Source: Mesodorylaimus sp. YZB2_4 (lineage: Eukaryota > Nematoda > Enoplea > Dorylaimida > Dorylaimidae). Taken from it: a stretch of DNA of 64,000 nt. The position numbers and the translations under genes are program-made. Every line of letters starts with the position of its first letter. The first letter of the stretch is position 1. Shown here piece after piece: positions 1 through 64,000 of this stretch. The notes under the pieces are model-generated. The model was not told the DNA's origin. It saw only the letters and a program-made list of their open reading frames with translations, and did no database searches. Location: the NCBI GenBank assembly GCA_030248295.1, contig JASANH010000916.1, positions 620,001 through 684,000 on the forward strand. Direction: 5' to 3'.

Positions 1-42
1 CCGAGCTTGCATTGTTTGCGCCTGTTCTGTCTGTTTTCTTCG

Positions 43-629
43 CAGCATTGCCAGATGTGGCTATTTCCCGCCACATTGGCGGTTTTTCGACCTTCATGGC
101 GGGCGTTTTGGCGGGATGAGGTTTTGGCGATTTTTGTGACGGATTATGCAATTTTGTGACGGAATGTGGCGATTTTAGAAAAATTCGCAAAAAACAGTAA
201 AAAAATGCAATTAAGTTAAAATTATCTTGTAAAAAGTATGCAAAAGATTGTAGAATTACGATTTAAATTTACCACTAACACTTTTCTGCGTATAACATAA
301 CAATTCCAGTTGTTCGCTACAAAAAATCGTCTAGTTTTGGAGCTAGCAAAGTTTTTTTGAGCTTGTTCAACTGTGATATTTATAAAAATGTTGAGATCAG
401 TGACGCGGAAAATTTAGTTTTTGATGATGTTTTTGATGCTCTTGATGCGTTGGAGGCATTGGAATAAATTGCGTTGATTTTTTGTGCATATTTTTCGTTA
501 AATTACATTTGAAAAAAATTGTTTTGATGTGGCGGATTCATTGGCGGTTTAAAAATTTTGAAGTGGCGGGTTTTGGCGCATTTTGATCCTCGTTCGGCGG
601 GTTTACATGTGTGGCATCTGGCAACACTG
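43..629. mobile_element. Non-autonomous hAT-type DNA transposon (587 bp)
   Basis: The left end reads CAGCATTGCCAGATG and the reverse complement of the right end reads CAGTGTTGCCAGATG, 13 of 15 matching. The 8 bases before the element (35-42) and after it (630-637) are both TTTCTTCG, a perfect target-site duplication of the length typical of the hAT superfamily. The interior is AT-rich, carries repeated TGGCGG/CCGCCA motifs near both ends, and has no long open frame, so it would depend on a transposase supplied elsewhere. The matching TSD suggests a fairly young insertion. The boundaries are well supported; the superfamily comes from TSD length and the CAG start. Confidence 0.85.
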
Positions 630-1081
630 TTTCTTCGTGCATTCTCGAAGAAAACAGTATAAAACTTGTTGTTCAGCTCGGCAGGTACGAGAGTCTTCAA
701 GCCGAGCCCCGCACTGGCGACCCCAGAGGTCCAGCCACAATTGGGCAATGCTGCCTCGTGCCATCAGACCACCACCAATGTCAAATGCGCTGGTGGTCAT
801 TGGATCAGGCTGCGGCAATCCAGGCACGAATACTGCGAGATCCGAGGAGACTGGATGACAAATGAAGAGAGGGGCTGGACAGAGAAAGTACTACAGGCCG
901 AGAGTACAACAAAATGTACTCCATATGCAGGAACAACACTTTCCCCAAGGTCGTGGCTGGTGACCATGGGCAATGGTTCCACTTCTTGGTCAAGGAATGC
1001 TATCGGGAAGACTCGAGGCAGGTCCTCCCATTCAACAGCGACGGCTCTATCAAGTGTCCGAACACGTGCGACGAGGAATAG
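611..1081 (+). pseudogene. Unrecognised, probably broken coding remnant
   Basis: I do not recognise this sequence. One frame runs from 611 to 1081 with a single internal TGA at 863-865, and a second frame (666-1085) is fully open for 139 residues. Together they read like one protein with a frameshift near 890, with Cys/His-rich stretches (for example SICRNN, DHGQWFHF, KCPNTCDEE). A TATA-like stretch lies near 657-664. It sits directly beside the hAT insertion, which split the DNA upstream of it. It may be the end of a transposon protein or the last exon of a gene off the window edge. No function is proposed. Confidence 0.25.
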
Positions 1082-1085
1082 ATGA

Positions 1086-2121
1086 TTTTGAGGAGTGGTG
1101 TGGTTTCAGTGGTTGATTGATTGAATTGTTTGCTTTTATGATTGCTGTAAAAAGTGTTCCTTAAAAAAGTGGTGTGGTTAAAAACAGACTCAAGAAATTT
1201 ACATTTTCCCGCATAAAAATGTAAGAAGTTTTTCTGTCTCCAACCCCCCCCCCCCTGTTTCGGGAAGTGGCTATCTACAAAGGATGCCCACCCCAGACAG
1301 GGGGGGGGTGGATTGGAGGAGGTGGAGGTTGGCGCAGTGAACGTCCACTTTACAAAACTGATGGGAGATATCTCGCAAAATCGACGTTGTTATCATTAGT
1401 AAATACTAGATATAATATTACAGCAAACGCCTATCCAGACTCTTCTTCCGGTGACTCAGATCGATTATTCAAGTTTTTCAAAACACTTTTTTGGCTCCTC
1501 TGAGGCGGATGTCTGTTTTAGTGCTGCTTTCAGTGCATTTGTCGCTCAGATCAGGTGCCTTCTAATCACGCTAGGGTGGTGGGTGGGGGGTTTGGTGGAA
1601 AGTGGACAGAATGGAGAGTGGATGAAGAAAGGGCTCGTGTTTATGTCGCTCAAATCAGGTGTCTTGCGTAACCAAGCCGAGCGGGCGAATGAGAAAGTCG
1701 GCCGGCGGACATCCTCTGAGCGAGTTTGGCGACTCTACCCGCCGCTGAAACATCAAACCTAAGGCTGACCCTTCCTAGCCAGGGAACCGATTACTTTCCA
1801 TCACTCGCCAGGGTTCCGTCATTGGGACGTGCTGAAGTTGTGTTATGCGAAGGATATTCTCCTGGGGGGGGGGGGGGGGCCCGACACCAAACACTGTAGG
1901 TTTGTGACACATGCAGCCTCATTTGAGTAGAATCACTAATCCTATAGCATTTCACAAACTATGTTCCCATGAATTTTTGGCCGGCCCTTTCCCTCATCTA
2001 TTACACAGTCCAGAAATTTCAAGCCTTCAGTGATACGCGCCAATTACGAAGTATACGGGCACAAGCACAGAACATAGCCCAAATCCAACATTGCACAGCT
2101 CTCTGTACCCACACCCAACGT
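1086..2121. other. Gene-free stretch with G/C runs and a repeat fragment
   Basis: No gene is recognisable here. It holds a C-run (1244-1255) facing a G-run (1300-1308) in a small inverted repeat (about 1238-1315), a 16-base G-run (1864-1879), and at about 1655-1830 a piece of the dispersed repeat marked by GCTGAAACATCAA and CAGGG/AACCGATTAC blocks. EXOC1 ends at 2122, so part of 1900-2121 should be its 3' UTR, but I found no AATAAA signal on the minus strand. Confidence 0.5.
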
Positions 2122-2346
2122 TCAATGCTGTTGGGCGATATCGGAAAAACACTGAAGAACATCCTGGATGCTGAACTCCAATTGGATATTTGAATTGGGA
2201 TAACATTGCCCAATCAGCTGTTCATAGTGTTTGTATTGTTGTATGAATTCGTCCTGCATATTTCTCCAAACAACTTGAAGCAGACTCTCGCCATCCGACA
2301 AATGCTTCTGCACTTTCTTGTACAAGTTGTCCAATCCTTTCGACAC
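2122..2346 (-). other. EXOC1: EXOC1 last exon (Sec3 C-terminus)
   Basis: The final coding exon of 74 codons plus stop begins after a TTTTTCAG acceptor. It encodes the most conserved part of the protein, including [26 protein letters not shown] and IQDVLQ, which align without gaps with the human C-terminus. This exon fixes both the identity and the 3' end of the gene. Confidence 0.93.
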
Positions 2347-5300
2347 CTGAAAAAGTGATAATAAAACCTTGCGAAATACAAATATTTTTAAACCATTTTC
2401 TTTGTGTATCTACAAGTTAGAGCGGCTAGTTCGAAAGCCTATATGCGCGTGCACCACCCCACTCACCCCCTAATGTCGCCGTGCGCTTAGAGGCATCCCG
2501 CTGAAATATCCCCACCTCATAAGGCTTCTCCCAGTTTGTAGATCCCAGAAAGATAATGGTAGTCCCACCGCAAGTCGCGCAAGTAGAGACCCTTTCCCTT
2601 TTATTGGCCGCTCGGATCGAGCCTGGGTGGCCGATCTCTGCCAAACCAAACCCTGACACAGGTCTGTCATTCCACTCACCTCTTTCACAGGATAAGCAGC
2701 CACTGCCTTCCGCAACTCCTGCTTATTGAACGCTTGCTGATATCCAATTTCTTCTGGTTTCATTCCCTGCTCTATGCACGTTTCGATTTGCTCGAAAAAG
2801 TTCTGAAAACCGTCAAGATGATGTCACTTTTGTGCATTATATTACGACAAATCGAGACATCGGTGCTGACAGGATGAGTTGTTCAGACACGTATTCGAAC
2901 TCCCTTAACACGGCCGGACAATGGAGGCATCCAACATGCGAAAGGTGCAAAAACAACGGTACCCTTCTCTGCGTTAGGATACATACTGTGATTATTGGCG
3001 ACCACACATCAATTTTAGAACACTTTCCTCAGTAACTTTGCCCCATCGATGAAATATTTCAGAAGCTACTAGACAAGATCAGCATTGGCGGTCACATTCC
3101 ATCGAATAAGTCCGCTTCGCTCCTCTAAGGAATGAACGCATCCACCAGGAAGCCTTCACGTGAAACCAATAGCCTCAATGCCCGCCCCAATATCCCCATC
3201 AAGTAAACGTGCAGCCAGACCGCTCATGGAATGGCCCAGGTCTGGTGCGACCTCCTTTCCACTAACCTGCAACTTCTCCATCGGTTTTCCCATATACTCT
3301 TTCACATAGGCGTCCAGGGCGACTTGATAGCGTTGCTTGACTTCTTTTCGCTGTTGCTCGACGCAAGCGATTTTCAATCGAGAAAGGGCGGCTGAAAAAT
3401 GTTTCAAAAAATCGTCTTAAATTGCATCATTCCCGTCAATTTAATGATATAAATTTCATGGCCTTCACTATGGCACAACTGAATGACTTACAAAACAAGT
3501 AATGATAGTTCTCCAATCTGACCACGGCTGGTGGTGATTTACTGTTCACATCATCGGCCGCACGCTCGATCGCATCCATCACCGCCGCCAATAATGCCGG
3601 ATACCATCGATCCAGGTCGCCACGGCGAGTGCTTATTTGAAAAGTAGCCTCCGCTTGCTGGGCCAATTCCTTAATTGGCTTCCATTTATAAAGTGGATTT
3701 ATCAGACACATGCTTCCTCTGGGTGTACATACTACTATGCGACTCGCTTTCGTGACAATAAAGGCCTAATTTTCTGACACTACCAATCCTACTTTCACAA
3801 TGTGCGCTACCATATGACTTGCAAATCCTTAGCTTTGTGTTGACTCCTTACGATTAGGTGAGTGACCAGGGTACTTATCAACTCCCCTGCTCAATTTGGC
3901 ACTGCGGTGGTCGTGCTCAATCAAGACCCACACTCAAAACAAAAAAATCCCCGTACTAACCACAACAAGCACCCTGATCACCCACCGTCAAGTGCACGTA
4001 TTTGCTTGGTAAGCAGTAAAATGATGATCGCCTGTCAGGACGATCCCGAGACACAACATAACTGCTGGATTTGATTCATCACATCCTTTCCCTTCTCATG
4101 CATATCACTAGCTCCAAGTGAAAGTGTAAGATCAAGCAGTTACGCCAACCATGCATTCCTTCCCGACAACCTACGAGTTGGTGACAGACCTAGGCGCCAC
4201 CAAATTACACTCACTTCAAATGCCCTCAAGTTGTCCAACACTCCAATTTTGGCTCTTTTCAAGATGCGGACATCGCCCATTATTTGCATTTGGCTTTCCT
4301 GAAAAAACACAGGTGCAATTTCAATTGAAAATACAATACATAAGGTCAATACTACCCCATCATACTAGCCATATCCAGCATCGATCGACCCGGGTCTGAG
4401 GCCACCTAGCCGAGTCCAGAACCGACCCAACGTTGTATTGCGCATGCTAATTTGCTTTCCGGCGTGGTACTTTCTTCCGTTAATTAAGGACACCCGCAGT
4501 CAGGAGGGGAGAGGACTTTCAGAATATTTTAGCCCAAATAGAAAGATATTGTGGCGGGAATTCAAAATTCAGACTGGCCGACCCGCAGATTCGTTCGGTT
4601 CCCCGAATTGATCAGGCCCTGATCACGGCGTCAGTTCGGCCGGGTCGGTAGATGCTGGGGCCAAATATAAGACCCTCTTTCCAGCTACATCACCATAAGT
4701 CTATCCCTAGCACTGTCTGCCCGTTACCCCTCGCCAACCGTCCACCACAAACCCCACTCACCATAAACGTATCAAACTTTCTTTTCACAATCACACTAAT
4801 CTTTCCAAAAACGATCGATAAGTAAACACCAGAGTCTTGAATAGCTATCGCTCGATTCGACAGCAAAGCTAATAATTGCATGAGATACCTAAAAATTGAC
4901 ACCATTTTATTACCGGCCCTCCCGAAAATAAATAAATCCACAACAAAGCTTGACTCACATTGGATTCGCTCGCTCGCAATGCGCAACAAATTCTTGCATC
5001 TGCAAATCCAACTGCTCGAATAATTGACCCAAAATGGCTCGAACTTGATCATTAAATTGACGCCTACACAATTTTCAGACCTCAAGTACAAAAAATTACC
5101 AACTCGAAGCTTTTTACTTACTCTAAGCGTCGCTCAGGCGTCGCGTTCGAGCCAGAATCATTGCTCGCAATCTACAAGACAAAAGAAGGTTAGTTGGCCA
5201 TGACTTCCAGCATCGACCGATCCCTCGCTGCATCAGAAATATGACTTTTCTATGTCTCATATTCCGTGTAAATAAGTGCGATAAAAAACAGGATGGGCAA

Positions 5301-8300
5301 CCCAGTCTCTATTACGCCCCAGTTTACGCGCCGGTCAGGTTCTCCCCTCGCAAGTCCCTCTGGGAAGGTCTGACAGCCAAGACAATTTTAGGGAGGGCGT
5401 GGCGGCAGTCACGACAACATCGCTAAAAATTTTTTTGGATTGGGAATTGAGTCTTCCACTTGTCTGACCACGGACTCGGCCGATCGATCGATCCGAGTGG
5501 CCGATCAGATCCCGATTCGATCGATCGATCAGCAACCTAGCTTTTCTGTAACATGATAATGTGTGGCAAATACTAACGAGTCCCGTTTTTCCCTAAACCC
5601 GGTTTATCGGATGGGCCAAACTGCCACTAGTTGGGAAATAGTGAACATATACACGAGCAAATGGGTGTAGGCTAATGAACCGTTTCTAGTTGCGCTGTTT
5701 TAGTTTGCGTTATGTCCCAATTACGCTTCTTTCTATTGCGCTGCTCTTTGATTGAGCCGGGTGATTAACTGTTTTTGGTGGTTGCTTGTGTTTAATCGCA
5801 GAGCACTTTACCTTGTAATGGTCCTGATGAAAATAAAGCATAGCGTAGTCACAAGTGGGCCCATACTAGCGTTCGACCCGTCCCCGACAAATTATGGGCG
5901 GGGTCGGTGTCCCGAAATTGCATGCTAACGATAAGGGCAACCAGATAATTTTCTCAAGTTAGCTATCAAAGAAGGTATGTGAAGATTAGGAAAATTCGGA
6001 CGAGGAGGAAAATATGGAGTCTGAGCCAGAGGGTGTATCAGATAACGATGACGAATAGGAGTCAAGGTGACTCTGCATGGACCTATTTACGCATAACTCG
6101 GATGCTCAGACGCTCGCTCATTTTGTTCTCATTTAGTCTATAAGGATGCATTATTGCCAGTCTAAAATATTGTTTTTATTCCCAAGGAAAAAAGTAGGTG
6201 GCACTCTACATCCGCTAAAAGTACTATGCACATAGAGCCTACGTACTAGCACAATCGGGCTTTAATACTCAGTCAATCCGACCCCGGTTAGGGGTTACGC
6301 TAGACCCGACCCCCGACTCCGACCCGGGAAATAGTTGACCCCGATCGAACGCTAGCCCCTATTAGACTCGGCGATACAAAAAAGCTGCGTTTCTGCAATG
6401 AAACTTTGTTGGCTTTTTTGTGCAGAGTGGTTTCAATCCAGTCAACTTTAAAGTTTCTTATATTGTATCCAAATCATGAGCCGACATCTTCTCTCTAAGC
6501 ATACAGTATATTACAGTACAGTATGCCGGATAAGAGTATTTGTAGTTGTATGCGATATAAATTGCTAATGACTGACCGGCGCAACTCACGACAGCGCAAT
6601 CAGGAAACAATTCGAAGCAATAAGCAAATATACAGCATTGCTAAGAGTTCGAGCGAAAACGTCTAATAATATCCCTTCATACCACACTGACTAAAATAAT
6701 ACAAATGAAACATAAGACGGCCGCCATGCAAAATGTACAGTGACCAAGACATGCAAGAGGGCTCTAAAGTCGTGCTCTACTGTCCCAGAGGCACACATTT
6801 CAACCATAAAAACAAGCAAATGGCCGAATGCCAATGCCTTCTTATGAATACACAGGCACATCCGTGCAAGCCCTGTCCAGCGTGAGGCTATATCCTCCCG
6901 CTCCTTTTTACAAAGGTTCCATTCCCACCTGCGCAAAATTTTTTCTCCCTTTCTAGTTAAAATTCCGGTTTTATGAATTCAGAAAAGGGAAATTTTCTGA
7001 AAACTCAAAAACGACAAATCCATGTAACAAGTAAAACCTATGAAAATCTGTTCCCCGTTTGATATCCTTTTCCTAAAAGATTTTAAAACTTAAAACAGAA
7101 ATATGGCAAAAATTCTGCGAACCACAATGGGATTAAACCCTAAGCTATTATTTTTTAAAAGTTCTGACTGAAATTAGCAAACTGCCAGAAGCTAATTGAT
7201 CGTGAGGTGTGCTCGCATAATTTCCTTCCATGAGCATGAACACAATGCATATTGGTGTCTAAGTAGCCTGTGCTGGAACAGCGCACTGTGTTTAATGTTT
7301 CATTCGAATCACTTAAGTCAGCGTGGCATGCAACGAATTTTCCTCCGCCTGACTCCACGAGTCCCCCCCCCCCCCCGCCTATTGTTTGTCAAAGAAATCT
7401 GACAAACAATAGGCTGTAGCTACTATACTGATGCCAGCACTGAGACCAGGGCACATACCGACTGCGTTTCGATCGTCGACATCAAATCCGAGCTAATATG
7501 AAACCACCAAATGCAAAACTTTTGTTCCGCTACCACAACCGGCTCGATTTCTTTCAGTATATTTTCAATCAGCTAAACAAAAATGCCAGTCAGAATCTTA
7601 TTTTAATTATAATTTGTGAATACTCACATTTCGAAACTGATCAATTTCATTGCCGACTTCGAGTGGCGTCGATGGCGATCGAGCCATTCTGCTGGCGACA
7701 TCGCCCAACTGACCAGCCTTGACCACTGAACAGGACAGCACTCTCAGCCTTGCCTGCTGTAACCATGACATGCCCAGTGACGAGGCTAGGCCCATCCCAG
7801 ACTACTAATACAGGTCCACAAAAGTGCCCATCATTCCATCAAAGCGATCTGCTCTGCTCATAAGAAAATTGTGGAATAGGACTGGATTTTTCGCAGCGAC
7901 ATCAGACACCTCCCATTGATTTGACAATGGCATGAAAAAAAGCCAGACGGGATAAACAAAAAGGAGTTCCACAATCAATTAGAACCCCAAATTTAGAGCT
8001 GACACGATGTCATTGAATATTCTGCGCTAAGGAGACGTAGCTGACAAGGCCACAAGGCCGTGTCTAACTGTATCACAACTCCGACCATCCCCGCATCCAC
8101 TTACATGTTGGTTTCCTTTCGAAATTTGAAATTCTCACTTGTTGTTTCGCTGCATCGAAGAATATTGTAAATTCCTTGCGATATACTTCCTTGAACGCAT
8201 TGACATAGCGCTAGAAAAACCAAAAGCATGAACTCAGACGGAAACCAGGAGCACTGTAAGATGGACATGAGATGAGTTTGAGCGCCACGATATGTGCGGC

Positions 8301-11300
8301 CTATCTAAACAAGAGGTACAAGTCATGCTGACTGGTTTCCTCGTCCTGCCTTTGTGAAAGTGCACTGATAACTTGATGTTGCTATCCTACTCAGTCCCCT
8401 AATTATGCCTCCTTATGCGCGGTGCGGTAAATCTACGTCAACAATCCGACTCGGTGTGAGACGAGGTCTTAAAGCACCAGTGCTAACTAGTATACAATCA
8501 CACCTGGGCGGTTAGAAGATCGATACTCTCTCCTGGCTGATCGCAAGAGACTTCAACCCCCTTATGGCTGATGTTTTAGTCGGGTCAGCCGTGCTCCCAC
8601 CCAAAACCTCTCATATCCCCTGATCACACTTGTAACCAAGCCTGGCAGGTGTGCAGGAAGGGGAAGTGCGGGGACACAAACTAGCAGTCTCGGCATTATA
8701 CCTGCGGCTGAAACATCAACCCGAAGAATTGACGTGTCCCATCAAGGGGAGATCGCTTGCTCTCTCCCAAGCCATGGTCTACCCGAGGGTTACACACTGG
8801 CAGTCACAGTCACCCACAGAGCAGACACTCACCTCTAACAACATTTTATATCCGTCCGACACCGACTGTTTCACCCACATGATCAAATCCGAGAAGGGTT
8901 TTAAGGGGGCATGGATATAATCATGCCTCGGCAGGGTTAGCGTCGATCCAGACGATGCTTGACTAGCACCCCAGCCATTATCGTTGCTCGCCTGAAAACA
9001 GACCGGTGTCACCAAAACCTTGGCACAGCAAAGATTTTCTCCACTTCAGTCGTCCCCGGCAGCCAATTAGCGTTCGTTCGGGATGCCACTCACGGTCGGG
9101 ATTGCCCCTCCCAAACCCGATCCCGACCTAATAAAAACATGGTTGGGATCTAATGTTGTGGAGACGTTCAGAAGGGGAAGATATGGAAAATTCGACGATC
9201 CTTGAGCTGATAGAAAGGGAGGAAAGGACTTGTTTGCAAATTGGTCACTGCTACTCCGCTTTTTGCTTGCCTGTTTTTAATGCAATGATGAATACTGTAC
9301 TAAACATTATCCAAATAAACAGAGTTTTTGGCTCAATATTCGCTGGCTACTCACGGGGTGTAAGTACAGCGAGAACAAGCACGCATCCCGATCCCAAAAA
9401 ATTTATCCTGAGCGAGTGCTAGAAGCCATGCCCGCCCTGACACATCATTTTTCTTACTTCGTAGCAGTGCAACAGGGCTCTATAAACCCATATTGTAATC
9501 CCAATCCTCACTGACTTGCCACGCTGTAACTGCTGTATTCAGTGCTTGTACCTGTCCTGTACAGTATGTTCTCCTGATGCAGAAAGCATGTTTTCAGTAC
9601 TTTAGTGCTCGTCTACAAAAGTAACAGCACATCTTCCCGCTTATCAGCTGCAGTACGACTGTAAGAGACTTCATACATTTCCAGCTCATGTCTTCACATC
9701 TAAACTATACCCACAAGCATACTGCAACCGCAGGCAGGAATTTCACTATTGTCATTTAAAACAGCAGAAAAACCCGATAACTTTCCGCAAGAACACGACT
9801 AATCAATTTTTTATAGCAAGCATTTAATTAACTCACCAAGTTTCGAAACAATGCTGACAAATGCGCAACCAAACGTTCAGCAAATTGATCAGAAATTCGT
9901 TGATATAATTTAATCTGATCAGTATATGCTTTCAGTTTCTCCCAGCCTGAAATAACACATTCGAATTTTACACTCACAATTAAGCCAGTACATGCCAACG
10001 ATCTTACAAGATTCTCCTCGAAGAAAGAAACATAAAAACCTAAAACCCTGCCTTCACGCTCGTTTGCAGCCAAAAATCCATAATTTTTCAATTTTTTTAT
10101 TAGTGTATAAAACATATTTTACATAATCCCGATTCCAATATTACTAGCCGAACTGTCTATGACAAGTGAAAACTCTAATCGACTTTTGTGCACTAGTTTG
10201 AAAGCATTTCCTGTACATAACCATCTATGGTATTGGACTGGATGGTTTGGCAGTACTGACATGTCCCCCGCACTTGGATTGTGGGAATGGTGTAAGACCT
10301 GTAGCTGCTTGTGCTGCATGTCGGTGTCCTAGTGCACCTACAGTCAGCACAAGGTCAATGATGGATGGTTATGTACAAGACACTTTGGACACAGGAGACG
10401 GATGGTTGTGTACAGCACACCTAAAGTCAGCACAAGCAGCTACAGGTCTTACACAATTCCCACAATCCAAGTGAGGGAGACATGTCAGTACTGCCAAACC
10501 ATCCGATCCAATATCATGCATATATATCCTTGAACGTGCCAAATCACTTCATTGATAAGGCACTTTCAGCTTCCGAAGGATTTTTTAGTCAAGATTTTTG
10601 CTTTTCACGCCGTTTCATCAAAATCGACCCTTACAATAATTCTACCACACACAACCATCTTATAAGAACTCACCTGGCGACACCTTGGCTCTGGTGCATT
10701 TTTGCAATGCTAACGCAGCTTGAGCAGCTCGCGTGATTCGAGTCGGATCTGACAAATTGCAATCGGTCAATATTTTCTGATGATCAGGTGATAAATCCAA
10801 AAGTGACTGAAAACAATGCGACAGCTTTTCCTCCACGTTGAGTTTCATTAAAAAATGATCAGAAACTTCAAAGATATCGGTGCCCAAAATGATTAAAAAT
10901 CAGGCAAATACCCCCAAAATCAGCTTACCACAAATGACTGCAATTCTTCCATCAACAATCGACGATTATTTACGTGAGTACGCAGCAATTTGTCTTTTTC
11001 TTCCATCGTCTCTACTCCCTCTCGGACGTGCTAAAAGCAAAAGTCAAGCTCGTTCCACTCAAAAAACCTTACATACGCTGGACTATAAAACTCAGGGGCG
11101 CAGGTTCGATTCCCGCTCAAGGCTTCACTTTCTGATTCCGTCTTTATTGCTAATTCTGGTTTTTTCTTTCAAACTTCACAAGAAAGTTTAAAAAGCGACA
11201 GCAACAGCTTATGCCATGCCACAGTCCTGGTAGTCCTAAGCGAGGGTTCAATCCCGCTAACACAAGTTTTTTATTGGCTTCAGAATTGCAAAACAACCGA

Positions 11301-14300
11301 GCTTGCAAAAAAACCATGGCTGTAAAAAGTCTCACGGACTTTAAAATTCCTAAGACTTTTTCTTCAGATCTTCCCAGAAATGACTGAAATCTTAAAGTTG
11401 GACTGCCGTCAGGGCTAAGCATTTCCAGGGAATAGTGAATAAAATCTCATAACTCCCCCCATTCTGCCTAACCCTGCTTGTTTTCAACGATTTCCACTTA
11501 AACCTTTGGGGACTACTCAATCATCCCATCACTCATATAGTTGAAATATGAGTCGATAATATGTATTCCAATTGAAACAAAGGCTTCGTGTCTTTCATGC
11601 ATGAATATGCGTGTACATGTGTATCCCGATTCACTGTCGAGCTAACATTAGCATCGATAAACTTCGACCACTCAGAATATAAAACCATTTCACAGTCTCA
11701 ACCCCCCCGGAATCGGGTCCAAGCCACACCTGAGCAAGATAGCAACCATTGCTTACCGCCAATAACGCATCGTAGGAATCTAGTGTCTCCTCCAACATGG
11801 TCGCCTCTTCGATCGCCTGATCGATCTTATTCATCAATTCAGCAATTTGCATTTCTCCACCCATTATAGCTTGTATGTTCGCCTAAAAATACTAATTTCC
11901 TTACAAGTCCAACCATTCTTCGACTTAGTACTACAGGCATCCGAAACCAGGGGAGTCAGCCTACCCCCCCCCCCCCCATCCCCATCAGCTGAAAAAATTT
12001 GTGTAGGAACCCGCTCATTTTGAGCAAAGCTGACCAGTTTATGACACAGTCCAAAATTATCAGGGAAATTCGCCTTGTATGAACCTTGTTACGCAGAAAC
12101 TGTAATACTTTCTGCATCACTGAAACTCCTTACGCCCTGGCCAGGGTAGGTTTTTGATACCATTGCCTTCGACTTACCCCATCCAATGTTGATAATTCAC
12201 GATTCAAATGTTCTGCGAATTTCTCAGCTTCGCCAATAGTCATTTGACATTTATTTAATAAGCGCCTGAAGTCTTGTTCCTCCTTGGCCGTAATCGGTTG
12301 ATACTCTTCCTGCTCCTCGCCCTGCTGACTAACACTCTCGATACCACCACTCGCCCCCACACCACCTGGCGAGCCATCACCTTGAGCAGCGTTGGCAAAT
12401 TCTAAAAATATTCTCTATCACCACTGCAGCAAAAAGTTTTGGACCGAGCGGGATTTGAACCCCAATCATTGAGATTATAAGTTCAGTATAACCAGTTTTG
12501 GCTGCGCATAAAAGTGATAACGGAGAGGAGGAAATAGTTTGTTCCCGTCTCTCAAATTCTGATACTGCATCAATATTCAAGAACTACTGAAGAAATTATT
12601 CATTTTCCTTTATCATTTTTATGTGAACAAAAACCGGGTTCTAAACTGAACCTTACCCCCCCCCCCCCCCCCCGAGCTAATCCTGCTCGAGGTTCATGTT
12701 TTCGATTCTATACTCTATCTGCAAAATTATGCACGCTCCAAAATCACCCAACAGTATTTTACTTACCCAAATCTTCTACCGGCAACGAAACGTTAATGAA
12801 TTCTGGTCTTTGCGCAGGTAAATATTTCGCAGTAAACTAAAAAAAACCATTAAATTTTTTATTTGGCCTAAAAAACAGTTCATTTCCTTACTTTATACAA
12901 TTGACGAATAAACGTGTCTTTGTCGCCCGCATTTGTCACCGTGAATCGATACGGCTTCTCCACAGTCAGCTCGAAGTCCGATGTGGGCTAAATAACAATC
13001 GTGTCCTGAATTTTCGCATAAAGCCGCTACTGTTCATGACTTGTTTTTGAAAACATAAGAAACCCACAAGAAACTGCATGATTCAGGAAGTGAATAAAGA
13101 GAAACACCAGATTCATTGGATCATAGAATCGAAATCAGCTGTCCCCAACATCATATACACGGCTGAAATAGGAACTGTCAACATCAGCGTCGATCAAAGA
13201 GATCGATTGGATATCGACTGCCTGGTCGGTCCTGTGAGGAGATGCGTCTCGGCTCAACATCTCCAGTCAGATAACCATGTTTACTATTTTAATCTCAGAA
13301 ATTATTGCATTCATTAGACAAAACTGACCAATTCCGTTCTTCATTGCAAGGAAATCTTATATTTTTTGGATTTTGTCAACAACAGAAAACTCTTTCCCCT
13401 AGATCCTATAATATATGGCAAGAATGAGCCCGATACTTTTAGTTGGTATCGACTTAAGGGGGACAAAATTTTGGATATCTCACCTCAAATTATGAGTCTA
13501 AATCGAAGTTAAATATGATCTTCTAGTAATGCAGGTCAGAAATGAAGTATAGGCATGATCAAGATTTTGATCAGAACTGAAAATGACTTAGAACCATCCA
13601 ATAAAATTTCCACTGATGCGACTTGGAATCATGAGTCTGCGAGTAACCAGTCAGGGCTGGCACAGGGAGCAGAAAATGATTGCCCTTGATTTTTCCAGGT
13701 CTTCAGGATAAAAGTCACATTTTCCCGCAGTCATTTTCACACTGTCCCAGTACCACTGGACTGATTTCCAGCATGGTCAGCAGGAACACAGAAAAGGCGG
13801 GTAATTCAACATTTTAAAATCTTAAAACGCAATCTACCAGTTCTCTCTGACTGTTCAACTGTATCCAGGCACTGCTCGGATTCCTCGACTTTCCCAGGAT
13901 TTAGAACTTTGTGTGAACAACGCCCTGGATATGGAATTAAATATGGACAGAAAGTCGTTTCTTCTCCTCACCCTAGGCACATGCGTTCAAAGCTGGAACT
14001 GCTTTAGATGCCATTTGTGACTTGCATTCTTGGCGGTCAGGATATTCTCCTTGATAGGAGATGTCAACCTCTAGGGTTGATTGTCGTAAGACAAACCTTT
14101 CCAGTCGGAGATTTCGTCAGTCTCTCACATCTCCCGCCGCCTTGGTGCGCTGGTTACACATTGCCAAAATATACCAGCAAGGCTATCGTTCATTCAGTTT
14201 ATAAATCATGACTAAGACGTCTTCCAAGACTTTTCTTGGCAACCGCATTGCCTGACCCAGGATCCAGAACCTCGATCCTGTTCACCGTCGTACTTGCCCT

Positions 14301-15866
14301 ATTTTCCTTGGCTGTGAAATTTAGAGAATTAGCTATATTCCATATGGTTATATCCGGTATACCAAAAAGCTGTATATCGGCCAGCTCAAAGGCATATCAG
14401 TCGGCGCTAGTGGCTGATCCCAACATGGATTCTGTTATCTATTCCACGAAGTTCTTACGAATTCAATATGAATCTAGATTATCCACACTGCGACAATCAG
14501 CCAATAACATACCTTCCTTGGATTAATACCGTCGATTACTTTCACGTCGCGAAGAAACCATACTCGTTTTTTCGTGTAAGTGTTACTGCGTTCGCCTTGT
14601 TTGACTTGATATAAACGAAGCGTGATCGGGTGCTGAGACGTCACTGAAAGAGGCAATAATGTCAGGCGACACGAACAGATGACTTTGTCACCATCTGAAG
14701 TAGCTAGATAACAGCAACTACATGTTACATTTGTCTCGTAACCCAGGAGTGCATGCATTTGCTTGCTTGGGTACTAAGCGTGAGTACAAAATTAATGAAC
14801 GAATGGAAATCAGGAATCGATTAGACATCAGCCAGAAAGATGCCTAGTGTGACAAGCGCACCCAGGCGGCAGGAGACATGAGACCAGTCATTGGTACAAC
14901 AACTCCGACTGGAGGAAGCCAAGTCACCTCCCGCTAACACATCAACCGAAGTGACTGATGTCTGCCAGCCAGGGGAAAGAATCGATCTTTCGATCACCAG
15001 GAATTAGCGTTCGTTCGGGATCACTTTTTTCAGGATCGGGACTCGCTCAATCCCGGCCGGGATCGGGATTTTCAGAGTTGTTTTTCTTCACTTTTAATTC
15101 GCTATAGGTAATCTACAACCCACCCCAAGTTGCCAGAAAATGTAGAGAGAACCAAAAAATTTTTGCGCAGTATTTATCATTGCATTAAAAATCACGCAAG
15201 CAGAAGAAGCATAGAATCAGTCACCAATTAGCAAACAAATCCCTCACTTCCTCTTTACCAGTTTAAACATCCACCAAAGTTTCTCCAGCTTACCCTTCTG
15301 GAACACTCCCAGTAACAGTTACAGCAAGGAAACAGCAGGTTGGTGAGGGCACGTGCCAAGTACGTCAACCGGATAGGACCGAGATCGGGATCCAGTCCAG
15401 GGTAATGGTTGGATGGGCTGATGCTAGGCTAGACTCCGAGCTAATTCTTTTTCCAAGTTATGCCCACTAGTTCCGCAACTGAATTGACTGCTCACAGTTC
15501 CCTCGGTCCAAGTGAGCGGACCCGGGGAACTGGTGAAACTTTGCTTGCCTCTGACATAACAGAGCACGTGTCAACCTACACACAAACTGTCAAATGTGTG
15601 GAGTCAGTATGCAAAATGCCTCCAAAAAAAGAATTTCTGCCGTCTTGTCCCCGAGATGTTTTTTCAAAGTGAAGTATACTGGCTATATATTTGGTCGATC
15701 GAAAGTAAAAAAGCACCACCTCAAGCGTCATCAACAACTTACTAGTGAAACAAAGGAAGTATGGTTTTCTTTTTCGTCCGTGCCCAATCACGTGGATCAC
15801 ATTCACCAATCTTTCGTCATCAGGTTCGAATAAATCTTTTTGTAGCGTATGACGAATAGCAGTCAT
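2122..15866 (-). CDS. EXOC1: Exocyst complex component 1 (SEC3 homologue), 21 exons
   Basis: Sec3 is the exocyst subunit that tethers secretory vesicles to the plasma membrane. Exons, 5' to 3': 15866-15743, 14694-14513, 12987-12892, 12836-12767, 12401-12178, 11882-11757, 11030-10929, 10865-10674, 9946-9837, 8991-8833, 8210-8139, 7708-7628, 7572-7459, 5171-5122, 5063-4959, 4888-4762, 4298-4215, 3669-3492, 3391-3267, 2802-2680, 2346-2122. They encode about 889 residues; human EXOC1 has 894. Matches run end to end: N-terminal [13 protein letters not shown] (PH-like domain), the coiled-coil NIQAIM block, [38 protein letters not shown] and the terminal SDIAQQH. Almost all introns are GT-AG with matching phase. 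Exon 12's 5' edge is uncertain, and exons 7/8 are out of phase by one base. Introns contain MITEs and tRNA-like pieces. The start is ATG 15866, matching the human N-terminus. Confidence 0.95.
4375..4658. mobile_element. MITE in an EXOC1 intron, CCAGCATC termini
   Basis: The left end CCAGCATCGATCGACCCGGG matches the reverse complement of the right end, CCAGCATCTACCGACCCGGC. The flanking 8-mers are AGCCATAT and GGCCAAAT (6 of 8 identical), consistent with a decayed hAT-type 8-bp duplication. The 284-bp element has no coding capacity. It lies between EXOC1 exons 16 and 17. Confidence 0.65.
5209..5540. repeat. GATC-rich repeat stretch in an EXOC1 intron
   Basis: Two GATCGATCGATC-like blocks (near 5482-5493 and 5518-5531) flank GGCCGATC motifs and can fold on each other. 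A CCAGCATCGACCGATCC string at 5208-5224 resembles the end of the 4375-4658 element, but no matching second end was found. It is probably an eroded DNA-element fragment. Confidence 0.3.
5866..6355. mobile_element. MITE in an EXOC1 intron, CTAGCGTTCGA termini
   Basis: It starts CTAGCGTTCGACCCGTCCCC and ends with the inverse, CCCCGATCGAACGCTAG. If the element begins at TAG, the flanking 8-mers are GCCCATAC and GCCCCTAT (6 of 8 identical). It is 490 bp with GGGTCGG-rich ends, an AT-richer centre and no long open frame. It lies between EXOC1 exons 13 and 14 and shares the TAGCGTTCG start with the copies at 9068 and 15005. Confidence 0.7.
7459..7708 (-). other. EXOC1: EXOC1 exons 12-13 with a short intron
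   Basis: Exon 12 (7708-7628) uses GTGAGT as donor; exon 13 (7572-7459) follows a TTGTTTAG acceptor. They encode [25 protein letters not shown], cut here into IDQFRN and [18 protein letters not shown], matching human [20 protein letters not shown]. The intron is only 55 bp. The 5' edge of exon 12 could also be a few codons further out. Confidence 0.75.
8640..8800 (+). repeat. Dispersed repeat fragment (SINE family B)
   Basis: It contains TGCGGCTGAAACATCAACCC followed by a GGGGAGATCG/TCTCTCCC block and GAGGGTTACAC, the same order as the body of the better-preserved copy at 42090-42412. A related piece lies just upstream near 8505-8600. It lies in the intron between EXOC1 exons 10 and 11. Confidence 0.55.
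9068..9421. mobile_element. MITE in an EXOC1 intron, TAGCGTTCG termini
   Basis: The left end is TAGCGTTCGTTCGGGATG; the reverse complement of the right end is TAGCACTCGCTCAGGAT, followed by GGGATCGGGATG. Both ends carry repeated GGGATCGGGAT-type motifs. It is about 354 bp and non-coding. The flanks share AGCCA but do not give a clean duplication. It lies between EXOC1 exons 9 and 10. Confidence 0.6.
10231..10513. mobile_element. Foldback element with 86-bp inverted arms
   Basis: Arm 10231-10316 is nearly the exact reverse complement of arm 10428-10513, including TGGTTTGGCAGTACTGACAT and ACCTGTAGCTGCTTGTGCTG. The 111-bp loop has repeats of GATGGTT(A/G)TGTACA. There is no open frame. Such arms form a long hairpin in RNA, since the element lies in an EXOC1 intron (exons 8/9) and is transcribed. 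Confidence 0.75.
11050..11135 (+). repeat. tRNA-like fragment in an EXOC1 intron
   Basis: GCAGGTTCGATTCCCGC at about 11100-11116 is a good pol III B-box/T-arm, preceded by a possible anticodon loop (CTATAAA). I could not fold a proper acceptor stem, so this is a pseudo-tRNA or SINE head rather than a functional tRNA. Confidence 0.35.
11195..11270 (+). repeat. tRNA-like fragment in an EXOC1 intron
   Basis: GCGAGGGTTCAATCCCGC near 11239-11256 is a T-arm/B-box followed by a T-run. The 5' half is not a convincing tRNA. It is probably a SINE remnant related to the neighbouring piece at 11050. Confidence 0.3.
12430..12512 (-). repeat. tRNA-like pseudogene or SINE head in an EXOC1 intron
   Basis: On the minus strand, AGCCAAAACTGGTTATACTG resembles an A-box/D-arm and GGGGTTCAAATCCCGC is a T-arm, spaced as in a tRNA, with TTATAA in the anticodon-loop position. 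The 5' acceptor strand does not pair with the 3' strand and the anticodon stem is imperfect. It is therefore called a pseudogene. Confidence 0.4.
14040..14165 (+). repeat. Dispersed repeat fragment (SINE family B relative)
   Basis: It shares GAGATGTCAACCTCTAGGGT, CGTAAGACAAACCTTTCCAG and the tail CTCACATCTCCCGCCGCC..GGTGCGCTGGTTACA with pieces at 39735-39865 and 23090-23135. It lies in the EXOC1 exon 2/3 intron. Confidence 0.5.
14855..15000 (+). repeat. Dispersed repeat fragment (SINE family B)
   Basis: It contains CAACTCCGACTGGAGGAAGC, CTAACACATCAACCGAAGTG and CCAGGGGAAAGAATCGAT in the same order as other family B copies. The TAGCGTTCG element begins directly at its end (15005), so the MITE may have inserted into the repeat. 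Confidence 0.5.
15005..15392. mobile_element. Partial TAGCGTTCG-type MITE
   Basis: The left end TAGCGTTCGTTCGGGATC is nearly identical to the start of the 9068 element and is followed by repeated GGATCGGGA motifs. A GAGATCGGGATCC block near 15380 may be its other side, but the terminal inverted repeat is missing there. The right edge is a guess. It lies in EXOC1 intron 1. Confidence 0.4.
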
Positions 15867-16275
15867 TTTCTAACACAGCTTATTATTTTCTTGTAAAGAC
15901 GAAAACCTTTTCAAAAACAACGTAAAAAACGCGGTTTCAAAAACATCATATACGTGTACGCACTTGACTTTCTCACCAGTTCATCATTCATGGCGGAGCC
16001 TCCCGCTTGACAGCAGACATTCACTACTTCGATCAAGCCTTCATCATGCTGACCTGTCCTAATGTGCGCACATGTACAGTATTCCGTCGTATCGAATCGT
16101 ACGTAAATTTCGATTTCTACGTCATTTTTTAAATCCTTCTTTCCTGTTCAGGAGTAACTTAGGAGCTCGTTTTAAAGTCGTGTTGTCTAAACGTAATTGA
16201 GGTACTTCAAAAAATTATTTTGCCCGTTTACTAAACGCTGTAGACCTAACTGCAGAATTGTATTTCACTGCTATC
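15867..16275. promoter_or_regulatory. Shared 5' region of the EXOC1 and CWC25 genes
   Basis: The EXOC1 start codon (15866, minus) and the first in-frame CWC25 ATG (16276, plus) are 409 bp apart and diverge, so this stretch should hold both promoters and 5' UTRs. No TATA box stands out. A pyrimidine-containing CTGCAG ends at 16253, which could be a splice acceptor in front of the CWC25 exon. Confidence 0.5.
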
Positions 16276-17727
16276 ATGGCCAGTGAATCGAAGCAAAAGT
16301 TAAACTTGGATTGGATGTACGAAGGCCCATCGTCATCAATCAATCGCGAAGACTATTTGACTGGCAAAAAAATTGATAAAAATTATGAAAAAACACATTC
16401 AGATTTCCAAGAGCCCCAATCAAAATTGGACTTTGTCACGAAAAATCGAACCATCACCACCTCGGCAAGTTCGACTAGTGGTGGTAGAGGAAGCTCTTTA
16501 CTGGATCTAGAAACGATTAAAAAAGAAGATCCTCTCGTGGCCATTAAAGTGCGGGAAGAAAAAATACGACGCGAAATTTTAGATAATCCTGTCAAAATGA
16601 AACGATTACAAAAAATTGTTATGAAATCAATGGAAAAGAAAATGAAGAAGTTTTTGAAGAAACAGAAAAACAGGCGAAGCAGCGATGATGACAGCGAATC
16701 GGAAAATGATAGCGAAAGTGAATCGGAGGACGAGAAACCGTCGAAACATCGGGTCAGTCGCCGTGTAAATAAAACATCAACGAGTAAAGAGAAAAGCATT
16801 CGATCGCATCGTGATCGATCACCTATCAATCGGCACGAGTCATCGGATCGATATCGCCGGGAAAGGACAGATCGATATGCCCTTCACGAATCATCAAAAT
16901 CAGGTAGGTTCCCCAGAGAGAAGTCTCAATCACGTGATCAGTCGAATAATGACCAGCGGTCAAGACAGCGTTCTGATCATCGCTCATCGGAACAAGCTGT
17001 TCAACGTGGGTCGCGCAGATCTGATGATCGATCACCCGGTCGATCGTCTCGCCACCGGTCGCCCCCTCGATTCACGATGCGACGATCGCCTGATCAATCA
17101 CAACGGCTGCCAAATCGATCGTCGAAACCATCACGACAGTCATCACATCACTCGCACGATAAGTCCGATCGATCGCCGTCGCCAGTTGTCTCTCAACCAC
17201 AACCCCGTCGACGACACGACTCCACTTCATCTTCCGCCTCGAATTCATCAGCGTCGTCGGAAAGAGATCGTAAAAATCAACGCTATGCCGGGTATGGTTT
17301 GATCCATGTCAAAGAACGTAAGGACGCCGCTTTGGCATCAACCAAACATCGATCTCTATCACCAAATCCGTCTAAATCGAAGAAAGCGGAATCACCAAAG
17401 AGATCTTTGGCTCCAGTTTCAAAATCTTTGAAAAAACCAGCTTGGAAACCATTATCTGAAGAAGAAATGGAGAAGAGGCGACGCGAAATGATGGAGAATG
17501 CTAAATGGCGAGATGAACAAAGAAAGAAGAATCTAAAACGCCTGGAGCATGAAGAAGCCGAGCAAGCGAAGCGGGATACGAAGCAAAGTGGTGAAGCGGT
17601 GGATTTCATTCGAACAATGATGGTCAAATCGACTGATCACGATTCCGTTGAAGGACGTGTCAAAAGTAAGATGCAACGAATTCAACGTTCCGCTGGATCC
17701 ATGGAAAGCAGTTTCGTCAAGAAGTAA
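16276..17727 (+). CDS. CWC25: CWC25-like pre-mRNA splicing factor, single recognised exon
   Basis: Cwc25 joins the activated spliceosome and is needed for the first catalytic step. From ATG 16276 the frame gives 483 residues with no introns. Conserved blocks in order: LDWMYEGPSSSINREDYLTG (residues 12-31), DPLVAIKVREEK, ILDNPVKMKRLQKI, a Lys-rich then Ser/Asp/Glu-rich stretch, a long Arg/Ser-rich region, GYGLIHVK, LSEEEMEKRRREMMENAKWR and a C-terminal VKSKMQRIQRSAG..SSFVKK. Human CWC25 has about 60 extra N-terminal residues (the CIR domain) before LDWMY. These are not encoded here or in the 409 bp upstream. The frame is open back to about 16258 and a CTGCAG acceptor-like site ends at 16253, so a distant 5' exon or trans-spliced leader is possible. 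Confidence 0.9.
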   Translation: MASESKQKLNLDWMYEGPSSSINREDYLTGKKIDKNYEKTHSDFQEPQSKLDFVTKNRTITTSASSTSGGRGSSLLDLETIKKEDPLVAIKVREEKIRREILDNPVKMKRLQKIVMKSMEKKMKKFLKKQKNRRSSDDDSESENDSESESEDEKPSKHRVSRRVNKTSTSKEKSIRSHRDRSPINRHESSDRYRRERTDRYALHESSKSGRFPREKSQSRDQSNNDQRSRQRSDHRSSEQAVQRGSRRSDDRSPGRSSRHRSPPRFTMRRSPDQSQRLPNRSSKPSRQSSHHSHDKSDRSPSPVVSQPQPRRRHDSTSSSASNSSASSERDRKNQRYAGYGLIHVKERKDAALASTKHRSLSPNPSKSKKAESPKRSLAPVSKSLKKPAWKPLSEEEMEKRRREMMENAKWRDEQRKKNLKRLEHEEAEQAKRDTKQSGEAVDFIRTMMVKSTDHDSVEGRVKSKMQRIQRSAGSMESSFVKK

Positions 17728-17956
17728 AATGGAAAGTTGGATTTTGTTTATCAGAGTGATCGATAGGCCACCTTTTTATTTTTGACTATTGGTAATCTGA
17801 ATATTGAACTTACTGACTTTGTCTGATCCGATCGCCAATCACCAGGCCTTGATTGATTTGCTGATGTTATATATTTATGTTCCATCCTATTTCAAAAAAC
17901 AAATTCAGTTCACTTTAGCAATATGATGTGCGATGACCGATTTCTTTGCGGTCGCC

Positions 17957-17962
17957 AATAAA
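17957..17962 (+). terminator. AATAAA polyadenylation signal for CWC25
   Basis: A consensus AATAAA lies 230 bp after the CWC25 stop codon, on the same strand. It is the first one downstream and marks a short 3' UTR. Confidence 0.6.
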
Positions 17963-17979
17963 CATTTGAAATAATAAGT

Positions 17980-19188
17980 CACTTGCGATTTCTCATTTTT
18001 CGGTCAGGCTTGCATAAATCGAATTTCCAGCGTTAAAAACTGTAAAAGAACGATGAGTAGGTGCTGTAAGTCTCTCGTCGTATAGTGCCCCGTATCCTCC
18101 ACTTCTGTCATGCGGATGTAGTTTCCTCATGTTCGCATGTTTACATTAAAGAGAAAATACAGCAAGGAAGATGTGTGAGCTTTGTGTTCTCTAAGGCTTC
18201 GTCGACCAGGGAAGCAGAAACGCAAGTTTCTTGGTTGGACTTTGAATTTTCGAAGCATTTGAATTTTATTTCCCGCCAAATAATTCACGTGTCTCGAGCC
18301 CAGTTGAATCCCCTGGCTGGGGTATTTACAGTAGTTACAGTATTGTTGGGATTGGGCGTTGGGCGTGCATAGGCGACCAGGCAGGCGCCGTACAAATGGT
18401 GTGTTTAGTCTGCAGTGTGCCTGCAGTATATGCGTATGTCATTTCTATGCCTTTGTGCGCCACCCATAGTCAAGATTATTCAAGTCTCGTAAAAGGCAAG
18501 CTAGGAAGCGGTCGAGTCTTCGCTTAGCTCTCGTGAGCCGTAATACGACTGGCAGCACACAACACAGTACTTGGCACAAGATGTGACAATCTGCGCCTTA
18601 GTAGTGGAAGGTAATGATCATAAAATGATGGTTTTTACTAGCCTCATTTTCGATTCATCATGGAGTGGCGCCTCAGACTAAACCTTTGGGGACGCCCTGA
18701 TTTTGGCGATGCCCATGATTAAAATCATACGCCCATTGTACTTGATCCGCTGTGAGACCCCAGGCATGCTCAGCTCCCTCCCACGAGCTGATCGTGAGTA
18801 CCAGTGTACTTGACAATAGTGCTGGACTTACTGTACTGGCAGTACACTGGACAACTGGACACTGATGCTAAGCTGGTACTGGACACTGGACACTGGGCAC
18901 TGGTGTTGTCAATACACTAACCAAAAATGAGCAGACTTGGCAGGAAACGGCGATGATAAAATTATAAACAAACCATCTTTACAAAATCTGCATACGCACG
19001 TCAAACGAGGCACGAAAATTGGAACAGAAATAGTAAAAATGACCCTAAAACCCTGTTTTACAAGCTCAGTGCAGGCATGACTACGGGTGCCCCTGATCCG
19101 TCTCTCCTGTCCCTCACACCAGCGAGCCTAGTATGTAACGGACACCACCGAGATGTACAGCTCGTGATCAATGCTCATACTGGAGATG
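17980..19188. other. Gene-free stretch between convergent genes
   Basis: I see no gene. At 18825-18905 there is a degenerate tandem array of CTGGACA/CACTGG units. The ORFs in the region are short and show no recognisable family. Confidence 0.5.
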
Positions 19189-20116
19189 CAGAGGCCTACT
19201 GTCCAGGATCGACCGTACCACCGTACCGCCGTACCGGGGGTGGTACGGTACGGTACAAGTACGGCGCTGAAAATAGGCCAGTACGGCCGTACTAAGTTTT
19301 ATAATATTTTGTGTGTAATTTAAGGCTCGGGTACATTCCTTCGGTTCAAAGCGGCCAATTTTTATGAAGAGAAACTGAATCTACCAGCTGCTGGTTTATA
19401 ATATCAAACTATTGTTGGATAAATGATTCCAAAAAGTGACCAAAATTTCAAGTATTCACTCGCAGTGCATCTTATCTTATAATCCTGATGCTGACGGCGA
19501 ATGGCCAGTACGCTGACTCCGGGGCTGTGATCCTTATGCATTCTACCCAGTTCTGCTAAAAATGCTGCTTTCTTGAACTGAAATGTGGACATTCATGGAG
19601 TCGCTGCTGCTGAATTTGAGGCGCGTGCCATGCTACAGTTTCGTGCATGAAAGACTAAATTCCTTCCCTTAAATGTTTCGAAGCGCTCCTGCCATTGTAG
19701 TTGTAGATCATAAGTTCATATCCAGTCTTTGAGCATATAGGCACAGTAGCATGATGGAGCAAAATGATTCCTGGTAATCTGCGATATCAAAGGAGACCGC
19801 TTTGAAGTCAACAACTGTGGTATCTCAAACCTATACTGCTACTTCATTTGCTGTTCTTGGTTTCAATTTCTTAAAAGCCGACGATGATCAAGCCGTTCAC
19901 AGCGGAGAAGGATTAATGTAATAGGCGAGGCGATTTTTGAAATGCACACCAGAGTTAAAAAGCCTTTACTTCAAATATCTATAAAATTTTCAAATTTTTT
20001 TGGCTGCCAAGATGGAGTTTTATATTAGTACGGTACGGCCTTACCAGGCCCCAGGTACGGGTACGATACGGGTACGGTCAAAAAAGTCGGTACGGTCGAC
20101 CCCGGACAGCACCCTG
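19189..20116. mobile_element. Probable DNA transposon with GTACC-rich inverted ends
   Basis: The left end has CTGTCCAGGATCGACCGTACC; the reverse complement of the right end has CTGTCCGGGGTCGACCGTACC, preceded by CAGGGTG, a common hAT-like start. Both ends then carry many GTACC/GGTACG repeats. The roughly 0.9-kb interior is AT-rich with no long frame. I found no clean target-site duplication, so the exact outer edges may be off by several bases. Confidence 0.6.
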
Positions 20117-20199
20117 GTACACCCCTTGGTCTGTTGCGACTGTAGGATACACTAAACATGGGCATACGACATTGGCTCCCTCAATCCACACGGTTATGA

Positions 20200-22117
20200 C
20201 TACACTGACGTCGAGGCTATCGCTGCCCTCCCCTTGCGACTCATTCGGAAAGTGGCCATTTGGTTGTGATGTTCGGTTTCACTGTTTCGAACTCGAATTG
20301 TCCTTGGAATCTTTGATGGTTGCTGTGATTCACTTGCTCTTCGGCCTGAATTGTACGCTGTTGTGCTAATGCTGCTTGCTTGAAGATCAACTGATTTCGT
20401 AGATCTACGTTTTGGCCTTGGAATCCTGGTGATCGAGTTCCTTTGCGTATCGTGATGGCATGGAGCCACTGACGACGAGAATATTCTCGCCCTCGTCGTT
20501 GTGTGACCACGATGCTTGCGAGAAATATATTTATAACGACCAATGTAGTAAAAAAGATGAAAAAAACTGACCATGGACATTCCCCACCACAACGCGATCA
20601 CATTGCCGAAATCACAAAATGCTAAATAAATAATATTTTCTACTGGTTCATTATATTTGCGATAAGATAAATCGGCGTAGTAAATATGAATTCTACTGAA
20701 TAAACTTAAATTCTTAGCACTTTCGTCGTCGTTGCGTTGCAAACTGGAGAAGCTGGCCATGCTACTGTAAGTCCAGCGATGACAGTGTTTTGGACGGAAT
20801 GGTTTTTCGCTGAGCATAAACTTCAAACTGCTTTCCATCTCATCTTTAAGTCGAGATATCTACGACAAAATTCGGCTATCTTAGACAACCTAGTGGAGAA
20901 GAAAATACAAACCTACTGTACCCTGTCCTTCGACGCTCCTAGACTGGCGTTCAGAGCATCTTTGAGAGTGCCTTCCATGTCGGGGGCAGCGAGGACAGAG
21001 AAGCCGATGTGGGCGACCATTGGATTGCAAACGATCGATGCATTCGGCCTCACATATAATGGCAATATGCAGGCGAAATGTTTCAGGAGCAACTTTTCCG
21101 ACTGGTCCACAAAACCAACGTAGCCTTCCGCATCGTAGTACGTGACACTGGCGCTCGACAGGTGGCCGTGGGGGACGCAGTGTTTGGATAGGTGACGCTG
21201 CTCTGGCACTACCTTGATGTATGTCTCGGCTCCGTTGGGGGCGCCGATTGGGGACTGTAGGGCTCCGTAGGGAACTGGACTCACAAACACGACGAAACCA
21301 TCGTCGAAATCTTCGTCCAATCCAATATCATCCAGCGACATGGCAGCTTCGATAGTGAGACCTCCTTTCGGCCCAGGATTGGATTGTTGAAAAGTCCCAT
21401 TCTCACGCGCCGTATTATCGCTGTCGAAATTGAACTAGCAAGAAAAAGGGCTATAAAATAATCTTATCAGGCATTCCCGGTGCGACTTTTTCCTACCTTC
21501 AGAATATAGCAGGTCCCGTCATCGTCCAAACTTACATGGGCAACGTCACAGCAGTCGAATTCGATTTTATTGAACCAACATCGTTTAAAAATGCTTCGAC
21601 AAGTTGGGAGAACAGAGAGTAGAAACGCTGTAAAATCTCGGAGCTGCTCATTGTGACGAACTATTTCCCTGAAATATCGATTCAAACTTGGACTAAACGA
21701 GCGAGGACGAGATGTGACGGCGAAGAACAGCGACAGATTTCTATACAGAGCCTCGATCGGTTGCCCAGTTTCCTCCACAAATTGTTTCGCGATCTTTTCG
21801 GGAATGGTGATGCGTTCTTTGACCGCTGTGGCATTCAAATAAGTTTGGACGCAGACAGTGACATTTGAGACTGGCACTCGCTCCAGATTCACGATGTCTT
21901 CGATTTCATTCTTCGGCGCTCTCGATGCCCATTGCCCGATGACCATGTAATTGTAGTACAGGCAGAAGAAAGTGAACAAAACGAGTGTCACTCGAAACAC
22001 TGTGCGCACTATGGGCAACTTATGGTCTAAGGCTTCTTTCCAACCAGCCACGCTCACTTTATCGCACAAATCGTCCCAAGCTTCGTGGACTGGGTCCGTC
22101 TCGCTTTGGTCAGCCAT
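20200..22117 (-). CDS. DEG/ENaC/ASIC-family sodium channel, three exons
   Basis: This family forms trimeric, amiloride-sensitive cation channels in the plasma membrane, gated by acid, peptides or mechanical force. Exons: 22117-21497, 21434-20922, 20859-20200, all phase 0, giving 597 residues with two introns near 62 bp. TM1 lies at residues 38-60 and follows a short cytosolic N-terminus. A Cys-rich ectodomain follows, with CYILKFNFDSDN near the exon 1/2 join. TM2 ends the core: FGNVIALWWGMSMVSFFHLF, about residues 463-482. The cytosolic tail is basic and Ser-rich. Selectivity-filter position G-x-S reads GMS (471-473). The usual His-Gly gating motif near the N-terminus reads SVAG (22-25). The subfamily cannot be told from sequence alone. 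The exon 2 donor (AGG|GTACAG) is chosen because the alternatives hit a stop. Confidence 0.85.
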
Positions 22118-24100
22118 TGCAAAAAATATAGATTAAAAAATAGAACAAACGTACACTCAACAGACAGGCAAGATAAGCAATGGGATGATGTCCGAGGAGA
22201 AGGTTCTAATACAGTTGGTATCCATGGTTTTTTGATCATGACGACCCGACCCTAGCTATACTCTTTTGCGAGGAAGTGGGTGTGGAAAATGGAACTGAAC
22301 GTGGCTGTTTATGCCAAGCTTGGAGGACTAATAATACCAATAGGCTACATAGCCGGTTGAGTATTTCGACAGTAGATCACTGGTCTCTTGAGAACGTCCA
22401 GCGACACACGTTAAGTGATGTTTATTGGCCTTGGACAACGAGGAACAAAATTGGTCCAACTGTTTGCAGCATCAAGTAGCAACTCTACGATGGCTGTGCT
22501 GAAACATAGTCCTTCCTTTTGTACGATTCATGGGTTTCTCCGGGCCAAAATTTGAGAGCCGCGCGATAGATTTCGATAATTTTTTGAACTAGCATGTTCT
22601 ACCTGTCGTCCTAGGATTTTACAAAACGATTTCGCATAACAATGGCCAATTGAAGAGATATGCAGATAAAACCATTACGCCCTGTGTCATAAGATACGTT
22701 GGGTCTGTGGGCCCAAGAGTTGGACCAGCCTGGTTAATCAATTCTAATTCGGAGAGCGTGCACAATCTGCGCCTTGCCTAAGGGACCAATATATACTCCA
22801 TCCGCGCGTATCAAATAGGGCTCATGAAACAGGTTAGAAGAATGCTTCAAACGACGGAAAACTCTTCCACTCCTTGGCGCGAGAACACCACAGTACTGCA
22901 GGAGAAGAAAGGGTATCACAAATTCGAAGAGTCCGCGAAAAGTGTGTTGGTTGTGTGCCCATATCTAATCGATATTGATATCTTTGATCTCTCGATATAG
23001 AAATCATATCTATATCTATATCCATATCTTTTAGAATATCTGCAGTATATTATAACTTCTTGCAACAAATATATTATAACCAGCATTCTTACCATCTCCC
23101 GCCGCCGGGGTGCGCTGCTTACAATATGTAAGCGCTTTAGAGATTTGATTCATTTCTAGAAGGAGATATGGGGCCACCCATAAAGGCTATGGGAGGGTAA
23201 GCTGATGTCCTTTCTTGAATATTTGCATGATGTGCTGTCAAACTGCAGTACATTTTGCAAATCACCAATGTGTATTTGCCAGCAAACAAAAAAGGGGGCT
23301 TATCGTAGGCACGACTGACTGACGACTCCTCGCTTATCTAAGCTACTATTGAAGCAGTGATGGAAGGAGTTCTCAGAAAAAGAAACAAAGAAAGCATGAT
23401 GCAATAAAAGCTGAATCTACGTGAACTTTGGGTCTCTGAAAGGTAGAACCACTTATTCTATAGCGTAGCTGAACAACTCCGAACAAGATACAGTAGAAGA
23501 GATAATAAAAGATTCTTTCTGAGCTTCTATGAGGAGACCGAGGGATAATCAGCTAGTTTTGTACTAGCAGACCCCCCGTCGCATCGCAAGCTTATTTGAC
23601 GCATCGCATCGAGCTACTTCCAACTCAGTTACGTCTGCCCCGTCAGTGCGCTTCGGCTGCTTGATATTGCAGTAAAGCAAGATTAAACCCCGGGGTTACA
23701 TGTAGAAGATGCATGTGCCAGATCAGCCACCCTAGCCCATGATCCTAGAATCGCTTTCGCTCACGTAGAGCTATTGCCTAGCTTTCGCCTAGCCTAAGCC
23801 TAAGCCTAAGCATAAGTCCTACGAGGACGGCCATCGCTTTGGTGTGGGATAGGACTAACTTGTTCCAATGCCCTGCGACTTGCCGCTAGACACGTCTCAA
23901 ACAATTAGTTTTATCCAATTTTGCTGGCCTCCGCATACAAACTATGCAGCTTTCTTCGCTGGTCACCCTTTATTAGTATAGTAGGCCAGCCGCAGTCACT
24001 GTATGGCCAAGTGCCAAAAATGCTTTTCGCTGGAAATACTGAAATTGCACTCCTTTATCAAGGTTAAATTCATAATTTGAGCTGATAGAGGGCGAGAGCG
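22118..24100. other. Intergenic stretch without recognised gene
   Basis: It holds an AT-rich ATATC/GATATC array at 22965-23045 (a similar one recurs at 25365-25430), a family B repeat tail near 23090-23135, and CCTAAG repeats at 23790-23812. No protein-coding exon is recognisable. Confidence 0.45.
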
Positions 24101-24109
24101 TCTAGTTCT

Positions 24110-25046
24110 CATGGCTCAAGATCGGAGCTCTCAGATCACTGCATGGTTTGACGGGAATGGGCGTCCGCGAGATTGGCTGGCCCTATCCGGTCTAGAGGGA
24201 AATCAGCTACCATACTTACAATATCGACCATTATTTCTGCGGCGCCTACCGAATGGAAGAGAATGATTCCAAGGGTAGCAGGGGTTTACCCAGGGCCTGT
24301 CGATCTGATCCCGCGAGTAGTCAACAGTGCGAAAAAACGGTATATCGCCAGCAGACGAGTCTTAGCCGCTGGGCAAGTGCGATGGTGCCTTTTGCACCCA
24401 ACGGTCACTGATTGGCCATGGGGACCAGAGATGGCGTCTTCCCGCAGAACTTGCAGTGCCAAATAAGTTGAGGGCGTTCCAGTCCATGTCACTGCATCGG
24501 GCCTTCCAGCGCCAGCGAAACTATCCCGTTGGGGACTGCGAGGCACGCCTGAATGCAAACGTTATGCTTGTGGCGCTGATTCAGACACAATTGAGCATAT
24601 GCTGGTCAGCTGTCACTGGTCGGAAAACATATGGCGTGAGGTTATGCGACGTTTTGCGCAAGAAGAACAAGCTCACAATCAGCTGGAATGGTCTGCGGAA
24701 AACGACCTGTTTGGCTTTGTTCATCCCAGTATTGAACCAAATACTCGACGGCGCCTGAACACGATTGTTCTCTTGGCGGAGCACTTTATCTTCACGCAAA
24801 GAAGGCAGGAACTATTTGTCACTCTTTCACCAGTTATGATTAGCCTGATGCTGGAGCGGTACCTGCTACAGCAGTGGCACGTAGCAACAGCACTTGAACA
24901 GCAGGTCCCTTTTGAAACTCTACAGTACGGTCTCAATATCTATAATCTATGTGGACAAACGGATACATCTCCCCGTGTGGCTGGTAGCTCTTCGTACTTG
25001 TACCTACTCACACACCACTTCACAATAATAAAAAATGAATAAAAAA
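24110..25046 (+). pseudogene. 3' end of a degenerate non-LTR retrotransposon (LINE)
   Basis: A frame open from 24467 to 25042 encodes PECKRYACGADSDTIEHMLV, SCHWSENIWREV and a further 140 residues. The C-x4-C-x8-H-x4-C spacing with EHML and the Trp that follows is typical of the zinc-binding segment C-terminal to the reverse transcriptase of L1-like elements. Upstream, 24170-24270 reads in another frame as DWLALSGLEGNQLPYLQYRP, so the copy carries frameshifts and stops. It ends in an A-rich tail (AATAATAAAAAATGAATAAA) near 25046. The copy is 5' truncated and inactive. Confidence 0.6.
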
Positions 25047-25548
25047 GGTTTAACTTCATAACTGTTTTCTCTTCTACTACATCCTGTTGTTACTACTTCT
25101 ATGTGATGCAGTTGTTTGCAATGGTTTCAAATCTTTTTTATCCGCTTAAAGCTTTTGCTGATTAATAATGTTTTTCATGCTGCACTTGGTTATAACGACA
25201 TGTCCTTCACCCTGCAAGTTGTCAGCATCAGGCTGCGGCTCAGGTTATCTTTTACATCTTCTGATCCTGATGTGAGTGTTAAACTCACGATCAGCCTTAA
25301 ATTTAGCTAGGATAATAGTTTTCTGTGAGTCACGCACCAAATGACGGGACTAAAATTTACATTACCTCATATCGATATCTAAACTCGATATTTATATGAA
25401 TATCTTTATCCATATCTTCAGGTTATTTTTTGTCACATATCAACAGTAGTTACTTGCAGGGGCAATGTTTGTTTGTCAGTGCCATCTGTGAAATCTCTCT
25501 GGCAATAAGTATGTTTTGGTATTTCTGGGCGGCATAAGTCGGACAGGG

Positions 25549-25627
25549 GTGAATAACTAGCTTTAACAATTTTCACTAACTAGTGGTGAGTTTTCAGCCC
25601 TGAGAATTGTTAAAGCTAGTTATTCAC
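25549..25627. repeat. Perfect 23-bp inverted repeat with 33-bp loop
   Basis: Arm 25549-25571 is the exact reverse complement of arm 25605-25627 (GTGAATAACTAGCTTTAACA plus ATT). The loop contains a second copy of CACTAACTAGTGGTGAG, itself partly palindromic. It could be a tiny MITE or a cruciform-forming site. No coding content. Confidence 0.85.
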
Positions 25628-26274
25628 CACTAGTCAGTTATTCACAACATAGTAGTGCCACGAAGTTATTGTTAGACGAACTTAGCGGGGCATTTTGCAC
25701 GCAAATTGGTTTTTGTCAGAGATGCAAGAGAATTCTAACCAACAACATTTAACAGATTTTTCACCTTTGCTTCGACTCGACCCAACCCGCGCACCTGGTC
25801 AAGGTGCCCAACTTTGAACGTTATTTACTTGATATCTTAGTTTGGCACTAGATTTTGAATTTTTATACAGTATTTTATAAATGTTGTCATTTTGGCGAAA
25901 ACAGAGTTGCTGTTTCCTCAACAGCAAAAAATGTCGTGCTGCTGGATTATGAGTCCATGTCATTTACCTGACGGGACATCGTCCGGGTACTCATTTCTAA
26001 AATGTGAAATGTGCAGTGTCATGCTGTGCTGATTCAATTGTGCTATTTTGGATTACTTCTACTATTCATATTTTTATGCATTGGCTTTGAACTTATTTTT
26101 GGCCAGGGTGACTCTTTGATATTGCAAAGTCCACGCATAACCTGTGAAAGTTACGGGCGATTGCTCTCCTTTCAGCAGTCCAGACAAGAGGTACTTAGAC
26201 AAGAAGATTTTGCTGGCACCCCATTGCTGCATTATATTTCTGAGATTTTCCACAAGCAATCAACCATAGCCTAC

Positions 26275-26705
26275 TGGCGGTCGCGGTGGTGCAGCGGTTC
26301 GGTATTCGCCTCTCCGCATTGCTTGGGAGCGAGTGGCTGGACTCGTCCCGGGTCGATCCCCGGTGATGGAAGTCGGTTTGCGAACCACAAACCCTCGCTG
26401 ACCTTGCACGCCAGGCCGTGGGTGACTCCCCCGGTACCGCCGAGGTGCTCCCGAGTGGAGAGACGGAAGCCAAACGAGTAGACAGTCTCGGTTGTTCAAC
26501 ACCGACAGGGTTCAAATCCCGCCGCCATTGTTCGAGGAAGTGTGTCCAGTCCAGGATGCCCTCGCGTGGAGGTGCTCCTAGCGGAGACACGCAGAGGGAT
26601 GCTGCTGTGTGTGACGGTCCCCGCACAGCCCTGCTTAGAAGGTTTGGCTACTGGCCGGCTAAAGGCAAAACGGGCTTCGGGCCACAAAAATTTTTTAAGA
26701 AAATT
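26275..26705 (+). repeat. tRNA-derived SINE (family C)
   Basis: The head has an A-box-like GTGGTGCAGCGGTTCGG, a long variable-arm region and a B-box GGGTCGATCCC, in the arrangement of a class II (Leu/Ser-like) tRNA. About 330 bp of GC-rich body follows, including a second GGTTCAAATCCCGCCGCC, and it ends near GGGCCACAAAAATTTTTTAA. A full-length pol III SINE is the simplest reading. Confidence 0.6.
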
Positions 26706-28046
26706 TGCCTACTGTAGTTTTCCGAGGGACGCTTATTTTGCCTAAATGGGGCCATGAATTTGGCTATTGGGAGTCCCATCTTCATACAAAAATGTTTTAA
26801 ATTTCCCCTTCCTTTACTCATCTAACCTATTAAAAAATTTTATTAGACTTGTTTGTCTGCCTATGTGCTTCCTACGCGCTTCTCGTCTATTCATTATCGC
26901 CCACTCCCATCAGGGTACTCTGTTGTACAAAAATTAATTTCGACGATGTTTGTGCTCCATTAGAATAAATTACGCCCGAATTCGTAAGCACATTACCCCG
27001 TGCTTCTTGACCTGTTCCAAATTATATTTCATTGTTGATAGCTAACGAAGAAAACGAGTCTTCGCCATTGAAAATGGAACTTTCATTGTTCAAGTTGACT
27101 TCTTCTATTCATACCGAAACAAGGAGAGGACGTTGATGGACGAAGCAGAGAATCGTTTGATGCAAGCTGGGTAGAGCAAACACAAACGAGGAGTAAAGGC
27201 TATTAGCATTGACGCACGAGACACCCACGGGGTCGATTTTGATATGATAGCATAATGGACGAGTCGTTAGGGCAGATAAGAGCCTAGTGATGTTGGACAT
27301 GAGAGTGGGGGCGGTTGGAGTCATGGGACGCAGTCAATGTAAGTCTGTCAATTTATGGACCTGCTATTAATAGGCACATACGGGTATGTTCCTCATTTTC
27401 ATGACAACTCTAATCATATTGTGTCCCACTGGTGTGTTTCCTCTGCCATTGCACTCATTAAGACGACACCGGACTTCAGTAATCAGTTTCCACCATACAC
27501 GTACAATGTACAGTACAATAAAATGGGCACAAAATTAATAGCAAATATAATCAATATGTGCACGAGAATATCTAGGCATGGCCTAAAAATATGCTCTATC
27601 TGCTCTAATCTTTTCTCACACAAACCGGTATATCCCGACTCCTGTGTTCACCATCACATCACATGACCAGCCACATCAGAAACATATGGGCCACGACATA
27701 ACAAATAAATCACCTGGATATAATCGAACATTTATCACACTACACCGTTTCGCTGTTGAGCAAACAGCAAGAAACCGGCTCTAGTCCAAATGGCAAACAT
27801 CAATAAATCGATATTTACAAATATGAAAATGGAGAATTTTAAAGACGCACAAAAATTTGGAACCGAGATGAGATATCCGGTCAACAAAAATTGGAACATC
27901 CGACAGCAAAAAAAGTGAGTAAAGCCTGATTAAGAATTTTCAGATTCAGACTGAATTAATCAGACTGATCAGTCAAATCGATAATGGACACATCGATACT
28001 AGCGTAAAAATGGACCCTAAATGTTTTGGAATCGCAGCTACCTCGT
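26706..28046. other. Intergenic and EGR 3'-flanking stretch
   Basis: I see no gene. The part next to 28047 should include the 3' UTR of the EGR gene on the minus strand; I found no clear polyadenylation signal. Confidence 0.4.
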
Positions 28047-31278
<3,232 letters not shown>

Positions 31279-31724
31279 GTTATTAAAATCAAAAAATCTT
31301 GAAAGTTCACTTTTAATGACACACGAGACTGTGGGTTTACAAAAGAGGTGGACTGGTCTTATTCAAAAATAGAAAAAGTTCTTTCGAAGAGGCGAAGGAA
31401 GATTCCAAAAATGAGAATATTGCGCCTCCGCAATCAAGACGTTGTAAACGTGGAAGATAAGAGAAGGAGGCAGTGTCGACTAGTCGCCGTAAGTGACAGT
31501 CGATCCAATGCCTGCTACCACCTACTAACTTCGTGCTCGTCCGAGTGCTGAATGAGTGCCGACTCGAGCGGACGCCCACTTATGAATGAAGTTGGCTCGG
31601 CCGAGCGAGAACGCCCACGTTCGTCGAACGCCTACGCACTTCTCTCGACTCCATCCAATAACACACAGGCCTAACTGCTGCCAGCGAATGCGTCACGTGC
31701 CTGTTTACGAGAGCCAAGCTCGAT

Positions 31725-31732
31725 TGACGTCA
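31725..31732. promoter_or_regulatory. CRE palindrome TGACGTCA upstream of EGR
   Basis: A perfect CREB/ATF site about 450 bp upstream of the EGR ATG on the minus strand, in a relatively GC-rich stretch (31560-31850) with CGTCACGTG next to it at 31691-31699. This stretch is the best candidate for the EGR promoter. Confidence 0.45.
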
Positions 31733-33837
31733 TTCGTTTCTATCGTAGCCGACTTATAGTGGTTCAGTCGAGCCCTCAAGCGAGACGTGCCCAGCCAGCT
31801 CACACCGAGCAGCCAACTGAACGAATGCAGTTTAAAGTGCATCTCGTGACGGCCAAGCAAAAAATCCAATATTGACTAGTGCCAACTGGCTTGAGCTGTA
31901 GGGCCAGCAAGGCTGCCTTCGTTCGCCATTTCAGCTCATGCCTCTACAATATCTCTACGTCATGCAGTCAATACTTGGTATAGATTTTTGCATCTATCCA
32001 GTTTTCGTTGCCCTTGGAAACTCCGGGACTGACGCACATAGAATTGTTTAACTGCCATTTTCCCAACCGGGCTCTTCGTTATGTTAGAGCGGACAAGAGA
32101 AAGGGACTGGGCTCGATCGAGTGTCAACTTTCTTCGAAACTTATCAAATTGAAAAGAGAATAAAAGGGTTCGGATGGATGATGACGCAAATCGAAGCTTG
32201 GATCATAACCAACCAACCGCATAGAAAATATGCTTTACTATGGGCCTACGTACATAATAGTAGCGAGTACGGCGAAGTAAATTCGTGCGTACGAGAGCGA
32301 AAGAATGACGAGACTGCGTGGGGGGACAACTCAGGTGCCTAATGTAAAAAATAATTAATTTCAACCTATTTATTAAATTCCACTAATGCATTAGGCCCGT
32401 AAAAAAGGAGAAGCAATATTACAAATCCCCTGGCTCATCTTCTCTGACGTAATGGATAATGTTCACAGAAAAACCAAAGCGAAAAATACTGGCTACTGGC
32501 GACTCAGAAAACTCAAAGGCGACATTTGTCTATTTACTTTTTCAAAAACATGTTTTGACCACCTCCTTATCTTCGTCTTCAAAAATGTGTTATCTGTGTT
32601 TCTTGATGGCGCATCAAACGACACTGCAAATTTTGTGAGAAAACGAGGGCGTATAGCCCTTCTTCCCAATCAAAGAAATTGCTCGCCCGATTGAAGAAAA
32701 AACTAAGCTTCAAACTGTGACCCCGCGTAAGCCCACACAAGTTTTCCCTCTTATTGATGGCTAGGTACCTGTGGATAATTGATAAATTTTTGACGCAGGC
32801 TTACAAAAAAATCTCATAAACAGATTTTAAAAAACGCCGAGCAAATGTCTGGTGAGGATTAATTACTAGAGAAAACGAAAACATGTCCGTCGTGGTAACA
32901 GGTGATATGAATGAAAAAATTGAGATATAGCACAAAAAAGTCGGCCAGACAGAAATACAGCCAGTGCACTTGTCCAGTCAAGTAAAAAGATGGGAAACGT
33001 TTTCGATACGAAACTTTGAAGGATAAAACTATTGTGCAAAGTTTGAAAATCCAAGCATGCCAGAAAAAGTGACAATGAGTTCCAGGAAGAAACTAGAATT
33101 TTATAACACCTACAGCAGTCAAGTTTTGCTTCAAGCTTTAACATAATGGGTCAGCTACGAATAACCAGGATATACTGGCTATATCAAATCCCTACCTCCT
33201 TTTATAATCGGCTTCAATTAACACTTTAAACTTCCTTCTATCGCGTCAATCGTTGTGTACTGCCGTGTGCCGATAATGAGCCAATTATATCCAATTTTGT
33301 GCTCATGCGTAAAAACAGGCGAATAAGCCCACACAATTTAATAAGATCCAGTCTTGATCGGAACCAGATCCAGAGTTGCGTATTTGAGAAAACATTTACG
33401 GCTGTCCCTTATCACGTACTCATAACGTGACATGACCTTTCTGAGACTCACATGATTCCTTGTCCACGTTTGCATGTCCCACATGGTTATTTTCGAAACA
33501 CACCCACTTTGATCTGGTCCTGTGCATACAGATGTCACTTGTGTCTAATCAGAGTAGTATACAACCCCGCCCCGCCCGTGTGTGATGCCACTCATTTGAC
33601 GTCATATTGGGAACTAGTTTTAAGAAAATGCTATTATACTACGTACGAAAAGGAGAAATACTAAAATAAAATTCTTATGCTCCCTTGGGCATTCTTGTTT
33701 GTTCGCAATGTTCATCGAACTTCAACCCGCCCTGTTGCGCGAACTACTATGAGTATGGACGCGCGTGAACTGGTTCCGTAAAATTCTACGAGGACACGCC
33801 TAAACTCACTCATAAACAACTTTAATTTGAAACTTAC

Positions 33838-33924
33838 TCATTACTGGACTGGATATAACTGGTTTCAATTCGGCGTTGGCCTTGCTGCTCGCTTTTGTCA
33901 CCAATGGCTTTTGTATATTGATTG
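33838..33924 (-). CDS. Possible 5' coding exon of the EGR gene
   Basis: An 87-bp stretch is bounded by TTTTACTCAG (acceptor) and GTAAGTTT (donor) on the minus strand. Read with one leading and two trailing bases it gives NQYTKAIGDKSEQQ.., which can join in phase to an AG at 31298 and run into the frame of ATG 31278. Another frame (INIQKPLVTKASSKANAELK) is also open. The acceptor at 31298 has a weak pyrimidine tract. No homology supports it. Confidence 0.3.
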
Positions 33925-36114
33925 CTGAGTAAAAAATGTATGAATATAAAAATTTATTACCTTAATCGGTTTTATAAAGTCGTCCTAAAAATTGAGGGAA
34001 AATTTTATATACAGAAGTGGGAATATTGAGGAGGCAAGCGGTGTCGGTGACGTCGGGAAGAGATAGGAAAAGTGAGAGGCCATTCAGAGTAAACATAGCA
34101 GCAGGCCATACGTAATAAGTAGCTTATCGTAACAACTATATCACGCGAGTTGAGTAGGAGGCAGACGTATAAAGCTTTGACGAGAGCGAGAAGGTAGCAT
34201 GATCCAACTCAAAACAGAGTACATGACAAGGAAGCGCGCTCAACTTCATCTTTTTTGAAACAACGCCGAGCCTAAGCAATTATGTCGATGGTATTCTTCC
34301 TCAAATGAAGTTGCGCGACATCAGATTAAGTTGTTTTTCAAGTTACAATGGGATAAGTACACCTACTCAATGTCTGATTAGGGAGAGAGTGGGAGTGAGA
34401 TGCAAGACAGTGAATGAATAGAAGTGAACTTGCAGGTTGTGCATGACAGCAGTGTGAGCATTCCGGTTAATTAAGTGCACGCCATGTGATATATCTACTA
34501 ATAGGCATGCATTATAAGATACATATATTCAGAGGCGTTCCAGAAATACACGATAGTAACCGCCATATTTATCGCTAATTGCTTTCATTAATTAAAGCGC
34601 CATCTGCAAAATGCTCAGGTGAGGGCAGCCCGGTATAACCCGTCTGATCATATTGTTTCTATTAAAAGCACTGTATCTTTTATATTCTAAATATACCATA
34701 CATACAGTATCAGGGTGTGTACAGTACACTTTGACTGGTGGGCTGGCGTGGGCGTAGGTCGATCAAAGAAGGAACATTGAAAATCTAGACTACAGGCACG
34801 TAGCTCCCCTCACTACATACAATATGTACCGATCACTCACTCATTTGAGAGAACAGAATGAACTAAAGAATAATTTATATCTTGGGAATCAGAGCCGGAT
34901 CCAGGAAGCGCTAAAGCCCAGCGCAGGCTTCAAGGATCCACGAGTTAGACCAGCTAGCGATAAAAGAACAAAAATAGTGTAGCAAAAATTGAACGCTAAA
35001 AAATAATTTATCCAATCAGGTGCAGACTCCAAATTTCACTATTCCTAAAGTATCAAAGTGCAAAACACAAACATCGCTCTGGCCTGTTCTCACGCAGGAA
35101 AGACACTGAAACTTGCACCTTCGCCAACGCACCTTTCAAGTGTACTTTGGTACGTGGAGGACTAAATTAGTCACCTACTCGCACAGTATTAAAAGTACAA
35201 ATACCTACTTTCCTTGCGTATATGATCATCTAAACTTGGTCGTCGACTGCGTCAGGAACTTTCCCACGCAGTCAATAAACGAACAACTAGACACACATAG
35301 CTGGCACGTTCGCTGAATCACTTGTCAAATGTTAGGCTTGGCTGGTATGAGTGAACAAACTCGCGAAAATGCCGCGTTGAGTTGAGCAAACAAATATGTG
35401 GGTGGAGATGGAATGAGATGGTAGCCGTCAGCCGCCTTTCTATTATAGAAACGGTTGGGTTCAAAACAAAACCACGAGGGATTTACCATCAAAGAAAACT
35501 GTGGAGGCACGTCAGGCCTAAATTTCTCATTGGATAGTCGGTAAAAATAAAAGGATGAAAACGGAAAAACAAGCGCCCACCTTATCTTTTGTTTCTATTT
35601 TATTCATTCATCAGGCTAAAGCATGACGTCTTTGCCTAAGTGCTCCTAATTTTTCTAGTCACTTGCTGATGTCAAATTTCTGCGCCTTTTGTACCACCTT
35701 TTCGCACATAACAGGAGTCCATCCTCCTGCCTACTCTCTAGTTCACGCAAACAACTATTAACTGATGACCGTTTTATTATTTTAGCTTACTGTGAATTAT
35801 GTCGAGAACTCGCGAGGGGGAATAATGAGAGGCGGTCGTGAATGTAGCTTTCGGCTAGAAAGGGCCAACGCCCGGTGATTAGCTAGCCACCTCCGAGATC
35901 ACCCCATTTCCTTCATTCAAACGGTTTATGTAGGATGGCCTAATTGTACAGCGCAACTTTTTCTGTGCGTTTGTGTGCGATGAAGCTCTTGGACAATAGC
36001 AAAATATGAACCTTGAATACTCGGACTTCAAATCAAGCTTCAACGCTATCACGCATGGGCCTGTGCTTGTGTCAGTATAACTACATACTCAATGGTGTAA
36101 AAATATGAAGCTGA

Positions 36115-36594
36115 CAAGGAATGCTGCCCCACTGTTAAGGTTGTCCCAGGATCGAGAAGGCTCAAAATGAAGGTTGTGACAAAGGGAAACGATGTAAAAC
36201 TTTTTGACGGCTGGACGTGGTTTTGGTCAAGCATAGCAGGCGATCAAACTGACAAGCCGATTTTGAATTTTGTCAAATATTTAGATTTTTTTCACGCCGC
36301 CTGCCTGATTTGCTCGCGCACTTCTCTGTCAACTTTCAAAATGTAATTTAGGCAGCCAGCAACATCTACACGGTGTCCTGAAGCTAAAAAAACATTTGTA
36401 TGAAGACTTTTAGGACACCGGGTATAAATCATTTAAAAAATTCAAAATCGGCTTGTCGCTTCGACCGCCTACCACGCTTGAACAGAACCTCCTCCAGCCG
36501 TCAAAATTTTTACATCGTTTCGCTTTGTCACTGCCTTCATTCTGACCCAGTCTCGATCCTAGGAAAACCTTGACCGTGGGATAGCATTCCTTGT
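36115..36594. mobile_element. Foldback DNA element with about 156-bp inverted arms
   Basis: Arm 36115-36270 and arm 36438-36594 are inverted copies with scattered mismatches: both contain AAGGAATGCT, GTGACAAAG, GAAACGATGTAAAA, TTGACGGCTGGA and ACAAGCCGATTTTGAATTT. The centre has its own hairpin, CGGTGTCCT..AGGACACCGG (36371-36421). A 19-base piece (ATGCTGCCCCACTGTTAAG) recurs at 37741-37759. There is no transposase frame. Confidence 0.75.
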
Positions 36595-37009
36595 AAGCAT
36601 GAAACTATGACTTGAATTTCATCACATTTGAGAACCAGATAAATTTCGACGGTAGATGACTTTTCAGTTTTTTTGTGCGCTACCATAAGATTTCCAGATA
36701 ACTTTTTATTAAAACTTGTTTGGCCCATAGTCGGCCAGCAGCCAAATGTTTAAAGGAAGCCTCCCCATGTGTGAGATTCTCTGCTATATGCTCCCTCTGC
36801 CTCAGGGCTAAAGCAGCGACATAATGGTCAAAAGAACGAGCCAGCATAGCATGACGTAACTGCCTATACAAATGAAGAATAAAGACAGAATGAGAGTTTA
36901 GAAATAAAGAAAAACGACAGAATGAAAGTGTGCACAAGGCGCGCAAAATTATGCATCGTGAACACTTTCTGTCAACCACTTGAGTGAAGCCGCTTTTCCC
37001 CTAACTTTT

Positions 37010-37190
37010 CATGTCATGTCATGTCACATTTTATCCATAGCCAAGCACCTTACCACACTCGAGGGCTTAAGGAGCACATATTTGACAATCATTCTGTACT
37101 GAGGCGGGAGTCGAACCCTCCCGTCTAATCGTAAGTGCGCACCCAGCGTGAGAGGCAGACGCCTTAACCCGCCTAGGCCGCGACTCCGCG
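37010..37190 (-). repeat. tRNA-derived SINE (family A), full copy
   Basis: On the minus strand: A-box-like CGGCCTAGGCGGGTTAAGG, CTCTCACGC anticodon-loop region, B-box GGGTTCGACTCCCGCC, then a body with TCAAATATGTGCTCCTTAAG and GTGCTTGGCTATGGATAAA, and a tail of TGACA/CATGA units. Other copies lie at 43250-43410, 59101-59268 and, as a fragment, 43980-44050. Confidence 0.75.
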
Positions 37191-37340
37191 AATGCATGCT
37201 CTCTAATAGCACGACCTGGGATCAGGCGCGCCTTAAAAAATGACAAACTACACCATATTTTACTGGCATGAAGGAAATAAAACAGAATACGAATGACATC
37301 TCGCAACAAGTCTCAAATATCAGGTACAGTTTCTCTCCGT

Positions 37341-40300
37341 TCACCTTCCACCAGTATATCTCATTCCTGTCACTTTTTCCGCAATAGCATTGATTTCTTC
37401 TGGCGGCACTTCCGCATGACCTTGTACTTCCATGTGCATGACACCCATACCCGAGGTCAGACGACGCATCACGCCGACGAAATCAGTCATTTTAGCCAAC
37501 GGCACTCGCGCGCATATTGTACGTGATTTCTCGTCCAAATTACTCCTCGTTTCCAAAATCCAAAAAAGATCACTACGTCTTCGACAAAAACTAAGCAAAT
37601 AAGTCATAGAGCGAGTTGTTATGCGCACAGAGTAACATAAAGTCACTGTTTCTCAGGATTGGCACCAACACTGACATGACTCAAACAAGTTCAAATAAAG
37701 TTTCTTTATATTTTCTTTATGTGAGATAACTTATGAATCCATGCTGCCCCACTGTTAAGTAAGACACCGTGAAAGACTGACGGATTTTAAGAGCGGCATA
37801 ACAAAATCAATGTGCTATACTGACTACTTTTGTGATACTCCTCCCAGTTGTGGGTGGGCGTACCTTCACGCGTACGTGGTTCGAATCACCCCTGCGCGGC
37901 CCCTACCGAAATGGGTGCCAATAACGACAACTCTTTATTGGGCCGACGGGCGGACACCTCCACAAGTATGAGACTAGCCAAGGGGCGAGCACGGAATATA
38001 GGGAGAGGCGGTCAGGAGATACCCAGCCGCTCGTGACGAGATACGTAGACGGCCAGGACGGCCAGAACACCGGGCGACCAGTCCTAGAACTAGTCTAGAT
38101 TAGATCCAAGCTCGCTCTCCTTGCTCCATGACAAGAGAGGACGAGCGCAGGAAGTATTCACGTGTTGCATCAGGCAACCCGTGCCGGGTGGTTCAAACAG
38201 GTAGAGACGAACCCTTCATCAAGAGATGCGGGTTACACTTCAACATTTCGATCGCTGGTGATTAACTTCACGGACGCAAGCTATACGCATCCAACATTAC
38301 ATGCGGCCATAAAAAATTCTGGCAGCAATAACTTTGAATTTTGGGCCCAAAAGGTCGATCCAGGACCTATAATTTTTTCAGTCACATTTATCAAAGTGCG
38401 ATAAGAGACAGAATAACGAGCTCCTTGCGCCTATTCCAGCACTAGCTTGGGCGCCAGAGGATTCTCTTTTCAGCCCCATCCATAGGGATGCCTATTACAG
38501 GGACACACTTTTTTCACTCTCACTCAGGTGCTAAAATTTTGTTTTTTTCACGCTATCTACCGAAAAAATCAATGAGGCCTCCAGCAAAGCCATACACCTC
38601 ATGAGCTCTTTAGCAAAGTAACAACTCAGATTATCGACATCTGAGATTGGATGGAAGACGGGTTCATCGAGAGGGGCATACACTTCGAGTGATCGCAACG
38701 ACTACGCCTATTGACATAACGAGGCACTGACTGTCGGAAATTATCCTAACTGGCTGTTATGGTCACACCTCTTTGGCATGATTGAGCTGTACATGTTTAG
38801 GAGTATCAATCGGGGTCTATAAAAGAAGTTAGTACACAAAGATTTTTCGTGATTTTTGTGATTTTCTCAGGCTTCCCAGGCAAAAATTAATGGTGTTGCT
38901 TCTCGACTGCTAAAATTACTGCATAAGTCAACTTAGAGGTTGCAGTTTATTCTGATCTAGTGAATTTTTATGAAACTGTGAGAACATGCGTAATTATTAC
39001 TGCCATTTTGTCTAAACGAATTCTGTGAGGTTTTTGACAAAACCTTTCAGAAATGATTTCAGTCAGTCGGTATTATGGCTGGTGCTGTTAAAAAAACATT
39101 TCTTCGCTTTCGCTTTTGACACCCCATCGTGAAGCCCAAGGTCTACAAGTACACGAATACGGCTCTAGGCGTGCATTGCAACACCAGGGTCACACCCTAC
39201 AGCGTACACTATCTTACTGTCTGTTCTGCACCTATCCCCCCAAATATGTGAATAAACTTACCTCGGCACGTTTCCCCAACAAATCTGCGCTTATTACTGA
39301 ATAATGAATTTCAGGCACTGTCGTTTCCAGATATACGATCGGTTCCAACAAATGACATCCAGCTTCCTTCAATGCTTTTGTCAGGCAAGCACTTGCGCAG
39401 GCGCCGACCAGTGTTGTTGGGCAACGACGACTAGTGGCCAGCTCCAACAGCACGACCTCCACATCCTAAGTGTATTTAAACAAAACAGTAGCTCCTGGTT
39501 GCTGCTACACACCTCACCGCGTGGTGGATTAAGCTCAGGGTCTACAAATACACGGACATGGTACCAGGCGTGCGCTTGAACACCATGCATGCGCTTGCCA
39601 TCTCAGGACAACCACGCGCTACAGCCTTCACTATCTCATTGTCAATGTTACAATGAATTTGAAGTGCTAACATGTGTGTAAACAGCCTTCCTGTCGACAA
39701 TCTCCAATGGCTGGAAGACATCGACACCACCCCCCCCGGGGATGTTTCAGCCGCAGGTATAGCCGCAAGACTTGCCTTCCTCCAGTTGGAGGTTTTAGTC
39801 CCAGAGACTTCGGTCTCTCACATCTCCTGACACCTACACGTATGCGGGGGCGCCAGTTAATGTACTACTACTGTAAACTGTCCAACTGGCAGCCTGAACG
39901 AGCATGCATGGTCCCACCTAACTCTACCACGTATGCCACCCACTGGTTAACTGAAACCTTTTGCTGGATGCAGTCCCACAGCGTCTCCCTCTCTTGTACA
40001 GACTTCCAATACAGCGGTATTTGCGCCTTTATATGATCAAGATATGCGTTCATGAAAATTTGAGCCTTGATTGGGTTCGAACCCGCACCTCAGGTCTGGT
40101 ACGCCAATCTTGAATGAGCATCACAAAGTCTCTTCCAATTCTAAGTTTGACATTCAGGTCCCATAGATATCCTGCATTGGTTTCAGCTCATGTGCATTCA
40201 TTGCCAAGCGAAACTTCCCTAAATTTGTACCCCTCTATTGCATGCCTCAGTTATCAATGTAAATTTAGTAACTAGAGCTTCCATTGGGCTCATAAAGACC

Positions 40301-43300
40301 ACAAAATTTTTATCAAAGAACCAATTACGGTGTCTGAGGAATTACAATACACCAGCCCTTCTTCACCCCAGCCATCCGCACATACCTGCACTGGTCTTCC
40401 CAGCAACGGCCCATTAGCGCAGGCGTGTTTGCACGCCTCGAACACTGCATCCAAGTACGACTGGGGCACTGCGCGCAGGTCTGTCTCGCCATCTTGTTGC
40501 CTCAGTTTCAGTCGTTTCAATTGACCATAGCCGAGCAAGGCCGGCTCGACTCTCAATCCCAAAGTGACCTCGTAGGTCTCCTTCTTTGTCTGCTCCTTGA
40601 TCACGACATCCTTCAACGTATGATAGGCTTCGGCAGCGTGAGTAATCGATTCTCTATAATTGATTTGTAACGGCCCCAAAAATACATCTAATTTGTACTC
40701 CTTCAATAATCGATCTTTGATAATTTCGATGTGCAAATGACCCATGCCTTCCATGATCGTCTGCTGATTTTCGGCGTCTTCACGAAATCGCAGACTCGGA
40801 TCTTCTCGCGCCAAGGCCTTCAAGGCTTTCTCGAACTGTTCTTGCTGTCCATAACTTGGTGCTTCGATCGAACAGAAAAATACAGGTTCTGGTGGCACAA
40901 TTCCAGCCAGGACCAGTCTACCGCCTTGAGTAGCATCGATTTCATCCATGTTCAAACCCTCGATTGACGACTTTGCTGATGAGTTCGTAGACGAGACTGC
41001 TTCAATGAAGAAATACACATGACATTACCGAATAAATCAAGAATTAAAGTGCATCGATTGAAACATTCATTTGCCGAGCCATAAACTGGGAGCGGGAATA
41101 AACTAGGACTGGAAGCGGATTAGAAGGGTTGTACCCTATGCTTTCCCTGGTTTGCGGAAAGTTCGTCCGCCACATTTCGCCCCCCCCCCCCCCCCCACAA
41201 TTCGTCCCCCGCAACTCGTCCCTGCACAGTTTGTCCCGCTGTTTCGTCCCCTCGCATTTCGTCCCCAGACCATTCGTCCCCAGAAAAATTTTTGTATTCA
41301 TTGTCAAGGAAATCATAGCATTACCCTTATCATAGCAATACAAATATTGTCCTCAAGAATACGCAACGATATATGAGTGAATATAAGCCAAGATACTCAG
41401 AACTCGAAACTGTGTGCGATACTTCTAACAAAATCGATCACATTTCTATTATCAAAGCCCTCACAAATCCACATTGTGATGATGATCCACATGGAGCTCT
41501 CTTTCCCTTCCTAGTCTCAGTCCACATCAACATACCACAAAGAGAACAGGTTTCAGACAAGGAAATATGGACAACTTGGCACCAATAAAGATCTGTACCT
41601 TGCCCTATCAACGAAACCGGTCTTCTAGGTGCTCACCAGGAAGAAAAAAGGCTCAACAAAAAAACCTTTCGCGACAGTTATCACCTGACGTCATTCCTAA
41701 CCTCTAAACTCCTATTGAACTCTCAATAGTTGATGTGGAGACGAATGGTCTGAGGACGAAATGTGAAAGGACGAAACAGCGGGGGACGAAACTACTCTGG
41801 GACGAAATGTGGGGGGCGAAATGTGGGGGACGAAATGTGGGGGACGAACTTTCCGTATGCCGCTTTCCCTCGGCCCTGAATCATAGTGCCTGCTTGGTAC
41901 AGGCCATACAAACCAGCATGTCAACTAATAGTTACAAATCGATTCGCCCTCGACTGCTTAAGGTCTATCCTTTTTTGAACTTGCCCGACCCCCCCATATT
42001 GGCAAGCCATCGAGCTCAAGGCAGACGAGGCTGCCCAAAGTTCGCGCTGAAGCGGTTCCTATTTATCTACTTTTTTTAAAGCTTTCGAGCTGTTGAGCTG
42101 ACAGTGGTGGCTGGTGAGCACGACTCACAGCGTAACCCTCAGCCAGGCAGGTAGTGGCGGAGTGGGAGAGAGTAATCGATACTCTCCCCTGGCTTGGAGA
42201 CCTCAACCTCTCAGGTTGATGTTTCAGCCGTAGGTACAGCCGTACGACTTGCCTACGCCAGTCAGAGTTCTTGGTCGGCCGCACTTTCTCCAGCGCCTGC
42301 CTGGACAGATCGCAACACATACAGAGGTCACACAGAAGACCAAGTGCCTGGGGTTCGAACCTGAGACCTCCCGACGCCTTATCGCTGAGCCACTCGCAGC
42401 TGAAATATATTGTGCGGCTCTGCTTCGAAATATGCCCACTTGACACTCCTAACCGACCCCAACTCAGTCACACTTACATTTCTCACCAGTCGCCTTGTGG
42501 TACGCTTCAGCCGCCCTTCTCGCTGCCGCCTCCGATTCGACGATGGTGTCACCAGTGATCGTGGATTTCAAGCCAGGCACAACAGCAATATTGCCCGCCA
42601 TCACCGATTCCACTTCCTCCATTTCGTCGCTATGGGCCACATAAACACGTTGCACCACCTCCGTCTCGTCCCTACTCGCATTATACACCCTGATGCCACC
42701 CGACAATCGTCCGTTATAGACTCGTATAAAAGTCAAAGCGCCGTGATGCGGATCGTGAATAATCTTGAACACTAAGCCGCACAAATCATCTCGACCATAG
42801 AATGGTAAAAAGGAGTGCTCTCTTTCGTCTGGACTCGGCAGAAAATGACAAATCGAGTCCAACAGAGGTTGAACTCCTTTATTCCTCGCAGATGCACCGC
42901 ACAAGGTCGGAACAATACGACGATTCAATGTCGAACGTCTTAAAGCTTCCATTAAATCAATCGAATTGATTTTCATATACGGATCGCCTGTATCTTGCGC
43001 CAATATCGACTCGGCCAACTGATCATCATGTTCTGCGATTTTCTCAATCATCGTTCGACGTTTATGCTGAAGGTCGTCGTATTCAGAGGAGGATGGCTAG
43101 AACAAGTCTTTTGCGAGTGAGCGTCTTTTAAAGTAAAACATTTGGTTATAAGAACTTTTAGAAACATAAAACTTGAGTGTAAGCTTCCTCGCCTTCCTTC
43201 ACAAGCCGACACTCGAGATCTCAATCGAGCATGATCTGAGTTTTAGGGTTTCATGTTCATGTTTTACCACATCACCAAACGCTTTAGCGCACTCGAGGGT

Positions 43301-46300
43301 GAAGGGACACATTTCACACGAAATGATTTACCGGTCTGCGAGTCGAACACTCGCCCGTAACTACGCACCTGGCGTGAGAGGAAGACGCCTAACCCACCAG
43401 GCCACGAGGGGTTTTGTCGCCACAAGACTCGAGACTCGCCACAGCCATTGCGATACCTTTTGACATTGACTATCACAACAGTCAAATCAAGCAATGACCC
43501 TAACAGAATAACTTGCAAAATAGTAGGTCTATAAAAGTTTTGTGAAATCGCCCAGCACAGCAGTTGGGCCCCATCAAAGCAGAAGTCCCTGATCATGGCT
43601 CCCATCGACTCATACACCAGGGTCCGCAATTCCGAAAGCCCAAAAGAAGTTCGGATGGGACGAGGTTTTAGATATTAACAGTGCGCACAGCTATCACGTA
43701 ATTTTTGGAAAGCACTGTGCCCACATCGCAGTGGCTGACAAGTTGAATTTTAGACACCTTAATTGCTCCTTCCCTGGTCAAATTTAGGGAATTACATACA
43801 GTATTGCAGAGGTACTCAAAACAGCTGACGATTTCGATAAATAGCGCGGGACTTTTTGTAGAGTCTGCAGGAAATTTTTTCAACTTCGTTTTAGAAGAAT
43901 TATCTTTCCGATATATCGTACATTTGCAACTTTATCTTACTAACAACACCGTGATCAATAAATCAATTCTTGTGTAATCTGTCCCTTCACTCTCGAGTGC
44001 CCTGCTAAGCGTTTTGTGATGTGGCTACGCCGTGTCAAACAGGAACAGGGTGATCAGGGGGCTATATTACACAATCAGTGATCAAGATTCGCCACCACTG
44101 GCTGATGCTTGTTTGTGTGCAAAGCAGCTGTGAGAATCGAATTCTTCAATTCATATGAATTTTGGTCCATATCAACCAACATCGCTGACTGGGTATCCAA
44201 GGTAGTGTAGACCCCTTAAAAATTTTGTAAAGGGGGGACCCTTCTCATTTTTTAGACCCCCCCCCCTGTCCCGCCCGGCAAGGGTGTGCAGGTCTGCGGC
44301 CTGATCGTGAGGTGCACTACGTAATAAACCGATGTATGCGATTATCAGATGACTTCTGACATAGGCAATAGGAAATCAACCGAGACTTGGAAATTTTATG
44401 CAGTCAACAGATCTATGCGATTAAGCGATACTCAATTGAGTGGAGTCAGCTGTATTAGCTTGGCGATGGAGGAGTGCGCACGACTCAGTTTTTGAACTCG
44501 CGGAGAAGAAAGGCCTTTTCGACTGGTAGGCTGACTAGACCACCTCGCCACTTCCTATTGCCGCCCTCTGCTTTGCTGGTCAAACCACAATCAGATTGCC
44601 GTTTTCATTCCTGTTTTCAGTTTCTAAAAACTACACTCAAGTTGCAGTTTTGCATCCCGCTTAACTTTAGGTCTTGAGCCTGACAACCGTCGATGCACCA
44701 TCAACACCTAGCATGCTACTGAACTGTTGCAAAAAGTCGGAAAGAGTGCCCAATTCCTATGTTGTGAGGAGCGCAGTGGATGTCAGGCGCAACCGCTCGA
44801 TCTTAAAGTTTACTCGACACTACAGGAAAGGTTCAGACAGATGATGGGTGGTAGTGGGAAAAGGGGTGAGTCAGAGGTAGACGGGAAACGTTACAAGACG
44901 CAAAAACCCCATCAATCAGATAAGAAGAGAATCAAAGTCATGCAGCCTCTGCACCTTCGAACAGCCAACCAAGTGCCATCAACGACTTCGAAAAAAATGC
45001 CACGGGCATGACGGTATGACCAGGGCGCTCCTGCGTGGACGTGATTGCGAGAAGATGCAAAATTGTTTGCGCCTGATCACGCAAATCCTGTGACAGAGCC
45101 CGATAATGAGGGTTTATCGTGGATCAGAACAGGCTATCTGATGCGATGTAGGCGTCCCACCCAACCACACCAAGGAGGGACGCTGTCCATGCATTCGCAT
45201 AGATTTTTTGGTTTACCAGGAACCATCCTAGCGTCGTCTCGGTACAGATAAGCGCCTTCGAGAAACTGGGTTCAGGAGTCGAATATTTTCCCATGCAGCA
45301 AAAGGTTAATAAATGGCCCCCAAAAAACATCAAAAGAACTAAAAAGAAACAAGACTTAGTTTTACAGAGCGTAATCACGCGACAGCAGGTTGCAGCTGGA
45401 CAAACACGATGCTCGTGTCACAACAGCTCTTCGTACTATGCCACAAAGCTCTTATTCGGCTCCTTTCGGCGGTTTTTGAGGCGCTGTTTCAAGAGGTACT
45501 CTTCGGAAAAAGGTACTCCTGATACTAGCACACCAGTCATAGCCTGCCACACCGTTTTGCATACCATCAGTTGCAGAAATCAAGGAACGCTGGTCAGCCA
45601 CGATCGCATGAGTGCACACAAGCCAGCGCTAAGCTGCTCAGCCGGGTCAGCTGGGTACATTTGAAGCATGTTGCAGCGCACTCTGGCCCCCACAGGGTGT
45701 CGAGCACGCATGACGACTCACCTCCACTTTTGTCCTCTTGTACACTTTTCCATCCTCATTATTCGGCCATTCCAGATATTCCATTCGAATCAAATCGGCC
45801 ACACCACGAAACGTCTTTCCCTTGCCCAATGGCGATTGTAACAGAACTGGATCGATTTTCAGTTTTTCCTTGATAGAATTCAAACATTGATCCACATTTG
45901 CACCTAAAATTTGGACTAATCTGTGAGTATCAATGGCACCAAACAAAAACTATAAAATCAAAACTATTGCCCACCTGGTTTATCCATTTTATTCAAATAC
46001 ACAATCGACGGGATCCGAAAATGACGAGCTTGGCGCCAAACGGTTACAGTCTGTGCTTCCACACCAGCCGATGCATCCAAAATGGTGACAGCACCATCCA
46101 ACACGCGAAGACATCGTTCAACCTGAAAATATGATATCGATGCACTCGATTTCGTTGCGGTCACCAATCAACGCACCAAACACAGAATGATGTTTTCGAA
46201 CAAAGCATTGGCGCATACGAGACAGTCAGGACAAAAAGGTCAGAAAGCCAGCGCACTCACCTCCAATGTGAAATCTACATGACCAGGCGTATCGATCAAA

Positions 46301-49300
46301 TTCAATCGATGTTGATTAAAATAGAACGTGATGGCAGCAGATGTGATCGTAATGCCTAAAATAACAAACTAGTCTCACGCATGGCTTCTCACACTTCCGC
46401 GCAAGATATCAAAGGATAGGATTTGATTAGTTCAAGTCATTTGTGACCGCAAAGAAATTAGCATGAAACTTGAATATGTCAAGTCCAGCACCTTGAAGTC
46501 TAAATTTTAGTGGTGATGGCATAAAGCACACGTTGCCCCGATTCTATGCGATAGAAAGGTAGTTCGAAATGTCGGACTTGCACAATGCACAGTGACAGCA
46601 CAGCAGCTGGAAATGTACCCGCCAGGGTGATGTTTCGCCCAAACCAGGTCAGAAGAGTTGGACATCTGGACTGGGAAGAATTTGAATATTTCAGTTCAAA
46701 CATAGAATACGAGTACATGTCCGAGAAATCGACACGCCCCAGAAAACTAGCACAGTATTCCGATGTGTCTCAAAATAATGTACAAAAGTTACATCATCTT
46801 GACGCTTTTTCAGGACCTTGTCGAGCAAATTGAAACGTGCATTGAGCAGAGAATGAAACCGGAAGAAATCGGAAATCAGCGAGCGTTCAATAAGCAGGAA
46901 TCGCGGAAGGCAGTGGCTGCTTATCCTGCGGAAGAGCTAAGTAGATAGAATGACAGGCTTTAAGAGGCGAGTGCCTGGAAATCTGTGGAGCTAGCTTCGT
47001 TCCCGCCTGAAGAGGTGTCCACATTTGTACGCCTGGCGGCGGGAAACTTATTGTCAGCCTTTATCCCAGCTGGCAACATCGCTGACTTCGTCTGCAGGAA
47101 GGGTGGTCTGATCTTCTTCCCGCAGGACGGGGGGGGGGGGTCGGAAGGTCGGCGACTTGGCGGCCCATTTTGGTTACTTGTAAAAATTGAATTATTTAAA
47201 TTTAAATTTTTCCCGCGAAAATTTAAAGTTGGTTTGGGCCTTCCAAGGAAAAACCTTGGGTCCTTTCTTACTATAAAAAAATGAAATTTTTCTTTGGGGG
47301 GGGGGGGGGGGGCAAAAATAGCAAAGGTACCTGCACAACCTCGCCGGGCGGGACAGGAGGGTCTCCGCCATGAAAAAATTTTCTTCAGCCAAAGAAAGTA
47401 AAGGGGGGGCGTAAAAACCAATAAAGTTACCTGCAGACCCTTGCCGGGCGGGGCGGGTCAGGGGGGTCTAAAACATGAAAAGGGTCCCCCTTTACAAAAT
47501 TTTCCCAAAATTTTTTAAGGGGGTTTACGCTACCTTGGATACCCAGTCAGCGATGTTGCCAGCTGGGTCGATAAACAAATGCTTTTAATTAATGGGGCGG
47601 AAGTATTTCAAGCCCAGGTCCCCACCCCAAGGTGCATGGAGTGAGCGTGGACCTTTGGGTAACCACTAATCACGGCTATTGGGGAGGGACGAATAACACG
47701 CGCTCTCTGTCTTCGCACCCCTCCCTGGTCACTCTGTCAGCAACATCAAGTGCCACTGTACTGTAGAAGGTACAGCAGTTCTCGCCGTTCCACAAAAATA
47801 TAGTGCTTTACGTTACAAAACGAGGTCTATATATTTCTGGGAGGGTTTTTTCGGCGCACTGTGAGCACGCTTTGATGGATCTCAGTGATTTTTGACTCCA
47901 GCATGCGAGTTATGGTATCCGAGAACCCTACCACGGGATTTGGCGAAGTTTTGATTGATTCTGGAAATATCAATCAAAAACACTTTCTGAAGTGTACAGT
48001 AGACCACTGTATTGAAGAATACGGATCGGCACCTTTTACCAGCGAAAAGATAAGCAACTGGATAAAGAAATGGCCCCAAAAGGACAACAGGTTCATGGTG
48101 TACAACTCTTATGCTGGCGCTGAAGGAAGCGACAAAGTCGAAATTAAAGGAAGTACTGTGCCTGAAATTAGAGTACATCGGTGCAGGTCACGAGCGAGTA
48201 CAGTATGGGCAAGATCGGCTGGGTTGGGTGGGGGGGGGGAGGGGGTAGAGATCAGATCAGATCAGATCGCCTAAGCCTGATCTGATTGCGTGTTAGACAG
48301 GTCAGGCCAGGTCAGGTTTGGGCCGAGTCGAGTGAGTGAGTTGTATGACTTTACGTACTGTACTGTACGTTGGCTGGACAATTGGCCTGTGCTTAGTCAG
48401 TCAGGTCAGGTCTTGGTCCAGCCCAACAGGGGGCTTTACCCCTCCAACCCCCTCGCCCATACATGGTCACGAGTAAAGCATATAAACAGAGTCCCACTGA
48501 CCTCGTTCCCGTTCTTGTTCCATATAATCAGTAACAGTGCTGCCACTGTCGACATCGCCCATCGCTCTCGTGAATCCACAATAATACAACATTCGTTCAG
48601 TGGTCGTGGTCTTTCCTAGAAAGCAGAAAACACTTCAAATTAGCGTGTAATGCACAATTGACTAGCAATATTTAGGGCCACACAAAGTGTATTTATCGAT
48701 AGTTACGATACCAAAAAGACAGTAACTTTTCACATTTTTCGCCAGAGGGTTCTGCTCAACTATCAATACTTGATATACTGTATTCCCTTAAAACGCTCTC
48801 TAGTCAAGTTTGCGGACAAAAATGTGCTAATTCATTTAAAAATAGTAAGCGATATGAGAACTTGTGTAGCTGACAGGGATATATACAATTTTATATTAAT
48901 TACTGTATGTCATACTCGCAATACAGCAAAGTGGAAAAGTGCATATGTGTTGCTACTTCAATTTTTAGAAGTAAAATGCAGGCCTTAGTATATTTTACAG
49001 TGTGCGCACAAATATCGGGACCAGTGAAACATGTCATTTGCTCATGCTGTGCTTCACATTGTACATTACAGTATATTCGCATCAAATATGTTACATATTT
49101 ACTTTATGTAATTTTCGTGCATGTGGAGTTTTTCAAATATGCAATAATCATTAGGTCGAAGGTGTAAAATGCAAGTTGAAACAACAGGAGCTCTTGCGAT
49201 GGTTGTATAGCATGTGGTCGATTGATAGGCGCCGAGAATTCTAATTTTTTGTGGACCCGAAACAGGTTTCAGGTGACTGACAAAATGGGATTTGTGACAC

Positions 49301-49900
49301 TGACTGCCAGCATCAGCCAATAATTGCATTTTAGGTTATTTGTCGAACCGGGTCCTGCACATTAGATATTTCAACTGATCCATAATACTAGCAAGAGATC
49401 TGCTACATATCAGTTGTTGAAATATCAAATTCCAGTGGTCAGCATCGTTGCATAGCCACAGTCAGATACAGCATATTAGCCACATACAAGTACCAAATGC
49501 TGCGCACTTTGGGAGCTCATGTTGCAGTATGGCCTCAGATCATACTCGTTGCTGGATATGCATGCAGATTGCCAGAATCCGCGGTTCTAGCCATGGACAG
49601 GGCCCCATTAGCACACCTTACTGTACCTTACCACATGAAATGGCTCCTACCTGCATCGATATGTGCAATGATACCAATATTTCGTATCTTCTTCACGTCC
49701 AAGGTACCCCCTTTCGATTTGTGGCTTTTACTGCTCGACTGCTGCTTCGATGGCTGGCTATGCGTCACTGACGATGAGTGACCAGATTTGGACGAATAGA
49801 CTCTTCGCCACGACGACCCCTCCATAATCTGGCCTTTTAAAAATCGTGCCATTTGCCACCAGATAAAGACACGCTTTGATCGATCGAATTTCAGAGACAT
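37341..49900 (-). CDS. GFM2: Mitochondrial ribosome-releasing factor 2 / EF-G2, nine exons
   Basis: GFM2 is the GTPase that splits mitochondrial ribosomes together with the recycling factor after termination. Exons: 49900-49651, 48615-48502, 46355-46261, 46122-45975, 45903-45722, 43096-42478, 40999-40386, 39465-39262 and about 37578-37341 (roughly 820 residues; human 779). G motifs are all present: [13 protein letters not shown] (split by intron 1), [36 protein letters not shown]. Later domains match EF-G2: [43 protein letters not shown] and LTSGMG. The N-terminus is basic and Ser-rich, as for mitochondrial import. Exon 7 has a CAG/NAG-type alternative acceptor (start 40999 or 40996). The last junction does not keep phase with any AG. 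Very large introns hold repeats. Confidence 0.94.
39116..39235 (+). repeat. Direct repeat unit 1 in a GFM2 intron
   Basis: AGGTCTACAAGTACACGAAT, GGCGTGCATTGCAACACCA and CTACAGCGTACACTATCT match, at roughly 75-80% by eye, the unit at 39525-39640. The copies flank GFM2 exon 8. They look like a dispersed repeat rather than coding sequence, since no frame is shared intact. Confidence 0.45.
39525..39640 (+). repeat. Direct repeat unit 2 in a GFM2 intron
   Basis: It holds AGGGTCTACAAATACACGGA, GGCGTGCGCTTGAACACCA and CTACAGCCTTCACTATCTC, the counterpart of the unit at 39116-39235 on the other side of GFM2 exon 8. Confidence 0.45.
39735..39865 (+). repeat. Dispersed repeat fragment (SINE family B)
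   Basis: It contains GATGTTTCAGCCGCAGGTAT, CGCAAGACTTGCCTTCCTCC and the tail CTCTCACATCTCCTGACACC, as in the copies at 42090 and 14040. It lies in the GFM2 intron between exons 7 and 8. Confidence 0.55.
41137..41873. mobile_element. DNA transposon with TTCGTCCCC-repeat inverted ends
   Basis: The left end (41154-41290) and the inverted right end (41735-41855) both start CGGAAAGTTCGTCC and are built of repeated TTTCGTCCCC-like decamers (about eight per side), closing with AGACCATTCGTC. The outer flanks share TATGC..CTTTCCCT(C)GG (41137-41150 and 41856-41873), perhaps a target duplication or part of the ends. The 440-bp centre has only one 71-codon frame (41373-41588). It is non-autonomous and lies in the GFM2 intron between exons 6 and 7. 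A 17-base C-run (41180-41196) sits in the left end. Confidence 0.75.
42090..42412 (-). repeat. tRNA-derived SINE (family B), best copy
   Basis: Minus strand: GCGAGTGGCTCAGCGATAAGG (A-box type), then AGGTTCGAACCCC (B-box), a body with CTGACTGGCGTAGGCAAGTC and CGGCTGAAACATCAACCTGA, CCAGGGGAGAGTATCGATTA and a tail GCTGAGGGTTACGCTGTGAG. Diverged fragments elsewhere in the window share this order. It lies in a GFM2 intron. Confidence 0.7.
43250..43410 (-). repeat. tRNA-derived SINE (family A), second copy
   Basis: Minus strand GTGGCCTGGTGGGTTAGGCG, CTCTCACGCCAGGTGCG, GTGTTCGACTCGC, then TGTCCCTTCACCCTCGAGTG and a CATGAACATGAAA-type tail. It is the same architecture as 37010-37190, more diverged. 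A plus-strand body fragment lies at 43980-44050. Confidence 0.6.
44170..44300 (+). repeat. GC-rich inverted repeat, left member
   Basis: It contains AACATCGCTGACTGGGTATC, CAAGGTAGTGTAGACCCC and CTGTCCCGCCCGGCAAGG. The reverse complement of nearly the whole block is found at 47425-47560, about 3.1 kb away, with GFM2 exons 3-5 between them. Confidence 0.7.
45722..46355 (-). other. GFM2: GFM2 exons 3-5 (GTPase core)
   Basis: Exons 46355-46261, 46122-45975 and 45903-45722 encode [64 protein letters not shown] and NKMDKPG, followed by [11 protein letters not shown]. These are switch I, switch II and the guanine-specificity motif of a translational GTPase. All splice sites are GT-AG and phases agree. 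Confidence 0.93.
46772..46958 (+). pseudogene. DNA-level copy of EXOC1 exon 20 with intron flanks
   Basis: The block 46823-46945 matches EXOC1 exon 20 (2802-2680) at about 109 of 123 bases. It still encodes [17 protein letters not shown] and [14 protein letters not shown] without a stop. Similarity continues into both introns: ACATCATCTTGACG and TTTTCAG upstream, GAATGACAG downstream. The copy is therefore genomic, not from spliced RNA. The donor GTGAG has become CTAAG, so it could not splice as before. It lies in GFM2 intron 2, antisense to GFM2. Confidence 0.9.
47070..47560 (-). repeat. GC-rich repeat cluster, right member of inverted pair
   Basis: The segment 47425-47560 is the inverted copy of 44170-44300. 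Next to it, 47320-47400 holds a second, shortened copy of the ACCTGCA..CGCCGGGCGGGACAGG block, and 47070-47095 repeats CAACATCGCTGACT. G-runs of 12 and 17 bases lie at 47129-47140 and 47296-47312. It is probably nested ends of a DNA element. Confidence 0.6.
48230..48420. repeat. AGATC / GGTCAG tandem-like repeats
   Basis: A G-run (48230-48239) is followed by four AGATC units, CTGATCTGATTGCG, and then repeated AGGTCAG/GTCAGGTCAGG blocks at both 48300 and 48405. It is low-complexity DNA in a GFM2 intron, just downstream of exon 2. Confidence 0.45.
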
Positions 49901-50017
49901 GATCGATGAGCGTTATCTCCTGGAATAGAATAAAGTGCTCACAGAACTGCCATGATCGTGACACTCAGTTATATGAAGACAAAAAGTCACGTAATAATCA
50001 TTTCCAACAGTGGTAGC

Positions 50018-50346
50018 TGATAAGCGCTTACTTATCACTGTGATGACTGATAAGCCCAATCCTAAGCGCCAGCGCCAGACAGAAGTATCTCCCATGTGAT
50101 CGCTTATCAGTTATATGCAGAAAAGGATGACAATGCAATAACTGACAGGTGATCACTTATCAGTTATCGATTCTTAAAACTAATAAGTTGAGAAGTGATC
50201 ACTAATGATCTCATCACATCATTTGTAAAAACTGATTTATGCAGCTATACGAGACTGCGCAACTTATCAACCACAACAGCCTATATATGTTGACTACGAA
50301 TTCAGGCACACTAATTGATTAAACCAGACCTCAGAAGGTCACTTAT
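50018..50346. promoter_or_regulatory. Cluster of GATAA/TTATC motifs upstream of GFM2
   Basis: At least seven GATAAG/CTTATC sites occur between the GFM2 start (49900) and the BIN3 stop (50637), several inside longer repeats such as GATCACTTATCAGTTAT and GATCGCTTATCAGTTAT. It could be a GATA-factor-responsive promoter for GFM2 or simply a short degenerate repeat. Confidence 0.3.
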
Positions 50347-50464
50347 CTCAGCTCTAATCAGATCAAAACTGGAAAGTGATCCCTATCCTACATCATACAC
50401 CAGATAACTCAAAGTATAGGCCTTCGCAGCCATAAGAATGAAAACGCAATTAATCTGTACACAT

Positions 50465-50470
50465 TTTATT
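50465..50470 (-). terminator. AATAAA polyadenylation signal for BIN3
   Basis: TTTATT on the plus strand reads AATAAA on the minus strand, 167 bp past the BIN3 stop codon. Confidence 0.55.
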
Positions 50471-50636
50471 ATGTACATAAGTAAATAGGAATAGAAAAGC
50501 AGGTAAAATTTATATCACAGAAATAAAGGACAACTGAATATAACTTGTAAGAAACCTTAGTCACAAACCATAGGTGCTCTGTAATATCACCCCCGCCCCG
50601 ATTCACACTAGCCAGCAACAAGCTCCCTTGTTCCCA

Positions 50637-52817
50637 TCACCTGTCCGATGCCACAATCGTCAATGCCTTCAGTTCTTGCAACCTATTCTGCATCTGAGTC
50701 TTGTAGACTTGGTCTGAGCCCGCCCAATCAGCTTGAATTTCTGAACACAAGGATGAATATAATCGTTGCAACTGACTACACTCGTCCATTTCCAGTTCAA
50801 CCAATCCTTCCAAGGTTGGAGCGAAGTACTGGCCCCTTTCATTCAAAAATCGACCACCATCTTGGACCAGTTCATTATGCCACTGGTAGAATTCCTCTTT
50901 CGCATATTCGTGTGCTTTCTGATGCTGAAACAGCCACATCACTTATGGATTAATTCCTTCCCAGATAGAGTTCTATTTTAGCTGGTTAATACTGTAAGAT
51001 TATCTGAACTTCAAATTATGAAAGACAAACTTAAGACCAGAAATCTATCCGAGTCAATTTACACGAAATATTTCGTATTGATCAACTGATCCATGGAAAA
51101 TTTAGAACAAATCACTTTACACCTACTTTTAAAATTGTCACGAACTATGACAGCCTACGATACAAGCAAACTCTCGCTTCGCGTAAACTTAATTTGGTTT
51201 GAGCTTGTGACCAAGAGGCCTGTACAGCAAGTACTTCTACTGCAGGTGTAGATGAAACTCAGCATTTGAAATCGCCTGAGTCACAAAAATCGATATAAAA
51301 ACCATGAAATCGGTTGTAAATCGATGCCATACCTGCTCATATTTACTTCGATTCGATGGCGTTTGTTCGCGCTCTTTGAATTTCTCTGCTTTTGCTTGTT
51401 CCTTGGAGCATTCCTGAGATGAAGCAATGTCACAAAAAGTGCAGGGTTGTTGGGGGATGTTATGACTAATCTGGTCATGAGTTGAGTTACGAGGGAATTT
51501 CAATTATCCCCACGTACCTGAGCGCAATTTTCCCACTTTTTCACTCCGCTTTGCCAAGCAGAGAAAACGGCCGAATATTTTTTAACTGGTTCCGTTACAA
51601 TTTGATTAAAAGCTAGAAGCTGAAAAAACCATTTTTTAAGAATAATATGCAAAGAAATCATTTTTCTTACATTGTCCACTCTGACTTTGTCGACGTCTGT
51701 CACCGCTTTTTGCCACGAATCACCCAGTTTTTGTAGAGTGCTACCATTAGAAAATCCCGAAGCGATGAGATTTTGAGGAATTCGTAATTCGCATTTACTC
51801 AAAGCTGCAAAAAACGATGGATTGTTAAAGATGAATGCAACAAAACGAACATTAAAAATCATTTGATTAAATTAAATGTTTACGATGAACTATTCGGACT
51901 ACTGGGTTGACATCCATCATGGGAAATACCAAATTCATAGGCTGCTTTACGACAAAGCTTACGTTAGTCGCTTCCGGTCAAGCGTTCAAAATAAATGGCA
52001 AAACAAATCTGACCAATCCTCTTAATATTCAAAGGCATGGCGATCAATCAAGTGGGCGGATCTACATTGGGTCAAGGTCAAATGTCCGGGACGAGGCGGA
52101 TATTGGACCCTGTTTATCACTGAAATTTATCATTGTCAAATTTGCGGACCCGTATTCAACAGAACTAGAAACGAGTCCACACTTCGGATAACATTTTTTG
52201 GTCGATATCTCCCGAGCGAATAAAAATATCATTGTGGGGTCCTCTGGTACTGTTTCACGCATATTGGCGTCAAAAATTACAGAAATCCATCACGCTTTTC
52301 ACGGACGGCGATCGAAAACCCTCCCGCAATTTTTTTCCATATATATATTTATAGACTTTGTTTGAAACGCAAAATATCGTACTTTTGCTGAGCAATTTTA
52401 CTATTGTCTAGCACACACATTGTACTACAGTTGCTACTTGATGTTATCACGAGGGCAACCATCAGGGCGATCCAAATCAATGGTCTTCACGCCATAATGT
52501 TTAGAACAATCAACAAAAAAGTAGTTGGAAAACAGGTCGATTACACGAATGCAGCAAAAGTAAAAACCCGCTCTAATGCGAATTCGCTTACCTTGCAAAG
52601 CGTTTCCATATTCCTTTGCATCGTGACCAAGTTTTTTGCACGTTTTCTCTAATTGAGATATTTCCGAGCGTACTCTATCGAATTCCTGGGTTTCCTAACC
52701 AAATAAACAAACAATGCCATTCTTACTGAGCCTGATTTGCGGCGATTTTTCAACACATACCTGACTCGAAAGCAGCTTTTGCTTCGCGTAATTTTGTTTC
52801 GAAAATGGATTCCACAT
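50637..52817 (-). CDS. BIN3: Bridging integrator 3 (BIN3) BAR-domain protein, six exons
   Basis: BIN3 is a small amphiphysin-family protein made of little more than a BAR domain. It binds curved membrane and affects actin organisation and cytokinesis. Exons 52817-52761, 52694-52592, 51804-51671, 51619-51518, 51413-51333 and 50924-50637 join in phase with GT-AG borders to 254 residues; human BIN3 has 253. Matches: MWNPF near the start (human MSWIPF), the EFDRVRSEISQLEKTCKKL helix, FNQIVTEPVKKYSAVFSAWQ (human IQKTVIEPLKKFGSVFPSLN), YFAPTLEGLVELE and the terminal LQELKALTIVASD (human LSELRALSIVADD). There is no SH3 domain, as expected. It lies 0.7 kb upstream of GFM2 on the same strand; no functional link is implied. 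Confidence 0.93.
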
Positions 52818-55800
52818 TTATGTTTCAGGATTCCACATTCAGGTTAGAAATGAAATCGATGTGGAAAATTTCGCTAAGTACCACCCCGCGTGCTGAAAGA
52901 GCGAGTTAAATTTGCGCGTACCAGCAGACATGTAATACAGTAATTGACGTTCATGTTCGTGGTATTATCATATCTGAGCGGGTTTTTTAAAAACTGTGCA
53001 AGTAGCCGAAATGCCACGACATTGACACTAACTACAAACGGAAGGGGCGGTCTGGTCTGGTGTCAAGTATCGTCTGGCTAGAGGCACAATATGTAAGATC
53101 CATGCCGTCCGTGTTTCCTTAGGATCATTACAAACGCCATGGCTATACTATATGTGATAAATCACTGGCTCGCGCCAACGCGGGCGCCCCCTAACGGTAT
53201 GAATCAGTCACCGTGGCCGGCATTCTCCATAAAAGCCCGGAAAGGAATGATAAGAAATGAACAGTGCCAAGAGGCATGAAATCAGTCAAGAAGAGAAAAG
53301 AAAGAGGCTAAAAAGGCTTCAGATAGCTCCTCGCTTTGTGGTAATTTGAAGTGGCCAAGGAAAGGCCGTTGCTGAGGATACGGGTGTACCAGGCCTGTGA
53401 GATGTTATAATCAGATCCCTCAAGTTATGTGGGTTGATTTATTGGAGCGAGTGGAGGCGATGCTACAGTTCGATCCTGGGTCCTTTGGCGCCATGCTGAT
53501 GATCACGGATATGTTTGACACTATATTATCTTTTTAATGAATAGAAAAATAAGGATATTTCTGGGTGTGATACCCAGATGGATCTAACTTTTTAGTCTGA
53601 TGCAAGTACTCCATGTCATTGTTGATAATATCACTGAATATACTGTTTGCTAATCGCTAGAAGAGGAGAGCGAAGGGGGGATCACGGTGGGAGACAGGGC
53701 ACCAATGTGTTTGCAGTGGATTTTATTAGAGATTCAAACTGTATTCAGTACTTAGGCAGAGCAGCAGACCATTTCTTTTTGATACAGATCGACTCTGTTA
53801 TTGTCATCCTCCATTGTCCTTCACTTATCACAAATAGACGCATTGAATTGGGGAAAAGTAGCAATTGATGAAAGTTTTGCTACTCGAACGCAAAATGGCT
53901 TCATTTTTTGATCTATTCTTCGACACAATAATGACTCGTTTGTAAGCGCGTGGTGCATTGAACTTGATGAGGCGTTTGCTTCGCTTTATTTGCATCCAAT
54001 TCAGCTCGGGTGGCCCGACCTCGGTTGTGCTTTTAGCTGACCTAAAAACTAACGCACAGTAATCTTCAGTTCAATCCTTGGCAACAGGAATTCAAAGGAG
54101 TTGGTGCTATCTGTGAGGGACTTTTATAAAAATAACTTTTAGTGCAGCAGTCCTCCTTACTGCTATTTCGGCCCTGATTAGTTTACTGTATCCACTGTTG
54201 ATGGTGATAACAATGAAAAATATGAGGGAGGGCAGAATCTGTGAAAAGAGCTGTATGTGCGCGTTCTTTCCAGCCAATCGGACTTTGCTTATTTAGTTTT
54301 TAAAAACCTATGGCGGCTGGAGATGATGCCAGGTACATCAGGACATACTTACAAACGATCTGGTGATTGAGCAAGCACGGCATCGCTCACAGCCGGCATT
54401 GATAAGCTTATGATCAAGGTCGAAAACAGAAATGATAGAAAAATTGAAGTCATATTAGTTTCAGAGGTCTATCAGTCCGCACAGCAGACTTTAGCGAAGA
54501 AGAAACAAACGAGCCAGTGCCGAACTCCCAAGACCTCAGAGCAGTAATGGGGGTGGTGAAAATGGTATTTTTATATCGGACATGCGCCCACGTGCTTCCT
54601 CCGGGATGACAAATGCTATTGACTGATTGATTGATTATCAAATGTCCCCTGTGCGCAGGATGTGATATTTCCATTCGAGACACGTAAGAATGCTCATTAA
54701 AAATATCTCGTGCGTGTTTGTTCAATGCATCTGCCATTTATCTGAGGCTGAAAGGAATACGCATATCGCATAACTTGGACAGACAGGCCTAATACAGGAA
54801 CTGGAATGGCCAAACCGTGCAGGAGCTACGTATTTTTCAAGGATAAAGTGAATTACTAGTTGATTAATTCGTGCGTCACGTGTTTCTCGCTCCTGTCACC
54901 AGATGTCCTGACGAGATTAAGAATTTGTCTAGTTGAGTGGGTGCGGCTTATAAAATCATCTAAGAGGAGCTTATTTCTGGCTCCTCATGTTATACGTATA
55001 TTCGACGTCGCGTACTTACGCAGAGCAGTGAGCGAGCAGAACTTCAAAATAGATTTTGGCCCAAATAAAGTATAGAAAAGTCAAATTCGTGAAAAGTCAC
55101 AAAGGTGCATGAGTATGTTCATAAATAATGCTCAACGCCAACAATCTAATAAGCGTCTACCATGTCAGAAGCTCGGCACTTAATAGCATCATCATCATTG
55201 TCCGAGCGTTTAGTTCCGCCTCTGGGCAGCGTCCGTTTTTCTGCAAATTGCCGCCATTTTTTCTGGTCTTCTGAGTCTTGTAGACTCACGTTCATTTTCC
55301 TGTGTCTTCTCTGGTCTGGCAAGATTTGTTATCATCAGGGTCTTACTGTTAGCCCTACACGCCATGTATGCATTCCAATGCCCAGCACTGATAAGCGCAC
55401 AGACGGCTTTAGGCGCCCTTCAGATGAGTACGATGACATCATAGATACAACATTAGATGTGGTTATCACAACACAGTTTCTCAACTTTGCGCCCTTTTCT
55501 GTCTGAAACATCATGTCAGGCTGTTCCTGACATGGGCGATGCCGCAGGCCGCAGGTGCTCCTGGCTCCCCGGGAAAGCTATTTGAGGGTGAACTATTTAA
55601 CCAAATGGTCCTTGGAGGCAAAAACCGCAGGAGTAGTTGTTTCTGGTCACTTTTTCTTGTCGAGTGGTGGAACAGCTGATGCACTTGTGTTGAAAAGCAC
55701 GGCAATCTGTAATTTTCATGCCTGATACAGTATATAGTGACAAGCTTGGGTATACGGCTGATCATTAGTGTAAGGGCATGGCAGCATACAGAGTTCTATC

Positions 55801-58800
55801 AATATCTGCAACATGGTGACGCTTTATCCGACGTCTTTATTGTGTGAGGTTACCCCAGTCTGGCTCACGAAGTCCTAGAGAAACCGCTGCCAGAAAATCC
55901 TTGGACGACCACACACGAAGGTGCCAGCACCCTCGTGCTGCATTCTAAAGCTGACGAGACCGTTCGTGGCGCCAGTGAAACCATTGGTCCTCGTATGGTG
56001 ATACTGGGCCCACAGCGCTGTGATGATGCCTTCACCATGGCTAGTACGCCTAGCTGGTAGAGTTAGAGTTAGGCTTTTCGCCTACAAGATTAAGTCACCA
56101 CCACATCATTCAATACAGAGATATACCGCGTTTGCTAGAAGCTCCTACTGTTGAAGCATCGTGCCTCATCTGAACATTTTTTAGCCACCTGTCTCATTTT
56201 CCTCGCTCGGACCACTCTTACCTTTGGGTATAACCTTTTGCCATTTAAGGCATCTGTGTCCTCGCAAATATGTTTTCCCCGTGTTGTGTGTTGTGCACAT
56301 ATATGCGCGACCTTGCGGACATACCCGACATCGGCATAAAAACTCACTGTCAGGTGTCGGATCTGTTCGAGGGGGAGGAAATCGAAAAAATACCACATAT
56401 CAATCCCACAGCATGAAAAAAATATTATTGCGTGCTCAGAGACTACAGTCCATATTCAATCAAGGCAGTGTTGAGACATCTAGGTCGACGGCTAAAGGTC
56501 ATAATTTGCGTAAGAGCGCCTCATGGCGCCGGAGCGTGTGAAAAAGCACCTTGCATTAGGCAACCTGTTTGAAAGATTTGTTTCGTCGAACTCGTGCCAA
56601 CCCGCCCCTCCCCAACAGGCTGCAAAGGGCAATCGAAATTTGAGCGTTGGTTTGTAGGATAAGGTCAGAATCAATCTATCATGAACTGCGAGCAAGTAAA
56701 TGATAAGTGGAAGATTATGTCTGTTATACAGTAAGACACGTACTGTACTTTCGGAATAGCAGGTAAGAGGAAGCACGCGCTAAAAGAAAATTTCAGCTGC
56801 AGAGTGTCACAGCTGTGATACACAGGAGGTAGTAATAACTGGCATTTCTCTGGGATATCGTAACGTCTACTCCGTTTCTGGTTTTTATTATGCATAGAAG
56901 TTTCACATTTTAAATTTGTCACCACCCCAAAAAATTCTTTTTCTGCTCATATCATCCCTTATCGTAGGCTGACTACACCGAGCTGCGCCAGATATTTTAT
57001 CACTCTCTCTGCAGCCGGACGGGTAGGACGGTCCCGTGACGATTCCCCCACTTGGTCGTTTCCCCCCACCATAATTTTCTCCTGATATGCAGGTAGATAC
57101 GACCAGGACCTTTAATTTGCAAAACTACTGTAAATGCATTGCTGTTCTTGATCGTGAGCGCCACTCGTAGGTGTCCATCGAGGCTAATTATAACTGATTC
57201 AAGCCTACTGTACTCTGTATCCTAACAGTCAATATTTGGTATAGTATGCACATGCAAGTCAATTTATAATATACTGCACAGGTGTGCCTTTCACAATTTT
57301 GTCAGATGCAAATTATGTTGTGTTGTTGTGGTGTGCAAATGTTGTGTCTGTATGCTGATCGATTGACATGTCTTTGCATACTGTAGATGGCGGCTCTGAT
57401 ACCTATAATGATATCCTAGCAAAGTAAGAACTAATGCATGCGCATCCCCCAGCAGTTTATATTTTAATAGCCAGACCCTTTAGTCTGACTGCTTCTGATG
57501 TTTTGCAAATTGGACCATTGATAGGTACGTCTGTTTTCCAGTGTCTATACTTGTTACATATAAGTATGCTTCTGCGTGGCTCAATTATAAATTGATATTG
57601 CAAGCAGTGGCAGCTGGAGGATGTATTTGAAATTAGCACAAGACTAGCAGTAGCTGAGCAGATTTAAAACTGTCAGGCCGACCTTATTCCCGAACGAAAT
57701 TAATGAAAGCCTAAGCAGCAGCGAGATGAAATATTTGATTGCTCGTTTTTAAACCTTTTAAGAAACAAGAAACCGAGTTTGTTTTAGTAGGTGACCCCTG
57801 AGCAGGGTATCATCATCAAGGAACGGTGATTGAATTATTTCAGTCTGCTCACGATCTCCTAATTTATTTGGGAGCCTGATTACGTAAACCGCAGCATTAT
57901 CACAGGGTCACATGCAGGAAGAAGAAGCTGAGGCCATTTGATTAAATTCGCACAGGCATGACCGCGCCTTAGACTACTAATTTTAGGCAAGCGGTAGAAA
58001 AATATTTTTAAGTTTGCGTTTTCTGGTGGACTAGCAAATATGCTGTGCCTGCTTTTCTTCGGTCTTACTACTACTGTAGAATAGTATGTCAATACGGGTA
58101 GGTGTCTGACGATGGACTTTATTGCCGTACAATGAGCCGTATTATAGAATCACGGGAAGTTTCAAACTCTTCTTGTGCGCAGCATAAATGATTTTTCCAA
58201 CATATTTCTCAGCTAATAAGATGAAAACACGGATCCGGAATATGCAGTATGTGCGCGCTCATCCTCCCGCACCCTCTACCTATTGTATACAGCACCCGAG
58301 GGGCGGATCTTTACAAAATCAAGCAACCCTTCCCTCTTGGATAACACATTTATGGTATTCTTCTTTGAAGGTATATGCCTGTGCAACTGCCTGAAACTTG
58401 GCTCTATGTATTGAGCAGACACATCCGCTTATGACACGAGTATTTCTGTTTTGTAACGTTATTATGTTATGTCTATGAGAATTTTTGTTGGCGGTTGGAT
58501 ATTATTTTAACAATTCATCGTTTGTTTTCTGCTGCTCACGGGTCTTTTTTTTCACACGTACACCAGACTGTTGCACAGCCTCGGCTACATTTGTCAAATC
58601 GAGTCGAGTGCAATCAAGCAGCACAGCAGTGTTGTATAGTCAAAAGAAAGGTCACCAAGAGTAAAGCGATGAACAATTCGTATACTGTATACAAGTGCAC
58701 CTACAGAAACACAGCAGGAAAGTGCAGTAAAATGCAACAAAAACTAAATGAGCCACTCTGAACAGTATCTTTGGCTGTTTATCTTCTATAACCTGTTTTC

Positions 58801-59100
58801 TTGCAGAATACACGCACTCCACGATTCGCGTAGTGCCGCGTGTACATCCCCAAAGAAAACAGATAGTAATAAAGCTTCATAAAAACATGAATGTTGCATG
58901 TCAAGTATAGGTAAGCCCTAACTACAGTGGAGTTAACCACCAACTTCTCTAGTATTCCTGACTTCTATCCATCTGTAATTTCCATAATTCCACATGGCGA
59001 ATATGTGGGATGGCATGGTCTCATGTGAGATTTCGTGCGCACATGGTATCCGTGTGGGCCCATTTTGGTATTTCATGGGATCTGGGATCTGGGATTGCCT
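52818..59100. other. Long stretch without recognised gene
   Basis: The BIN3 promoter and 5' UTR should lie at its start (52818 onward). Beyond that I see only short unconserved frames. A B-box-like CAGTTCGATCCTGGG lies near 53466-53480, perhaps a tRNA-derived piece. No splice-linked exon series, RNA gene or bounded element was found. Confidence 0.4.
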
Positions 59101-59268
59101 GGGTCGTGGCCTAGCGGTTCAGACGTCTGCCTGTCGCGCTGGGTGCGCACTTATAGGGGAAGGGACTTCCACCTGAGTAAAAAATGCTTGTCAAATATGC
59201 GTTCCTTGGCCCTTGAGTGAGCTGTATAGTGCTTGGCTATGGATAAAGTATGACATGACATGACATGA
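59101..59268 (+). repeat. tRNA-derived SINE (family A), third copy
   Basis: It begins GGGTCGTGGCCTAGCGGTTC (A-box TGGCCTAGCGG), then CTGGGTGCGCACTTATAGGG, a decayed B-box, TCAAATATGCGTTCCTTGG, GTGCTTGGCTATGGATAAAG and a TGACATGACATGACATG tail. The body and tail closely match 37010-37190, confirming the family. Confidence 0.75.
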
Positions 59269-62200
59269 GAAGAAAATTTGTAGAGGACCTGAAAATGAAA
59301 TCTAGAGACAACAGCCGATGGGCTCAAAAGATCTCTACAGTATTTACGAATTCTGAAATGTGCATGAATGGCAACTAGTAAGCAATCGGTCATGGTTATT
59401 ATAGTGGTTTGCTAATATACAGCAGTCCAATATGGCAAGATCAATCACAAGTGCAATGGTCCTGGCTCGCACTCGACTTGGCAATGAGTCGCGGTAATCC
59501 AGTGCAGGAGGGGCATATCAGGATTTTAGTCAGCCTTTTGCAGCAGTCACAAACGAGAGGCCATTGGTACCGTATCTTACTGTAAATATGATTTACAGTG
59601 ATCGTCTACAGATGAAGCCAAACTCATCGCTATAAAGAGTGAATGGCGGCTGTAAAAGCTATTTACCTATTTTACCATCAGAAAGTGCGGTTATTTCGTG
59701 TATGCTTATGATTGTTGTTAGATCACATTGCAACGCGTGTCTGCCATTAGAGCAGCGGGCATGTCCAATTGGACTCAGAAATTGCGGTGAGTGACTGATC
59801 AAGAGTTTGTGCACAATTCTGAAATGGAAAATCTGAGAAAACAGTGATACTTTGAACAAAATTATGATAAGCAAAGTGGAGTTTTCGAGTTTACCCAACA
59901 GTTCTATGTTGGACACGGAACCAGTGTGCTTCAAAGATGGCTTTCTGCACAAGTCTTCTACACAGGAAACAAGTGCACTAATTTTGTTAGTTGTTGGTGT
60001 TGTGCTTGTGAGGCAAATGTGGGTCGCTTTAACAAATAATTGTATGCAACAATCGCAGGAGTCTACTCTCAGTGTACAGTAGTCACCCCTAGATGGAGGG
60101 GTCAAAGTGTAGTTCGTGGAAATATGGTCATTGCGATGCTACATGTAGCTAATAAGCTAATCACTTTGCTCTACCCGCGTTCGCTTTCATTGCTGTTTTG
60201 AATGCAAGCGCGCTCACCGACAACTATTTGTCTGGCATTACATGGAGCCTGCGTAGGCATTTAAGCTATGAATTAATCAACATTTCACCCACGTAAGCCA
60301 TAACGATCCTTTTTTGTTTTAACTGAGGCATTAGAATTCCACTACTTTTATGCAATTAGTCCCTTAGCACTTGGCGGTCATCTGTCCTCAGCTAAAGGCA
60401 TGGTGGTGTGGGTGTGAGCATGGGACTGAATGCAAATGTTTGTGCCAGCGTTTCTCTTTAAAAAGCCTCGCTTTGCTCCGTCGTGCTCCAGCTTATTAGA
60501 AGTACAGGCGCCATTTTCTCACCAATCTGGGTAGGTTGAACCATTATCTATGCAAGGTTATGTCAGAAGTCTGACGCTGTGCTAGGTGGTGCGTTGCGAG
60601 TGCATTTGTGGAGCGAATGTGTTGTGTGGACGCCGAGAAAAGGTGAGGTGACAGACCCATGTATGTATGTACCTGATTTAGGGTATTTGAGTTGCTGCCC
60701 TCACCCGGTGGAAATGAGAAGACTGGCTGCAGCATAACTGAACGACTGTGCTTATTATCTGTTGTCTAAAGGTCATCGATGCATTCGTGATAGGTGTACC
60801 ACACACATTGGGCTGATATGCTCCTGGTCCAGCGACCTACTTCGAGTGAGTCTGATCGTGAGATTGAGATCGGCAGGTCTTGAAAACTGGTCCTACCCTG
60901 GCCTTGACAGGCTCTGATGCCAACCTGCCACAGAGGCCATGTCTGCAAAGATGCTTCTACCCAGTGGAGAGAACCTGCTGTTTGCCCACCACCTTGCACA
61001 GCGTGGCTGACCTTTCACGGGTCTGTGATGCCCCAATACTGTATGTTCTTGACTGCAGAGGCACCATAAAAGTCATAGAGAACCAGGTCACAGTAGAGGT
61101 GTCTCCTCCAGGCTATTTTACCATGCACACTGTAAATCCTAAAACCCTCCGCAGCATGCATAACATGAGTGATCATTGTATATCCCAGTATGCAGAGTAC
61201 GAAGTGTGGGCCACCTACGTAATTTTTAAAAATCAGCGTTGAAACGCGTGTCGAGCAGATAAGTAAGTCGAGCTGACGACGGACAGGTGGCACAGGCATG
61301 GAAGGTTCTTCTAACGGTAAGAACAGGGAATACCATCCAGTTACCACTATTTCACCTCTTCCACTCCCACTAAAATGCCCCCACTCCTCACAAGAAAGGT
61401 GCATGGTGCAACTTCGCTATTGAGTTAAAAATTTGGAGACACAGGTCTGAGGAACACTCGCAAAACTGATTTTTCGCAGTCGCAGTCCCTGCCAACCTCT
61501 GCGACTGTAAAAATTTCGTGGCTGCCATTTACTTTACTCAGAAAATTAGCATGTCCACAACTTGGAGGGGCAGTGCGACTGAAAAAAATCATGCTAGCGG
61601 ATTTAGACTCTTTGCAAAAGCTGTTTTCGGCCTTTTACTGCTGACTGCTGCTGACCAAGTGAATGAAGCCACCTGGATCTTCTGCTATTTGAGACCTCCG
61701 ATGCTTTCCAAATTTTGCGAGGTTGCACTGCATGCGCCCCCCTCGAGACATGCTGTAACTTCTTAATGCCGTGTTTTGAACTTGACTTATTTTCAAGTTC
61801 CCAAGCTTTACTAACCAGTGTACTAGTGCTGCATGTGTGTTTGGCCTGTGGGGAAACAAGTGCATGGTTGCCTTGAATGGCTCATCAGTTGTCTTCGGTG
61901 GCCGGCGCTCTATACGTTCCTCCCAGGCGAGGCAGAACCCGTCGGGTTGATGTTTCAGGCTCCAACGACCATCCGGTCACCGCGGTATCTTCTCCAAAGT
62001 TGGGCTATTGCGCCTTTTAAACCCGTTTTTGCTAAAGATCCTGTCGAATTTTCCAGTTGGATCGACTAATCAACATCCTGCATTCCCTTCCTCGAACTCT
62101 ATAATTACCGACCTACTTACATTTGCGCACAATGCTTCTAATTTTCTCTAAGCATTGCTGCAATCGTACATTCCATCCTGTTTGTCAAAGATTGCGTCAC

Positions 62201-64000
62201 AACGTCGACAGGATGAGTAGGAAGCAAAGGATCCGTGTGACCTATTGATACTCGGAGCGTTGCCAATTTTCGTCACCTGAAGTCGATCTGATTGGCTTAA
62301 GAACATGCTCTAAATTTAAATGCTATGCGTCAGCCTATGATTTCCTTTTTTCGCAACATAATCTAACGAGCACCTTCACCAATCGGCCAAAGCATCGATG
62401 CTTAGTCGAAATGACCATCAGGATGCGACTTGTTTACAGTGTGCATATTTGTCGCAAATCAATGTACGAAACTGTACTCGCGTGGAACGGTGACAGGAAG
62501 CGTGGCATTTCTGAAGTTTCCGTTAGTTATCGAGGAGAAGGTGATAGAAGAGGCAGCCTGGAGTATTCAGGCTAGTGCAGCCCTAGATCTCCTCGTCAGC
62601 TGCACCCTTCCGTCAGCTATTTCTTCAGGCCTACCTCTCATTCCTATTAATGAGTGTAGGCAGTTTTCTACTGAAGCCTTTGTTTCTTCGTTCAGGCTAA
62701 AAAAATTAAATTAATCAGTTTTTTAAAACTAAACAAAAACTGCTCGTTTCTCCAAACACCTTCCAGGTATTGCCATCTGAAAAGTCTCAGAGTACGGGAC
62801 GTAAGAAGAATAAAAATGCAGTGAAAAATGTTTTCTTCATAAAAAATTCATCATATCTTATTGAGTCTAGGCTAAGGCGTCAAATTTGCACGCCATCTGT
62901 CGCGTATCCTAATGCGGCAGGGAGGCGTATTAAAAGCACCAATTGCGTTGGCGAGTCGTGTTTTTCAAGCGGAAGTCTTTGTTCAAAACGAAAGGATGAA
63001 GTGGCGTGAGAGTGTCAGAAATTCGCCTACTTTCCATATTTGGCGCGTTATCTTTCAAATTTTCCGCCTCTCGCGTCTCGTTTACGCCTCGTTGTATTCC
63101 ATTTTGGTTATGTCTAGACAATCTGGAAAGTATATGCATGACTTTTCTTCCCTTACATCCTATTCGCCTATGGATAACTTGCACGACTGAGCATTCGTAA
63201 TGCTATTCATGCACGTGACCAGGCTTTGTGTGGGTTGGGCAGCTAGTCTGGGGTTCCGAAGGAGGGGTGGACTGGGCCTTGCTCGTTCAATATTGACACT
63301 GTACGCAATCAAACAGTAAAATGGGGAGACCGGAAACGATGCTAGCTTAGGTGCCTAAGTATAATGTAGGAGGGTGGTAATTACTCAAACACACGACCCT
63401 GGTCCCCTAACCGTTGACACATACCGTAAACAGGGCTAATCGTAAGCCTATTTGTCAGTGGATTAGAAGAGCGGGGGCAGGGCGGAAGGATGAGAGCTCG
63501 GTAGCCCATGCAACAAGGCTGGGGGGGGGGAAGTAGCGTCGGGGTCACGTGTCTTATTCATTCACTGAACGCAGTTTTACTCGCACCATCGCCCTCGACT
63601 ATTGTTCGTGGAACAATGCGGGGTAGTGATGACTCAGACGTCACGAATAGCGAGCGTGTTTCGACACGTCGACGTTAGGGTTTTGGCGCGTTCGGCAGGC
63701 GGGTACTTATGTATGATGACGATGGTGAATGGAGTACGTACGTGCCAACGAGTAGTGGGCGTAGGCTGGGTGGGGCGAAACGAAGTGTGCGGTAGGTAAG
63801 TGCGCGAATTTTCTACGTTCCTCACTCAATCAAAGTTTAGTTGCGACGAGTGGCGCGTTTCTCGACTTCGTGCTTGCCTACAGTTTAAAACCTGACGCAA
63901 TCTTGTGCAATCGCGAGAATTTGTTTCATAGAAGAGACAGTTATTGTATCTAAAGAGACTCGTTTTGTGTATTTATAGACGTTATATTTATCGTCACTCA
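59269..64000. other. Terminal stretch without recognised gene
   Basis: No known family is visible. The longest frame (60880-61242, plus, 120 codons: VCDAPILYVLDCRGTIKVIE..) has protein-like composition but no recognised domain. 62766-62830 reads SEKSQSTGRKKNKNAVKN after a CCTTCCAG and might be an exon. A family B repeat fragment lies at 61890-61990 (GGGTTGATGTTTCAGGCTCC). The final 500 bp, with GC-rich parts, could be the promoter of a gene beyond the edge. Confidence 0.35.
60880..61242 (+). other. Unrecognised 120-codon open frame
   Basis: I do not recognise this frame. It has a Cys-containing N-terminal half and an Ile/Val-rich middle (APILYVLDCRGTIKVIENQV). No splice context, signal peptide or membrane segment is clear, and it overlaps a 129-codon minus-strand frame. 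It may be a transposon remnant or chance. Confidence 0.15.

Follow-up and report, generated by a model that had tools for sequence, protein, structure and literature searches.

One exon of a Sec3/EXOC1 gene, with parts of both of its flanking introns, is present a second time in the window (the whole stretch of 64,000 nucleotides that was analyzed), where it lies in reverse orientation, 44 kb away, in an intron of an EF-G/GFM2-like gene (Table 1). The copy is probably the product of a one-time, short, templated duplicative insertion, made by break repair or template switching, and would now be drifting. The initial annotation had described the copied exon with its intron pieces, the orientation, the distance and the host intron, and our alignment and reading of the host gene agree with it on each of these points. 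It had placed the copy at 46772 to 46958, which is the right locus, but by alignment that interval starts 23 bases late and ends 2 bases beyond the edge. The copy preserves a clean record of a short exon-plus-intron transfer into the intron of another gene. Exon-plus-intron copies in introns are what exon shuffling is proposed to draw on; the scar itself is of an ordinary kind and leaves the view of either gene unchanged.

Table 1. Positions in the window of the donor, the copy, the neighboring element and the host gene
Feature	Position	Strand	Basis and remarks
Donor block, exon plus flanking intron (65 bp upstream, 16 bp downstream)	2664..2867	-	Alignment; Pfam PF20654
Donor exon, 123 bp, 41 codons	2680..2802	-	Acceptor AG and donor GT present; Pfam
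Open stretch ITITSAA...DTPGHVDF of the EF-G/GFM2-like gene	46243..46368	-	One side of host intron; motifs; approximate edges
Copied block	46749..46956	+	Reversed relative to donor; alignment
Pseudo-exon	46814..46936	+	Open; acceptor AG intact, donor GT now CT; alignment, Pfam
MITE-like element (47074-47558) between the two copies of its 8-bp target duplication CCAGCTGG	47066..47566	.	Exact 8/8
Open stretch GKTTTTERM...QERERG of the EF-G/GFM2-like gene	48470..48634	-	Other side of host intron; motifs; approximate edges

Local alignment of the copied block with the donor block gave 178 identical positions in 210 columns, 8 of them gap columns. A BLASTN search of 45501-48500 against the window paired 46761-46956 with 2854-2664 at 85.2% identity and an E value of 1.6e-58, which excludes a chance match. 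The exon part aligns without a gap and with 14 differences (109/123 identical, 88.6%), so that the roughly 89% identity and open frame first reported are both correct; the intron part, by subtraction, is identical in 69 of the remaining 87 columns (79%). The intron carried with the exon amounts to about 65 bp upstream and, downstream, to about 20 bp in the copy and 16 bp in the donor. Because similarity runs past the exon edges into both introns rather than ending exactly at them, the copy is not a spliced (processed) retrocopy. Although the intron inside the block is 79% identical, clear similarity reaches only about 65 bp ahead of the exon and 20 bp past it, which argues for a short insertion. 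Searches of the genome (145,146,385 bases in 1067 contigs) with 46700-47000 and with 2000-3400 each found the block at two places only, at an E value of 0.001 or better, and further copies attached to the repeat at 47070-47560, which the initial annotation had proposed to look for, were not among them. Two base-rate queries, 3100-3900 in EXOC1 and 40293-41024 in the GFM2-like gene, had no other DNA match, two being too few for a rate.

The donor exon scored 26.2 bits against the Sec3_C-term profile (Pfam PF20654). The previous stretch of the gene, 3159-3416, scored 27.3 bits against the same profile, and the next, 2125-2349, scored 48.9 bits and reached the profile end; since only the latter comes after the donor exon, the donor exon is the next-to-last recognized. 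A PF20654 search of the whole genome listed two places, both in the Sec3/EXOC1 gene, and as this search omitted the 3159-3416 stretch, weak relatives could escape it. The host gene, on the reverse strand, carries EF-G domains by profile search, and from its motifs we take it to be GFM2-like. The host intron spans the region between the two open stretches of Table 1 and is the second, counting visible coding stretches only. The same intron holds a dispersed repeat at 48202-48425, for which all 40 scored candidates, of 612 at first look, were matching (the window's own included).

The state of the copied exon was compared with that of its parent. Most of the differences had been thought to be third-position or conservative, a description that the counts contradict: first, second and third codon positions account for 6, 3 and 5 of them, 9 of the 14 alter the amino acid and 5 are silent; 11 are transitions. 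A count without transition weighting gave a dS of 0.24 and a dN of 0.097. Free drift of the copy beside a held parent would give a dN of about half of dS, and the observed 0.4 of dS fits this expectation; on its own, however, the 0.4 might instead reflect past constraint on the copy, and 14 differences are too few to dismiss that reading. Simulations of 14 random changes, with the observed share of transitions, altered 9.4 residues on average (9 or fewer in 51% of simulations) and left the frame open in 51% of the simulated exons. As random change gives the same pattern, neither the open frame nor the mildness of the changes points to function, and the differences appear to agree with an absence of constraint, their small number (14) leaving room for weak past constraint. 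The pseudo-exon scored 17.9 bits against PF20654, below the cut-off of 23.7, compared with the donor's 26.2. A functional alternative exon would have intact splice sites, and here the acceptor is retained and the donor lost, though a cryptic donor may exist; reading past the pseudo-exon meets an in-frame stop at the fourth codon. Judged from these sequence features, the copy is most likely a drifting pseudo-exon without sign of selection.

The edges of the block carry few marks. The longest word common to 46724-46770 and 46940-46985 is 6 bp long and lies beyond the block edges, by 18 and 21 bp, so that no target duplication was found at the block edges; an A-run is absent from these edges, as is a poly(A) signal by eye. 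The edges are blurred by intron divergence of about 20%, and small old duplications could have decayed. Neither a target duplication of at least 5 bp nor poly(A), the marks of a LINE-type (class 1) insertion, is visible at the copy, an old event from which such traces could have been lost. We also considered, and rejected, the possibility that pieces of other genes adjoin the copy in a patchwork. The sequence 46000-46770 matches only itself; that at 46960-47073 is found elsewhere only as its last 1 to 12 bases before the neighboring element, in 5 listed matches (40 of 217 candidates scored); and that at 47567-48480 has matches elsewhere only in the dispersed repeat, within about 48185-48426, with 40 of 612 candidates scored, so that a lone weaker match among the other candidates could be missed. 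Scans of the whole window for Rfam families and tRNA genes gave no matches.

In the proposed sequence of events, a break or stalled fork would have arisen in the intron of the EF-G/GFM2-like gene and been repaired from a template in the Sec3/EXOC1 locus, a stretch of about 208 bp that comprises the exon and a little of the intron on each side. The templated piece would have been inserted reversed, one time, with the donor left unchanged. The copy would since have accumulated changes with no visible constraint, the loss of its splice donor among them, and a MITE would have landed 109 bp away as a separate event. We infer the repair mechanism, and the type of template, which may have been DNA or unspliced pre-mRNA. 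According to Onozawa and Aplan (PMC5110952), experimental templated insertions in human cell lines measure 73 to 414 bp (median, 191), come from distant sources and leave the donor intact, and those of class 2 are without target duplication or poly(A). The present copy resembles class 2: its 208 bp fall in that range, its source is distant, the donor is intact after copying, and no target duplication, poly(A) signal (by eye) or poly(A) tract was seen in it. Unlike the insertions described there, which come from human cells and people and show junction microhomology and polymorphism, the event here is old, so that microhomology or micro-deletion at the joints cannot show, and the source lies 44 kb away on the same contig. 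The same paper (PMC5110952) argues for RNA as a template of such insertions and includes intronic sequence among the templates; intron content alone is thus no proof of a DNA template, and the earlier conclusion that the copy arose through DNA, while right about the included intron, was overstated as proof.

Two bodies of work on nematodes offer further comparisons. The genome analyzed here gave 133 matches to Col_cuticle_N, a domain of nematode cuticle collagens, against none in 14 control genomes, so that it is most likely that of a nematode. Young duplicates in Caenorhabditis elegans, as described in PMC2728529, are compact, often partial, intrachromosomal and often inverted, with a median span of 1.4 kb; ours is likewise partial, inverted, on the same contig and most likely in a nematode, but far shorter than that median and not adjacent to its source. 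Polymerase theta in C. elegans leaves templated inserts that match sequence near the break, according to PMC4490562. Those inserts share with our copy a patch copied at a repaired break, the repair being inferred in our case, but they match close to the break, whereas the source here is 44 kb away. Together, the literature on templated insertions, duplicates and polymerase theta makes a one-time copy during repair the plain reading.

It is improbable, though the alternative that survives best, that the 3' part of the gene was once duplicated in inverted orientation over a greater length, that this older duplication has decayed, and that gene conversion from the functional exon later produced the 208-bp block. 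This alternative draws on a faint similarity, at the edge of significance, between 46957-47065 plus 47567 onward and donor intron 20 (about 2663-2460), across the MITE site; if real, this similarity would mean a longer, older duplication. With the MITE removed, an anchored downstream alignment of 200 nt to intron 20 scored 23.5, matched by 1 of 1000 shuffles of either side and by 0 of 696 genomic controls. However, 200 nt was the best of four anchored lengths tried, and the others were weaker: 106 nt was matched by 60 and 45 of 1000 shuffles and 14 of 696 controls, 300 nt by 1 and 3 of 1000 and 1 of 696, and 400 nt by 11 and 7 of 1000 and 3 of 696. Local comparisons, 20 in all (five donor regions, both flanks and two scorings), were divided on intron 20 and the downstream flank, with 5 of 400 controls as high under soft scoring but 146 of 400 under hard scoring. 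Exon 21 would be expected to be better preserved than intron, yet it was not found downstream of the copy, where 395 and 303 of 400 controls scored as high. Exon 19 against the downstream flank was the second-best of the 20 local comparisons (18/400, hard scoring), but in a position misplaced for a colinear copy. Upstream of 46749 there was no similarity to the donor above controls, with anchored tests at chance and the lowest of 10 local comparisons at 48/400.

It is very unlikely that the copy is a retained regulatory antisense element, through which the GFM2-like pre-mRNA would pair with EXOC1 mRNA and feed small RNAs. The orientation does put the exon's complement inside the host intron, and the longest perfect run between copy and donor exon is 26 nt. 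Against this, the differences fit drift, and the antisense stretch, being part of an intron, would be removed by splicing. The antisense EXOC1 RNA of the initial annotation is sound in its geometry, while nothing in the sequence indicates that it would act. A further reading, in which the accidental insertion of the reversed exon turned the GFM2-like pre-mRNA into a source of antisense RNA to EXOC1 and the neighboring genes became coupled via small RNAs, is more doubtful still.

Carriage of the exon by a transposon, whether the neighboring GC-rich repeat or another element, is extremely unlikely. The GC-rich repeat had been suggested as the carrier and is close by, but an exact 8-bp target duplication of its own flanks it, starting 109 bases past the copied block and excluding the copy, so that the fragment is outside the element's ends; the block occurs only twice in the genome, and the exon is absent from all 29 other fetched copies of the element, each taken with about 1.5 kb on either side. 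The repeat is dispersed, with 68 matching stretches (the window's own included) from the 40 of 217 first-look candidates that were scored. Both termini, CAACATCGCTGACT and its complement with up to 2 changes, were present in 27 of 30 fetched loci, the window copy included, and at 19 of these 27 at least 7 of the 8 flanking bases match. The length of the duplication, 8 bp, points to a non-autonomous DNA element that may be hAT-like or of a similar class. A truncated piece of the same MITE family, about 82% identical to 47074-47558, lies at 44177-44293. Nothing was found in favor of an assembly artefact, which is likewise extremely unlikely, given that the two copies diverge by 15% within an ordered alignment and are bordered by different sequences. 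Elsewhere in the window, 36110-36283 and 36425-36598 form an inverted pair of about 175 bp with 82% identity, 141 bp apart.
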